Assembly (NCBI GenBank): GCA_006384855.1
Contig: VCJN01000162.1
Location: 33,412 to 97,411, forward strand
Length of the DNA stretch: 64,000 nt
Source of the DNA: Tetraselmis striata
Taxonomy: Eukaryota; Chlorophyta; Chlorodendrophyceae; Chlorodendrales; Chlorodendraceae
Reading direction: 5' to 3'
The notes beneath the pieces are model-generated. The model was not told the origin of the DNA and ran no database searches. It worked only from the letters and a program-made list of their open reading frames with translations. The translations under genes and the position numbers were made by a program. Shown here piece by piece: positions 1 to 64,000 of the stretch. Positions within the stretch are counted from its first letter, which is position 1. Each line of letters begins with the position of its first letter.

Positions 1-868
1 CGGACCGGCTGGCAGACTCTCGAGAGGGTGGCCGCGTGCGGGGGGGAGGGGGGGGGGGGTTGCTAGGCACCTCCATCGCGATGGGACCTACCCCAGCATG
101 CATGGCAGTAACCGATAGCGTGAGCTGCAAGTCTCGCGACATGGCAGGGAATGCAAGGCAAGTAAGGCACAGGGACGCAGGGACGTAAGAGGCGGCAGGA
201 TGCCTACTCACCAGCCGTGCAGACCTACGCCGAAGGTAGGCGGAGTCCATTCATGTCACGGATCCGGGCGTTCGCGCCTTTTTGTGTAAGTTAAGACCAT
301 GCATGCCTGTGTCGCGTGGGATCCTTTCCTATGAATAGTCGCTAACTGTCTGCCACGGCCCGGTTTGGGTTATGGGTAGCCTTGGCGGTGGTGGAAGAGT
401 ATACCAGTAGCGACTAGTAGTACTGCACAGCCCCCCCTCCACTCGAGTGGGCGGGATAAGGGATGGCGGCGGCGACGGCGAGTATACAGTACTTTGCGCT
501 GTATATATATGTCTGTAGTACATTGTTTGGCGCGCGAGCTAGTAAATTGTCCCATTTTCAGTGAGTCAAAAGTGAAGTATAGTGGCCTGCACCGTTTACG
601 CTATAATATTGCCCTTTTCCCAGTGGCGCCCCCAGCATGGGCATCTACATGAAGAAGACGACCCGCCTTATCCGTAAGAGACCCACCGTCGGCTTGAAAT
701 TTGCGCCTGATAAATAATATGCTTTGATTTAATTATAATATTTGTCCCGCCCTCTCGCTCCCTCGTCGTCCCCGACGATCCATGATACAATATGACATCG
801 CCCCTTCTGCGTGAATCCCGCCGCATCACCTAGGGCCATGTATCTTATGATCGAGCCTTTCAACACAG

Positions 869-1868
869 TCTCCGGCCGCGATCAGCGTACCAGGGTCCCC
901 TTGTTACACAAGGAGGCGCCTGCGTGGATGCTTGAGGGCCCGGGTCGCCACCCTCTGCCTGCGCCGCTACAATGAGGTCTTCCTGGCACCCTTCGGCGGC
1001 AAGCCAGCCGCGCAGATGCAGCCGCTGGTCATGAGGTACGTGAACGAGCACGCCCATAATGTTCGGAGCAATTTGAACCAGGCGGATAGGACGCACAAGA
1101 AGGTGCATCCCGGCGACTCGTCCACTGCGCCGGCACGCTTGAAGGCCATAGCCATAGCAGAGGAGTGGGGCACCCGTATCTGGGCGGAGGCTTTCCGCAC
1201 CGGCAAGATCCCGATACTGGACGACTCGATTGCGCCTGCCTTGCACGGACGGTGGTGTTGCAACATGACCACACCACTGCTACAAGGTGCGTGCACTCAT
1301 CACAACTCTTCTCCCCTCGTTTTGCGAGGCTTTCGATTTTCTTCACATGATTTATATGAATGCTACTGCCCGCTTTGCCACCCATGCAGGCATGCCCTCT
1401 GTTGGCCCGCAAATGGCGCGGCCACAAGTTGTCACAACGAGCTTCGTCCGGGAGAAGCGGAAGTCTCCAACGCCAGTTGCAGCGCGAGGTTCGCCAACAG
1501 CAGGTCTGGGTCGGCAGATCGCCATGCTTCAGTGGATGGCTGCCAAACCCTTGACCATGTTAACCGCCGCCTTCAGTCCGACGCCACTAGCACCGGTACA
1601 GCATGCCAGCCATGCGAATGAGGGTGGGCAAAGTGTGTATGAGGAACATGGCGATCCATCTAGCACTCCCACTAGTCCAGTCGAGAAGCCGCAGGAGATC
1701 GCGACCACCCAAATGGCAGGCGGGCGCACAAAGCGGAAACCTGCTGAAAACTCGGGCGGGGCAAGTAGCCGGTGTGAATGGGTTTTTAGAGTTTTTTGTA
1801 AGTATATATATATCAATCCGTATTCCAATGAGAAATTACTGCTGCAACACCTGGCCGATAATAATTGA
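869..1868 (+). CDS. Unrecognised two-exon protein
   Basis: I do not recognise the family. Exon 1 (about 869-1286) opens after a CAG acceptor and ends at a GTGCGT donor. Exon 2 starts after CATGCAG at about 1389, and the reading phase is kept across the join (phase 1). Exon 1 encodes a basic, aromatic-containing stretch with motifs RRYNEVFLAPFGG and AIAEEWGTRIWAEAF. Exon 2 is low-complexity, rich in Pro/Ser/Thr, with a basic patch GGRTKRKPAENSGG, and ends at a stop at 1866-1868. A GTAAGT donor-like site near 1797 means the last 23 codons could instead be intron and a further exon could follow. No initiator was placed, so the 5' end is probably incomplete. It may be a host gene or part of an element. 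Confidence 0.35.
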
Positions 1869-4800
1869 ATTATTCACCCGAGAACCCTGCCCGGCCCGCT
1901 AGCTTGTGGCCGTCGATTCCGCATCGCCAAGGCGCGGTTTCGTAGATATCGGACGGCGCTAGTGGATGGAGGCATCAAGTGTTATCGTGTTACGAGTGTT
2001 ACCATAGCGGCATTTTTATCGGACGATGACTCCACGCTGGACCATCAGTAGTTTATTGCGTCATCATTCTGCAGTACTTTGTTCATTCTTACATCGTCGC
2101 ACGGAGCGCTTTGATAGTTCGCGTTGACCTGCGAACTCGGTCATAATTGAAACAATGTCGCATCGTCATGCGGGTAGCAGAGTATACTAGTACTGTATAT
2201 GTTTCCATATCTGCCACGGCAGTTCGCAACGGATTCGTGTAGTCAATAGTCGTGATGATGATGGCGCGGGCCGAACCAATACAATACATTTCTTGAACAT
2301 TAGTAACCGGGCTCCATGTATGTAATGGACCCGCAATGATAACCGGTCCCCACGACACCCCCCGCGATGCGAGTGCCCCGAGTGCAAAACCTGGCGCGAG
2401 GGATGCATCCCCAACCCCCGGTGCGGGCAAGTCGCAGCCGGCCTCAAAGGAAGCGCCACCAATTGCCAAGTTGGGCGGCCTTGCTGCGATATAATGCATT
2501 TGTGCGCCTTTTTACGGCTTGCTAATCTTGTCACCATGTGGCACAGGAGCCACCTCCCCGAAGGCAGATACTACGGCGCCTCCGACGCGACGCCAACTGA
2601 GCACGGCTGCAGAGCTGCTTTAACAAAAAACAAAGGAGAAGGTGCGTTTTTGCTATGTGTCAGCGCCCTATGTTATATTTAATATTTTAAGCCGTTGCTG
2701 AAATATGGGCGCTTTGTTGGGGAATCAAGGATGGCGAAAGGCTGCCGTTCAAGCACAACCCGGCATTCGTGCGTGCTCGGAAGCAGCATCGTCTGACGAC
2801 TTCCGCCGACGCAGAGGCCGAGGTTTAGGGTTTTCAGCCTCGGCCGAAGCGTAAGGCGTGTCAAGCCAACGAGGAGCCGCCGCGTGGAGCCTTTGTGGGC
2901 GACCGTCTAGCATGGCGGATGAAAGACAACCCTCGGCGGTGCCGACTTCTGTGCCTGCCTCTTACTCGGAGAAGCCACTGCCAGAAAACTTCCAAATACT
3001 CGGTGGGGCCGTCTTCGGCAAGAAGCTACTTCCCGATCTCATGTGGTTATGGCTGCGCCTTAGGTGGGGTGGTCCACGGGGCCCCATCCCATAAAACGGC
3101 TCGCGTGTTTCCGACTGGTTGTTTCCAACCCACTGATTGCAAAGCGGGAAGGCTACAATGTGTAGGAATGTCGGCAGGCGGGTAGGGGGCGGGGGTGCTG
3201 CGCACCTTAGTATCCCATGAGGCATGCAGGTACCGCCATTTAGTCGGGAGGCCAAACATTGCCGCCGCCTTGACAGCTTCGTAGTCGGCATATTGGGTGT
3301 GGCCGTCTTCGGCAGAACGCTAGTGCCCGATAGTAGGCGCCCCTTAGGCAGGGTGTTCGACAACCCCCAAGCCCTCGCTCTAACTACGACTCGCTAGTCC
3401 AGTTGCACGCTTCCTTGCTGACCAAGACTGCCGTCGGCAGCCACTTCCTTGCTGGCCAAGACTGCCTTCGGACGCCACTACTTCGGCCAAAGACGCGTGG
3501 GGCTGCATGAGAGCCCCCCCTGAATGGCTCTCCTAGAGGCGCAAGGTCGAACAGAACTGCACCACGTGAGGAGGTGGGATGCCCGATCACATACCCAATA
3601 TAACTCATTGTCGGCCCATCAACCTCTTGCCTACCAAACGTCCCATCATTCGCGACAACAACGGCCTTCGCCCGCTCGATTGCAGCGGCTTGGTCGTCCG
3701 TAGCCTGCAAAGCAACGCCCAACATTATGCCCCGCCGCCTTCCCTCCGGTGGGGTCGGTCATATTGGACCAATATCGGTTTGACTAGGTGAGGGAAGGAG
3801 ACAACTGTCCGCAGTATGCGCCAGCCGACTTTAGATAGCGACGACTACACGTGCCTTACCCCGCCGCCAATAGGTGCGCATGTACTTTATGCAAGTATAC
3901 GTGAAATGGTCGAAACCCTAAAACCCTGGACAGGGTTCAATGCTCGGATTTTGTACAAACACGGGACAATTTACAACCCCCGACCCGTATTGTTTACGCT
4001 CGAATCATGTCCCATTTCCCGTGCCAAGATTGGTGCACGTGTCGAACGACGCGATAACGAAGTTTTTTCGCAAGTCGTTGTATATAATCCTGAATGCACG
4101 AGCGCACGGCTTCGTCACCGTGACACTGTCTAAATAAGGGTGTGCAAAGTAGCAGTCATCGACTCAGCGACAAGGCCGCGGATTACTCTTTATACTTCAC
4201 TATCCATCTACAAAGGTGTATGCTACAATCCCCCTCGTAAGTCTTACCATGTACGTATCTATCTGTATCGCCACGACAGCACCGGCGCCGCCGACCGCCG
4301 AGTGGTACAGTGGCGCGTATTTATGATATAATCAATTTAAAATATTCATCAACGGCTTGATATGTGATAGGTGGCGGAAGGGCGCCTGCCTATTACGCTC
4401 ATGATTCCGTTATGCGCTGGTTCGAACCATGCCGGCCCCCTCGGTGGAAAAGTAACCGAGGGGGGTAGGGGGGGGCGATGCAAACATTTTTAGGTTCTCC
4501 TACAAAGCCTTATCGCGCAACCCGCATCCCGATAAAAAGGCGATGCACTCGCCCCGCATGGGCGGATTCCCCCTGCGTAGGGCCCCGCCCTACGTGCTGC
4601 CCAATAGTAGAATATGGGAGCGTAATGATGACCAACCTAACCACATACCATGGACGATGCCCTAGCAGGTGACCATATACACCCACCCGCTGACTCGGGG
4701 GCTGCATGCCTGCGCTAAAGCCCGGCTCTACCAAGGGTGCATTGAGCCATTAAATGCGAAAAACAATTGTATGTGGGCTGGTTTTGGAGCAAGCTTGCCT

Positions 4801-6900
4801 TGATTGCATTATTGGCCGTTTTGCGGGAAGTGCGCACTTGCTTGCATGCCGACGGCGGGTAGAGCGCGCCTCCGTGAATGTGTTGTACGATATCTTGGCG
4901 TGCAACCGTTCACATGGAACGCATTTTGCTGCGATATAAAATGAATTCGTGTCCCTCGTGACATTGGGTTATCAAATTCATTACTAACCCTGAACAATGA
5001 CACGCAGACAACGTTATTGGCGAGTGGCGGCGGCGCGTGCGGCACGTGATGGTGCTCCCGCGCATGCGTCGCGTCGCTCGTCAGCCTGTGTTGCTATGAC
5101 CCGGGTCATCGGCTGCAAGCGCCCTCGCCGCGGATGATGGCCCGACTCTCGGCGGTGGTCCCCTTTGGTTCCTTGTCTTTTAGTGTTTCTCAGAAACCTT
5201 CATTGGTTCCTTGGCGACTTAGCGACTTCCTGGTTCTCACGGCTCTTCCTTAGTTCTGGGATGCTTGACCCTTGGTTTCAGGGTTATATTTCTCTTTTGC
5301 TGGCAACCTTTCACAATTGCCTTTAGTTCCGCTTTTAGTGCGTAGATGTTCAAGCACTGATGTAGGTATTTTTATGACACGCACACTTTTGGTTTTTTCG
5401 AGAGCACAACAAACGCCACTCAGGGCTGCTCTCACGCATGATGTCATGTTCACGCATGGCGCATGGACGGGCGCGGCCGGAAACGAAGGTGAGGCCTCAT
5501 AATAATGGGCCAATCTATAATTGCTGCTTGACAAGGGGGGCAAGACTTTTTTGGGCAGGTGCTACTCCATGTTACTGGTTTCGGAGCAGCATGCCGGAAT
5601 GCTGGGCGCGGGTTCCAGCAGTCCGGCATACGGCACTTGTAACTGGCATTGAGTCCAGCTTCGTTTAGGGACTTGCCACAGGAAGTCTGATCAGTAACTG
5701 AAGCGCTACCCAAAGGACAGCGAGTAACCCCCCCCCCCCCCCCCCCCCCGCGGCACGACGGCACCACCTGTAAAACCCTGGAGCGTCTCTACGACGGTGT
5801 TGTTTCAACGGCGAGTCGCTGCTGCCGGCAGCAGTCCAGTTATTAAACAGCGAGTCGTTGTCGTCGTCAACCTCAACCTCCGAATCAGCGGGGACAACAA
5901 ACCCACCACTCGGCGGAGACAGGTGGGCAACTGCAAATTCTGGAGTGGGCCAGATATCAACTCTGCATACCACAGTGACTGGATATATGTCGTCGGGTAT
6001 ATATGTCGTCGGGTAAGCGCAGAGCGGGGAGAGATGGGGGGGGGGGGGGGGGGGGGGGGGGGGGTCACGGCATCGACCGGCCCCGTGCAGCGGCGGCGCC
6101 GAGTGCCGCGATATGGCGCTCACCGAATAACCGTCGCGAACCACGAGTGTCGGCGCTTTTTGTCGCTAGCGTGGGAGTAGGACAGTTGCCGTGGCGGGCA
6201 AGCTGGCAGCGAAAACGGATCAGGGGACGACGCAGGGCTGGCGTAGGGTTTCCTCCGCGAACGCTCCGAGAGCGGGTGCCGCTGGGTGGTTGGCGGTCTC
6301 GCGCTTCCGATCCCACTGTACGGTTGTCAATCGGTGGGCAGCGAGAAGCCAGGGGGGCGAGGAGTTTCGACCCAGACGAGCCACTGCGAATGGTTTACGA
6401 GCACATCCAAGCGCGTGGCGTCGAAGCCAAAATCAGTGGAATAGTCGTCGGGGTAGGGCGTGGGGACATTTCACTCAGGCACAAAGGTGAGGCATTTCTG
6501 GCTCTTTGTGATATAAATTGGTCACTGTGAGCATGAATATCGGGCGATTATTCTTCGTCATGATATGTCCCGAGGTGAAGGTTGCAATGGCAGTGCACGG
6601 GCTTGCCATGCCCACCAGCTGATGATGGGCTGCTGCAGCTACACCCCCAGAGGCAGTTTCCAGTATACTGACCAGGGACGTGCATCCGTGTCGAGGGGGG
6701 ACAAATAACAGATATTGTGTGGCGTGGGCTTGCGGTGCGAGGGCGCGTAATGGCGCACTTTGCATCACATCGAAACCAGTATGTGATGTGATGTCATATG
6801 TGCGCAGGACCGAAACCACCATGTCCTCGCAATCACACTTGGACCGAAAGCGTGGGACTGCCCACCTCCAGGCCAGTTTGGCCCCTCTGCCACGGAAAGC
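1869..6900. other. Gene-poor stretch with short repeats
   Basis: No reading frame here shows a recognisable domain or a convincing exon chain. The stretch holds short duplications: near-copies of a CGTCTTCGGCA motif around 3008-3040 and 3300-3335, two copies of a CTTCCTTGCTG(A/G)CCAAGACTG unit around 3411-3470, and a 17-bp tandem duplication around 5982-6014. It also holds a C run (5728-5749) and a 29-nt G run (6036-6064). I looked here for the helicase and DUF283 parts of the downstream Dicer and found neither convincingly. Confidence 0.5.
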
Positions 6901-7044
6901 TGCTGAAGCATGCACTGCTTAGAGGCAGCTCCGCTCACTGGCAGCCATCATGCGCAGGGGGAAGCAGGAGGTCGGCTGCCAGTGCGTGCCGAGTCTTTGA
7001 GCATTCAGGCGAGCGCGGGTCAGCGGCAGCGGCGCACCAATCGG

Positions 7045-10000
7045 ATGGCCTCCAGCAGCCGCCGGGAGCTGCACCTGCACCGCTTCCGGGTTGTGCGGCC
7101 TGGTAGCGGCGGCGCACTGCTGCGCTGGAACTACGGCCTGCTCACGCTGTGCCAGCTGCCGCCAGGCGGTGTTGGTGTGGGGCTGCCCGAGTTCCCGCTG
7201 TACGACGTTGCTGGCTCTGAAACCTTGGTCGTGCGCACTGCCTACCTAGGCACACTGGATTTGAGCCCCACCCAGCTTGCGCAGCTGCAGGCATTCCACC
7301 AGAAGGCATGCAACCTGACTCTATACCACCCTGCTAGTTGGGGATCTGCAAGCATGCTCCTAATCGCCCTGTGTGCGTGCCTGCTACTCTAGGTATTTGA
7401 TCTGCTGCTAGGGGAGGAGGATTGTGAACAGGGGGGGGGGACAGACCAGGACATTGCTGCCAGCTCCTCCGTCACCAGCCAGGAAGTAACCCCCCCCCCC
7501 CCCCCCCCCCCCTTTGCGCATGAGCCCCCGCGCCTACTTGGCAACGGGGCTATAAGCTCCTGCTCATATCACAGCGCCTCCTCGTGCCCGTCTCCGCGGG
7601 AAGTAGCGACTATCCATAGTACGTAACAATAAAGCGTGTACTTATAAAATCACCGTCTAGCAAGCGGTGCGATACTCGTAATGTGACTATATTTTACTGC
7701 GCAATGATACGCAACCATATCTGAATCTTGCATTGTCATACACCTGCAGATTATGACGCGCACGTTGTTATGCACCTTGGGAGGGGGCCAAACGCTCGTT
7801 AACATGATGGCAAGTAACAGTATGGATTAGGCCTGCGCATAACGCGAGTGAGCGGTGGAACCCCGGTGCGACTTAGCAAGTTCAATTTTATGTTTTACGG
7901 GAGATAGAGAGGAGGTTCTGCTGAGATAATGAAACTGTGGTTCCCGTCCTCTCACAATGGGCACTCGGGCTGGCACAACGCTGTGGTCGCAGCGCGGCTC
8001 GCATCGGCGCATTGTGAGGCGAAAGAATGTCCTCACAGTCTCTTCTGTGCAAGGCCCTGCCAGCCACAGTGGACTCGCGGCAGGGAAGCCTATCACTGAT
8101 GAGGCATGGTCGCGCTCCGCCAGCGGCCTCTGGTGCGCCCCTACCAACCTGCGCCATCCCATCCTGCTTGCTGCTTTGCTGCTGACTCTGCCTCCGCAGA
8201 AAGTCCCGCCTCAGCCTCTAAGACCCCGGGCCTAAACAACGCCGTCGTTCATACTGTACTGGTGTATGTTGGGAACTTGGGGGCTTTGCGCAGCGCAGTT
8301 GCATCCGAAAACGTCACCCCGCAGCAGCTGTTCTGGAAGAACGTGTACTGAGGAACGATACTGGAGTAACGTATTTTGGTGCTGAGCCTGCTTTGACATT
8401 CACAAGGCTGGGTGTTTACCAGGGCTGCGTGGTAGTCATGGTTCCGGGCTCAGTTTTATGTGCGTATGTGCAGCGGCGGTGTTGGTGGCTGGAATGGCGG
8501 GGGGGGGGGGGGGGGGGGGAAGGATGGGATGGTGTGTGTGTGTGGGGGGAGGGTATGAATTTGTTGGCCTGATGAGGGGGGCGTGCTGGTCGCCGGCAGG
8601 TACATCATGGCCCCACTGCTTGATGCAGCTGCTGTAGTGAGCAGGAGTCCTGCTGACACCGTGGACTGGGCGAGCGTCACGAGTGTCCTGAGCGCGTATG
8701 CTGGCGAGGCTCCAGAGGTGTGCACCCCTGTCTTGAGGAGGCGGTCAGTCTTTAAGCAAGCGTACGCCAGGGCACTCGCCGTGATGCGACCAGAGCGTTC
8801 AGCTCGGCAGCACACCACTAGCTCAGCGATGTTGCTTTCAGTGCGCACATAGGCAGAGCCAGGGAGAGAGGGTTGCTTTGAATTTCCGCACCAGGAGAGC
8901 ACATGTGCGAACAGGAGAAAGGGTTTGCGAATCACTGTGTTGGATTACTGGGTGCGTAAGTTGAGCTCCCGTGCATAATGCATAGCATGTCATTAGCGTG
9001 GAAGAGATTCCTTGTCAAACCTCCCTGCTGTGCACGCCATAGTAGAAGGGTGGAGGGGGGCAGACATGAAATAATGCACCATGCGGCAATATCCAACACA
9101 GCTGGTGGCGGGCCTCAGACCCTGATGTACGAAGCCACTGCCACGCGGTCCTGAACCAAGATTCCTCATGTCTGGTGTGGCGCTGCACGCAGCGGGCGGT
9201 GCTTGCTGACCTGACGCCGTGGCCTGGTGGGCCGGAGTCCGCAGAGGCACTGCGGCAGGCGGTGGCAGGCAACGTGGTGGTGAGCAGGTACAACGGCGTG
9301 TGCTTACTGGTCCGTGGGGTGCGTGCGGACCTCAGCCCCTGCAGCTCCTTTGCTGACTCCAAGCCAAGCACTGCTCCATTGGTGACGGCCTGGCCTGTTA
9401 TGTGGCATTCGCGGGAGAGGTGATGAGTTCATGGTGGTGGTGTGGGGGGATTGCTGCGCGCGCTAAGCAGTAGGGGGCTGGGGTGGCTCCAGGTCGGGCC
9501 CCTGTCCATGGGAGAAGAAGTGGCGGTTAATGTAGAAGAGGGCAAGCAATCAAAGAAGAAGAAGAAAAAGCAGCAGGATAAGGTTTACAAAGACTTCACA
9601 GACTTCTACGCAAAGCGCTGGGGGCTGCCCATTGCGTTTCAGGGGCAGCCGTTGCTTGAGGTGTGCGCACTCTGGTGCTTGCGTGGCCCACCCTATATTC
9701 ATGAACGTGGTCACCAAACCAGACAGAAAGCACGCCGCCGGGCTGTAGCCATGAACAGGCCATGCCGTTGCCGCTCACACTGCATCAATTAACGCTAATG
9801 ATGTTGCTGGTGGCTACGGTGCTCCTACTGAAGGACCCCCCCCCCCCCCCCCCCCTTTCGCCCCTCTGTCCACCTATTTCTTTTCTTTTCCACCCCTTCA
9901 TGGCCTTTCCTTGTCCCGTGAGGCCTCTTGCCTCACTCATCCCTTCTTTTCACGTGCATGCCACATGACAGCTCCTGGTGAGGCCCCGAGCGGTACGCCC

Positions 10001-13000
10001 CCCCCCCCCTTCTCCCCCCCCCCCCCCCCCCCCCTTTCTCCTGCTAATTACAGCACGTTTGGAGTGCAGCAGCTTCAGAAGAAGTGAATGACTTCTGTTG
10101 ACGGTGTCCTCGCTGCCCATTTGCATTCGGCGATTGTTGATAGGGCTGCGGCGGCAGGATGTCCTGCTGGTACCCGAGGTACATAATCACCGCCTTGAAC
10201 ACACTACCGGTACTCCTTTGATCCTCCTTGGGATGCCCTTGTTGCCTCTGTCTTCCCCCTCATGGACTATGTGTTGCCCTGCTTGCCGTGCGCCCCCCGG
10301 TCGGCAGCTGTGTGATTACTGCTTCGTGCCACCGGTGGTGTGGCGTGCATGCCTGCTCGCCTACCCGCTGCTCTGGCACCTGCTTGCCGTGCTTCATGCC
10401 GCGGATCTTAGATCCTTCCTGCGGAGCTCCATGCTGGCCAGCGGCTGTGGAGAGCCAGGTAAGAGGAGAGACACCGTCCCTCAGTGAATTATCACTGCGT
10501 AGCGCTGCGAGGCGCTCCTGCGCTGCTTGTGTTCAGCGAGTAATCACGGATACGATTGTCCCAGTAGGCAACCGCTGCTGCGTCCTATAGCTGCTTGCAG
10601 CTAACCTGCCCAACTGCACCTCATTATCATAAACAGTAAGCAGAATGTGTAATGCATGGGATTCAGAGCGGCTCCGCTGTAGCTTACCCACACACGTAGC
10701 CACCCCGTCTAAGGCTGTACGTGCGTTTGCTCAACTAGGGTGTGACCCGCCGTGGTTGCCGGGAGTCACACCGCTGCTCGAGGCCATCACCACAGTGTCC
10801 GCTTGTCCGCGGCACAACAACGAGCGCCTCGAGTTCCTGGGTGATTCTTTCATCAAGGTGCATCCCTATTCACCTCGTGTAACAGGTGTGGGTTAGAAGC
10901 AAAGGTGCAATGGCTGCTGAGGCACATGGCCTGCCTGTGTAACTCAGTTTGCAGTGTGCCTGCATCTCTTCGTGGACCACCCTGGCTCGGACGCGGGGGA
11001 GCTAACAATCACAAAGGCTTTGCTGGTGCGCCTCTCGCCACCACAGAGGGCAGCAGGATGCATCGCTGCTGCGTATCAAGCATACTGGGTCTTACCGTGG
11101 GCTGATCATGAATGTGTGGGTGGATGTGTGGGGGATGGCTCTGTGCAGGTGAGCAACGCCAACCTCAAAAAGCTGGCGCTTGACCTGGGGGTGGACGGGG
11201 CCCTGCGACGCCATCGTCGTCGGGTGGAGCTATGGCGGCCTCCAGGGATGAGGAGCAGCTTCATCTCTCCACTCAAGGCTGAGCATTGCAACGATAAGGT
11301 CTGTGGCTGGCAATGTCTACTGCTGTGAAGAGATAGCCATTTCTGTCTTGGGTCAGCAACACAGTGAGTGCAACAACACTTGTGTACGCGCAGAGCCCTT
11401 TGTATTGAGAAAATGGGACATGTACAGTATTGGCCTGTAGCACTGTCCTGAGTACTACGTTAACCTCGCAGAGATACGCTGATGCACTGGAGGCGCTGGT
11501 TGGCGCATTCTATCTCTCTGGCGGAGTGGAAGGTGGCTTCCGGCTGCTGTTTCATGCAGGGGTGCTGGATCGGATGCGGACGCATGGCCTTATGTCGCTC
11601 AAGGTATTCTCTCCACACCCCGCAGCCCCTGCTCAAAGAAGTGGAACGAATCGCCATGTTGGCCACCTGCTAGGACCCCAAGGCAAGCGTTCCATATACA
11701 GTAGTATCGATGAAATATATTTGCTTTCAACCATTGTGGCGGAACAGTCTCAAAATAATGTACAACATGCATGGACAGGTGGTTGGCTGTGTGGTTCGGC
11801 TTGGAACTGCGTGCTTTTCATTGGCCACTAAGTGTTGCGTGCCTGATTACACGGTGCGGCAGACCTGCCGGCCAGCAAATGTCGGTGCTTCACCGGTATC
11901 TGCCCGCAGCACCTGCAACCATGGAGACAGGGAACGTGCCCTGTCCGAGCTTGAGCGCATCCTTGGCTACCGCTTCAACACACCTGCCCTTGCTCACACA
12001 GTAAGTACTGCGCTCATCTCTGCCTATGTAGCGCCACCTATCTCGGATGTACAAGTACTTGGGGCTGGTATCGCGCCAGCTGAGAGAATCTGATTCCTCC
12101 AGGCTTTCGCACACAGCTCCCTGATGGACAGTGGCATGCCGGGCTGCGACAGCTCATACAATCGCCTGGAATTTCTTGGGTACGCCAGTGTCCCGCTCAT
12201 GCAACGTCTGACGTCAGGTTTCAGCATGCATGGTGCATGAGGCCAGAGGCCGCCCTTTGCGCTTGCCACGCGACCAGGGACGCTGTGCTGGACCTGCTGG
12301 TGACGGAGGCAATGATGCAGCGTCATCCAGACGTGCAGCCTGGCGAGCTCACCAGCCTTCGCCAGGTGCGGATGCAGCTCGACATACAGCTGCGATTATG
12401 CTGTTTTTCTGGCATGGCATGTGTCTGTACATGTTGTTCCCCAACAGGCAATAGAGAAGCATGTTTTGTTCTGGCATCACGCATCCTGACGTTTCCTGGT
12501 GGTCCATCAGGCAATGCTCAACAACCAGTGGCTAGCACACGTCACCGTGGTCCATGGGCTGCACCAATTTGTCCGGCACCACAGCCCCGAGCTGACCGCC
12601 ACCATTCCCCCCTTCAGCGCCCACGTGGCCCGCATTGGTAGTGAGGTGGAGCTTCTGGCCTGCTCGTTGTCTGGTATGTTGCTGATCCAAGTACAGCAAT
12701 GCCACTGACGACTTCTCCTCGTTTAAACAATCAGGTAAAGGGGGCCGCAGAGCTCAAGAGCGGGGGTGGCACGCAGGCAAAGCAAGCTGCTGGCAGCAAT
12801 GACGGCGGCGACAAACAGAAGTTACTCAAGGCGCTTCGCTCCACTGGGGGGCAAGTGTCTTGTCAAGAGGGATGGCCCGAGGTTTGTGCTTCCCATCCCA
12901 TTGACATGTACTCCTGCAGGCTATTACTACAGAAGACATCCTTGAATTCGATTTTCCCCTCGATTCTACTGCCTACAGGCATCCTCCGGAGGGCTGGCCT

Positions 13001-13866
13001 TCGGAAGCCGTGTTCAGGCACCCAAGGTTCAGGCCGCAACTCCATTGCTTCTTGCACGCTGCATACATGCTTGGGCTCGAGCACAGCGACCCCCGCTTCT
13101 ACCATGTGCTAGCCTGAGATGTCTGATGGCTAAACTGGCATTGATGAGATATGGTAACGTCGAATTTACATATGCAGGCACTTGGTGACGTACTTGAAGC
13201 GGTGATCGGGGCTGTGTTTCTTGACTGCAGCTGTGACCTCAAGGTAACGTCACGCGCTAGCATCATGTCACAAGTGATAAAACCAGATTTAGAGGGCTGG
13301 GGTGGGGTTAGGGCAGGGGCAGCTCGGGCCTTGTTGCCCCTCCGATCGGCGAGCTGGCTGGCCTAGTTGACCGGGAACATTCCATCCACAGAAGACGTGG
13401 AAAGTTGCGGAGCCACTGCTGCACCCACTGCTCACACCCGACAACATTCCCATCCAGCCGGTGCGCGGCGGTTGCTTGTGCTCATGCTGCTGCCCCGCAA
13501 CATGTCTGACTTTTGTAGCTCGAGCACGAGATGCAAAGGTATACGTGTGTGTGCCTACACGACAGATCCGAGAGCTCCAGGAGTTGTGCGCCAAGATGGG
13601 CGCCACTCTGAGCTTACATAGCACAGTGCCTGCTGCAGTTGGGAATGGCGATCCAGCAGTGGAGCGCGGTGCAGGTGGAGGTGTGCATCAATGGGATTCA
13701 TGTTGCATTTGGGGAAGTGGCGTCGAACAAGCAGCATGCGCGCATGTTGGCGGCGCATGCGGCGCTAGTTGTACTAAAGGAAAGTCCTGGCTTGCTGGTT
13801 GGAGTTGCTTGTGATGTGCAAGACCCAGGAGATGGGCTGCTGTCCTTGACGACGGCATCGTCCTGA
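7045..13866 (+). CDS. Dicer-like ribonuclease III, no helicase seen
   Basis: Predicted to cut double-stranded RNA into small RNAs. Domains in order: platform (7045-7305, 7393-7485; LHLHRFRVV, LPEFPLYDV); PAZ (8600-8717, 9193-9381, 9493-9660, containing YKDFTDFYAKRWGL and QPLLE); a helical linker (10054-10083, 10144-10178, 10308-10458; VPPVVWRACLLAYPLLW). RNase IIIa lies at 10700-10857, 10948-11025, 11149-11298 and 11472-11603 (NERLEFLGDS; ADALEALVGAFYLSGG). RNase IIIb lies at 11863-12000, 12103-12179, 12278-12365, 12511-12645, 12735-12854 and 13178-13243 (YNRLEFLGDA; GDVLEAVIGAVFLD). A linker at 13392-13460 leads to a dsRBD (from 13566; IRELQELCAKMG, NKQHARMLAAHAALVVLK). Both RNase III signatures keep the acidic residues. 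Phases agree from 8600 to 13566. Unresolved: the exon(s) between 7486 and 8599, a frame change near 13626-13638, and the true start (ATG 7045 is the first Met before the platform; the frame is open back to 6910). I see no DExD/H helicase upstream. Confidence 0.88.
7306..7392 (+). other. Probable GC-AG intron in the Dicer-like gene
   Basis: Joining AAG at 7303-7305 to GTA at 7393 keeps the frame and gives FHQKVFDLLLG, which fits the amphipathic platform helix of Dicers. The intron then begins GCATGC and ends CTCTAG. Reading on without splicing meets a stop exactly at 7390-7392. No GT donor nearby gives an equally good join. Confidence 0.5.
9661..10053 (+). other. Dicer-like intron with long C tracts
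   Basis: The donor GTGTGC follows QPLLE and the acceptor is TAATTACAG. The intron holds a 20-nt C run (9836-9855) and two further C blocks (about 9998-10009 and 10014-10034). The last C block, CTTTCTCCTGCTAAT and the acceptor together look like an extreme polypyrimidine tract plus branch site. Confidence 0.6.
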
Positions 13867-13929
13867 GCCAGAAGGCACGTGATGCATCAAAAGCCCTAGC
13901 CATTTGAAATGACAGTTTTCGTCGTAACA

Positions 13930-14125
13930 TGGCCGGCATAGCGTCAACTTCCCCGTGTCGGACGACACCCTGGCCACCGGCGTGCAGAGCTTCAACATCG
14001 CCGTAGGCGCCGTCAGCGACATGGCCGCTGTGATCGTCAACACGGGCGCGAGCGCGCAGGAGGGTGGTGAGGTGGGCATCAATGCCATGCGCCTGCTCAG
14101 CACCAACCACGACCACATGGAGATA
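13930..14125 (+). other. Coding-like fragment downstream of Dicer-like gene
   Basis: An open + frame with GC-rich third positions reads FPVSDDTLATGVQSFNIAVG and continues with GASAQEGGEVGINAMRLLST. It lies in what should be the Dicer-like 3' UTR. No start, family or splice partner is evident. It could be an alternative 3' exon, a relic of another gene, or chance. Confidence 0.2.
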
Positions 14126-14332
14126 AGGCACACTCCAGGGCAACTAGAAAGAATGTGTTCTAACAGCAGCAGCATAGCGGGTTTGGGATGGGATGCACAA
14201 GATTGATGGAAGTGCCGGTGTTGGCTTGGCTGGTTTGTAGCACATCATTGATGGGCAGCAACTCGCGGAACCAGCGCCACCTGGAAGTGAACAGGTGGCT
14301 ATGGGCAACTCAACTGCTCCAACCTTGCAAGC

Positions 14333-14337
14333 TGTAA
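14333..14337 (+). terminator. TGTAA poly(A)-type signal
   Basis: TGTAA, the usual poly(A) signal of many chlorophytes, lies about 470 nt after the Dicer-like stop. The distance is long, so this is tentative. Confidence 0.3.
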
Positions 14338-14671
14338 ACATAACACCTCCCTCTTAATTATGTCACTCATGTCACCACTGGAATCATAACATGGCATATT
14401 GCACACTGTATTGGAAGTGCGCAAATCTTCCACCTCTTGACGAGGGGGAGCGCAGAAGACTCATATCTCAAGACATGCTACATGTCTTTCCCTACTGCGG
14501 GCTCAAGGTATTGGCTCGGCAGAAAGCCTCTTATCCGGCTCCACTCGGCTAAGAGGGCATTCTAATGTCTCCTTGGACCTGCTGTTGGGCGCTGCTTAAC
14601 AGATACCCAGCTTGTGCGCGCCTGTGGAGCGCATACAATGACTGTACACTGGCGCTGGTCGATCGATGCGC

Positions 14672-14676
14672 TTACA
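14672..14676 (-). terminator. TGTAA poly(A)-type signal
   Basis: TTACA on + (TGTAA on -) lies about 33 nt past the stop of the coiled-coil gene, at a typical distance. Confidence 0.5.
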
Positions 14677-14708
14677 GTTCGCTGGGTGCACCCGAATCAC
14701 GCAGCGAC

Positions 14709-16332
14709 TCATCTGGTTGGAGGCAACCCACATACAGGCGTGTCAGCAGCGTGCTCAATGCACGCCAAGACATTCCGGCAGACTTCTATCTGACCCAATA
14801 AGCTCTGTCGGGTGTCAGGGCTCTCACCAAGCAGCTGCTCCAGAGCGATGTGCATGCTCTTCCGCGCTTGAGCCTCCGCCTTGGGTGCACAGGGACAAGT
14901 TATCCGTCAGCTCAGGCAAGGGCTGTGTGCAGCTAGCCACGTTGAGGCATACCCCAGCCCAGAGGACTCACCTGCAGGCTCCCCTCAAGCTGCGTGCCGA
15001 TGTCTGAGATGCGATCCAGCAGCAACGCCTCCATCTCATTCCGCATCTGTCCGCGCCGCACAGGCATGCCCTTCTCAGGAATGAGACACCTGCGCAAGCG
15101 GCTATCTCCCCAATTCCAGGCGCAGCCAGGCAGCCCTCTTGTAGCCAACTCACCTTGCGCTCAGTATCAAGCGTGTTCTGGAGCGATGTCATATCCTCCT
15201 TCAGAGCTGCCAACTTGGCATTGTAAAGCATGCCTCGTGCGGACGTTTCTGCCTGCAGCGTCCTCTGGGAGAACCCACAGGACGCGGCCTCATAGGCGTC
15301 ACCAAACGCCCCTCCAACCTGCCAGCTGTTCATGCAGGACATGCAGGCATGTGGGCAGCCTTGACCACCATGGCCCAAACAGGCGCCGGTCAAACACCTC
15401 AAGCTCATCCAAAGCATATGTGGCAGCGTCTGCCGTGGAGAAGAGCAAGTGGTTGTTCTTGTCCTTGACTGCAGATATTTGAGCCTCAAAGACAGATGCC
15501 GAATCGTCCAATAGCTGCCGGATCTCATTGGAGGCTTTCTCCTGTGGCCAGTGGAGCACGGATGATTGATGCCACGGTTGCTAATGGCCCGCCCCTACAC
15601 CATAGTTCCCAGCAAATGCAGGGAGAGAGGGGCCATACATCAGACAGCTGCGCCAAATGCTGCGCAATGAGTGCGTCCAGCTCACTCAGGCCGCTGGATG
15701 AGCTGGAGGTGCTTTCCTGCAGGTGCAACCGCTCGATGTCCAGCTGCCGCCCGAGCTCCTCCGCCTGCACAGCACCAACTCTCCATGTCATGCATACCGG
15801 CATTATCCATATAACCATCCCCCCACCTGATATAACCACCACCCCCCCCCCCCCCCTGCGCACGCCTCTTGGCTGCTGCAAGAGCGACGAATGGCTATAT
15901 CCGGGGGCGCATTGGCTCGTCGCGTTCGCAACGGTAGGTTCCATCGGCATACCTTGTTGGCGAGACGGGTCTGCGCAGCATCACACCCATCCCTTAAGCC
16001 ATCGAATTCCTCCTCCAGCCTGGACGCTTTTGCGCCCACCCGCTCCAGCTGTGCCACACGATCTGCCGCCCCATTCTGCTGCGCCAGAGAGAAGCGCGCC
16101 CTGACCTCCTTCAGCGCCCTACCCATATCTGCCAGACAAAGAAGGGTGACTTGCTCTCAGAAGACACCGCAGTTTCCTTGATGTGCTACAGTCGCCACAG
16201 GGGGACGGAAGCATTTTGTGTGTGTTTTAGTGCGTAAAGGAGTAATGCAGGCGGGCGGGCTGATGTGTGCGTACGCGTGTGTGTTTTATGGATAAGAGGG
16301 TGGTGTCGGTGGTGGTGGTGGTTTGTGTGTAT

Positions 16333-16368
<36 letters not shown>

Positions 16369-16454
16369 AGGGGGGGGGGGGGGGGGGTACCTTCAGTGTA
16401 CTCAGCCCCTCCTATTGTTACAGCGTCGCCCATGCTCAGTTCGTGCCAACGCAT
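14709..16454 (-). CDS. Multi-exon coiled-coil protein, possibly SF-assemblin-like
   Basis: Exons, read on the minus strand: 16391-16454 (or further 5'), 15953-16128, 15639-15764, 15398-15541, 15154-15318, 14972-15073, 14828-14879 and 14709-14785. All donors are GT, all acceptors AG, and every phase matches, ending in TGA. The product is about 300 aa, almost entirely heptad-like and charged: VRARFSLAQQNGAADRVAQL near the N-terminus, LKEDMTSLQNTLDTERK in the middle, RISDIGTQLEGSLQAEAQAR near the end. A short non-helical head (AVTIGGAEYTED) precedes the rod, and a head-plus-rod layout of this length recalls SF-assemblin/giardin proteins of flagellar roots. That is a resemblance of architecture, not a proven match; any coiled-coil cytoskeletal protein remains possible. 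The 5' end may extend upstream, since the frame stays open before ATG 16454. Confidence 0.7.
16323..16387. repeat. (GT)n microsatellite followed by G18
   Basis: A GT dinucleotide run (about 16337-16366) passes straight into 18 G at 16370-16387. On the minus strand this is a C run just after the GTAC donor of the coiled-coil gene's first resolved intron. Confidence 0.9.
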
Positions 16455-16904
16455 CCCGACGGCCGCGTTCGGGTACGGAAACTTGTAGCTCGGCGAGGGG
16501 CCGATGGCACAGTGAGGCCACGGGAGGGGAACGCGGGCGTCCAGGACGTCGCGAGGTGCCCACTGTTGGGGGTCTGCTCAGTGCTGTGGCTTGCGTGACG
16601 TGGTGCCTGGTGAGTGCACGACGCGCGCCTCGCTGGCCCCGCAGGCACTGAAGCTGGTACTGTATAACGCAGACACAGGTGCAGTCCCACCCCCTGAGTG
16701 CTTTTGCGTGTCCCACTCTCACTCATCCGCCATATAGAGAGCAGCGACCTGGTCACTCGTTCAAGCCGCAGTGCGCAGGTCGCTTATAGTCGCCTGTTTG
16801 GAGATGCGCCGCGCTGCGCGCAGTCGTCATACGGTCAGCAGGCCATAATCGCTGAAAGATCCAGCGCGACGACATCCACCATCATATTGCTACCACGAGT
16901 ATCT

Positions 16905-16940
16905 CCATATTGGTTTGAATTACAAGAAGGGCAGTAACAA
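16905..16940 (-). repeat. Dispersed repeat copy (TTGTAATTCAMACC type)
   Basis: Its reverse complement contains TACTGCCCTTCTTGTAATTC, nearly identical to segments near 56878, 57215 and 63378 (CTGCCCTTTTTGTAATTCAC). It is one of four copies of a short dispersed repeat in the window. Confidence 0.6.
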
Positions 16941-17185
16941 ATCCAGTACTCCACTGCTAAAAGTAGTGTAAAAAAATCAAAACAGCAAGCCGCCTAAAAG
17001 CGGCCCGCATTTCGCATGAGGCAGGGATGGATGAGTGATGCGCGCACGGTTCCGAGTCCGGGCCACTCGTGCACGTGTGTGTAAGGGTGATCCTCGGACG
17101 TGCTGTGCAGCTTCGGCAACGGGATGGCAGACGAATCTGCGCCGTCGGATGAGGCAGCGAGCACGCTCTCGAGCCGCCACCAAGC

Positions 17186-20100
17186 TCAGGACCCCGAGGA
17201 AATCTCTTGCGAGTAAGACCTCCTAGCCCGGGTAGTGCACCGAGTGCCTCGCGATGAGAGGGCACCCCGATCCGCAGCTAAGCATGCGACACCGCGCACT
17301 GTGCGGCGCACCCCCTTGCTCACCTCACCCACTGTGCCGAAGACCATGCCCGTGTACTCCGACAAATCCAGTATGTTGCGAAGACGGGGCATGCTGTCCG
17401 GGCTCCATGTTGTGCCACGCCGCATCTCGCGCTGCCAACCCCCGTTGTATGTCGCCCGACAAGGACCGCTCAAACCGATCCACGGCCGTGGCCTGGGGCA
17501 CTGCAGTGTACTTGACCCCGTACCGCATAGTCTTGAACTTCAACAATGTGGGTCTCAAGCTCCGGGGATCATAGGTCCCGGTCACGACGTTGAACGCCGG
17601 GAGGGAGAGCTCTGCGTCCAGCACTAGGTCCTTGAGTTCATCCCTGGGTACGTGTTGCCGAGAGGCACTGCCTGCTGGAACAAGTCATCCACCTCCTGGC
17701 GTACGGCGATACCCAGGTCGTGAACACAGTGATCGCGGAAGGCGTCTGCGATAGCGTCGTGCTGTACACGCCAGTGAGCATCTCCATATGTTCCGGGAGG
17801 TTCGTGAGCGCGTAACCGAGTTGGTCAACAGTGACGGGGTTGTGCTCTGTCGAGGGGAGAATGATCTGGCTCCCAACCACCGGGGCTAGGCGGAAAGAAG
17901 TACCCGGCAACGACCTCCCGCAGCTCATGCGGAGTCATGACTATCCGCGCGGTGGGGGTGGCCACTGTTGTCCACATGCATGACGCCGCTTCGAGCTGGT
18001 TGAACAAGATCCGTTCCCTACACGTGACAGGAAGAGCGCACACCTCATTTCGAAGCCGAAAGTTGTTGGCCTGGTCTAGAAATGCCGTATGCTCCTTTTG
18101 CGAGCCCGAAGCAGCCTCCACTTCCCGCTCCATCACGCGCGAATCTGCGTCGTCGAGATGGCCAACAGTAGCCGCTTGGAGGCGGCCCCACGCCTCGCGC
18201 ACCGCCGCGGCATAGCTACCCGACCCACGAGCATCGTTGAGAACGTGATCATACCGGCGGGCGGAAGAAGTTGCTTTGAAGCTGCCTCGGCCAAGTACGG
18301 ACACGAGCTGTGGGTCAAAGAAACCAGGGTTGGGGTGCTGGTGCCGGAGTTTCTAGTTAGGAACCTTGGGAGGATGTCGTTCAGGCAACCAATAAAGGCG
18401 GCGTCAGAAACGGTAGCCATGCGGCGGATGCCAGCGCCCTTCAACCAAGTGAGGAGGTGAAGCCCGCTGCGCGCCTTGATTGGCCACTGCATCCTCGCTC
18501 AAGGTAGCCACCTCCGTTGCCATGGGGTCGGGGTCGTGCAAAAGCTCCGCCAGGAAATCGGTGACCATCATATTGGTGTCGGTGCCGTACGTGGAGGGAT
18601 CAAAAGAGATTCCTAGCACCCGCTCGACCGCCGCGAGGACGGTGGCATCCACCGCCTCCGCAAAGGCTTCCACCTCGGACGGGAGGCAGGCTGCGGAGCC
18701 AATACCCCGCCTTGTGTTGCATGCAATGCTTGAGCATGGCCCATGCGTGGTGATGCACGCCGTGGGTGTACCGACGGCTGGGCCTGGCAGATAAGGGCTT
18801 GCTCAGGCTAGCGTCCACCTCCTTTCGTAGCTCCTCCGCCTTGCCGCGCATGTACGCCTGCACATACGCTGGCGATCCCAGCGGCACGTCGAGGACCGGG
18901 ATGCCGTGATGGCCATCTAGCTCGGGCCACTCGATGTCGGCCGGAGCCTCGCGCCGCGCGGCCTCCATGTCTGCGATGTACGCATGCATCTTGTCGAAGC
19001 GCACCTCAAGCCCCACGGACGCCTTGCTGGACGTGCGGAAGGCATGAAGAACCGGCCACAGGTGCTCCGGGAGGCCCACAAAAAATCCATCGTCGGCGTT
19101 GAAGCGCGCGGCCCCGTCAGTGACCTCCAACGTGCTGTCACACTGCTGCACCTCGGGGTCAATCGCGACGCAAAAGGAAGTCGTGGCCAACGGTGTGCCC
19201 TGTTGCACGCCGTCCTCCCACCGCAGAGTGGCGGACCAATCGTCCACGGCCAGATACGAATCCGTGGAGAGGGAAGCTAGGAGCGCAAGGATGACAGGGT
19301 GAAGTGGAGAGCAATCGATGTGGCGTTGGATGATGGTGCGGCGCCATGCTTCGTTGTAAGCGTTGCGAAGGTCGGTGTGGACGATGGCGGCACATGGGCC
19401 AAGCTTCTTGGCGATGAGCCGGACGCCGTGGATGAGCATAGAGTCGCCCGCGGAAATGCCAACGCCGAGCTGAGATGGAGCAAGCACCGACACGCACATA
19501 TGCCTCCTTCATGTTGTCCACCACTGCCCGCTCCGTTGCGCGCCGCTCCACCTCCCCGACTGCCACATGCCGCACATCCGGGGCCCTGCCCTCACCTAGC
19601 TTCTTGACAGGTGCCACGGAGCCTAGCAGAGGTGAAGAGTCGGTTGAACCACCCGCCGGGCAGGCGACCTTGGAGGTATATTGAGGCGACCTCCGACATG
19701 GCGCGGACCGCCGCAGGCCCCGACGCCGGGGCGTATTCGCCCACCAAGTAGCGGAGATACTCGTTGCACATGCCTGAGGGCCCCGCCGCCACGTGCTGCT
19801 TGAGTTGCTGGTACGGCACGCGCATGTCCACCGTCAGGGCGGCCTCGTCGACGAAAATGTCATACGCGGCGTCTGGGATCGGGTGGCTACAGGACAGGTG
19901 CGTGTCGCGAGGCTGGGCGAGGATAGCAGGATTGCATAGGTCGCCCATACCCTTAGAAGGTAGTCGGCCCGCCGCTCATGAGAGCTCTCCGTCCTCCACC
20001 AACGCCACAACGGCGTCCGCGGTGCCCACGAGTAGCGCCGCAAAGAGGTCAGCGTTCGATCGACGTTGGCGGGCATGTCCGGCGTAGAACGCCTCGGTGC

Positions 20101-20428
20101 GCGCATCGTCCCATGAGCGCACGAGTTCGGTCATGCGCCTCTCCGCGAAAGCCCGGAAGCGCCACGCCAGGGCTTGTTGCCGCCGCCGCCCGCCTCGGCT
20201 CGGGGCCCTAAGCAACAATTGTGGCCGCATGTACTTCCACTTCAACGCTCTATCCAACACCACGGGGTCATCGGCCTCCACCGCTGCCACCACCAACTCA
20301 TTCACGCAGCATTGTGCCTCCGCCCACGCTTCTTGAAAGTCAACAGGCACCGCCGTCTCCATGGACATCTCCGCCGGCATGTGCACTATGTCCACGTCGG
20401 AGAGGTGGTCCATCGCACCCCACCCCAC
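17186..20428 (-). pseudogene. Non-LTR-type reverse transcriptase relic with nuclease-like tail
   Basis: Read on the minus strand the pieces lie in order in changing frames. An N-terminal region (20428-19976) is followed by RT fingers with AAGPSGMCNEYLRYLVGEY (19948-19600), then a linker APVKKLGEGRAPD (19617-19500). The palm (19499-18750) has VHTDLRNAYNEAW, GVQQGTPLA and FNADDGFFVG. Next come LKGAGIRRMATVSDAAFIG (about 18460-18400) and HELREVVAGYFF (about 17930-17890). The tail has LKFKTMRYGVKYTAV and SEYTGMVFGTVGEVSKGV (17540-17300), which resembles the C-terminal restriction-like endonuclease region of RLE-type non-LTR elements; KFKT would stand for the (D/E)xK site. The RT box is ADD instead of the common YxDD. 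At least four frameshifts make this dead. The GC-rich open frames at 20454-21282 may be its 5' region. Confidence 0.75.
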
Positions 20429-20453
20429 CCCGTCGCCGGCTGGAGCTGGGCGA

Positions 20454-21282
20454 CTAGGGGGTGGGGGCGGGGGGGGGGGGGGTACCGAGCCCGTGAGGCC
20501 TGGCTGCCGGGGCGGCCGGCCGGTGCACCCACCTCTGGCGGCGCGGGAGCAACAACCGGGGGCGCTGCGACGCCCCGGAACGCAGCGACGGACGGCAATG
20601 CGGGCGACGACAGCGATTGTCCCGCTCCACCGGCGCGGCGCCCCCCCCCCCCCGACGGTGGTGCCGCTCGGTCAGCACGGCGCGCGCCTTGGCTAGCCAC
20701 GCGTCGGCGACCTTGGCGAAGGGCACGACGTCGGCCGGGTGGTGCCTGGTGCGAGCGGGTTGGAGCGACCTGGCTGCGGCGTCGATCCTCGGCGCCCAGG
20801 CGGCGCCCACGCGACTGAAAGCGCGTCGGCGACTGTCCAAGCCACCGCCGGCGCTACGCCCCGCCGCGCCGGCACGCTGCCGTGTAGCTTGGCGAGAGCA
20901 TCGAGGCCGGTGAGCGCCAAGCCTCGGTTGACACCGCGCGGCCGCGGCTGGGGCCGCTCGGAGAATTCGTCCTGGCCGGTCGGAACGCCGTCGTGATCGC
21001 GCTGCGACGCGCCGGGCCCCAAAATACTGCTGAATACTGCGGCGAGACGACGACGCACGCGGGGCAGCGCGCGCGCCGGTCGTACCTGCCACGCACGTCG
21101 CGGACTCGGGACTCGACGACCGGCTCGCCGCATGGGCTTACGTGGGAGCCGGCGGGGCAGCAGCCGCGGGCGGGCTCGGCCTTGGCTGGGTGGCGCCGGG
21201 CGCACTGAAGCTGGACGGGTTGCCAGATGAGGTGAGCAACATCGCTCCTTGTCCAGATTCTGGTATCTCTCCGGCGTTGCAA
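20454..21282 (-). other. GC-rich open frames upstream of the RT relic
   Basis: Overlapping minus-strand frames are Arg/Ala/Pro-rich, with a stretch RRSIQQYFGARRV and, in another frame, RCPACVVVSPQYSAV. They could be the eroded N-terminal part of the RT element, where Cys-containing DNA-binding segments are usual. The base composition makes long open frames likely by chance, so no gene is called. Confidence 0.25.
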
Positions 21283-21702
21283 TAAGCGCTGTCCTGACGC
21301 GGTTGTAGAGCGCCCGTGGATGACACGGCTTGCTCACATGCAGTCTCAGTGTGTAAGTCTATAAACTTCCGCAATTGTTGTGCCGCAGAATCTCCGGAAC
21401 CAACCCTAACGCCGACATCACGTTTGTCCATTTGGCAAAGCCGGCTGCCAAGAGCCCATGTGACTATGTTGATCACGTCATCCGCTTTGACATATGGAGG
21501 GGTGACCACTTTCTTCCCACTCTTCAAGCGGTGCGTGCTGCACTGAAATGGATTGGTGCGTGCGTCAGGGCACCCCTCACCCTCCATGTGCTTTTGCAAC
21601 CAGAATATAGACCTAGACAAAGCGAGCATTACGCACAAACTATCAGCGCTATGATGTAAGCTGCACATGTACCATACAATTTGAGGCAAGAAATACATAC
21701 TG

Positions 21703-22424
21703 TCACCTGAAAAAGCGCATGCAACCGTTCACATGGCACGAATGCCCTTTGCTGCCGCTCTGGAGGTCCATGATAGTTTTTTGCTCTGCGGCATGCCGGT
21801 CTGGGGCTCGTTCACGCGTTTCTGCTTTGGCCTGCTCTTGCTTTTCTAATTTGCGCTTCGTGCACATACCAACACGGGCATGGGGCTGAACATGCGTTGT
21901 ACCGGCGGCCAGGACGACGTTGCTTGCATCTCCGCCTACTGGGCGAGTATTAGCATCACGTTGGGGTTGCGCCGCCTCCACAGCTCCTCCGGGTAATGGT
22001 GGAACGGCAGTGACATGCGTTCCTTTGAACTTCTTCTCAGCCTCGCAAAAGACGCGGCCCTAGATCTTCTCCCCTGTCGGCCCTTGCGGTGTGTCGTCCA
22101 CCCATTTCTTGATAGCGTGTCTGCACCAATGAAACGTCCCTCGCCACACAAGCCATGCTTGAAGAACGTGATGCCAAGCCATGTTTCGCCTGGGGAGTAT
22201 TCGAAGCGCCGATACGCCATAAGGCGAATAGGCAAACCATATAGCGCGCCGGGATTCAACTTTCCTTGATGCTCCCGAGATGTGATCACCTCGCGGCACA
22301 CAGTGTTTCTCATTCCACCGCCGGAGCGCATGCAATCCGTCACCACCTCTGATGCATCAGACGCATCGGAGGCTCCAATCGCGACCATGGGGACATGCGC
22401 ACATATCAGGTTAACGCGAATCAC
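21703..22424 (-). CDS. Unrecognised frames beside the transposase-like gene
   Basis: Two minus-strand open frames, 22424-21936 and 21981-21703. They encode stretches such as NPGALYGLPIRLMAYRRFEY, EYSPGETWLGITFF and KRKLEKQEQAKAETRERA. They follow the transposase-like gene downstream on the same strand and may be its C-terminal exons, with the charged segment as a tail. No family was recognised and no exon joins were proven. Confidence 0.25.
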
Positions 22425-22839
22425 ATGCTTGTAATGAATATCAGTAATGTGACGCTAGCAATGCAACACACAATACTGAGCAATTATGCTGTTATGGTAT
22501 CATCTGCAGTCCCGAAGTGCATGTCCAAGTAAGGAACTTCTGTTCATGCAAGCTTCTCCAATAGCATGGTCAAGCATCTTCACGGCCTGTTATGGGGCTC
22601 AAGGCCAGTATGCAATGATCCAAGAACTTCCCCGAGACCCCGAGTAGCACCCATCACCGTCTCATACGGTGTGAGCTTTTGTAACATTAGGGTTGTATGT
22701 TGTAAGTGACAACGCCAGCATGTAGACGACAATATAGCATCGAGAACCCACCTTCCTTCTTGTCGTCTGATGTGTCATCATAATACTCTATCATGTAGTC
22801 GTCTGGATCGATCCCGTCATCACCCTATATCGTTCTTCA

Positions 22840-25320
22840 TCACCGCCGGCAGCGATCAATCTCTTGATGAACATCGCACCTACCGTGCCATGCGATACCA
22901 TACTTTCCAAACCACTCTAGTTGACACTCTCGTAGCACCGGGGCTACCCACTTCATTTTGTAGTCCATCGTGATCTCCACCTGATGCGGCTGCAGCCCTG
23001 AGCAGCGCACAACTTTGGAGTTTGCCTCGACCTTGCCACGAACCAGGTGCGCGATGTACGTCACCAACCGAGACTGACACCTGTGACACAACACATTGCC
23101 TTATCTAGTCACACGCGAAAATGGTACCGATGACCCAGCATTACATCCGAAGTCAATGTCAAGCTACGCACATCTCAATCTCAAACTGCAAATCGTCATG
23201 CTGCTCCTTGGGGAAGGATGCTGTAGAATTCAAGATAGCGAGGATTTCACGCAGGTCCTCAAAGATGTCATAGAGCCGGTCGCACAACGAGCAGTGGTCT
23301 TCATGGTGCCCGCAACTCCCAGGACACGGTGTGCAAAATGAAGCGCGGTCTTTGCATGCGTCACAAATCTGATTGCAATTCGGATGATTCCGGCGGTTTG
23401 GGCAGTCTTGCTTGGCATTGAAAGCCGTACTCCTCACACCCCAGAAGGCGTGACAAGCAGTGCGCGCCCACTAATGAATGAGTGTCAAGGTGCTGGAACA
23501 TTCTATGCTTCAAGTAGAAATGCTGGCAGCTGCCGATGCGCTCCTTGATAGTCTCGTACATCTGATTGCAAACGAGTAGCACACCCTAAATATAAAATTT
23601 CTCTGATGCAGCCATGAAATAGGGAATCGTAGTAGGATCACATAATGATAGCTAACGTGCAAGTTGGCCGCAAACAGATCTCCACTATGAAGTACCTTGG
23701 TCACAACAGTCTTCAATGTTTCGAAATTTTCTGTCCCGTAGCGGAAGGAGATGTTGTCCAGCCAAGAAAGGGTTCTTTGTTGGCCACCTATAGCACGGCC
23801 GTTTACCAGAAAGAACATAAACCAGCTGACACATGTGAACACCTCTTTCTCCACCTCTGCTCCACTGGTATCCTCGACAATGTGTATCTCGGAATGCGCT
23901 GCCACATGCTGCCACCACATGATCTTCTTTAATTTTGTGACATACACACCACAATATATAACTTATTTAGTCCTGCGTAATAGCGACTATGTCATTCACA
24001 GGGGTTCCTGCCCTCTAGAGAATCGTAATTTATAGTGTGTTTCAAGCACTAAATAGTTTTGAAATTACCTTGCGCTGGACAGCATGAATTTTTACAATTT
24101 CTCCATTATTTCGAAGGTTTCAGCTCCTTGTGGGCAACTGCCTCTTCCTGCATGTTCTCTAAGCCGCAGATGATGTCTAAGCATTCCTCAAACATAGACG
24201 CGGTGACGCGGGTGCGCCGGATCTGTGTGAGGTGACTCCACTTTTGTCGTCCCGGTCCAAATGCAGCAGCATGGTGCCGGGCACGCGTGAAGGTGTGCTT
24301 GGAAACAGCACCCTTGAAGCCAAGGTTGTTCAAGCTATGGCGGTCAAACACGCGCACCAGTGTTGACAAGATTTGGGACCGTTCATTTGGGTCTTGAGAC
24401 AAATTGAACATTTCCATTGCGTCGGTGACGATGGGCATCTTAGACGCGATAGCTATTCGAAAGGATGTTTGCGCAAATGATGTGCATTCCCTAATACAAA
24501 AATGCGACGTGATTTAGAAAAACAATTTTTGTGCTGCAATAATGTAATCACGTCAATTGTCAAGGCATTGTGCAGCCGCGCCAGCACGTACTGGTAAGCA
24601 ACGTACATCTCAAACAAAGTATCTTTCAAAGTTGGATCCTGGAGATGCGTTTTCAACACTGCATTGATTGGATAGTTGAGGCTCTCCATGAGCTGACTCT
24701 GCCGTTCTGCCCCAATTTCAGGTGGGTACTTCTGGAAGGTGGTGTCCAATAACAAAAGTCCGGGGATGGGATCGCCACTGCCAGTCTTTCGCAGCCCCAA
24801 CCGCTCAAACAACTTCGGGATGGTATAGATGCCGGATACCACTGCACTGTGGTGTGATGCCACTTGGCGGCGCTGAGCTGAATGACAAGATTGTGCGCTG
24901 CTGAGCTGTCTCCGCCGACCGGAGGCGTATCGTTGCGCGCAAGTTCTCCAACCGCCGTAAGGCCTCCTCGTGGCTCCTTTCGGCGCTAGCAATGCTTGCC
25001 TTCAGCTCCGCTATGCGCTCCTCACATGTCTTCAGATTAATGCGCTCCTCAGCAAGGGTTGCTCGAAGCTGCTCATTCTCATTGCATGCATCATAGAGTT
25101 CGCGCACTGCTGCAGCGTGATGAGCTACAACACCATTGGCTATTTTTGCTCACCGAGCAACGTGATGGGTACTGCTTGAGCTGGCATGAGCCCGCGCCTC
25201 CTGTGCTAAATGTAGCGCTTCTTGCAAAGCTGACGAAAGCTTTGTTGCCTCAGCTTTCGCGCTTGCTAAGTCAGACTGCATGGTGAAGAGTTTGCCTCCC
25301 AGATTTGTGACCATACCATG
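22840..25320 (-). pseudogene. Transposase-like protein of an uncharacterised family
   Basis: The minus-strand pieces in order are: a coiled coil (25290-25150, MQSDLASAKAEATKLSSAL; 25107-24900, NLKTCEERIAELKASI); a helical segment (24880-24560, GIYTIPKLFERLGL, HLQDPTLKDTLFEMYVAYQY); a segment with LSTLVRVFDRHSLNNLGF and RARHHAAAFGPGRQKW (24438-24106). Then follow a frame containing SWLDNISFRYGTENFETLK (about 23770), a Cys/His-rich patch CDACKDRASFCTPCPGSCGH (about 23370-23310), and QVEITMDYKMKWVAPVLREC followed by EWFGKYGIAWHG (22990-22880). From memory, this order, including the xxDxxMK...WFGKxGIxWH block, occurs in unnamed proteins repeated in animal and algal genomes, which suggests a mobile-element origin. 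The exons are not all in phase, so it may be decayed. The D in MDYKMK could be a catalytic Asp. Confidence 0.45.
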
Positions 25321-25694
25321 CTTGTAGGGTTCAGCGGGGCGCTTCTTGGTGTGATGATTTGACCATTGTTTACGCTTGTACATGTTGCAAACGTAGCCCA
25401 CAACGTCCTCTCCAACCGCCGCATGCGCGGCATGCAGACACGCACCTACACATGAAGATAAATACACATAATTCTGATATTCATGGCATATACACATTTG
25501 CAATGCTCTACCATTACAACGCAGGCTCCTGGCACATATATAACTGGCACCTACCATATCATGCCCGACGCGGTCAACCCTGGGGGCTGGTCAATCAGGT
25601 AGGTACTGTTTTTAACCCCACCAATGCGGATCCGGAACGTTCTCAGGCCATGGCTTGGCCCCACCCAAACAAGCCGCAAGGGCGTCTTGGGGGA

Positions 25695-25900
25695 AATGTC
25701 GCAATGTCTAGTGAAATTGGTCCAAATATATTACTCGGAAAAGACCCATCGACCATCTAATGGGGGTCAAAACATCGCTAAAATTGTCGCAATACCGAGT
25801 GAAATTTCAACACAGTCTAGAAGTACAGGGCCGCCACTTTTGCGAGTTTCGTCGCGACAATCGCCGCGGTCATGCACTATACGATGTATTATTTCCGACG
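25695..25900 (+). repeat. Left copy of an inverted dispersed repeat
   Basis: It carries TACTCGGAAAAGACCCAT and GTCGCAATACCGAGTGAAAT. The reverse complement of 30830-31050 carries the same blocks in the same order with mismatches, then a weaker shared block around an ACTATACGATGTA-like motif. The two copies face each other about 5 kb apart. Confidence 0.75.
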
Positions 25901-26324
25901 CCTCGCTCAACAGCCCACCACAAACGGGTGGCGGCTGGAGGGCCAACCCGTCCGGCCCCATTGTAGATTGATCCTCGTTTCCGTAGATCCCTACTTCTTA
26001 CCTTCTCGCCCCTCTTGGTTGGCCGCCTGGCACGCTACCTTTGGCGTGCGGCGACGGAAACATGGATGGGGACGAGACATACCGCCGTGGGGCTGGGGTA
26101 TTGAAGGGCGTGCTCAGGTTATTGGACGGTGTTGGCCATCTCCTAACCCCAAGCGAAGTTGAGTCGCTGCTCAAGCAAAAAGCCGTGCGAGACGCAGTGG
26201 TTGGCAGCGGGTTCCTTGCCTGTAGTTCGGGCAGTATCACCTCAGCCTTGTCCTGAGGAAAGTAACGTGCTGCCTATGTGGTCAGATAACTGTGCTTCTG
26301 ATTCGCGCTCAGTTTCCGTGCACC

Positions 26325-26770
26325 CAAGCGCGAGTAAGGGTGGCACATACTCCCGTGACAAGCGCGTGTAGGAGCCTTTCTCAGACGACGAAGCGACCAA
26401 CCCTACACCTGCCCCTACTCGGCTAAATACAAGACATACCGCCGTGGGGGCGTGGGAATGGAGGCCGACACGAGCTCGCGTCGGAAGCGCGTTACTGAGT
26501 CCGTCCACGACGAGTGATGAGGTAACCACACCCACACCCACACCCGGCTATGCACGGCAGAAGCGCTTCATGTATACTTAGACGTGCCTTGGTGAGGCGT
26601 TCAAGTTCCCCAAGCGGGAGGATGCAAGGGAAAGCCATATAGTTGCTTCCCAACGTGTGATACTTTCGACGAGGTTGCCATTTGACAAAGACCGACGCGA
26701 GCTCGCATGGGAAGCGCGTGTTAGAGTCCGTTTGTGACGACGAGGTACGTGCACCTACACATGCACCCAA
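26325..26770 (+). repeat. Three degenerate copies of a coding-like unit
   Basis: Three places, near 26349, 26470 and 26700, give when translated variants of S..KRV.E...DDE followed by a Pro/Thr-rich patch (PTPAPT, TPTPTP, APTHAP). DNA blocks such as ACATACCGCCGTGGGG (26072 and 26432) and CGAGCTCGC..GGAAGCGCGT (26470, 26697) recur too. Stops interrupt all frames. This looks like an eroded internally repetitive gene or minisatellite. Confidence 0.45.
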
Positions 26771-27380
26771 CACGATACGGCCTCTACCCCCATGCCAACT
26801 TGTGTAAGGATGGCACGGAGTTTCCGAATGTTACAAAGAAGCCGTGACAGAATTTACAGACGAAGTATAGTCGGAGATTTGCTTCCCGGATTCCACATGT
26901 CCTTGCGTTCCCTTCGCAGGGGTGCCAGTCCCTTCACCGGGTCGCCTCCATAGATGGAGTGCAAATCTGCGACTGCACGGCTTTTTCGAGGTACGGCATC
27001 GGCGGCAATCCTATAGTTTGGGCCACGTTATGAAATCCAACACCGACATGGCGAGATTACGGAAGCTCTCCGAAGATATAGTAGGCGATCGAAGAATGCC
27101 AGCGGACCGACTCCGCCAAAATTCTTTCCTTCAGCGTCAACCCGATGATGGCGTTCACGGTCACGAGCGTGGAAGAGGCCGTGAAAGAGGCCCTCGCAAA
27201 GGCCACCGGGAACGAGGCGGAGGTAGAGGACGCGGTTATTCATGATAACATGACCCCCTCCCCAGAAAAAAACAAACTACAACACCCCCCTTTAAGTCAA
27301 CAATCCTGAATTAGCACTGTGGACCGCAGATACGAAATCAGTCGCATCGGAACCGTTGATGCCGTTAACCGCAATTTCGG

Positions 27381-27495
27381 TGCTCGCGCGGCCGGGGCAG
27401 CGGGGCGTCAAGGGCGCGCGGCCGGGCAACGGGGCGGCAAGGGCGCGCGGCCGGGGCAGCGGGGCGGCAACGGCGAGCGGCCGGGGCAGCGGCGT
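27381..27495 (+). repeat. GC-rich 30-bp tandem repeat, about four copies
   Basis: Units read GGCGCGCGGCCGGGGCAGCG plus GGGCGGCAAG with few changes, period 30 bp. The period divides by three, so an open frame through it encodes Arg/Gly/Gln repeats. It directly precedes the satellite block. Confidence 0.8.
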
Positions 27496-27499
27496 GGTC

Positions 27500-29620
27500 T
27501 ACTAGCATTCGGACTGTCATGGCACAAAAGGATTATGAATGCGCATAGGCTCGGCGATATAATACAGATTGCCAGGTCGGAGCGCTCTGTCCTATTTTGC
27601 TTGCGGTACTGCAGATTGTCGACTTTACGCGTGCCGTTTCTGCCTAGATGGCTGCATGCCTTTTGGTATTCGACTTTGTATGACATACAAGGATTGCGAA
27701 AGCGCATACACTCGGCTATACTATACAGATTGCTAGGCCGTACCGCTAATAACTGATACTTGCTTACGGCATGCCGCAGATTGCTGCAACACGGCACCGC
27801 AGATTGTTGCCTTTGGGCGTGCCGTGACCACTGCCTATGTGGTTGCACGTCTATTAGTATGCGGAATGACATGGCACCGAGGGATAATGAAAGCGCACAG
27901 CCTCGGCGATACTGTACATATTGCTAGGCCGTAGCGCTATAACCTGATATTTGCTTATGGGATGCCGCAGATTGCTGCGGCGCTGCACCGTATATTGCTG
28001 CCTTTGGGCATGCCGTAACTGCCTAGATGGCTGCAAGTTTATTAGTATTCGGCTTTATATCAGAAGGATTCTGAAAGCGCATAGCATCGGCGGTACTATA
28101 CAGATTGCTAGGCAGTACCGCTTATACATGATATTTGATGCACTACGCCGCATATTGACACGCAATCTGCAGCGCAGCGCCGCATATTGCCGACTTCACG
28201 TGTACCGTAACTGCCTAGATGGCTGCAGACCTTTAACTATTCGACTTTATATGACATGCAAGGATAATTGATGAAAGCTCATAGGCTCGGCGATTCTTTA
28301 CGGATTGCTACGCATTACCGCTTATACCCGATGTTTGCTTACGGCACGCCGCATATTGCTGCAACGCGGCACCGCAGATTCTCGACTTCAAGTTTGCCGT
28401 AACTGCCTCGATGGCTGCAGACCTTTTACTGTTCGACTTTATGTGACATACAATGATTATGAAAGCGCATGGGTTATGTGTTACTACTATACAGATTGCT
28501 ACGCAGTACCGCTTATACCCGATATGTGCTTACGGCACGCCGCATATTATTGCTGCAGCGCGGCACCGCAGATTGCCGACTTCACGCGTGCCGTAACTGC
28601 CTAGGTGGCTGCAGACCTTTAAGTTCTCGGCTTAAATATATCACATACAAGCAATATGAAAGCGCACAGCCTCGGCGATACGGACCATAGAAATTGCTAG
28701 GCGGTATAGGTAAAACTTGATATTCGCGGCACTCCCCATTTTCCTGCAGCGCCGCACCGCAGATTGCTGACTTTACGCGTGCCGTAACTGCAGACGACCT
28801 TTTAGTATTCGGATTGATATGACATACAAGGATTATTAACGCGCACATGCTCGGCGATACTATACAGATTGCCAACCAGCAATGCCGGTGGAACCTGACA
28901 TTTGCTTACGACACGCTGCAGATTGCCGCAACGCCGCACCGCAGACTGCCGAGTTACGCGTGCCGTTCCTGCCTAGAAGGCTGCAGACCTTTTAGTATTC
29001 GACTTTAAATGACATATAAGGATTGTGAAAGCGCATACGCTCGGGTATATTATACAGATCGCTAGGCCGTACCGCTAGTTCCTGATTTTCGCTTTCGGCA
29101 TGCCGCAGATTGCTTTTTTGGGCATGCCGTGACCACTGCCTAGATGGCTGCAAGTGTATTAGTATGCGAATTGACATGGCACCGAGGGATAATGAAAGCG
29201 CATAGCCTCGGCGGCAATATATATATGGATTGCTAGGCCACACCGCTAATACCCGGCACTTGCCTACGGCATGCCGCAGCAAGATTGTTGCAGCGCTGCA
29301 CGCAGGCTTGCCTTTGGGCATGCCGTCACTGCCGAGATGGCTCCAAGTCTGTTAGCATTTGGACTGACATAGCACAAAAGGATTAGAAGTGCGCATGTGC
29401 TCGGCGATGCTATACATACTGCAAGGCCATTCCGCAAAAAAATGATATTTGCTCGAGGCATGCCGCAGAATGTTGTAGCGCTATATCGCAGATTGCTGCC
29501 TTTGGGCATGCAAATCTTTCAGTACATGCGGAGTGACATGGCATACAAGGACTATGAATGCGCACATGCTTGGCGATGCTATACAGATTGCTAGACGGCG
29601 AAGCGTCGGAGTCGCACAAT
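27500..29620. repeat. Satellite array, ~185-bp monomer, about 12 copies
   Basis: The anchor block CTCGGCGATACTATACAGAT followed by TGCTAGGC recurs, with variants, near 27551, 27711, 27901, 28087, 28284, 28483, 28672, 28850, 29039, 29206, 29400 and 29570. Spacing is 160-200 bp. Other monomer blocks are TGCTTACGGCATGCCGCAGA, CGTGCCGTAACTGCCTAGAT plus GGCTGCA, and GACATACAAGGATTATGAAA. Monomers differ from each other at many positions, so the array is old or diverging. All short open frames here are by-products of the repeat. Confidence 0.9.
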
Positions 29621-29984
29621 CTCGGCGGCTGGAGAGAGAAAACTGCCCTTGATTGCATCACCCGACTTCGCTTTTTCGGCTTGCCGCGCCCGGTGCATAG
29701 GAATACCCGTTAATTAATACTACCCCGATCCTTGCCACTGCTTGATGACGTTGCGCGGAGTTGCACCACGGCTGGGCGCTGCGGCTTGCTCGCCGCAGCT
29801 CGCGCAAGGAGGGAGCCCCGTTGCGTACTACAATCTTGCGGTGCGGTATACCGGCCGCGGACTTTTGCGAGATTGCTAGTTCTCTTATCAATGAATACTA
29901 TGCCAAGACTGATAGCGCTACCATGTGAGTGGGTGTAGCGCGCACACATGTAAATATGAAAAACGACCATGGTATGAGATATAC

Positions 29985-30180
29985 GGGTTGGCTACAATCT
30001 GACTACAATTTCAGGGCGCGGTAGTACCGGCAGATGATTGTTATTCGCTACGATTGGCAACGACCTGGCTGCACGCGCGCGGGGTTGCCCACCGGTGCTC
30101 ACGCAGCCGTGGCGCCGTCAACATCGCAAGTAATGTATGGCTACAATCTGTAGGTACCGCGCCCCGAGATTGTTGTGAGA
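29985..30180. repeat. Imperfect inverted repeat
   Basis: Around 29990-30040 the sequence has GGCTACAATCTGACTACAAT and GGGCGCGGTAGTACC. The reverse complement of 30135-30180 has ACAATCTCGGGGCGCGGTAC and CTACAGATTGTAGCC. The two arms flank about 90 bp and lie just beyond the satellite array. The inverted repeat could be the terminal repeats of a small non-autonomous element. Confidence 0.5.
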
Positions 30181-30245
30181 TGGTATTCGGATCGTAGCCT
30201 ACCTACATATCTTATCCTATATATGCACGCTATACCGCTCACGTC

Positions 30246-30656
30246 GTGCTGCTAAATATGATGGGAGGAGACGCATCAGTACCGATGGCCATACTCAGAA
30301 TGGTGCTTGACGGCTGCGTCCTGGATGCCGTCTCCTTTGCCATGCAAAGGGCTTGCACAAAGAAGGTTTTTAGGCACGCTCCACATCATAGTATAGGCCA
30401 AACGAACCTATTCGGGGCAACTCACACCTACAACGGTTGCGGGAGATTCCCCCACCGCCTCACGCACAGGGTTGTTGACAGGCTAGGGGGGATTTCTGTC
30501 ACGCTGGGGGGTCGCAACACCGGGACTGCCCCTATGGGGTCGTACATCGGCTGTCTGGCCCGCCTAGCATGGCTCGCCCGTCGCTGGGCGGAAGGCGGGT
30601 CCAAGATCGACGGCACAACGCCCGAGGCGGCAGTCGCGGGTGACCCGAAGATATGA
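30246..30656 (+). CDS. Hypothetical protein, 136 aa
   Basis: An open frame from an ATG-like start to a stop at 30656. It begins with a Met-rich hydrophobic helix (AILRMVLDGCVLDAVSFAMQ) and continues with HRVVDRLGGISVTLGGRNTG and an Ala/Trp-rich segment LARLAWLARRWAEGG. No domain was recognised. It stands between the satellite array and the right copy of the dispersed inverted repeat, so it may be part of an element. Confidence 0.3.
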   Translation: MLLNMMGGDASVPMAILRMVLDGCVLDAVSFAMQRACTKKVFRHAPHHSIGQTNLFGATHTYNGCGRFPHRLTHRVVDRLGGISVTLGGRNTGTAPMGSYIGCLARLAWLARRWAEGGSKIDGTTPEAAVAGDPKI

Positions 30657-30829
30657 TATATTTTGTTTGTGTCTTCATTCAAGATGGCGCGACGAAAGGG
30701 GCAGCCTGTGTCAAGTAGAGTTGTGCACAACATGCAGGGTAGGTGAGCCCGCGGGGGCGGACGCATCTGCCGCTGGCGCCGCAAGATGGCGGGGCCAAGG
30801 TAAGATCTAGGGTGAACACATGCCAAACA

Positions 30830-31050
30830 TAGTACATCGTACAGAGTAAAACGTCACCTAGTAGTACATTCGTATAGTCAGATTTGCACAACGCCCTCTT
30901 TTCAATGAACCCGGTTTTTTCGCAGTACATTCGTACAGATTTAAATTTCGCTCGGTATTGCGACCATTGTAACACCGTTTTTACCCCCCCAAAATGGGTC
31001 TTTTCCGAGTAGCGAAGTTGGATCAATTCCATTCGGTATTGCACCTAGGT
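30830..31050 (-). repeat. Right copy of the inverted dispersed repeat
   Basis: Reverse complement of the unit at 25695-25900 (blocks CGCTACTCGGAAAAGACCCA and GGTCGCAATACCGAGCGAAA). Together the copies enclose about 5 kb that includes the satellite array. Confidence 0.75.
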
Positions 31051-31277
31051 TTTACTGCCATTCATGTATGCCCAGGGGCGAAAACCAAAAAAAAAAGACC
31101 GAGATACATGCACTCATGCGATGTGTTTGTTTTGTAATTGAAACGAGTACCCATACCAATACCATCATCCAATATGTTCTTGTATCAGCAAACTAGTACC
31201 GATACTCGTACAAGTGAAATAAGGTATTATGGGCGGCTATATGAGTAGAAACATTGCCAATGGTACCGTACATATCT

Positions 31278-32420
31278 CTATGATATATAGCTATAAGATA
31301 GGAGCGACCGATCTGAGGGAACTTGTATATGCGCACCTTCCTTGCCGTTGTACGTATCAAACATGCGGCCCATGTTGACCTTCCGTTTCACTGCAAGAAG
31401 CTGACTTGGGTGCAGTTTATAGCCGCGTAGTTCTCTGCCCATTTGACAAATTTTGAATAATATCCTCCTCATGCATCATACTCATCACCTCAAAGTGCTC
31501 AGCTTTCACCCGCGTTCTGTGGATAATGCTAGTCCGAAATGGCCGCGCACCGCTACCATAGCAAGCTGCATGTCAACGGGCTTCCGGAAATCTGCGCTTG
31601 GAAATATTCAGTACGAGACAAAAATGGATTTTGCAAAGGAAGGGCAAAAGCGCCAGAAAACAAGTGCAATGCATATGCATGATGTATCGTGCCTGCTCCT
31701 AGAAGTCCAACAACTTCTTCAAGCCACCACCGCGAGAGAATTGCTGGCTGAGGGTGGAGAGAATGCGCCGTATGCTTGAGCTAGAGCACGAAGCGTTATA
31801 TGAGTTCACAAGGTCCTTCATCACTGTAGGGTCTGCAATTGTGGACAAGCCCAGCTTTTGCTTGACATGCATCCGTTTGATATGTATGTTCGTCGGCGTA
31901 CATAAGCTCAATTTGACCATTGTGGTCGGTAAGATGCACGAGAACGTTGACTGCCGGGCGCAATATGCTCATGAATCTCCGCGCATGGCGGTTGCCGCAT
32001 CACAGAGATGCTTCCCAATTGTCCTGCTGGCGTCAAACTCGGAGATGCCTTCCTCCTTGTGCTTCAAATGCAGGGCGGGGTACAAGAAATATGGCGATGT
32101 AACGGCGTTGACAGCACGGCCGTCCAACGTGCGCTGCTGCGGGAGACTACTTGACACCAATGAACTATGCGCGCCCGCTTTGTCTCGCTCCGCCCGCAAT
32201 CGGCGGTTGCCATCCATCAGCTCCTGGTTTTCTGCAAGAAGAGTGGAAATATACTGGGAACACGTGTCCCGGTCCGACTCCGATGCTGCAACCTTGGCTT
32301 CCGCAGCCTGCTTCCGACCAAGTAGATCCAGGAGACTTAAGCCAAAGCCGTCGTGCGTTTCGCTAGCAGCCCTCAGGGCACCACTATGGACCAGAGAAGA
32401 GTTCAACTTCTGCATTCAAA
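31278..32420 (-). pseudogene. Second, shorter transposase-like coiled-coil relic
   Basis: The minus-strand frame 32415-31969 begins with a helical coiled coil (LLGRKQAAEAKVAASESDRD, TLLAENQELMDGNRRLRAER). A following frame (31920-31699) holds RRILSTLSQQFSRGGGLKKL. That lines up with RSQILSTLVRVFDRHSLNNLGF at about 24380 in the first transposase-like gene, and both genes place a coiled coil before it. The frame at 31472-31278 may be a further exon. No Cys/His patch or WFGK block was found here, so this copy seems truncated. Confidence 0.4.
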
Positions 32421-32785
32421 TCCGCCATTGCATGCAACGCAAGCTATTTAGGGCGCTGAATTATGGCTTCAACATTCATACATCACCGTGCTTGGGATAC
32501 AACATACTTGCAGTTGCTGCGTTCGCGTTTCATTTTTTTCTGAAGCAGTGCTTCCTCACCTACACATTATGCGTGAGAACGCGTAGTAGCGGCCTCAACA
32601 GCTAAGGCTTCCGCCTCGCGCTTTGTCCCCCTTCTATCTGCCATCGAGTGATGATGAGCAATGGATAGCCTTCGCTGTCACGCGCTGCACACCCACCCGG
32701 CATACGGATTGCCGTTCTTCGCGGCGGCACTATGCCCCGATCCGTCATGGACAAAAAAAGTCGCCACTGTGCCCGGTGTGTGTGT

Positions 32786-32810
32786 GGGGGGGGGGGGGGG
32801 GGGGGGGGGG
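32786..32810. repeat. G25 homopolymer
   Basis: Twenty-five consecutive G after a GTGTGTGTG run, the same GT-to-G passage as at 16370. Confidence 0.95.
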
Positions 32811-32959
32811 CTGCGGCGCCATCAACGGTGCCGCTCCCATAAAGAACTGAAGACCATTGGGAGCGCGATTGACGAGCCTCGGTGATGTAGATTTTGTCCC
32901 CCCTTGCGTGTGAGCCTCTCCGCAAACGAGGCCATCGTTGCTGGTCCCTGACCGCCATA

Positions 32960-35900
32960 TCTAGCTACCACTGCATTAGAGCGGCCCATGATCAAAAATA
33001 GTACACGTATACGGCGATAGCCGCTAGAGGCAGAAGCATAAAAATAACAGCAAAAGCATGCAAACCCGTGTTTCTCTGTCCCAATTATCTCACATGCATG
33101 CAGTGGGCCATGTATAGTCAGACAGTGGCGTTGCGCCGAGGACCGGAAATGTAGCTTACCAGTAGCGGGTACTTGCGACGTCGATACTACACGATGGTGA
33201 CGAGATGTGCCCCGAACTCGAGGCGCATTGGACTCCCAAGGCACGCTAGAGTCTAGAGGGCGGTTACTACTGTGGCGCCGCTAGTAAAGTACCGTTCTCG
33301 CAGCGGCCCGCATCACAACGGCTGCATAGGCGGCACGCGGGGGTGATGCGGGCCGCGCGCGCGCGGGTGCGAGAGCGCGCGCATCGAATGACGCACATGC
33401 CCCGTTGGTCCCTCTACTAGCACGCCAACAACGGCGAGGAGAAGTTTGGCCTAAACTAATTCGGGCACGGCGAAGGCGGTGGTGAGGTCAGAAGTCTATG
33501 ATGCCTCGTGATGCCAGGAGGTCAAGGCATTGCGCGCGGAGATGCTTGTAGCGACCGGGAATATCGATACGCGTATGGGTATCCGAAATGATATTCGTAC
33601 GGGGGGTGCCACACACGGCGGGCGCGCGCGCAGCATGTCCGGAATAATATACCGCTCGACACACATAGCCACATAGACACCCTTAAGGCACCGGTACCAC
33701 CGAGTTTCAGAACGGGCTGCCCCGTCGCCCGTGAACCCTGCGCTCCCGGCCGGGGAGCTACTTAGGACGGCCACCAACCGCTCGCCTTCCATTTTCCAGC
33801 TCGCTGCCTTCGGCAGCGGCTTCGTGTAATGGTGCGCGCAAGGGTCGTCACAAAGGCTAATCAAGTCCGCACAGGGATTCCTTTTCCCGGTTATGCGTCG
33901 TCGTGCCGCGCACATGCATTTCACCATTTCACGATAGACAACCCCTCGGTCGCGTGGCTTTTCCGACTCGTCCATCCGAGGTCGCTGTCCGTTCTTGCCA
34001 TGGCTTTGCAATTGGGACGCTTTCGGGTGGCGATGCGCACGGTATGGATTTGGAGCTGGGGGTCCCCGTTGGGGGAGTTAAAACCTCAACAACCGAAGCT
34101 GAGTCGTAGTAGGGGCTTTCGTGAGTTGATTACCGCAGTGGAGCACCCTCTCGCAGTTATCAATCCTTGAGGGCAGGCGGGTGGGCCGGATGTGCTCGGT
34201 ACCATGGGTCGTTGCTCGCCACCGTTGTCAACGACGACAACTACGCCTACCGCCGCAACAAATCGGCGCGGACGGAGGAGGGCGTCCGTGTCGTCAGGAC
34301 GGCAATTTGTCGTCGTGCAAGACACTCCAACTCGGTCCGTGTGTCCTCGCAGCACGGCATCGTGACATCAACGGTCGTCGCGTGTTGTGTGTTTTTGGAA
34401 CTACTACCCGTGTAATTGGTCCGTTACGGGGATGGTGCCGCCCATGCGCATATGTCATGAGATGGCTCGTTGCCCTCGCCATATATAACCGTGCCGGTAG
34501 CAACATTTGCTGTGGTTGTAGCAGGGAGCGTCTGCGTGGCTCGATCCGTCACGTTTTTGGCGTTTCTTGCTGCAACGTCATCGTCACACGGACAACGACA
34601 ACCTGAAGCTGCCATGCTGACGTGTTGGCGTGTTCGACGTCTCGTGGTTGCCGTAAGTACCTTTTCGCCCTTCGGGTTTGGAACCTCGGCGGCCGTCGCT
34701 TGTCCAGCAGCGGCGGTCGCCTCATCATTTCCCTCGTCCCGACAACATTGGCATCGTTAAGGGCTGGCGTAAACTGTAAGAGCCTCTACGCCGGCCACTC
34801 TGTTCTTGACTTTACGACGTCCCATCTTTGACATCATGAGATGTCCGCCGGAGGGCGGCCACGCCACTGACATAGCGCGACCTATGGGTTTCGTGGCGTC
34901 ATTGCAGGTTTGCGACTTGTGACGTGGTCGGCGGCCGTTGCTGCCGAAGCAGCGGCGGTCGACTCACAACACTCCGCGAGGCGAGACCCGCGACGACCAC
35001 TTACCGAGTTGGCGGGTCTTCTGCGACGTCGCCGGCAACCGACCCCGACACACATCACAACCGGCACGGCATGGCCATATTGGCTCTCTTGTGCCCGGGC
35101 CCGGATGAACTAGTACGCGTTCTAGGTGCCGCGGCTCGTGCGAGGCGGCGGGCCGACCGCCTCGTTTGATGGCGGCGGCCGTACACCACCGTCGTTGCGC
35201 GGCGTCACGTGTCCACCCTCCGCAATGTACACTGCCGGTACCTATGCAGAGCTACCGTCGTGTCATGTACAACGTATCGTACTCCACCTGGCTATACGCG
35301 GCACGCTTGCCCGAAATTGAAATTGAAATTGAATTACAACTTCTAATCCGCTGCTCTCCGCCGCCCGGACCGTGTCGTTCTAAGGGCATGCCATCTCCAA
35401 CCATGGTAGGAACACATATGTGTATTATACCTCAAGCTACCGGCCTTCCTCTTTTGTGTCCATCCCCGCCTCCTTCCAATGCACCCTTGGGCTGCCCCGC
35501 ATGTCTACTATCACCGGCGTCGCGGCTTCTCCGTCTTCCGCGTCTAATCCGGTACAACGCCCCTGGCAATCCACTGGTTGTTGGTCCGCTGAATGCAACA
35601 TCGACCCGCTGCTCGGGTAGGCGTCGGGCTAGGGCGGTGCCATGGTACCGTCCACTCCGACTAAGGTATGGGTTTCCCGCAGAGAAGACCTACTTGGACA
35701 AAGGCAGCCGGAGCGTCCCGCCCGCTCTGGGCATCGTGCGGAGGTCCCCATCCGAAGCGGGCGCCATCGCGGCCGTTGTTAGATGAGGGAGTTGTTGTTC
35801 GTGGGAGTGCTGCATGTGGTGGTATCGGCGAGCAGGGAGCACAGGGTGCCCGCCGAATGGTAGTTGTTGATGGGGGTAGGGGGCATGTTCGCGTGCGCTA

Positions 35901-36000
35901 GAGGTTCTTGAGGGTGGGTCTGGCGGTTTTTAGGGTCGGACGGTGGCCAGCGGTGTGGGCGTTTGTAGGGGGAGAGGTAGGCTGGAGGGGGAGGCGCGGC
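32960..36000. other. No supported gene
   Basis: Several open frames of 60-200 codons on both strands (for example 34011-33496 on minus and 35166-35786 on plus) lack recognisable domains or splice partners. Between 34240 and 35080 the DNA is rich in CGTCGT/GACGAC-like trinucleotides, which keeps many frames open by chance. An alternating CG tract lies at about 33352-33385. Confidence 0.4.
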
Positions 36001-36018
36001 GGAGGAGTCAAAGCCCGT

Positions 36019-38862
36019 TGTCGTCGTCCATGGACTCTCTCCCAGGTTCGTCTTCCTCTTTTTCGAGGTCGGGGTAGTCCTCCCCGGAGGGTGGTTGGTC
36101 GTCTGCCATATTTTTGTCCCCCGCGGGGGAGCCCGGCGAGGGAGTGCGTGTGATGGGGTGCATTGGGCCGCCCGCGCCCAAGGCCGCGATTCTGACGGTG
36201 AGGCGGGGGTGCGTGCGGGGGGAGCGTCGGGTGAGCAAGGGGGCGGCCTCCGAGATGAGCTCTTTGCGGAGGGCGGGGTCGGGGGAGTTGTCTCGGTCTG
36301 AGAGGTCCTCTAATTCCCGGGTACGGACCGGGAGATAAGACGTTGGCCTAGGGGTTTTGCCACTGAGGGATATTGGGACGCAACCGGTGTGCGCTTGTGG
36401 GCTAGTCGCTTTTGACGAGGAGCGGGGCTACGGCCGCGGTCCGGGAGGCTAGCTCCATGGGGCAGCTGCCTTGCTGCCGTTGCCTAGCTGCCGCCAGCTG
36501 GCGTTGTGGTTGGGTGGGGATGCGGGCGGTCGGGTCCGCGAGAGGGCCAACTGGTGGCTCGGGGTTGTGTCGAGCGGTGGACTCTGTAGGCTAGGCTTCA
36601 ATTTTGGGGGAGCTACGGCCCGCGCCTTGGCTACGACCACGGCCTTCGTATAAACGTTGGCCGCCGCCGGGGCCACGGCCTTGGCCTCGGCCGCCTGAAG
36701 GCGGTGAGGGGCGCTCGCCTTGGGTGCGCCGGTGGGCAGAGGGCTTTGGTTTTTTGGTGGTGCGGCCCGAGTCGGCGTCGATCCAGCCCCTGAGATGTGC
36801 CACGGCCGCTCGGATAAAGAGGGCACGTTCGGTGTCGGTGCTGTCTGGGTGGGTGAACGTGTGCAGTGTATGTGCCGCCGCCGTACGCATATAGGGAGAC
36901 GTCGATGAAGCTGAATCCGATTCCACGGGTAGCGAGTTCGCCCGAGCAGCCACGCGGGTCTGTGGGATGGCTAGCCACTCGCCGTCATACGCCGGCGGGG
37001 GGGGGGGGGGGGGGAGGGGTTGCGGTTGGCGTTCGGGTCGTTGGGGTCATCTTCGATGGTGAGGCGCAAGCGACGGGTCTGCGTCGCGTAGGTCACAGCC
37101 AGCGGGGAGGTGGGGAGGTGACCAATATTGCGACCCGCATGGCTTCTGGCTCGTGGGAGAGTGGTTTGCGTGGGATGGTTGTTTCGCCCGTGAGGCCGGT
37201 GCGGAGCTTGAGCTCGGCCGGGTACGTGGTGGGGTCGACGCCGGCGGCATGTAGCTCCTCCGTGAGGAGGGTCATGTTGTGTGGGGCGCGGGCCGGGAGG
37301 TTTGCATGGCATTGATGGAGAGCATCGACGATATCGGCCGCGATTTGAGCCGGGGGGGGGGGGGGGGGGGGCATTACTTTCTTGGGGGGGGGGGGGGGGG
37401 GGGGTCGAGAGGTTCGAGGTGGCCGTTAATGACGCATGTGAAGAAGTCATCGCTGATCTGTTTCGAGGCCTCTTGCCCGGGTAGTGCGGAGTCGGGGATG
37501 GGGTCGGTGTTGATCTGGAGGTGGAGTTCCGGCATGTAGTCCGTTGTTGGACGGGAGATCATTGCTCCTTGTGCTGGCCCCACTAGGAGAGTGGCGTCGT
37601 CCGGAGAGGCCAGTTCCATGCGGGCTGTTGTGGCGGCGGAACGCGGTCTATGGATATGGCGTATTTCCAATGTAGCGTACAAGAACGCATAAGGGAGGCG
37701 GACCATCGGAAACTGATGGATAGGAGCGCCGGAGGGGGTGGTGTTGGCGGATTCCTTATGCTCTTGCGGCGATGGCCACGGACTCGAGATTTGCCTGTCG
37801 GCAAGTGGAGCCTCTTGCAGCTGTCGCGACCTCTCGGGCGTGCATGGGGTTTTGGATGTTGGTCAGCCACATGTGGAGTTCGGTGGGCGACATGCCGCAA
37901 GGGCTGGGCTCGCAATATGGATTCAGCGCATGGCCCGGATGTCGGGGGTGATGACCGGAGGGTCTACGCGAGGTTGAGAGGCTTGGCCGGTGGTGGTGTA
38001 TAGTCGGTTCGCCGTCACGGTGTGGGGGTCGGCCTGCATGCGGATGACCTCAGCGGCCTGGATTATATATGGGGAGGGTGAGTTTGACGGAGCCCGACGT
38101 CATGTCTCGGGAGTCCGTCTTGCCTGCCGCCTTACTACGTTTGGAGCAGACGTGCAGGTCCGTAACGTATGTAAGGGTGGCTGTGATGTGGGGCCAATGC
38201 TTCTTGATGTTGTGGAGGATGGCTGCCGACGCGTTGTGGCGTTCGACGGAGGTGGTGATGTCGTGTTGGGGGTTGGCTATGTCGTTGAGCACCAGGGTGG
38301 CTGTGTCCGACGGGGGAGGAAGTTGTATTCGCCCATAAGAGGTAGTTGCTTTCTGTCGTGTAGGAAAAAATTGTAGAGCGCCGGCATGGCTGGGCTGCCG
38401 GCGCTAGGTGGAGGTCTGTTGACGCGTTGGGCCCATCTCAGCGCAGGGTTTGGGCGGGAATGGAGGGTTGGGGGCGTCCCTGTGGCTGCGGAAAGTCCGG
38501 CAAAGCCCGGGTCGGTTGGTGGCGGGGCTGCGGGCGTCAGTGGGACTCGGGTTTTGCCTTTTAGAGCTTTTTGTAGGGTAGCGGCCGCCTTGGCGACCGC
38601 CCCGCGCGGTATTTCAGAGGTGGGGCGCGAGGGCGCGCGCGCCGCGTGGGGCAGGTCGCCGGCCGCAGTCAGCCGCGGCCCGCAACCCGTCTGCGGCACC
38701 TCTGTACCTGCCGGAGAAGCCGACGAGCTGGGGCGAGTGGTGCCGGTTTGGCGTCCTGGGGATCCTGGGGGGCTTATGGGACGTAGCGTCTGGTGCCCAA
38801 GTGCGTCGGCGTACGTTTTGCGGACGGGGGAGGTGGGGTCAGCGGCGGCGCCGGCCGCATGA
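36019..38862 (-). pseudogene. Degenerate long ORF of unknown family, RGG-like tail
   Basis: Minus-strand pieces form one continuous trail broken by frameshifts, several at G/C runs. It begins with an Ala/Pro-rich head and LYNFFLHDRKQLPLMGEYNF (about 38390-38330). Next come VERHNASAAILHNIKKHWPH and VTDLHVCSKRSKAAGKTDSR (38230-38110), then MVRLPYAFLYATLEIRHIHR (37706-37647) and ISDDFFTCVINGHLEPLDP (about 37460-37400). Then LHAAGVDPTTYPAELKLRTG (37260-37200), a single in-frame stop at 36971-36973, AVAHLRGWIDADSGRTTKKP, and a GGRGQGRGPGGG tail (about 36700-36640). An acidic segment, DYPDLEKEEDEPGRESMDDD, closes the region. The size and basic Gly/Arg tail would fit a nucleic-acid-binding structural protein such as a retroelement ORF1, but I cannot assign it. 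Confidence 0.45.
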
Positions 38863-39229
38863 GCGGGCGGCCCGGCGGGCGGCCCTTGATTAGAGGTGGC
38901 TGCCGTAGTGTGTCATGGTCTGAAACAACAAGTAATCTACGGCAATCTTCAAGATAACACCTCCAACCTTCAAGATAGCCGACTCACAGATGGCTAATGC
39001 CTCTAGGTCATAAGTAGAGTAAGTATTACCGCGCTCAGCTGAATTCAGCTTCCGCGCCCTTTACGTTGGTACGCGCCCAGTACGCCCAATACTGATTGTG
39101 GGCCTCCTCCCCGGTCATGCAATACAACTGCAGCTAGCCCTACGTTGGACGCATATGTCGCTGCGGTATCACGTCACATCAATGCCTACTTCCGATTACG
39201 GTGAGACAAGGTGCAGAAATCAACGGCAG

Positions 39230-40215
39230 ACCAAGAGTATGGAAAGCTTCCTAACATTCCAGACTCGAGTCTACAACGGCTGGTTTATTTTTGTTTTGCG
39301 TAACAAATATGTTAAAGGAGTGGTTAGATCACTGAAATGGTGAATAAACTTTAGAGCAAAAAATGCAAAACTGTACAATAAACTTCGCACTTCACTCTGA
39401 GTTTCGGCACGTGCCAATCTTTAACCGCAGATATTTTCGACTCGGATACCTTTAGGTTAACATCAAATACATTATAACCCAATATCATCCCATAGATGTC
39501 ATACCAAAGAAACATCTCTTTTGTTGCAAACGTGGGTTATGTTCAGATAATTTTGCCACTACCATACGAATATGTTTCAAGTGGTCATTATAATTTTGTG
39601 ATTATAACTATACAAATAACATCAAGGTACACAACCACAAATTTACACAAAAAGGGACGTAAGATATCATTCATCATACGTTGGAAAGTTGCCGGGGCAT
39701 TGCGTAAACCAAATGGCATAGAAATCCATTCTAATAATCCATCAGGTGTCTAAAATGTAGTTCTATGTATATATAACATCCTCAGGTATAGCAACCTGCC
39801 AATGACCATAGACTAAATCTAAATGGGTATAGCATCGAGCTTTCCTGAATTCACCAAGAGTTTCATGCATCAATACGAGGTAAGGAATACACATCCTTCC
39901 GAGTGACATCATTGAGACCACGAAAGTCTACACATAACCGGAGAGATCCATCCGCCTTCCAAACAAAAAGAATAGGCGAGCCAAATTCAGATTGACTAAA
40001 ACGTACAAGTCCGGCTTCAATAGCTGATTATGGTTGGCGATCTAACTAGGCGCGTTCAACCGGGGACAACCGATTGAGACGTTGCTTCTTCATAGTACCA
40101 GTAGGATCAATCTTATGGTCCCATGGTCGATGCTGCGGAGCACTACTATCAACCGGTCGCAACACATCCGGAAATTCCTCATAAAGAACTTCACGCCTCC
40201 TTATGCGCAGGTAGC
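39230..40215 (-). pseudogene. Ty3/gypsy reverse transcriptase relic
   Basis: The minus strand reads through a recognisable LTR-retrotransposon pol. From the 5' side: EEFPDVLRP and [40 protein letters not shown] followed by [60 protein letters not shown] and TFQRMMNDI; then [10 protein letters not shown]. The connection region follows with HLKHIRMVVAKLSE, and HHFSDLTTPLTYLLRKTKIN just before the RNase H boundary. Frameshifts occur near 39870, 39745 and 39595, and the catalytic YLDD is YLDV, so it is inactive. No LTRs, integrase or gag were found. The strip is clearly richer in A/T than its surroundings. Confidence 0.9.
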
Positions 40216-40299
40216 ATTGCATCATCCAAATGAAGATTAGGGTCATCCTAATCATACTTATTTTGACGGAATAGAACTCAGTCACACGGGGCTTTGCTT

Positions 40300-40324
40300 C
40301 CCCCCCCCCCCCCCCCCCCCCCCC
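40300..40324. repeat. C25 homopolymer
   Basis: Twenty-five consecutive C lie between the gypsy relic and a GAG/GAC-rich acidic-coding stretch (40390-40480). Confidence 0.95.
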
Positions 40325-40731
40325 TCGCCGTTTTCTGCATTGATTTCATCAATTTGCTGTGCGGGGTACGTAATAACGAGAGCACCAAGGACATCGATCA
40401 GGAGGATGATGAGGACGAGGACGGCGGCAACGAGCGAGGACGAAGGGGATGAGGACGAGGGCGGGGGCGACGAGGAAAATAACGGCGGATACTGGGATGT
40501 CACATTTCACGGTGCCGGCCGCAACCGTAATTTGCGGTTCCTACGAGCATTCTACGGGTAGTACCCGTACGAATATTTGCGACTACGGTTACGCGGCCGA
40601 AAATGAAATGCAGTCTTAGCTGTGGATTTGTGAATGGCCTTTTAATAATTCACACCGCGCCACTGCTGGTACGCGGGTACCAGGTTTAAGCGGTGGATTT
40701 CTTACTGCTGTCCTTGTGTAAATCACCGGTA

Positions 40732-40831
40732 CAGTGACCGATATAATGAAATAGTGAAATCACCGATATAATGAATACCGATATAGTGAACATACCGATA
40801 TAGTGAACGGGTGGGGGGGGGGGGGGGGGGG
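40732..40831 (+). repeat. Left terminal and subterminal repeats of the pogo-type element
   Basis: Five variants of ACCGATATA(A/G)TGAA are stacked inside the left end, followed by GAACGGGTG and a G run. A second ACCGCTACAGTGAACG-type unit with a G25 run lies at 40900-40940. Confidence 0.85.
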
Positions 40832-41164
40832 CGGATTCTGAACACCGGGAAAAATCCCTATGTATACCCCTATAATAAACTTACCAATATAATAAACTTA
40901 CCGCTACAGTGAACGGGGGGGGGGGGGGGGGGGGGGGGGGACACAATGCCCCAAACTACACCGATATAGTAAACTTCTCTAAATAACGGCAGTGTTGCCG
41001 ACGCCGAACCCGGCCGTTGGCGTGTTCCGATAGCCGGTACCGTTCCAGTACGGGCGCAGAGGCCTCTACAGCCACTCGGCGGCGGCGGCGGCGGCGGCGG
41101 CACACTGCGGCACATTGCGCCCACCGCCACTCAACTGCCCCACCGCGTCTGTCGCCATCGCGCC

Positions 41165-42430
41165 ATGGCGACGCCCACCGAGCAGCGCTGTTCCTATCTA
41201 GACAACTGCATGATAAGGCCTGGAGGGCCTCAACCCAGCCTAGAGCGCTGTGGCGCGCAAGGGTGCAGCAACTTCCTGCACCATCTCTGCCATGCGGAGT
41301 ACGAGGCTGCCCACACGGAGCTCGATCCTGGCGAGTTGAACAAGCGTTGCCTGCCATGCTTGGCCAAGCCCAGTAAACAACCCGCACCCCAGCACGCTCC
41401 CACAACAGGGGGCTTGCAACCGACTCGCCGTAGCCCACGCGTCGCTGCTTCGTCGCAACGTCTTTCGCAGTCGAGACTATCCTTGGGCGGACCGAACTCA
41501 ACCGCCGCAGCGTCCAGCCCCCCCCCGGTGCGCTCATCACCGCGCCTAGCATCGCGCCAGCAGTCAGCCGCAGCCGCCAGCTTGATGCTGGCTGCATTCA
41601 GACAATTAAGGCGCTCTTCCGTAAGCGCCATATGTCATGGGTATTGCAACAGCTTGGTGATGCTAAGGAGAGACAGGTGCCAGCTATGGTGAAATGTACT
41701 ATCCGCCAAGCTATGGAGTGGTTTATGTTTGCGGTCAACCAGTGCACACCTGAGGCAGTCCGAAACTGTTGGATAGCCACCAAGATTCTGACACCCGCAC
41801 AGATGGAGGACCTGGCCACTGGTGTGCGGCACAACAACCGTGTTGCCTTCAACGAGTCCCGTGCCAATGTCAACGCTAGTGTTTCTGATGTGCTTCTGGA
41901 TGAGTTGAATGGTATGTTGTCGGCACTCAGTGTGGGCCTTGCCGCTGATGTTTCTAAGCCTGTGAGAATGGTTGACGCTGTGGACCTTTATTTTGGACAT
42001 GCCATTGGAGAGGGAGGTGTTTGAACCACCGGCCCAAGCAGCAGCGGATACTGACGAGCCCGAGGAGACTGTGGATGAGATTGAACACACCGAGGATGAC
42101 AACGTAGCTATGGTGCCGCTGGACATGGATGTGGATGTGGATGAGATGGAGCCAGAGAGGGCACCCACATTGCAGGAGGTTAGGGGGCTTGTGGAGAAAG
42201 TTTTCTTGTTTGTGACTGAGAATGCGGAACGAGTGAACGCATCAGTGATGGTCCGAGACTACAACATTCTCTTTGCTGTGGATATCCTGCGTGAAGGCTT
42301 GGCTGCCATGCACACGTCAAACCGCACACGGCAGGCCTCCGTCCGTGAATTCTTCCCTCCCGCTCCCCGCCCCCCCAGCACCGTAGTCACTCCTGCCCTC
42401 TCCGGCACCTTAGAAAGCCATGTAAAGTAA
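41165..42430 (+). pseudogene. Pogo-type transposase C-terminus fused to a Cys/His-rich head
   Basis: The first frame starts at ATG 41165 and encodes a zinc-binding-like patch (CSYLDNC, CGAQGCSNFLHHLCHAEYE, CLPCLAK), then a Ser/Pro/Arg-rich linker. From about 41581 another frame reads LDAGCIQTIKALFRKRH, the block that carries the third catalytic Asp and the following helix in pogo/Tigger transposases. It is followed by KCTIRQAMEWFMFAVNQCTP and EAVRNCWIATKIL, the conserved AI..F..AW....P..I.NCW region. A frame change near 42000-42010 leads to an acidic segment and a C-terminal QASVREFF, a perfect PCNA-interacting (PIP) box. The first two catalytic Asp blocks are absent: an internal deletion joined head and tail. 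Confidence 0.8.
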
Positions 42431-42580
42431 TCAAGAACTCTTGAAACACAAATCCAGAGTCACATGTTGCCTTGCATGGGCACAGACTGCTACAGTGAAC
42501 GGGGTCACCGTTACAATAAACAATTGTACCGATTTAGTAAACCGTTTACTATAGCGGTCGGGTGGGCCTGCTTATAATGA

Positions 42581-42664
42581 ACACCGATATAGTGAACATA
42601 CCGATATAGTGAACGGGGGGGGGGGGGGGGGGACGCAATGTTTATTATATCGGTATAGTCACTG
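42581..42664 (+). repeat. Right terminal and subterminal repeats of the pogo-type element
   Basis: ACCGATATAGTGAACATACC plus GATATAGTGAACGG occurs here in the same orientation as at 40777-40810, so it is a direct repeat. It is followed by a G run (42615-42632) and then the inverted terminal end. More diverged units lie at 42490-42560. Confidence 0.8.
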
Positions 42665-43049
42665 TACCCGTTAAATTGTCGTCATGGGGTTTAGGGTTTA
42701 CAATACAAACCCGTCATAGGTACAGGTATCACTAGTGTCGCACCGGACCTGCGCTGGGAAACGCGCCAGGCGGCCGGTGAGGGGACAACACAGCCACAGC
42801 AAGCACACTGGCCACCCTTGGCCTTTCCTTGCCTTTCCAGCACCGGATCGTGCCTTTCATTTCATTCCGATGTGTTCGAATATTCAAAATCCGAGGACAG
42901 GAGAAAGCGGCGGCCGCCGATCATCGAAATGACAGCTAGGCAAGTCACATTACTGACACGTGACCAGAAGCACCCGATATTCCGGGGATATTCGGATATT
43001 TGTTACCAAACGAATCCGTCATTCGTAAGCCGTACTAGCCGTACTAGCA

Positions 43050-43092
43050 GGTATTCACTGGTGCCAGTCCTGTCCCGGGGGCGGAAAAAATA
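43050..43092 (+). repeat. Dispersed repeat shared with 54268-54307
   Basis: TTCACTGGTGCCAGT followed by CTGTCCCGGGGGCGG and an A run is repeated at 54268-54307 with one or two changes. Both copies are followed by AT-rich DNA and lie 11 kb apart. Confidence 0.7.
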
Positions 43093-43274
43093 ATTTCCAC
43101 TAAGCAGCCGGGTACGGGTACGAATGCAAGATTACTAGCGCGGCGACCGTCGCAAAATAATAATTGCACCGTGCCTCGTACAGTCGTAGTATATAAGACA
43201 CAGTGGTCGCCACTGGTCGGACGATCATCGATTTATCGCGACGCGACGACCGACAATAATAATATAAGGCGCAG

Positions 43275-43350
43275 GTACATCCCTTGTCCGCTCGGTAGAG
43301 CGGTCGTCTCGTGTGCAAGAGACCCGGGTTCGACTCCTGGCCGATGTATT
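43275..43350 (+). tRNA. tRNA-like sequence, degenerate
   Basis: The ends pair over seven positions (GTACATC with GATGTAT, one G-U). A D-arm hairpin CCGCTCGGTAGAGCGG, an anticodon-like stem GTCTC/GAGAC and a T-arm CCGGGTTCGACTCCTGG with a perfect B box (GGTTCGACTCC) are present. The anticodon loop has eight bases (GTGTGCAA) and the D-arm is shifted by extra bases, so it is not a canonical gene. Because of the loop size I do not assign an amino acid. It could be a tRNA pseudogene or the head of a tRNA-derived SINE. Confidence 0.45.
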
Positions 43351-43399
43351 TCGGAAATATCGGCCCGGCGTGTCCCGGGTTTACTCGGTTGATGCATTA

Positions 43400-43967
43400 G
43401 CCCTTCGGGGTTCGAATGAGGCAATGGTCTACGGGCTATGCTGCCAGACCTAGGCGTCCACTTTTATATATTGTGGTTTAGGAGACAATCCCCCCCCAGA
43501 TATGCCCCCCCCCAAGTCAGTTAGACCATCACCCGATTCCTTGTTTAGGGCACTTGCGCACGCAAGAATGATGCAACTCCAACCATGCATGCTTATGTTA
43601 TTGAGAGGGATGCTATGGTGCAATAATAATGGTAGTAGGGCAATGCAATGTGCAAAAATGGCACATGTGGCGTTGGGCCATGTGCAGAAGCCCTTCAGGG
43701 GGTCAAGATATTGGGTGGGGGGAGGGTCTTTTGGCCCTTTTACTTACATGGAATTGGAGGGAATGTCTATGCCACCTAAGTCTCCGCCCTGGGACGCTTC
43801 CTAGACACTCCGGTGGCCATGTTGGCCTTGTGCGCGGCTGCCTACGCCGCATGCGTTGCAATGGCGGCCCTAGCCTGTGACATCCTGATCCTACTTCTGA
43901 CAGGATACTTCACACCCTCACCCCTGCACTTGTCACACAACGGCAGGATAGTGCTGAAGGGAATGCC
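43400..43967. other. No supported gene
   Basis: Two overlapping + frames (43502-43804, 43629-43880) have no recognisable domain. The stretch lies opposite and just downstream of the minus-strand Cys/RGG-rich gene and may be its 3' flank. Confidence 0.35.
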
Positions 43968-44960
43968 TTATGCAACAGTGGCCTCTAAACCACCAACACA
44001 TTGAGAGCACAAGGAGGGGTTTGACCAAGATGCAACCTGGGGAGTCCGGCCACGCTTGGAGTAAAACTGTGGCTCCACATGCCTATGGCACTCCAGATCC
44101 TGGGCAGTGTTGAAGATGTCGTGGAAGGGATGCTCCTCGGGGAGTGGTTGGCCACCACACACATAGTCTTGGCTGGCAATAGCATCCTGCAAAACATCCT
44201 TTGCAATGCGCATGCAAGCTGCGATGTCTGCTTTGCTGGGTGGCTGTTCCTCACTGGTATGTGACGGCTGCATCTTGCTGGGTGCCCTCAGCGAGAAAAT
44301 GACGCGAGGTTTGGCACACTCCTTGCACTGCACAGTGCCCCTGTCCAGTTGCAAATGGAAGGGTGCGCCTCCGGGTGTAGAAATCTCCAAACAGTTATCA
44401 TGCATCTCTGGTTGGGCTGTATCAACTCTGCCGCCCCGGCCTGTGCGGCCACCTCTGCTCCCACGGCCTCCTCTGCGGCCTCTGCCTCCACGGCCACCAG
44501 GTGACTCATGGAATGATGCCTCCTTTGCTTTCTGCTTGGCAACCATGGAGGGTTGATGTTCTATCGTGAAGGGCTGGAGGCTGCAATCCTCAAAGGACAT
44601 GTAGCTGAGCTTGTCGCTCTGCCCACCTTCAGGAGCGGCCTTGGGGATAGGGGTTGGCATGCGCATCTTCTGCACTTGTTGATACAACGCTGGATGAATC
44701 TTTGATCACACTCGGTTTCCAAATGTTTAGTGCACATGCTGCACATTCACAATTGTCGCCGTTGATGCTGGACTGCTGCACCATATACGGTGTAGAGATG
44801 GCGTGGTTCTTCAACACCTTCTCCATGACATGGAACTTCTCCCGCTGCTTGCGTGTGACAGACACTGTGCCCAGGCGTTGGGGTCCAGCTTCTTCAAGGT
44901 TTGAAGGATTAATTCGACCTATGAGAGTACACATTCGCACAGGATATTAAAGGCAATACT
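43968..44960 (-). pseudogene. Cysteine- and RGG-rich element-associated protein
   Basis: The minus-strand frame 44940-44690 has INPSNLEEAGPQRLGTVSVT, KFHVMEKVLKNHAISTPYMV and a CECAACALNIWKP patch. After a frame change near 44700 the frame 44687-43968 reads KMRMPTPIPKAAPEGG, then an RGG-type box (GGRGGRGRRGGRGSRGGRTG). A zinc-binding-like C-terminus follows: VQCKECAKPRVIFSL, a helix, DYVCGGQPLPEEHPFHDIF, EPQFYSKRGR and LCSQCVGG, ending at a stop. From memory, a C..C.KPR...DY.CG.....FY....G....C..C arrangement is seen in unnamed repeated proteins of animals and algae, suggesting a mobile-element origin. Function unknown. It could be related to the transposase-like gene at 22.8-25.3 kb. Confidence 0.45.
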
Positions 44961-45370
44961 ATATATATTAAAATTAAGCGCCGACCACTTCTTCGTGACA
45001 AATACTGTCGCGTCACTAGCCGCCACATCACCGCCCTCCCGAGTCAACAATATCCCGTTCGCGGAGCGTACGGATAGGGGGCGCCTCAAGACTTCCAGGC
45101 CGAGCGTACAATCGTCGAGTTGCGCAGCGTGCAGCTCCAGCTCAGGCTTCTTCGTGTCGAGCATAACCTCTTGCAACCAATCTACGCCTCTTGCAACCAA
45201 TCTACGCAGGTGTTTTCGGCAAGCCATTTCTCCGTGCGCAGGTCGAACGTGCTACCCAAGATCACGTCGTAGTTCCGGCCCAGACCGGTATTAGCCACAC
45301 GCACAGTCACCGAAGCGGCGACAGTGGGGTCCTCCATGCGTGGGTGCTGCGCAGTGCGCCGCACAAGCAC
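44961..45370 (-). pseudogene. Possible retropepsin-like fragment
   Basis: The minus-strand frame 45370-45182 reads SVTVRVANTGLGRNYDVILG STF. YDVILG followed by a polar helix resembles the C-terminal strand of retroelement aspartic proteases. A second frame (45227-44919) continues with GVDWLQEVMLDTKKPELELH and LSVRSANGILLTREGGDVAA. The DTG/DSG active-site triad was not found. The fragment is short and broken, so the call is weak. Confidence 0.3.
45168..45207 (+). repeat. 20-bp perfect tandem duplication
   Basis: CCTCTTGCAACCAATCTACG occurs twice back to back inside the retropepsin-like fragment and shifts its reading frame, which suggests a recent slip or a healed break. Confidence 0.85.
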
Positions 45371-45399
45371 TGTGTGTGCGGGCTGGAGCTGTGATGGCG

Positions 45400-48300
45400 G
45401 ATGAGCGGGCGCGCCGTCGCTTATGCGCGGTTGGCTCGCTGTACTATGGGACGGCGACTACTGGTACGGCGCGGCAATATCTGAGTCGTCGCGGGGACGA
45501 GACAAGTACATAAGACAGTACATCAAGTGATGAACCGTAATGACAGTGATGGTCTGAACGTTCCCCCCCCCCCGGCCAAATTCTGGGCAGATTTGCTTCC
45601 TAAACCATAACACATAAAGCTGCACGCCCTATCTCCATACGACTGCAGTTGGCGCACGAGGTCAAGTGCTGGGGCGGCTTCGGCCGATGTCCCGGGGCGG
45701 GGCGAAATTTACTTTTTACTTTACTTATTAATAGAAGGCGCGCGCACGACAACGGGTTTGTATTCTGGTACCCGTACGGGTAGTCGCTCGATGATAATGC
45801 CATGAGAATATGATAATGTGTTGTTTTGGGTGCCCCGCGCCCCCCCGCCCCCTTTTGAGCGCAGGTACTATAAAGTACTGTAAAAAGCATTGCAAACCCG
45901 CAATCGGGGTGTGATATCAATGCTTATGATGTCCAACAAGTACACATGGGCAAGCACGATATTGTCACATATTCAGTTAATGCGCAAGAGAGCAGGAAAA
46001 TTATGAAGAAACATCATGATTACAGTGTTGCAGTGTTAGCCCCTTGCCCTCCCGGGCAAAGCCTACCATACTATGTATGTGTAATGATGGATGAATGCTA
46101 CGGAGTCATGGTCGCATTATTATCTCTCGCACGCTACGCTGACTGTGCTGCGCCTCACGGATGCAAAACTGTGCCGCGCATGCTCGCCTGCTAGATGCTG
46201 CTGAGCTGGTGGTTGTTGCTCTCTCCCCCCACATGCTTTGCCGCGCCCGTCTTTCAGCTCCGATGTTTTCGCGAACCCGTACGACCGGCTTAGCTCCCCT
46301 GCATGCGCACAATGTTCATGTAGGCAACACAATTCTCTATTGGCCTCGGGGTGGTCTTCATCGAATGGATGCATGCCACACATGTTGTAGTTCTCCGAGG
46401 CCTTCGCAATTTGTTGCATAACGTACTCCCTGCAGCCATACCAATATATATGCAGTCAGTCAGCACACACATGCCAAATTATGATCAGCAATACACATCG
46501 TTTGATATTTTCATGCGAGTTGCAAGGGAACCGCGCGAGGTGCACATGCTGCACGAAGTCATGTCCCACCTTCCGTAACGGTATCGGTATCGGTATCGAC
46601 TGCCTACCGCCCGACTTCCATGGACGCTAGCCAGTGTAGTAGTATATAGAAGTGTCTCTTCTTCCTCGACACACTAGTGGACTCACCGGGGGTGCGGCGT
46701 GGGTATGTGGCGGCTGTTAGATGTGGCTACCGTGATCATACACAACATAGATAGGGTTCACCAGCGCTAGGCGCGCCTCTACTGTAAAGTGGAGGAATGC
46801 CACCTCAAGCGTTTCCAGCGCATCGGAGAGGGTATCGTCGATAAGCGCAATGCCGTCTTGCGCGGCTACGGCATTCTTTGGGACGCTCATGGCGACAACA
46901 TCGGCATCGTGAAGCGGCAGGGAGGCGGGGGCATATGACAACGCATGGCTACTAACATAACCTTTGAGCATGTCACCGTCGGACCGAACTCTGACGCCTT
47001 CCTCCACGACGGCTTGAACTGCTAGACGTTGTCGGTGTTATTAACGCTTACGCATACTAACAGAACGCCGCCAATCAGTTTCAACGGCATGGTGGGGGTG
47101 CCTGTTGTGAGGGTGCATGTTCCGATGCGCACTTGTGGCCGCGCGAGGGTCGTTCCACGGCGGGGGACGGTGTCATCGAATGGAAGAGCCCATAAACCGA
47201 CGTGGCGCCGCCAAGGATAGCGTGCTAGCGGCCGTGAGGCAAATTAGGCGCGACCGTACGCCTCGATCCGGATTTCCAATACATTTCTTAGTATTGTTCG
47301 GGATTCAACAATATTGTTTTGCGGATATCCGGGAACCCCCTTTTTTGAGGGAGACATAGGCATCTAACACAACAAATAAACTTATCATTGCCGCCGAATA
47401 GTCGGTAATTAGCTAGGCGACGTCGTACATCTCGATATTGACAGCAAGTAGACCCGTTGCAAGAGTGTGGAATCGAGAGAGCCTAGGATCAATCGTAGTA
47501 GTCGCAACACTGTACAACCCCGCGTCCGCCGACCCGCCGACCCGGGGCCCGGCGTCCGTCCGGCGACGGCGACAACAACAGCAACGGAGACGGTCGTCCG
47601 ACGACGGACGTTGTACGGCGTCCGGGTCCGGTCCACGCGGCGGGCTCGGCGCTTCGCGCCATGCCCGCCCCGTAGACCTGACGAACAGCGACGACCAACC
47701 CGACGGGCGGCGGCCGGGCGGCCGGCCGACCGGTACCTGTACCGGTAGTCAACACGTAAGCGCGACTGTTATTTTGGCTTGCGCGGAATTATGACGGAAT
47801 CTATAAGGGATACATTGTTGATATATGTGATAGTTTATGCGAAACAGTCCCGAAAGTCGGCGACAGACTCACGCACAGACTCACCTCGTAATTGATATGG
47901 TAGGGTAGATAGCGACTAATCCTTATTGCTGAAATATTGTCGGGTATAGCCGAGCGATACCCGGCGGGTTAAAATTGTGACTAGGGGATTAATCGATATT
48001 ATATGTTTGGAATCCGTTGCGGATTTGCTTTATATGGGTACCGGCGGGTAAATGACATGCGGCAGGCGCTCATAGTCGCTAACGGTATAGAAGATCGGCA
48101 CCCGTCGAAGCCGGGTCCGCGTAACCGCCCTTAATACGGCACTTCTAATAATGTATTTGTACTCTTTTTCATTGTACCAATACCAATACCGTATTCCATA
48201 TACCCTGACAACTACTCCCTCTTTATGTGAGCTTATCCGCACTTATCCGCGCTTATCCATGCATGCCACGAGTACTTGCGGTGGGATCTCGACGCCACAC

Positions 48301-49220
48301 TAGTACCCGTACGCGAAACGGTACGTGAAGATGCACCTCCCGCCGGCCCACGCACGCGTACTTCGCCATGGCGCGAAACCGCGCGGACGGCCTGACGCTG
48401 CTGACGTGCACGAGGCGGCGATGTGACTACCTTATCCCTCGTCTGACTTATTTATCATCCGCAGGTCTCGCCCGACATCTAACCACTCGCTACCCCACTG
48501 CCCTTAAACCCCTCGCCTCGCCGGCAGTAGCCACCACTTCAACGTACAACACCGTAGCCACCCGACCAACGGCGAATGTTCGGTGGAGCAAGCCCGCTTA
48601 TTGTCGGTGATTGCATGCAAGTGTGTGGATTCCAGCTTGCCATGGCAATCTTAACCGACGCTCGTCATACCCTTCCCCTTCCCTTCAGTTGAAAACCACC
48701 ACCACATCGTAACCCGAAGAGCCCGTTCCGTCTTCGCCCGAACCGCCTGCCCCCCCGTCACCACCCGCCGCACCGGCTGCCTGACGTTCGCGTCGACCGA
48801 ACAGCGGAACGTTCCCGACCAACGAATTAACGTGGGAGGATGGGTCGGTGCGGTGCTTATCGTCTTATCACTCCGAGGTTACCGTCACAACTATTCTCTC
48901 AACAAGGTTAGGATGCGACATCATGACGGCAGGAAATGCGCGACTGCTTTCTCACTAACATTGTATTCCATGCACGCATGCTTACTCTTTGCGTCCCACC
49001 CAAATCTTGTCGCCTATCACCCAGCCAGCACACCTCTTCACCAATAGGCAACCACGTGGTGTGTTGCCATGTTGCAACTGCCATGGGCGTACCTAGACGA
49101 TTTCCTGCTCAAACTCCGCCGATCGCTCTCACGGTGGCGGCATCAGATGATGTTCTATTCCGTGCTTTTGGTCCTCGACGATTACGGATTTCAAGTGGAT
49201 ATAGTACGTTATAGTACGCG
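45400..49220. other. No supported gene; short unassigned frames
   Basis: Unassigned minus frames include 46419-46120 (MCGMHPFDEDHPEANREL, Cys/His-bearing) and 47007-46717 (96 aa, ends AVLTNPIYVV-like hydrophobic). They may be eroded element exons. A GGTATC triplet repeat lies at 46582-46599, three CTTATCCGC-type units at 48229-48257, and a GC-rich CGACGGCG-type stretch at 47520-47740. Nothing here supports a functional gene. Confidence 0.35.
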
Positions 49221-49285
49221 CGACCTAGTATTTCTTTGGTGTTTCCATCAATTGCACAGTATCTCGGACGAGTCTAACGGCGATA

Positions 49286-50115
49286 TTGACATCGACAATA
49301 AGGTTGGCAGCGACAGGGGCAAGGCCCGGAGACCATGTGGTAGTCCTACACCGCAAGACTGGGCGGACGGTCTGTGAGGAGAGGGCGGAGCGGTGTACGG
49401 CGAATGTTGACGACGATGCCTTGTGGGAGGACGAGCATGAAGAACGAGAACCGAATCGATTTCTCTTCAGCATGAACGGCAGCGACGGGGACGAGACGGG
49501 GGGCGGGGGGCATGAAGGAGAGGAAGATCGGGAGCGGCGCCGCGAAAGCACTGTTGAAGGCGGTGCCAAAGAGGTAAGTCGTATTAGACATATTTGTTGC
49601 TGCTAGTTACATCGCGTGCCTATCTTCACTGTGCACAAATTATACAAAACCGTGTCCCGTCTACTTGCTGCTAACTACGGTGTTGCTTTGTGCCCCTCTA
49701 CGGGTACTGGCGGCGAGCCTGAGCATGGTGCCGAGAATGACAAGAGCCACGAAGATATGATGGACTGCTTCTCCCACGAGTTGTTGGGTAAGCCCCCGAA
49801 GCGTTCGTCGCGCATCGGGCATGTCATGGTCGACCTCCTGGGCGTCAAGGCGGACTGCGAGCTGCCCGCGGCATAGGAGGAGATACTGCATATTCTGCAC
49901 GTTGCACTGGGCAACGACGCTAGGTTTCCGAAGACGGAAGGGGCCTCGCTAAAGGCGTTGGGCATTAATCCTGACTTTTCTCAGTTCGAGAGAAATTGGT
50001 GTCGCAGCTGCGCGCAACATGTCTACCCGCCGCCGTGCGAGATGACGTTGTTCGACGAGGAGGATAGCTTCTCAATCACATCGCTTCCCGCGGTAACCCG
50101 TACCGTAGTGCGATA
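49286..50115 (+). pseudogene. Unknown exon chain with in-frame stop
   Basis: A frame with CTANVDDDALWEDEHEEREP and an acidic/Gly-rich tail ends at a good donor (GAG, GTAAGT at 49572). A later frame holds DKSHEDMMDCFSHELLGKPP and RIGHVMVDLLGVKADCELPA. It then runs through a TAG at 49873-49875 into EEILHILHVALGNDARFPKT and CRSCAQHVYPPPCEM. The coherence across the stop suggests a formerly continuous protein of unknown family. Confidence 0.35.
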
Positions 50116-50559
50116 ACTGCCCGAGTATGTTATATCCAAAATGCCGGTTTCCGCCCACTCAGCTGCACGCATGCGGGTGCGGCACAACGCCATGTACAGG
50201 CCAACCCACTCGTCACCCTGCCACATTCTCAGTCACAGACACTCAACCAACCGAAGCACCGCCTCCCCCGGGGGCGCAATGGACCCAAAACGGGACTTTC
50301 GGCTGCTTGGCGCGGCTTCTCTGGCCTCAGAGGCCAAGTAGTTTGGCATCTCCGTGGCGACCTTCAAGACCCTGTACATTGCGAGCACGCCCACCCACCC
50401 ACATCCCTCAACTTCGCACCTATGCCGCTGCTTTACTCCGCCTAGGAAAAATGTCTTTAACGGTTTGGAGACCTAGCCACGTGTATTTGGGAACTTTCTG
50501 CCTTGGTGGAGTCTCTCCTAGTGTGTTCTACAGTCCCCTAGTCCGGTTTTCGTGGATGG

Positions 50560-51345
50560 GTATTTCTGTGGCAATGCGCGAGTGGGAGGATGGCACCGGC
50601 GGGGGCGTGGCACCTACCCGCAACCAACCCAGCCGCGCAGCTAGGACTAAACCCCGCTACCCGAACCACGACGGCACCATGTTCCTGGACCTCTCCTTGG
50701 TTGAGGACTAGGACGTGGGGGGTAGTGGGTCGGAGTGGGAGTACGAGGGGAGCGACGAGGAGGACGATTTGGAGCTGTCCCCGACTACCGGGCGCGTCCT
50801 GACGCCCCCGGAGCGTCTCGTCAAGCACGGCACCGTCGAGCGCGGTGCCGCTTACTGTTTGCCGTGCCTCGCCGAGGCGGGGGCCTTCAACATCACGGAC
50901 GTCGATGGCGGGCAGCCCACCGGCCTGCCCTACAAGTGAGCGCCGCAACTTGCCTGTGCGAATGGCGGTGGGGTTGGGTGGTTGAGAATTACAATTAACT
51001 AGAAATGCCAATCGTACTCGCTACATGCCATTCTAACTTTTCTGTTGCCGCCCCCGGCCCGCCCTTCAGGATACCGGCCGGCACGCTCTGCCGGCCGTGC
51101 AAGTAGGACGCCGGCAGCCACCCGCGCTCTCCCACCCCAAGGCAGCCAGACGGTCGGAAGCCCCGGCGTGCCGATGGGACGGTAGGCAAGTAAGGCGGTA
51201 TTAGCAACACGGAGTTCCCCAACATGCTTAGGGTTGCCGGCATGCTTAAAGATGCCAAGGCCCGCCTTGAGAGAGAGCATGGCAAGAGAGTGCGGTAGGG
51301 AAAGAAGATGCTCGCTGACAGGAAGGCGGCGGCCAGGCGCTAGCC
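50560..51345 (+). pseudogene. Unknown acidic/basic protein relic with TAG/TAA stops
   Basis: Coherent pieces are PNHDGTMFLDLSLVED, then after a TAG GSGSEWEYEGSDEEDDLELS, then GAAYCLPCLAEAGAFNITDV ending at a GTGAGC donor (50937). After an acceptor at about 51069 come IPAGTLCRPCK and, past further stops, NTEFPNMLRVAGMLKDAKAR with a basic tail. The two C..C pairs could bind zinc. Premature stops (TAG, TAG, TAA, TAG) indicate decay. Family unknown; it may be the 3' part of the same locus as 49286-50115. Confidence 0.35.
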
Positions 51346-51392
51346 GCGCTGTAATCTTTTCACTACATATATCAAACTGTGCATCGCAATTG

Positions 51393-52399
51393 TCATGAAA
51401 AAGCTATTACAATGTTTCTATGGGGGGAAAGGGCTGCTGCGGCTCCCGTGGGCGCAGCCCGCGTGGTGCCCGGCGGGGGGGGGGGGGAGCCGCGGGGGGG
51501 GGGGGGGGGGGCGGGGGGGGGGGGGGGGGGGGGGGGGGCGACGAGGGGGGGGGCGCTCTGCGTGGGCGTAGCGCGCTTCTTGCCCTGTGGGCCACGCTTC
51601 GGTCGCTTTGGTGTGGGCAGCTCATGTTGGTGGCTTTCATGAATTTTCATGTGGCCAAGGACCTCCCCCTACCCTGAACTCTAGGTGCCTAGCAGCGTCC
51701 CTTCGGTAGGCAGTCTTTGTGACCAAGTGAGCGTGCTCATACCCGTGATAATCACATTTTAGCAGGTCGCCATACTAGCTTATGTAACCAGGGATATGGC
51801 ACTGTAGAATGTGGCAGTACACGGTGGCAACATCATTCTCACCTGCATCATTGACAAATGCCTGCACGAATTTCTCTGCCACTTGCTTGACCTACCTGTT
51901 GTGCCCGAGCCTCCTTCAAGTGCAGAGGTGGCAGCTGGGCGGTGCCTGGTGCGCGAGTTGGGTCCACGGGCTCCAACAGCAGCTCCCATAGTTGCTTGCA
52001 GATTTCCAAGGCGGTCTGCACCTTCACATCATCGGAGCCGCTTACCGTTGGGTAAGTCAGGCCCGCCGTGATGCAGAGGTTGATGTGCAGGAGATCGTGT
52101 ACCTTATGCTTGGCTTAGATGTGTAGCAGTGGGGGCTTGCAATTGAGGTACCTGCAATGTGCATATAATTACAAAAAATCGGCAACATAGTGTTACCAAT
52201 CAGCATGAAACATATTAATACATATGGAAACGCTGCAAAACAATTCGAGATAACATACCTCTCCGCAGCATGCATCCTTGCAAATTCCCTCAGTTCGTTC
52301 TTGATCTTCTTTGGGGGGACATCGCGGATAATCTTCTTGCAGCACGGGCACGTGTATGCCTTGTCCACGATGCCCTTTACAAAATTGTGAGACGCGCAT
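51393..52399 (-). CDS. Putative zinc-binding protein, unrecognised
   Basis: Minus-strand candidate exons. 52368-52250 has YTCPCCKKIIRDVPPKKIKN and LREFARMHAAER, a CxxC plus basic helix. About 52045-51940 has GSDDVKVQTALEICKQLWEL LLEPVDP. About 51775-51690 has LLKCDYHGYEHAHLV and YRRDAARHLEF. About 51650-51540 has MKIHESHQHELPTPKRPKRG followed by a basic tail that runs into a G-rich block. Splice phases were not all verified. The C..C/H..H residues suggest metal binding. It may be a host gene or an element protein. Confidence 0.35.
51473..51550. repeat. Block of stacked G runs
   Basis: Several G runs of 10-26 nt are separated by single C, GC or CGACGA interruptions over about 78 bp. It is the densest G tract in the window and an obvious G-quadruplex candidate. 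Confidence 0.95.
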
Positions 52400-53180
52400 G
52401 CCGGCTAGCTCCTTGTCCTTTTTACCGCCCGGGCGGGCTGCTCGGCGCGCTGCACCGCCTCGCCCTTACAGACCGTGGCCCACGCGCAGTGCTGACGACG
52501 CGCCCAACGCGCGCCGCGTTCGAGGCTTCGTCCTTGCCTTGGCGGGTCGAGGCCGTCGACAACAATAGTTGGTGCCTTTGTTACTCGCGTTTTGCGGGCG
52601 ACGGGCGGGCGGGTTGGTGCCTCATGCCGCGTCCGCGGCGATTCGGTACCCCAGACGACACCATCGTGGTCAAACCCTGTAACTACGAGTGCCCCCCCCC
52701 CCTCCCCGTCCCATGGGCATCTTGCCAATCTCTTGGACTGACCGACGACCGACCTGGTGGCTGGCTCGTTGTGTGGGTGGGCCATGTGGCAGGGATGGCA
52801 TGGCACCACCGCCGGCGGCTGTGCCTGACGCCTTTGTATTGTCCGTGGTTTATTCGGAATCCGAACTACGGTACGAGTTACCGCGGGAAGCGGTGTGATG
52901 CAAGATAGCCGTTGGAAATTGCACCAGTGGTCCCCCCCCCCCCCCCCCCCAACGTGTTTCGCTCACATACGCATTAATCCGCGCGAGTCGCATTATTATA
53001 TGCATGGTAGTGTCCACGTTCCGCTGAAGATCACGAATATGTTCCATTGCGTAGACACGCATGGCGTCGCAACCTGCACGAATTGCAAAATACATGTATA
53101 GCCCATTTAGTAGATCAGCTAAGTCGGGCGCGCCCTAACACGCGGACGTCGGGGATTATGTGGTGGTTAGATCGACTAGC
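52400..53180. other. No supported gene; two C runs
   Basis: Long overlapping frames on both strands (52270-52908 +, 52809-52405 -) share the GC-rich DNA and show no domain. C runs lie at 52692-52702 and 52932-52950. Confidence 0.35.
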
Positions 53181-53452
53181 TAGGGCGAACGTAGATAGGG
53201 CTAGGTGAGGCGGCGCACCTTCCACTTGAGTGGATGTCACTAGCCGCCGCGCGCGATGCCGCTAAACTAGTAAAGGCATACTAAAGGCATAATATATATA
53301 CCCCGGGTTTTTTGTGCGTGCTAACGATGCCGACGATTCGTTAACGCGCCCACACCGATGCCTTTACTAGTTTAGCGGCATCGCGCGCGGCGGCTAGTGA
53401 CATCCACTCAAGTGGAAGGTGCGCCGCCTCAGCTAGCCCTACGTTCGCCCTA
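53181..53452. repeat. Foldback: ~95-bp near-perfect inverted repeat
   Basis: The left arm 53181-53279 and right arm 53358-53452 are reverse complements over about 95 bp. The only differences I see are a four-base indel and one substitution near the outer ends. The spacer is about 78 bp. The arms contain CACTTGAGTGGATGTCACTA and GCGATGCCGCTAAACTAGTA. The right arm runs into an AT microsatellite. A transcript would form a long hairpin. It could be a MITE/foldback element or a small-RNA precursor; no coding frame is involved. Confidence 0.92.
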
Positions 53453-53473
53453 TATATATATATATATAATATC

Positions 53474-53508
<35 letters not shown>

Positions 53509-53512
53509 GTCT
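53451..53512. repeat. (TA)n microsatellite
   Basis: About 60 bp of alternating TA with small interruptions, abutting the right arm of the foldback. Confidence 0.9.
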
Positions 53513-53559
53513 AGGCGTCTTATTCGTCAAATAAACCCGTTGCCACGGTAGTCCGGTGT

Positions 53560-54162
53560 GGGTGTCCCCACAGGGGGGTTGTGGCCGGGCTTGCACATTA
53601 TGAATACAATTACGCGCACCCGAGTATTTCCCACTGCCCGCCGATTGGCCGGATTGATGCCATGCCTGAGCGGTCCCTTGAACACTGCCCTGCATGTGGC
53701 GGTGGTGAACCTGAGACTTATATCGAGCATATGTTGGTGGAGTGCCCGCGGTGGGGGTATCACCGTCACAATTTGGGGTTGTTAGTTCCGGAGTTTATTA
53801 GGGATTATATTAGTAGTCAGGTTATGGCGTCAACACCTGAGGACACAACTGCCTTTAGTTTGGGCGGGGTCCCCCCCTCCCTTCACGGCGCCCTGGATTT
53901 ATTGGGAATGGGAAAATTTTCCAGCTATGGTGTCCGGCCCTCCCTCACATTGTTTTTTTTGTTACGTATGTATCGCACTCCCGAAATGCTTTGCTCCGCG
54001 GGTTGGGGCTTGCCCCAACTCGCATTACTCGAATGGGCCGACGCCCAAACGGGTAGGGCGGACCTTTTCGTGGTCGTTCAGTGCCGGGTATTTTCAAGGG
54101 CAGTGTTTCAGACGGTGATCCAACAGTCTGTGCAGGAAATTCTGTCACTAGCCTTCAGTTAG
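53560..54162 (+). pseudogene. 3' end of a non-LTR retrotransposon ORF
   Basis: The frame 53581-54162 carries CPACGGGEPETYIEHMLVEC followed by PRWGYHR, the CxxC...H....C zinc-binding motif found downstream of the RT in LINE-type proteins. An upstream segment in another frame (VGVPTGGLWPGLHIMNTIT) looks like the preceding helical part after a frameshift. The C-terminus is helical (FSSYGVRPSLTLFFLLRMYR, ALLEWADAQTGRADLFVVVQ) and ends at a stop at 54160-54162. No RT core is present nearby, which fits a 5'-truncated insertion starting at or near the AT microsatellite. Confidence 0.65.
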
Positions 54163-54267
54163 CCTTTCAGAATGCTTCGGCAATTTGCTTGATGACTACT
54201 ATAATGGAGCGTCGCCTACCCCTAACCTACTGGATCACTGCCTAAACGGCCGTCGTAGACGCTGCAA

Positions 54268-54307
54268 GGGTTTCACTGGTGCCAGTGCTGTCCCGGGGGC
54301 GGGAAAA
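54268..54307 (+). repeat. Dispersed repeat shared with 43050-43092
   Basis: Second copy of TTTCACTGGTGCCAGT plus CTGTCCCGGGGGCGGG and an A run. It lies 100 bp past the non-LTR ORF end, so it may belong to the element's 3' tail. Confidence 0.7.
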
Positions 54308-56877
54308 ACATGTGTGTATATAGATAGTACAGGAATTCTCTCGTGCTCGTACGATCACCGAAAGTAGTATTTTGTCGTCGCGGCGCCGAGCGCGCTCTGA
54401 CCAGAAATAGTCGCTATACAGGGTCGTCGTTACGGTACCAGCAGTAGTACACTCGTATGATTTATTTGTTTATCGACAATATATTCGTCAGGAAATCTAT
54501 ACTCGTGCCGTAGTAGTATCGGGGATCATTATACGACGTACCAAAAGCCGTCCAAAAGCCCATATATACAGTAGTACGAAGAAGCAGCCAGTCAGCACTC
54601 AGCAGGCCAGCGCACAGAAAGATTTGCTGGTCGGCGGGGCATCAGATTCTGGTGCCAGCAGCCCAGCGGACGGCAGTGCCCAGCGAAGCGCATCAGTCAG
54701 CATAGTACTTTATACATCGTAATATTAATATAATTTATTAAAAAATCAGATGAATACTAGACTCACGTATTAAATGGGATTTAACGGATATGTAACGACT
54801 ATACAACGAATATCAGCAACAAGACACATCGTACGAAGAGGTGGCTAGTGAAGGCGAAGGCGAGCAGCAAAAATATTGCTGCCCTGAATCCCTGATGCTG
54901 CGTCCTCTTCCCGCGCGCCCCTTATTCACCTGCAACTGCATTCGTCAACGCCGCATAATACCCACCCACCACGAACTGATATAGGTAGCGACTGCGAGCC
55001 TGTTCATTTGAAATAGACTAACTCTCCAGGTCCAGGACACTCCACTTCACATCTGGATACGACAGGCATTACCGCTGTTTCCGAGCCAACCTGTCGCTGC
55101 CGAGGTAAGCTCTCCCTGCTGTGAATCGGCCCCTCTTGTCGGGTGGTCGCAGCCTCTTACCGCTTCAAACGCGCGCGCCTAGCATCCAGCCCGGCAGCCG
55201 ACCCGTATCGGCCGCGACCACCCCGAGGCCACCCTCTGTATCTGTCCGTCCGCCCGTGGCCAAAATTTCTGTCCATACCTTTATGCGTCTGCGCCCGTAG
55301 TCTCAGTAACTGCAGCTGGATACCTAGTAGCAGCTGAGACCTTGCCACGCAGCGGCCCTACAGTTGTCGTGGCGCACCATCCACCATAACTCCTTTCTCT
55401 GGTTCACCTCCACTGTATCCTGCTTTCACTCCCTGCCCTTGCACGACCTGCGAACCCCCGAGGTCGGCTTCTAGTGTAACCCCTAGCCCCCAAACCCCGG
55501 TCGAACGCATTCCGCTGGTTGATAATATGTGTACGCTGCTGGCTCGGTCGGGTGTCAGGCTACGAGTGTCGGGTACGGGTGTCGCTAACAAGGCCATGGC
55601 GGTGCGCTGTGGGTCTATCTGGCCTGACGGGTGACGACGACGAGCGAAATGCACTCGCGCCAGGCTGGCGCCCCCGCGTCCCAGTAGCAACTAGTGCACC
55701 GCCTGTGCCTCCGACGGTGCGAAATGGGATTATTGATAAATCTACAGCGCGCCGCTTTTATAAGGCGGACAAAGAAGGCGGATACAGCGATTCATGAATC
55801 CGATTATTCAGGTAAAAGCACTCCTCCTTATATTTTTCAGGGTCCATAAAGCCAGTCGTTAATCCACAAAGATCCCTCTTTGTGGCAGTCCTTATCGGTC
55901 CTAAAAAGCGGTCCTCTAATGCGTAAATCGGCTTATATGCGGAAAGTCTGATACCAAGTCTCGTGCCCTAGCTGGCTTATCATTTCAATGCTTTTATTCA
56001 GCTTCGATCACCTTATCGTTCGAAATTTGAATTCCCAGTTCTGAACTTCCTTACTTTCATCCAGTTTTGGCGTCGCTGCACCGTTGCTACACCCCACGAG
56101 TAGCGGAAGTCTTCCGTAATATATTGAGATGACAGGGTGTACAGCACTCGGAATAAGTCGCGGATGAATCTGCGCTGTCATAGTCGCTATATCGGATTGC
56201 GAAATATAATTCAAATAATTTAGATATTCCATATTCCATACCGGTACCCGTATATATTCCATATTCCATATTCGAGATACACCGTATAAGGATTGTAAAT
56301 AGATAGATTATATCCGAGTCGCTCCTGCAGAACAATTCATTATTTTCCGACCGAGGAACCGGCCCAGGCATTAACCCAATTAAATCTAGTCCCCAAGTCC
56401 GCTACTGGTATGGTTAAGTGAAGTTCGCCCCGGGACATCGGCCTAAGCCGCCCCAGCACTTGACCTCTTGCGCCAACTGCAGTCGTAGGTCTGGCATAGC
56501 CCATAGACCATTGCCTTACTCGAACCCGAAGGCCTAATGCACCAATCGGGAAAACCAGGACACGCCGGGACGATATTTCCGAAAAAACGTCGATCAGAAA
56601 TCGTTCCCGGGACCTCTCGCATACAAGACGATGCAGGAATCAACCGAGCGGGGAAGGAGTGTACCTTGTATGGTACACTGGTAGCGACCATATCTCCATC
56701 AGACGATGCAGGAATATACGGATATACGCGAGTTCGGGATATACGCTTATCGGGACTATACGCGGCCCTATTCGTCGTCGTGACCTGCTTCATCCCGCTG
56801 CTCGGATGAGTGTAGGTGGGAGTATCGGGCCATCGTCAGCGCTGTTTCGTCTACCCGTACCAGTACTCATACGAGTA

Positions 56878-56912
56878 CTGCCCTTTTTGTAATTCACACC
56901 AGTACTCATACG
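56878..56912 (+). repeat. Dispersed repeat copy (TTTTTGTAATTCACACC)
   Basis: CTGCCCTTTTTGTAATTCAC followed by ACCAGTACTC. A related copy lies at about 57213-57247, and another at 63378-63412 within a longer ~90-bp similar unit that begins CGGCTTGCTGTGTT. Confidence 0.7.
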
Positions 56913-57002
56913 AGTAGTCCTCAATACGAGCTGCAGTAACCAACGACCATTTCCAGCTAGCACATGTAATTTATATGTATATGTAATGTATATGTAATGC
57001 AT

Positions 57003-57012
57003 ATATATTTAC

Positions 57013-57060
<48 letters not shown>
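57003..57060. repeat. (CATA)n/(TA)n microsatellite
   Basis: CATACATACATACATATATA followed by a TA run up to 57058. Confidence 0.95.
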
Positions 57061-57061
<1 letters not shown>

Positions 57062-57577
57062 ATGACAATGTACAATGTTCAGTGCTTATATACACCCGAT
57101 CAGCGGCAGGGCGCTGGCGAACGTAGTACTAGTACGCGTACCGGTGTTCGGCGGGATGATGCAGGCCGCTTGCTGTGTTTATCTTTAATTACTGCTGGCC
57201 GCCGTGGATTTGTTACTGGCCTTTTTGTAATAATTCACACCGGTGCGCGGTTATTGCCAGTGCAATGGGTACCGGTACTGGACCAGTACAGAAACCAGCC
57301 CAGAAAAAATCGCATCTCTCGATATCAGCCCAACTGTCTTCATCACACGTCTCCACGCGTCCAAGAGCCACCCACACCTGCGCCTCCCCCTCCCCTTTCC
57401 CAATTCCCACACTGCTATTTCTCACACCCTGCCCCCCCCCCCCCCCCCCCCCCCTTCCCCCGTTGCCCAGAGCTCTGCTTGCCTCGCTCGTCCTCGCTTC
57501 CTTCCCAGGAGTGGTTGGCCCTCGCACCGCCTCCGGCTTCCTTCTTGACGCCGCCGCTGACGCCACCGCCAGCGGAG

Positions 57578-59078
57578 ATGGCGCCCACTACCACCGCCAC
57601 ACTCAGTGCCACCCGCCTGGCGGGCTGTTGCCAGGTCCGGGTTATTACCTCCCACACGCCGCGCATGTTCCACACCAATGGCGCATGCGTTTGCCTGTCC
57701 ACATTGGCTTTGCTTGCAGACACAGCAGGAATAGAGGGGGGAGGGGGCGAGGCAGCCAGTTCGACGTTACACCGATACATGTTGCTCTTGCTGGCTTCCA
57801 GGGGCACGGGCAACACCTGCCACCTTCAGCAGCTGGCCGCAAGATCACGTCTTGCGCTGTCTTCCAAGCTCCCCGCCAACAACCGCCATGCGGCTGCCAT
57901 GAGAGGCACTGCCTGTCAGGTCCCAGTAGCTGCTGCTGCTGCCATCTCAGGCAGTAATGACCAGGGTGATGCGCCTCCCCAACCTCCTGTCCAGCATTAT
58001 GTTGGCCTTGCATGTGTCGGGCGGCTCCAGCTGATGGCCGGGGGTGCAATGTATATCTCGCAGTCGTGGCAGAGGAAGACGGCAGTGTGATCGTGCAGGA
58101 TGACATGGATGCGATGATTGGCGTCTTGCCTCCTCGCATCCGCGACCGTGTTATCAACCACCCGCACCGCTCTACCCTACTGGAGGTCATCCTGGACATC
58201 GGGCGCCGCCCAGAGGCGCGCTTCCTGGGCGACGGCGAGTCTGAGATCCTGTGCGAGGAAGAGGTGTCCTGGGAGGATCTAGATGCCGCCTGCGAGGCTT
58301 TGGGCGAGTTTGGGGGCGATAACCGCGCTGGTGTCGAAGGCACCTTGCACCGTATCAGCTGCATGCGCAGCCGTAAGGGAAAAGTCGTTGGCCTTACCTG
58401 CCGCGTTGGCCGCGCTGTGACGGGGCACATTGATATGGTCCACGACCTACTGGAGGCTAAGGAGAGCATTCTCTTCCTGGGCCGTCCCGGTGTGGGCAAG
58501 ACCACTGTTATCCGCGAGATGGCACGCGTGCTCAGGTGAGACACCTCCTCCGCATATGCCCTGGGTGCTGACACCCTCATGGAAACCGGCTTGTTTTACC
58601 GAGATTGCAGCAGATTCGATACATGTCATCGTTGTTCAAGGAGCTGATGTGCGTGCTTTACATGTACCGATTCAATGGGCGAGCCTTCGCTGACTCCGCT
58701 GCCTCTCAATCGGATTGCAGCGATGACTTGCGGAAGCGCGTTGTCATCGTTGACACCTCTAACGAGATTGGTGGAGATGGTGATGTGCCGCACCCTGCCA
58801 TCGGCTCTGCCCGCCGGATGCAGGTGCCAGACCCCAGCCAGCAGCACCGCGTCATGGTGCGCACCCCCCCCCCCCCCCCCCCCCCCCGCGCGCGTTCTCT
58901 GTCATTCTTTCTCCCTCTCCCAGTCATGAATGAAATATACAGAAACTGTAATGAAATTGTATAATTGTAGAATTGTAGAATTGTAGAATTGTATCATGGT
59001 ATCAGTTTCATGCTTGCATGGACCGCATGATATATTGGCTGCATATGTTACGTCATTGCCCTAATCAAATGTGCCTCC

Positions 59079-59114
<36 letters not shown>

Positions 59115-59888
59115 ACTTCGCAGATTGAGGCAGTGGAGAACCACATGCCGGAGGTGATCATTGTCGACGAGGTTGGCACCGAGGCAGAGGCACTAGCGTG
59201 CCGCACAATTGCTGAGCGCGGCGTGATACTCATCAGTACTGCGCATGGGCAGCTGCTGGAGAACCTGATCAAGAACCCGACGCTGAGCGATCTTGTGGGC
59301 GGCATCCAGAGCGTTACGCTCGGCGACGACGAGGCTCGTGCGCGCGGCACTCAGAAGACTGTGCTGGAGCGTGCACATGCGCCCACTTTCCCTCTGCTGA
59401 TCGAGATGCGCTCGCGCTCCGACTGGGTGACGCACTGGGTGGAGGACAGCGTTGACGCGCTCCTCACAGGTCGCACACCCACAGTGCAGGTCCGTCGCCG
59501 CGACGGCGACAACCACGTCCAGGTGATGCAGTGCCGGTACTCAACGGAGGACGACGCCATGGGGGGTGATAACGATCTTAGCGCACGCTCCATGGACGAA
59601 ACTCCGTTTGCCACTGCCAGTTTTGACGAGGATGACCTTCCTCGCGCGCCGCCGGCCAACTTCGCCAACAACGTCGTTGGTGGATTTGACGAGGACCAGT
59701 ACGCCTGGGCGCACCGCCTGCGTGATATTCCGGACAAAGACGCGCTCAACGAGCTCAGCTCGCTCGGCTACATCAAGGGACAGGGCGCTACCAAGTACAA
59801 GGCCAACGCCTTCACCAGTGGCGCTGGCAGCGGCCGCCGCAGCCGCAAGTCTGGTAAGGCCAATGCCGCGCGCTCCTCGCGCCGCTGA
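57578..59888 (+). CDS. Ycf45/SPD1-type plastid P-loop ATPase
   Basis: Exons 57578-57965, 58064-58535, 58721-58856 and 59124-59888 join in phase to 586 codons plus TGA. The first ~130 residues are Ala/Ser/Arg-rich and fit a chloroplast transit peptide ([27 protein letters not shown]). The core follows: [20 protein letters not shown], a Walker [56 protein letters not shown], and a Walker B region [20 protein letters not shown] followed by [14 protein letters not shown]. These are hallmarks of the Ycf45/SpoIIIAA-like ATPase family, whose plant member SPD1 is needed for plastid development. An acidic linker and a C-terminal R3H-like segment ([20 protein letters not shown]) end the protein. Intron 3 begins and ends with long C tracts. 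The exon 1 end is the least certain boundary. Confidence 0.9.
58857..59123 (+). other. Intron with C tracts at both ends
   Basis: The donor GTGCGCA is followed at once by a C run (58864-58887). The acceptor ACTTCGCAG is preceded by 35 C (59080-59114). A TGTAGAATTGTAGAATTGTA short tandem repeat lies between (about 58966-58995). Confidence 0.85.
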
Positions 59889-60056
59889 GCAGGTAACTCA
59901 TCGGGGCTGTTTTCCAAGCAGACGTCTTTCTCCAAGCCGCTCGGCAGACCTGCCCCGCTGTATTGCAGTCGCATCTCCCCCCTTCTCCTACACCCTGGCG
60001 TGATCCGTCCTGTCCATGGTAGCCCGGACTCATAACATAAAGAGGATGCTCTCGCC

Positions 60057-60061
60057 TGTAA
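60057..60061 (+). terminator. TGTAA poly(A)-type signal
   Basis: TGTAA lies 169 nt after the Ycf45-type stop, a normal distance for chlorophyte mRNAs. Confidence 0.55.
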
Positions 60062-61523
60062 CAAATGTATGATTAACTGTATTTCTCATGAGATAGCTAT
60101 AAATATAAGCGCCAGTGAATCTGTAGCTGGCAAGAAACAGGTGTAGATGACATGTAAAATTTAATGCAGCTTCTCATCAGGCCACCCCTCCTCCATATAC
60201 CCGTCAAATGTCACAGGGATGCATTGCGTTCTTGACCACCCTGTGACCCAAGAGACTGCGCCGCGCGGCAGTTACTCATTATCTCTGTATTGGTCGCCGC
60301 CCGAGGATCAGCAGTGCTGCCTCACATCACGTCACACAGTTCCACCTCTAACTGGCGATATCTGGCTGCTCCTGTGGAAGTGCCACCTGGTCTCCAGCGG
60401 TACACATACCCGGTGGAGTAGCATGCACGAATTTCACAATGGCCTGGATCACAAGAAATGCAGCCGCTATGAACGACTGAGTAGTGCAAAAGCTCTGCCT
60501 TACCACGCATGCTTCACTGCGCTTCTCCGCAATGGCGGTACTCTCGAATACAGTAGTAGCTATGGCATCAGTGATGTGCCCCCAGTAATGTCAGTAGTAG
60601 CAGGAGCTGGGCATTGGTGAAAATAAGTAAAATGCAGGCGCGTTGTCGAATCTGAGATGATCGCCAAAATGATACAGAGAAGTGGGTTTCCCAATAGATA
60701 CAGACGCAGGAGAGCGTCACTATCGAAGTCTATCCAGATGGCAATAGTCCCGTCCGGTAATTCAAGCAGCTTTTTTAATTCTTTTCCTACGTCGCCAACA
60801 GGGTATGGACTCATTCTCCCCTCCCCCACCCCCTTCTCCCACACCACCCCAAACAGACACCTCTTGGCACTTAGCATTTGTGGTGGAATGCATGCCATAT
60901 ATGGTCCAGTCAACTGCAGGATACCCAGGCAGCCAGGCTTTTAAGCCCCTGAAGTTCTCGAGGGTTCGCCGAGGGCAATTGCATGTGATTCAGTTATAGC
61001 CTGTGGCACCGCGCCTACACGGTGCATCTTGCTTCTTCCCAGTCCACCGAACTGGTGTGGGCACTCGCAGCCCAGAATATTATGCGCGAACTGCGTCATC
61101 GGACTCGGGCATCACTGTACTTGCCCTGCCCCTGAGCTACAGGCCATGCCATTTAAATGGCTTGCGGCTGTTTGCGGCGAGCCGAAACAATAGGATTATT
61201 TTGCAGCATTGCGTCGACAGTGTTGTGATGTTTTCCAGGTGCTGTTTTCTCGCAACATTTTTCAATATATATTTATCTGCAGGTTTGGTGGAGGGGGGAG
61301 GGCAAACACTGTTGCGTGAAACTCAAAAAGTGCAATAATATATAAGTTTACCAAAAGCGTGCTTTTGGTATGCAACACTGGCAGCAAGAGGGAATTATGG
61401 CTGCGTGTCACGATAATAAGACACCGTATGCTGCTGAGGCGTTGTGCCAAGGAACAGCCCTGGCCGGCCGGCTCTGGGCGGCCGGCAGCGGTGGTCGCGG
61501 TAAAGGGGGGGTGGCATCATGTT

Positions 61524-61528
61524 TTACA
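61524..61528 (-). terminator. TGTAA poly(A)-type signal
   Basis: TTACA on + (TGTAA on -) lies about 21 nt past the IFT20 stop. It is close but plausible. Confidence 0.4.
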
Positions 61529-61548
61529 GGGTGCGCGCTACTGGGAGC

Positions 61549-61962
61549 CTACTCGCGAGGATTGCTGCTGGAAAGCTTCCCAATCAGCAGCTCCTGCTCT
61601 GTCTTGGCTTTCACTAGCGACTCGTACTCAACGTTCAGCCTGCATACAGAGCGGCATTACATCAGCACATGTTAAAGTGAGGAGGGGGGGACATCTGCAT
61701 GTCATAAAGAAAGGAATTGCTGTTAGCCCATTGCCCCCCCCCCCCCCCCCCCCCGGCTTCCCCCACTTCCTTTGCCAACTGCACTCCCATGAGCCAACTC
61801 ACCTCTCCAGCTCCTCCTGCTTCTCCGCCGTCATGGCCTTGAGGTCCTTCTCCTTGCGCTTGCGCTCCTGCGTGGAATCGGCGGGGTGCATGAGGGCTCA
61901 GACGGCCGCACGGCGATCAACGTGGAGCATACCAGAGACTGCGCTGCCAGCTGCAGGGCGCT

Positions 61963-61993
<31 letters not shown>

Positions 61994-62887
61994 GGGGTGA
62001 GGAGGGGGGGAGGGGGACGGGGCAGCATGCCGGCCGAGGGCGCGTCGCACCTCTTCCATGGTCGCCACCTTGTTGCGCATCCCCACCGCCCGCAGCTTCT
62101 CCATCTCGATCCTTTCGGCCTGCCCAGCGCACCGTGTCAGTACGCTCTTTCCCCTTGATGCCCCCCCTCTCACCTGCGCCGCCGCATCTCCCCCACACCT
62201 CTGTCTTCCTTGATGCCCCCCCCCCCCCCCCCCCCCCGCATTGGCCTCACACTTCTGTTCCCGGATCGTATGGCATCAATATCGGGCGCTCCCCCACCTG
62301 CTGGTCAATCAGCTCCATGTACTTCTTCACCACTTCACTGAGCTCCGATATCTTGCTCACGAAGGCCTCCGTCTGCCCCTGGGGACAGCGCGTGCTGGGG
62401 GTGTTAGCACCCGTGTAGCAAAGCACGGGCCATGCAACGGTGGCAGCCGGCACCCTTTCCCTCCATCGCCAAGTGACCGCATGCGCACCTGCATCTCCTT
62501 GGTGGCCTCATACTTGTCGGTGTCCAGGACCCGGATTCGGTAGTTCTGCCGGGGTGCACAGCTAGCGGGCATAAGCGCGCAGCAAGGGTTGGCAGGCAGC
62601 GGCGGTGTTTGGCCAGGCAGCGGCGGAGAGGGAGAGGGCGGTGCTGGACCCGAGTAATGCTTATCCCCCCCCATGCCCCCTTTGCACTGGGGGCGGCTGG
62701 CAGCGCTGTGGTTTGGCGGCCTCATGCGCGCCTGCCGTCCAGCTATGCATCTTGGGAGTGCCTCACTTCCTAGGTCGGGCACCAGCCCCCCCCCCCCCCC
62801 CCCCCCCCCCCCACACACACACACCAAGGGCGCCAACGGGGCACGCACCTCATCGAAGGTGATCCCGCTCTCCCCGGTGGACGCCAT
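61549..62887 (-). CDS. IFT20: Intraflagellar transport protein IFT20
   Basis: Minus-strand exons 62849-62887, 62489-62545, 62298-62372, 62051-62119, 61803-61867 and 61549-61639 splice in phase to 131 codons plus TAG, the usual IFT20 length. The start is MASTGESGITFDE. Family blocks follow: RIRVLDTDKYEATKEMQTEA, FVSKISELSEVVKKYMELID, IEMEKLRAVGMRNKVATMEE and ERKRKEKDLKAMTAEKQEEL, then EYESLVKAKTEQELLIGKLS. It is a small coiled-coil protein of the IFT-B complex that works at the Golgi and the flagellar base in cargo delivery to cilia. All donors are GT and all acceptors AG. Introns carry G or C homopolymers (61968-61990, 62215-62237, 62788-62812). Its presence implies an organism that builds flagella at some stage. 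Confidence 0.93.
61735..62812. repeat. Homopolymer runs in IFT20 introns
   Basis: C runs lie at 61735-61754, 62215-62237 and 62788-62812, and a G run at 61968-61990. Four of the five introns of this short gene contain one or more. Confidence 0.9.
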
Positions 62888-64000
62888 CGCTGCGCCGGCT
62901 GCTGCTTCCGAGAATTCCCCCGAGGGCCGCTACCGTATCTGGGCCAGCGACCTGTCCGGTGCTCGAGCTGCTGAGCGTCCGCCAACCAGCTCCAGGACGT
63001 CTGCCAACAGGGTACGACGACGACGACGACGCTGCCCCTCTCGGCTCGCCGAAAGCAAAACGGCTCAGGTGCGCAGGTGAGGGTGGGGCTCTGGCGGCCA
63101 GCTGACGGAGGAACAGTTCTTGTAGCGTGATAATCGATTCAGTTGCAAGGCATTGGGGTTAGCGGGTGGCTGTCGGAGCGGGGGAGGGCACTGCACGATT
63201 CCAGGTCCATCAGCAGGTGAGGGGCAGCAGCGCGGGCCGCGGCCTCGGCCGGTGCTCGGCACGCACCGCAACGGCAAAATTGTGGGCATCATTATATCAA
63301 CCGCCCGCGGCATCATATAGCAAGTACCAGTACCCGTACAGCGGCTTGCTGTGTTGATTTTCTATAATTCTGGGGAACTGCCCTTTTTGTAATTCACACC
63401 AGTACCCGTAATTCTTAATATGTAGGTGTCACAGCGTACAACGTTTCAGCGTACGCATGCGCGCGTACAGGGACTTGCTTACTTGGCATACCGGCGAATA
63501 CTCGTCGCCTGTCATACGGGTATCAATTTTAGTACTTGCAGTACTGCGTTGTATGTGTATGCATGATGTCCAAGCGAGCAGTCACCCATGGCGCAACGAC
63601 CAACTGTCTGTCGCTCAGCTCTCACACCTAGAACCACCGACAGACCTAGGGCCCGTACCAACGGCTAACTGCCGCCAACCACGGCGCCCGTGCAGACCAA
63701 TAGCGCGTGGGAAGGCCTAGGGGCTTAGTCGCTCGCGCGCCCGCGGGATGCTTTAGCATCCTGTCGGCGCGCTGCCCGCCCACTCTTTGGCTTTCCAAAC
63801 GTCTCATCCACCCATCTTGTAACCACGCTACTACACCACAAACACCTCGAATCTGTGCACATCACACCTGCACGTGCCTCGTCTATTGCTGTCCATCAAG
63901 GGCAGTGCAACCTGCTGTCGAGCTGCGAGTGATATCGCGCAGCAAGCAACGGTGGTGAGTCGCGGTTACACCTGTGTTGTTTTGCGTCGTGACGCCCGTC
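62888..64000. other. Upstream flank of IFT20, no supported gene
   Basis: An open + frame (62888-63080) diverging from IFT20 is Ala/Pro/Ser then Arg-rich and contains a CGACGACGACGACGACG microsatellite at 63016. No domain or splice partner was identified. A ~90-bp dispersed repeat copy lies at 63335-63412. The frames at 63457-63958 have no recognisable content. Confidence 0.4.

Follow-up and report, generated by a model that had tools for sequence, protein, structure and literature searches.

An apparently intact Dicer gene of the green alga Tetraselmis striata that most likely begins at the platform and lacks a helicase

Dicer enzymes cut double-stranded RNA to produce small RNAs. Canonical plant Dicer-like (DCL) proteins possess an N-terminal DExD/H helicase and a DUF283 domain, and neither feature was found in a Dicer gene of the green alga Tetraselmis striata. 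This locus raises the question of whether the gene truly starts at the platform, or whether a helicase half has been lost, lies far away or is misplaced in the assembly. We analyzed the gene within a 64,000-nucleotide stretch of genomic DNA (the window; positions 33412-97411 of the 97,411-base contig VCJN01000162.1, here C127) and searched the whole 224-Mb assembly for its possible missing parts; positions given below without a contig name are those of the window. As judged from the DNA, the locus most likely holds an apparently intact Dicer gene that starts at the RNA-end-gripping half of the enzyme and is devoid of the helicase motor. The best overall explanation, to which we assign a probability of roughly 0.6, is a real platform-start Dicer without helicase and DUF283 that would cut as a motor-free ruler and receive its double-stranded RNA (dsRNA) from a partner.

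Reading three frames by hand, we found that positions 7045-13866 of the plus strand splice in phase and without stops into 20 exons encoding 791 residues, using GT-AG splice sites and one GC-AG site, with a longest intron of ~1.1 kb. The agreement of exon phases noticed in an earlier sequence-only reading thus extends throughout the 20-exon model. Exon 1 (7045-7305) begins with the ATG at 7045, encodes platform sequence that is weak in both Pfam and the alignment with Arabidopsis DCL1 (AtDCL1), and ends in the GC donor; its frame is closed upstream by a TGA stop at 6904-6906, directly followed by an alternative in-frame ATG (6910-6912). The platform ends in exon 2 (7393-7485), and exon 3 (8577-8717), assigned partly by eye, leads from the platform into PAZ. 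The first half of PAZ is encoded by exon 4 (9193-9381) and the second by exon 5 (9565-9660; FYAKRWGL..QPLLE), as indicated by Pfam, which places the domain at residues 183-273, and by alignment relative to solved structures. The connector comprises the 21-base exon 6 (10158-10178; DVLLVPE), aligned to the LVPELC segment of animal Dicers, and a helix in exon 7 (10308-10458) identified by alignment to solved Dicers.

The first RNase III domain (RNase IIIa) occupies exon 8 (10739-10857), with the signature ERLEFLGDSFIK recognized by Pfam and alignment, exon 9 (10948-11025), exon 10 (11149-11298; VSNANL..PPG) and exon 11 (11472-11603), with the second acidic motif DALEALVGAF, the last two being supported by alignment. 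After a linker in exon 12 (11863-12000), which also contains the start of RNase IIIb, the second domain continues through exons 13 (12103-12179; NRLEFLG) and 14 (12278-12365; GDAVLDLLVT), both matched by Pfam, exon 15 (12511-12645; NNQWLAHVTVVHGLH, by alignment), a variable insert in exon 16 (12735-12854) and exon 17 (13178-13243), where the second acidic motif GDVLEAVIGA was located by alignment. A possible extra in-phase exon of 62 residues (12920-13105), suggested by splice sites and phase, was left outside the model. Exon 18 (13392-13460) carries KTWKVAEPLLHPLLTPDNIPIQP by alignment, exon 19 (13566-13625) aligns with the first part of a dsRNA-binding domain (dsRBD), and exon 20 (13675-13866) encodes its second part and the stop. 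Exons 3 and 5 are uncertain at their starts and exon 6 in its limits, as are the last ~25 residues. Codon use gave too weak a signal to decide for or against exons of this gene: known exons scored between -0.42 and 0.54 bits per codon, mostly 0.0-0.3, exon 20 scored negative, and one stretch of repeated DNA scored equally high.

In the spliced protein, Pfam recognized Ribonuclease_3 in two stretches (E 5e-44), and both domains retain intact pairs of what we take, in alignments to solved Dicers, to be the RNase III acidic motifs (ERLEFLGD/DALEA and NRLEFLGD/DVLEA). PAZ, located N-terminal to the RNase III pair, scored just under the Pfam cut-off (E 1.2e-5, 25.7 versus 28.8 bits) and aligns with the PAZ region of AtDCL1. 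Matches below the cut-offs were obtained for the platform (E 0.017) and for dsrm (E 0.034); the AtDCL1 platform piece aligned in the expected order with 2.3 bits only, and the dsrm region aligned in order with the AtDCL1 dsRBD. Among the domains that had been claimed for this gene, the PAZ and the two RNase III domains were borne out by Pfam and alignment, and the platform and the dsRBD stayed sub-threshold. These scores below the Pfam cut-offs, including slightly that of PAZ, are weak points of the proposed explanation.

The best solved relatives of the protein in phmmer searches were AtDCL1 (172.7 bits) and AtDCL3 (171.9 bits), compared to at most 132 bits for animal Dicers, and the AtDCL1 alignments were colinear over the platform, PAZ, both RNase III domains and the dsRBD. 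The C-terminal half of Dicer encoded here is thus closest in sequence to Arabidopsis DCL1 and DCL3, although the label "plant-like" is not a clean one, since AtDCL4 (127.9 bits) ranked beneath the best animal Dicers. The algal protein aligns over PAZ and RNase IIIa/b with both Arabidopsis enzymes and over the weakly scoring dsRBD region with DCL1, but it begins at the platform, whereas DCL1 has an N-terminal helicase whose Helicase_C was aligned. AtDCL3 also bears a helicase, which was matched in one of our helicase searches. The available sections of one article describe AtDCL3 as lacking DUF283 (PMC7827160).

The DNA readable upstream of exon 1 spans 40.4 kb (C127:1-40455), and on neither strand did it contain the helicase motif set, five patterns giving three isolated single matches. 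The identical patterns recovered five of five motifs at every positive-control locus, namely the three Dicer-type helicases on contigs C495, C166 and C1905. In view of C1905, two of the patterns had been relaxed by one letter, a change on which the C495 and C166 matches do not depend. Filtered tblastn searches of the same 40.4 kb with helicase pieces of AtDCL1, C495 and C1905 and with the C495 DUF283 yielded nothing below E 0.2 (an unfiltered run was dominated by proline runs), while the AtDCL1 helicase segment found C495 at E 9e-27. Two weak matches (E 0.23 and 0.55) and extra RGRxR matches upstream were taken as chance. The stretch at 4020-7044 gave no repeat matches other than G/C runs, and Pfam detected no domain in the three plus-strand frames from 3901 to about 7075-7095 at up to E 10, a scan limited by HMMER filters that discard most matches above about E 0.1. 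The DUF283 remnant that had been suggested at 6910-6990 was dropped: it was Pfam-negative in the plus frames and corresponds to the frame opened by the ATG at 6910, just past the in-frame TGA. The absence of a DExD/H helicase upstream, originally noticed over 7 kb, now extends to 40 kb on both strands.

Since the gene sits between repeats, an old truncation is possible, in which transposons would have deleted or displaced the helicase half of a full-length plant-type DCL and left a 3' half that may be unexpressed or decaying. Repeated DNA flanks the gene at 1-4019 upstream and at 16973-21224 downstream (28 of 3086 candidates scored); the upstream part consists of a segment with many copies at 88-96% identity (1-622) and of two segments with fewer copies at 79-86% (622-2375 and 2375-4019; 40 of 3285 candidates scored). 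A piece of a chromodomain retroelement lies farther upstream, and the gene is present as a single copy in the assembly. Neither the frame at 18603-19508 in the downstream repeat nor C127:2-2044 had a Pfam match at E 0.01. Against a recent cut, the 20 exons show no frame damage and retain the acidic motifs, and the 3 kb that separate exon 1 from the upstream repeat hold no Pfam trace of the Helicase_C or DUF283 exons that should adjoin exon 1 if a transposon had interrupted a normal gene. We consider such a truncation, the main rival explanation, unlikely.

A less probable alternative is that helicase exons exist beyond the 40 kb analyzed upstream, or that the assembly lacks or misplaces them. 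The DNA upstream of position 4019 is made of repeats, at which an assembly may be misjoined, and one allele of this Dicer was found, with no second allele in the assembly search, compared to two for the Dicer on C495 and C166. In family searches of the whole assembly, DUF283 gave two matches up to E 1, those on C495 and C166, and Dicer Helicase_C queries from two proteins (25 and 14 matches) ranked C495 and C166 first, followed by C1905. Among the 25 matches, ten were read by eye in addition to C495 and C166, and the other 13 were weaker, at 32 bits or less; the weaker matches of the 14-match search fell partly outside this reading. Only C1905 looked Dicer/RIG-I-like among the ten, as its best solved matches later bore out, and the remaining ones appeared DEAD-box-like or, on C1341 and C1760, FANCM/Hef-like, so that no orphan Dicer-type Helicase_C was present among the matches read.

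The silence of these family searches is weak evidence for genes with small exons, because the searches work exon by exon and missed the window gene itself, presumably owing to its small exons: neither the RNase III family (PF00636) nor the PAZ family (PF02170) had a match listed on C127. A diverged, split copy of DUF283 or of the helicase could escape in the same way. A DNA pattern for motif V of Dicer-type helicases is the better test, since it requires only 27 unsplit bases irrespective of exon length. Over the whole assembly it matched four places, on C495, C166, C1905 and C284, with none on C127 and none for the reversed control pattern; it is blind to a degenerate or intron-cut motif and to sequence absent from the assembly. 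The C284 match (149847-149873, minus strand) was attributed to chance, no other helicase motif being seen in its 5-kb context. The sensitivity failure of the family searches and the motif V result pull the odds in opposing directions.

The motif V pattern thus revealed no further gene from which a distant helicase could come. Moreover, the introns of the window gene reach at most ~1.1 kb, and the stop at 6904-6906 closes the exon 1 frame directly upstream, though a splice acceptor after this stop would still be possible. Taken together, these observations make distant or misassembled helicase exons improbable. An upstream search for Helicase_C and Dicer_dimer, which had been proposed as a check, found nothing assignable to the gene by motifs and tblastn over 40 kb, by Pfam over the stretch from 3901, or across the assembly, and the short form starting at the platform, as the sequence-only reading had it, fits the DNA best.

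The assembly contains a second Dicer, encoded on C495 and C166, which are ~98% identical over 16.6 kb and presumably represent alleles. The C495 copy has DEAD, Helicase_C, DUF283 and RNase III domains, and between its DUF283 and RNase III no PAZ was detected by Pfam (two frames) or against the PDB (one frame). By eye, one stretch in this interval resembles the end of a PAZ domain. The available sections of one article describe Chlamydomonas DCL3 as typical save for an undetectable PAZ, as in the other two DCLs of that alga (PMC4817775); the C495/C166 Dicer matches this Chlamydomonas DCL1-3 pattern, whereas the window Dicer is the reverse, with PAZ and no helicase. Because the former has no recognizable PAZ and the latter no helicase, the two Dicers of T. 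striata have complementary gaps. One match to the RuBisCO small subunit in the assembly, together with the resemblance of its Dicers to those of Arabidopsis and Chlamydomonas, is consistent with a green alga.

A third Dicer-type helicase was located on the minus strand of C1905 (50242-58630), with best solved matches, in order, to AncD1D2 (by its name presumably an ancestral Dicer helicase construct), RIG-I, AtDCL1 and Dicer-2. Pfam identified DEAD and Helicase_C followed by an RNA-dependent RNA polymerase (RdRP; best E 1.6e-46), whose DLDGD motif (residue 64) shares one uninterrupted 758-residue frame with a nucleotidyltransferase-like motif (residue 449). Between the helicase and RdRP frames there is an overlap of 53 bases, and 120 candidate introns of up to 400 bases could link the two. 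In the simplest reading, the helicase, RdRP and nucleotidyltransferase-like domain appear to form one gene and one predicted chain. The last of these domains scored under the Pfam cut-off (PF22600, E 0.0019) and had no PDB match up to E 1 and none in NCBIfam; we take it to be nucleotidyltransferase-like from its motifs together with the weak PF22600 match. The RdRP family search gave 20 matches, several being on contigs other than C1905, and no comparable Dicer-type helicase match accompanied the other RdRP places. PAZ matches were also present elsewhere in the genome in the family search.

RNA maturation is served by some RNase III enzymes that differ in architecture, and the Dicer activity of the window protein is itself predicted from sequence, but it is very improbable that the gene model is right and the product a plain dsRNA-processing RNase III for structured RNAs outside small-RNA production, given that PAZ, the connector and paired RNase III domains are Dicer-specific ruler parts and that RdRP genes and PAZ matches occur elsewhere in the genome.

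Under the preferred explanation of a platform-start, helicase-less Dicer, the gene is presumably expressed, and its product would grip a dsRNA end with the platform and PAZ, take product length from the connector spanning PAZ to the RNase III center, and cut without ATP-driven threading, by analogy with Giardia Dicer. A partner would supply the dsRNA, for which the C1905 chain may be the best candidate: by analogy, dsRNA could be made by an RdRP bearing a helicase in the same chain. This candidate partnership is suggested by co-occurrence in one genome and by the analogies with Dictyostelium and with the fission-yeast RDRC set out below. The C495/C166 Dicer, in turn, may handle substrates that require its own helicase. 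A more tentative extension, which we regard as possible rather than probable, is that the canonical Dicer has been split in two: a Dicer with a helicase but no recognizable PAZ would act on one class of substrates, and a Dicer with PAZ but no helicase would be supplied by an RDRC fused into a single chain, the covalent counterpart of the yeast complex of three subunits.

If the proposed explanation is true, a green-algal Dicer with PAZ and RNase III domains nearest to those of Arabidopsis DCL1 and DCL3 would show that loss of the motor is possible in a Dicer of plant type, and T. striata would be a natural setting in which to ask what purpose the Dicer helicase serves. The C1905 chain in the same genome makes it testable whether a helicase can act in trans from the dsRNA-making polymerase. 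A search of titles and abstract openings, mainly in the non-subscription literature, found no report of a helicase-less Dicer in green algae. Helicase-less Dicers are already described for Giardia and Dictyostelium in the available sections of the literature.

The Giardia enzyme is described there as a minimal Dicer that has PAZ, a connector and a pair of RNase III domains but no helicase base (PMC10328071, PMC7827160). The window gene likewise has no helicase and no DUF283 before the platform and PAZ, but the Giardia intestinalis enzyme has no dsRBD, whereas the algal dsRBD region, weak in Pfam, aligns to that of AtDCL1; Giardia Dicer is also far less similar to the window protein (39.7 bits). 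Fission-yeast Dcr1 differs from the window Dicer in keeping a helicase. In the available accounts of Dictyostelium, DrnA and DrnB have no helicase and the RdRPs RrpA-C carry it, so that the helicase is off Dicer and on the RdRPs, as we propose here; DrnA and DrnB differ in also lacking PAZ and in having the dsRBD at the N terminus, and a nucleotidyltransferase domain is not mentioned in these sections (PMC4894637, PMC3661229). In Schizosaccharomyces pombe, the RDRC is described as Rdp1, the Hrr1 helicase and Cid12, with which Dcr1 associates, and it unites the same three activities as the predicted C1905 chain, namely an RdRP, a helicase and a protein of the poly(A) polymerase family, distributed over three separate yeast proteins as opposed to the apparent single chain of T. 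striata (PMC3380556).

The surroundings of the window's Dicer gene contain repeats and a retroelement piece. Positions 1-622 are the end of a high-copy repeat that has many copies across the assembly at 88-96% identity, and 16973-21224 is a repeat with at least 28 further whole or partial copies (90-91% identity). A frame inside the latter, 18603-19508 on the minus strand, appears reverse transcriptase-like by eye; Pfam gave no match for it. A chromodomain retroelement piece lies on the minus strand of the same contig (C127:13400-14143, equal to L010:3400-4143; SH3_Tf2-1, E 3e-18; Chromo, E 1.7e-8). On the 3' side of the Dicer, 13961-14086 had the top plus-strand codon score within the scanned region and also scored on the minus strand.

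The second Dicer (C495:66898-73691, minus strand, with a presumed allele on C166; loci L020-L021 and L023-L024) carries the helicase and DUF283, and no PAZ was recognised. The Chlamydomonas DCLs, as reported, resemble it in these respects.

On contig C1905 (50242-58630, minus strand; loci L041-L042), a Dicer/RIG-I-type helicase, a eukaryotic RdRP and a nucleotidyltransferase-like domain apparently form one gene. The assembly family search also matched RdRP on C233, C395, C2154, C1566, C1727, C273, and C468; these matches suggest several RdRP genes or remnants. All three activities of the fission-yeast RDRC (Rdp1, the Hrr1 helicase, and Cid12) would be present in the apparent single chain encoded on C1905.
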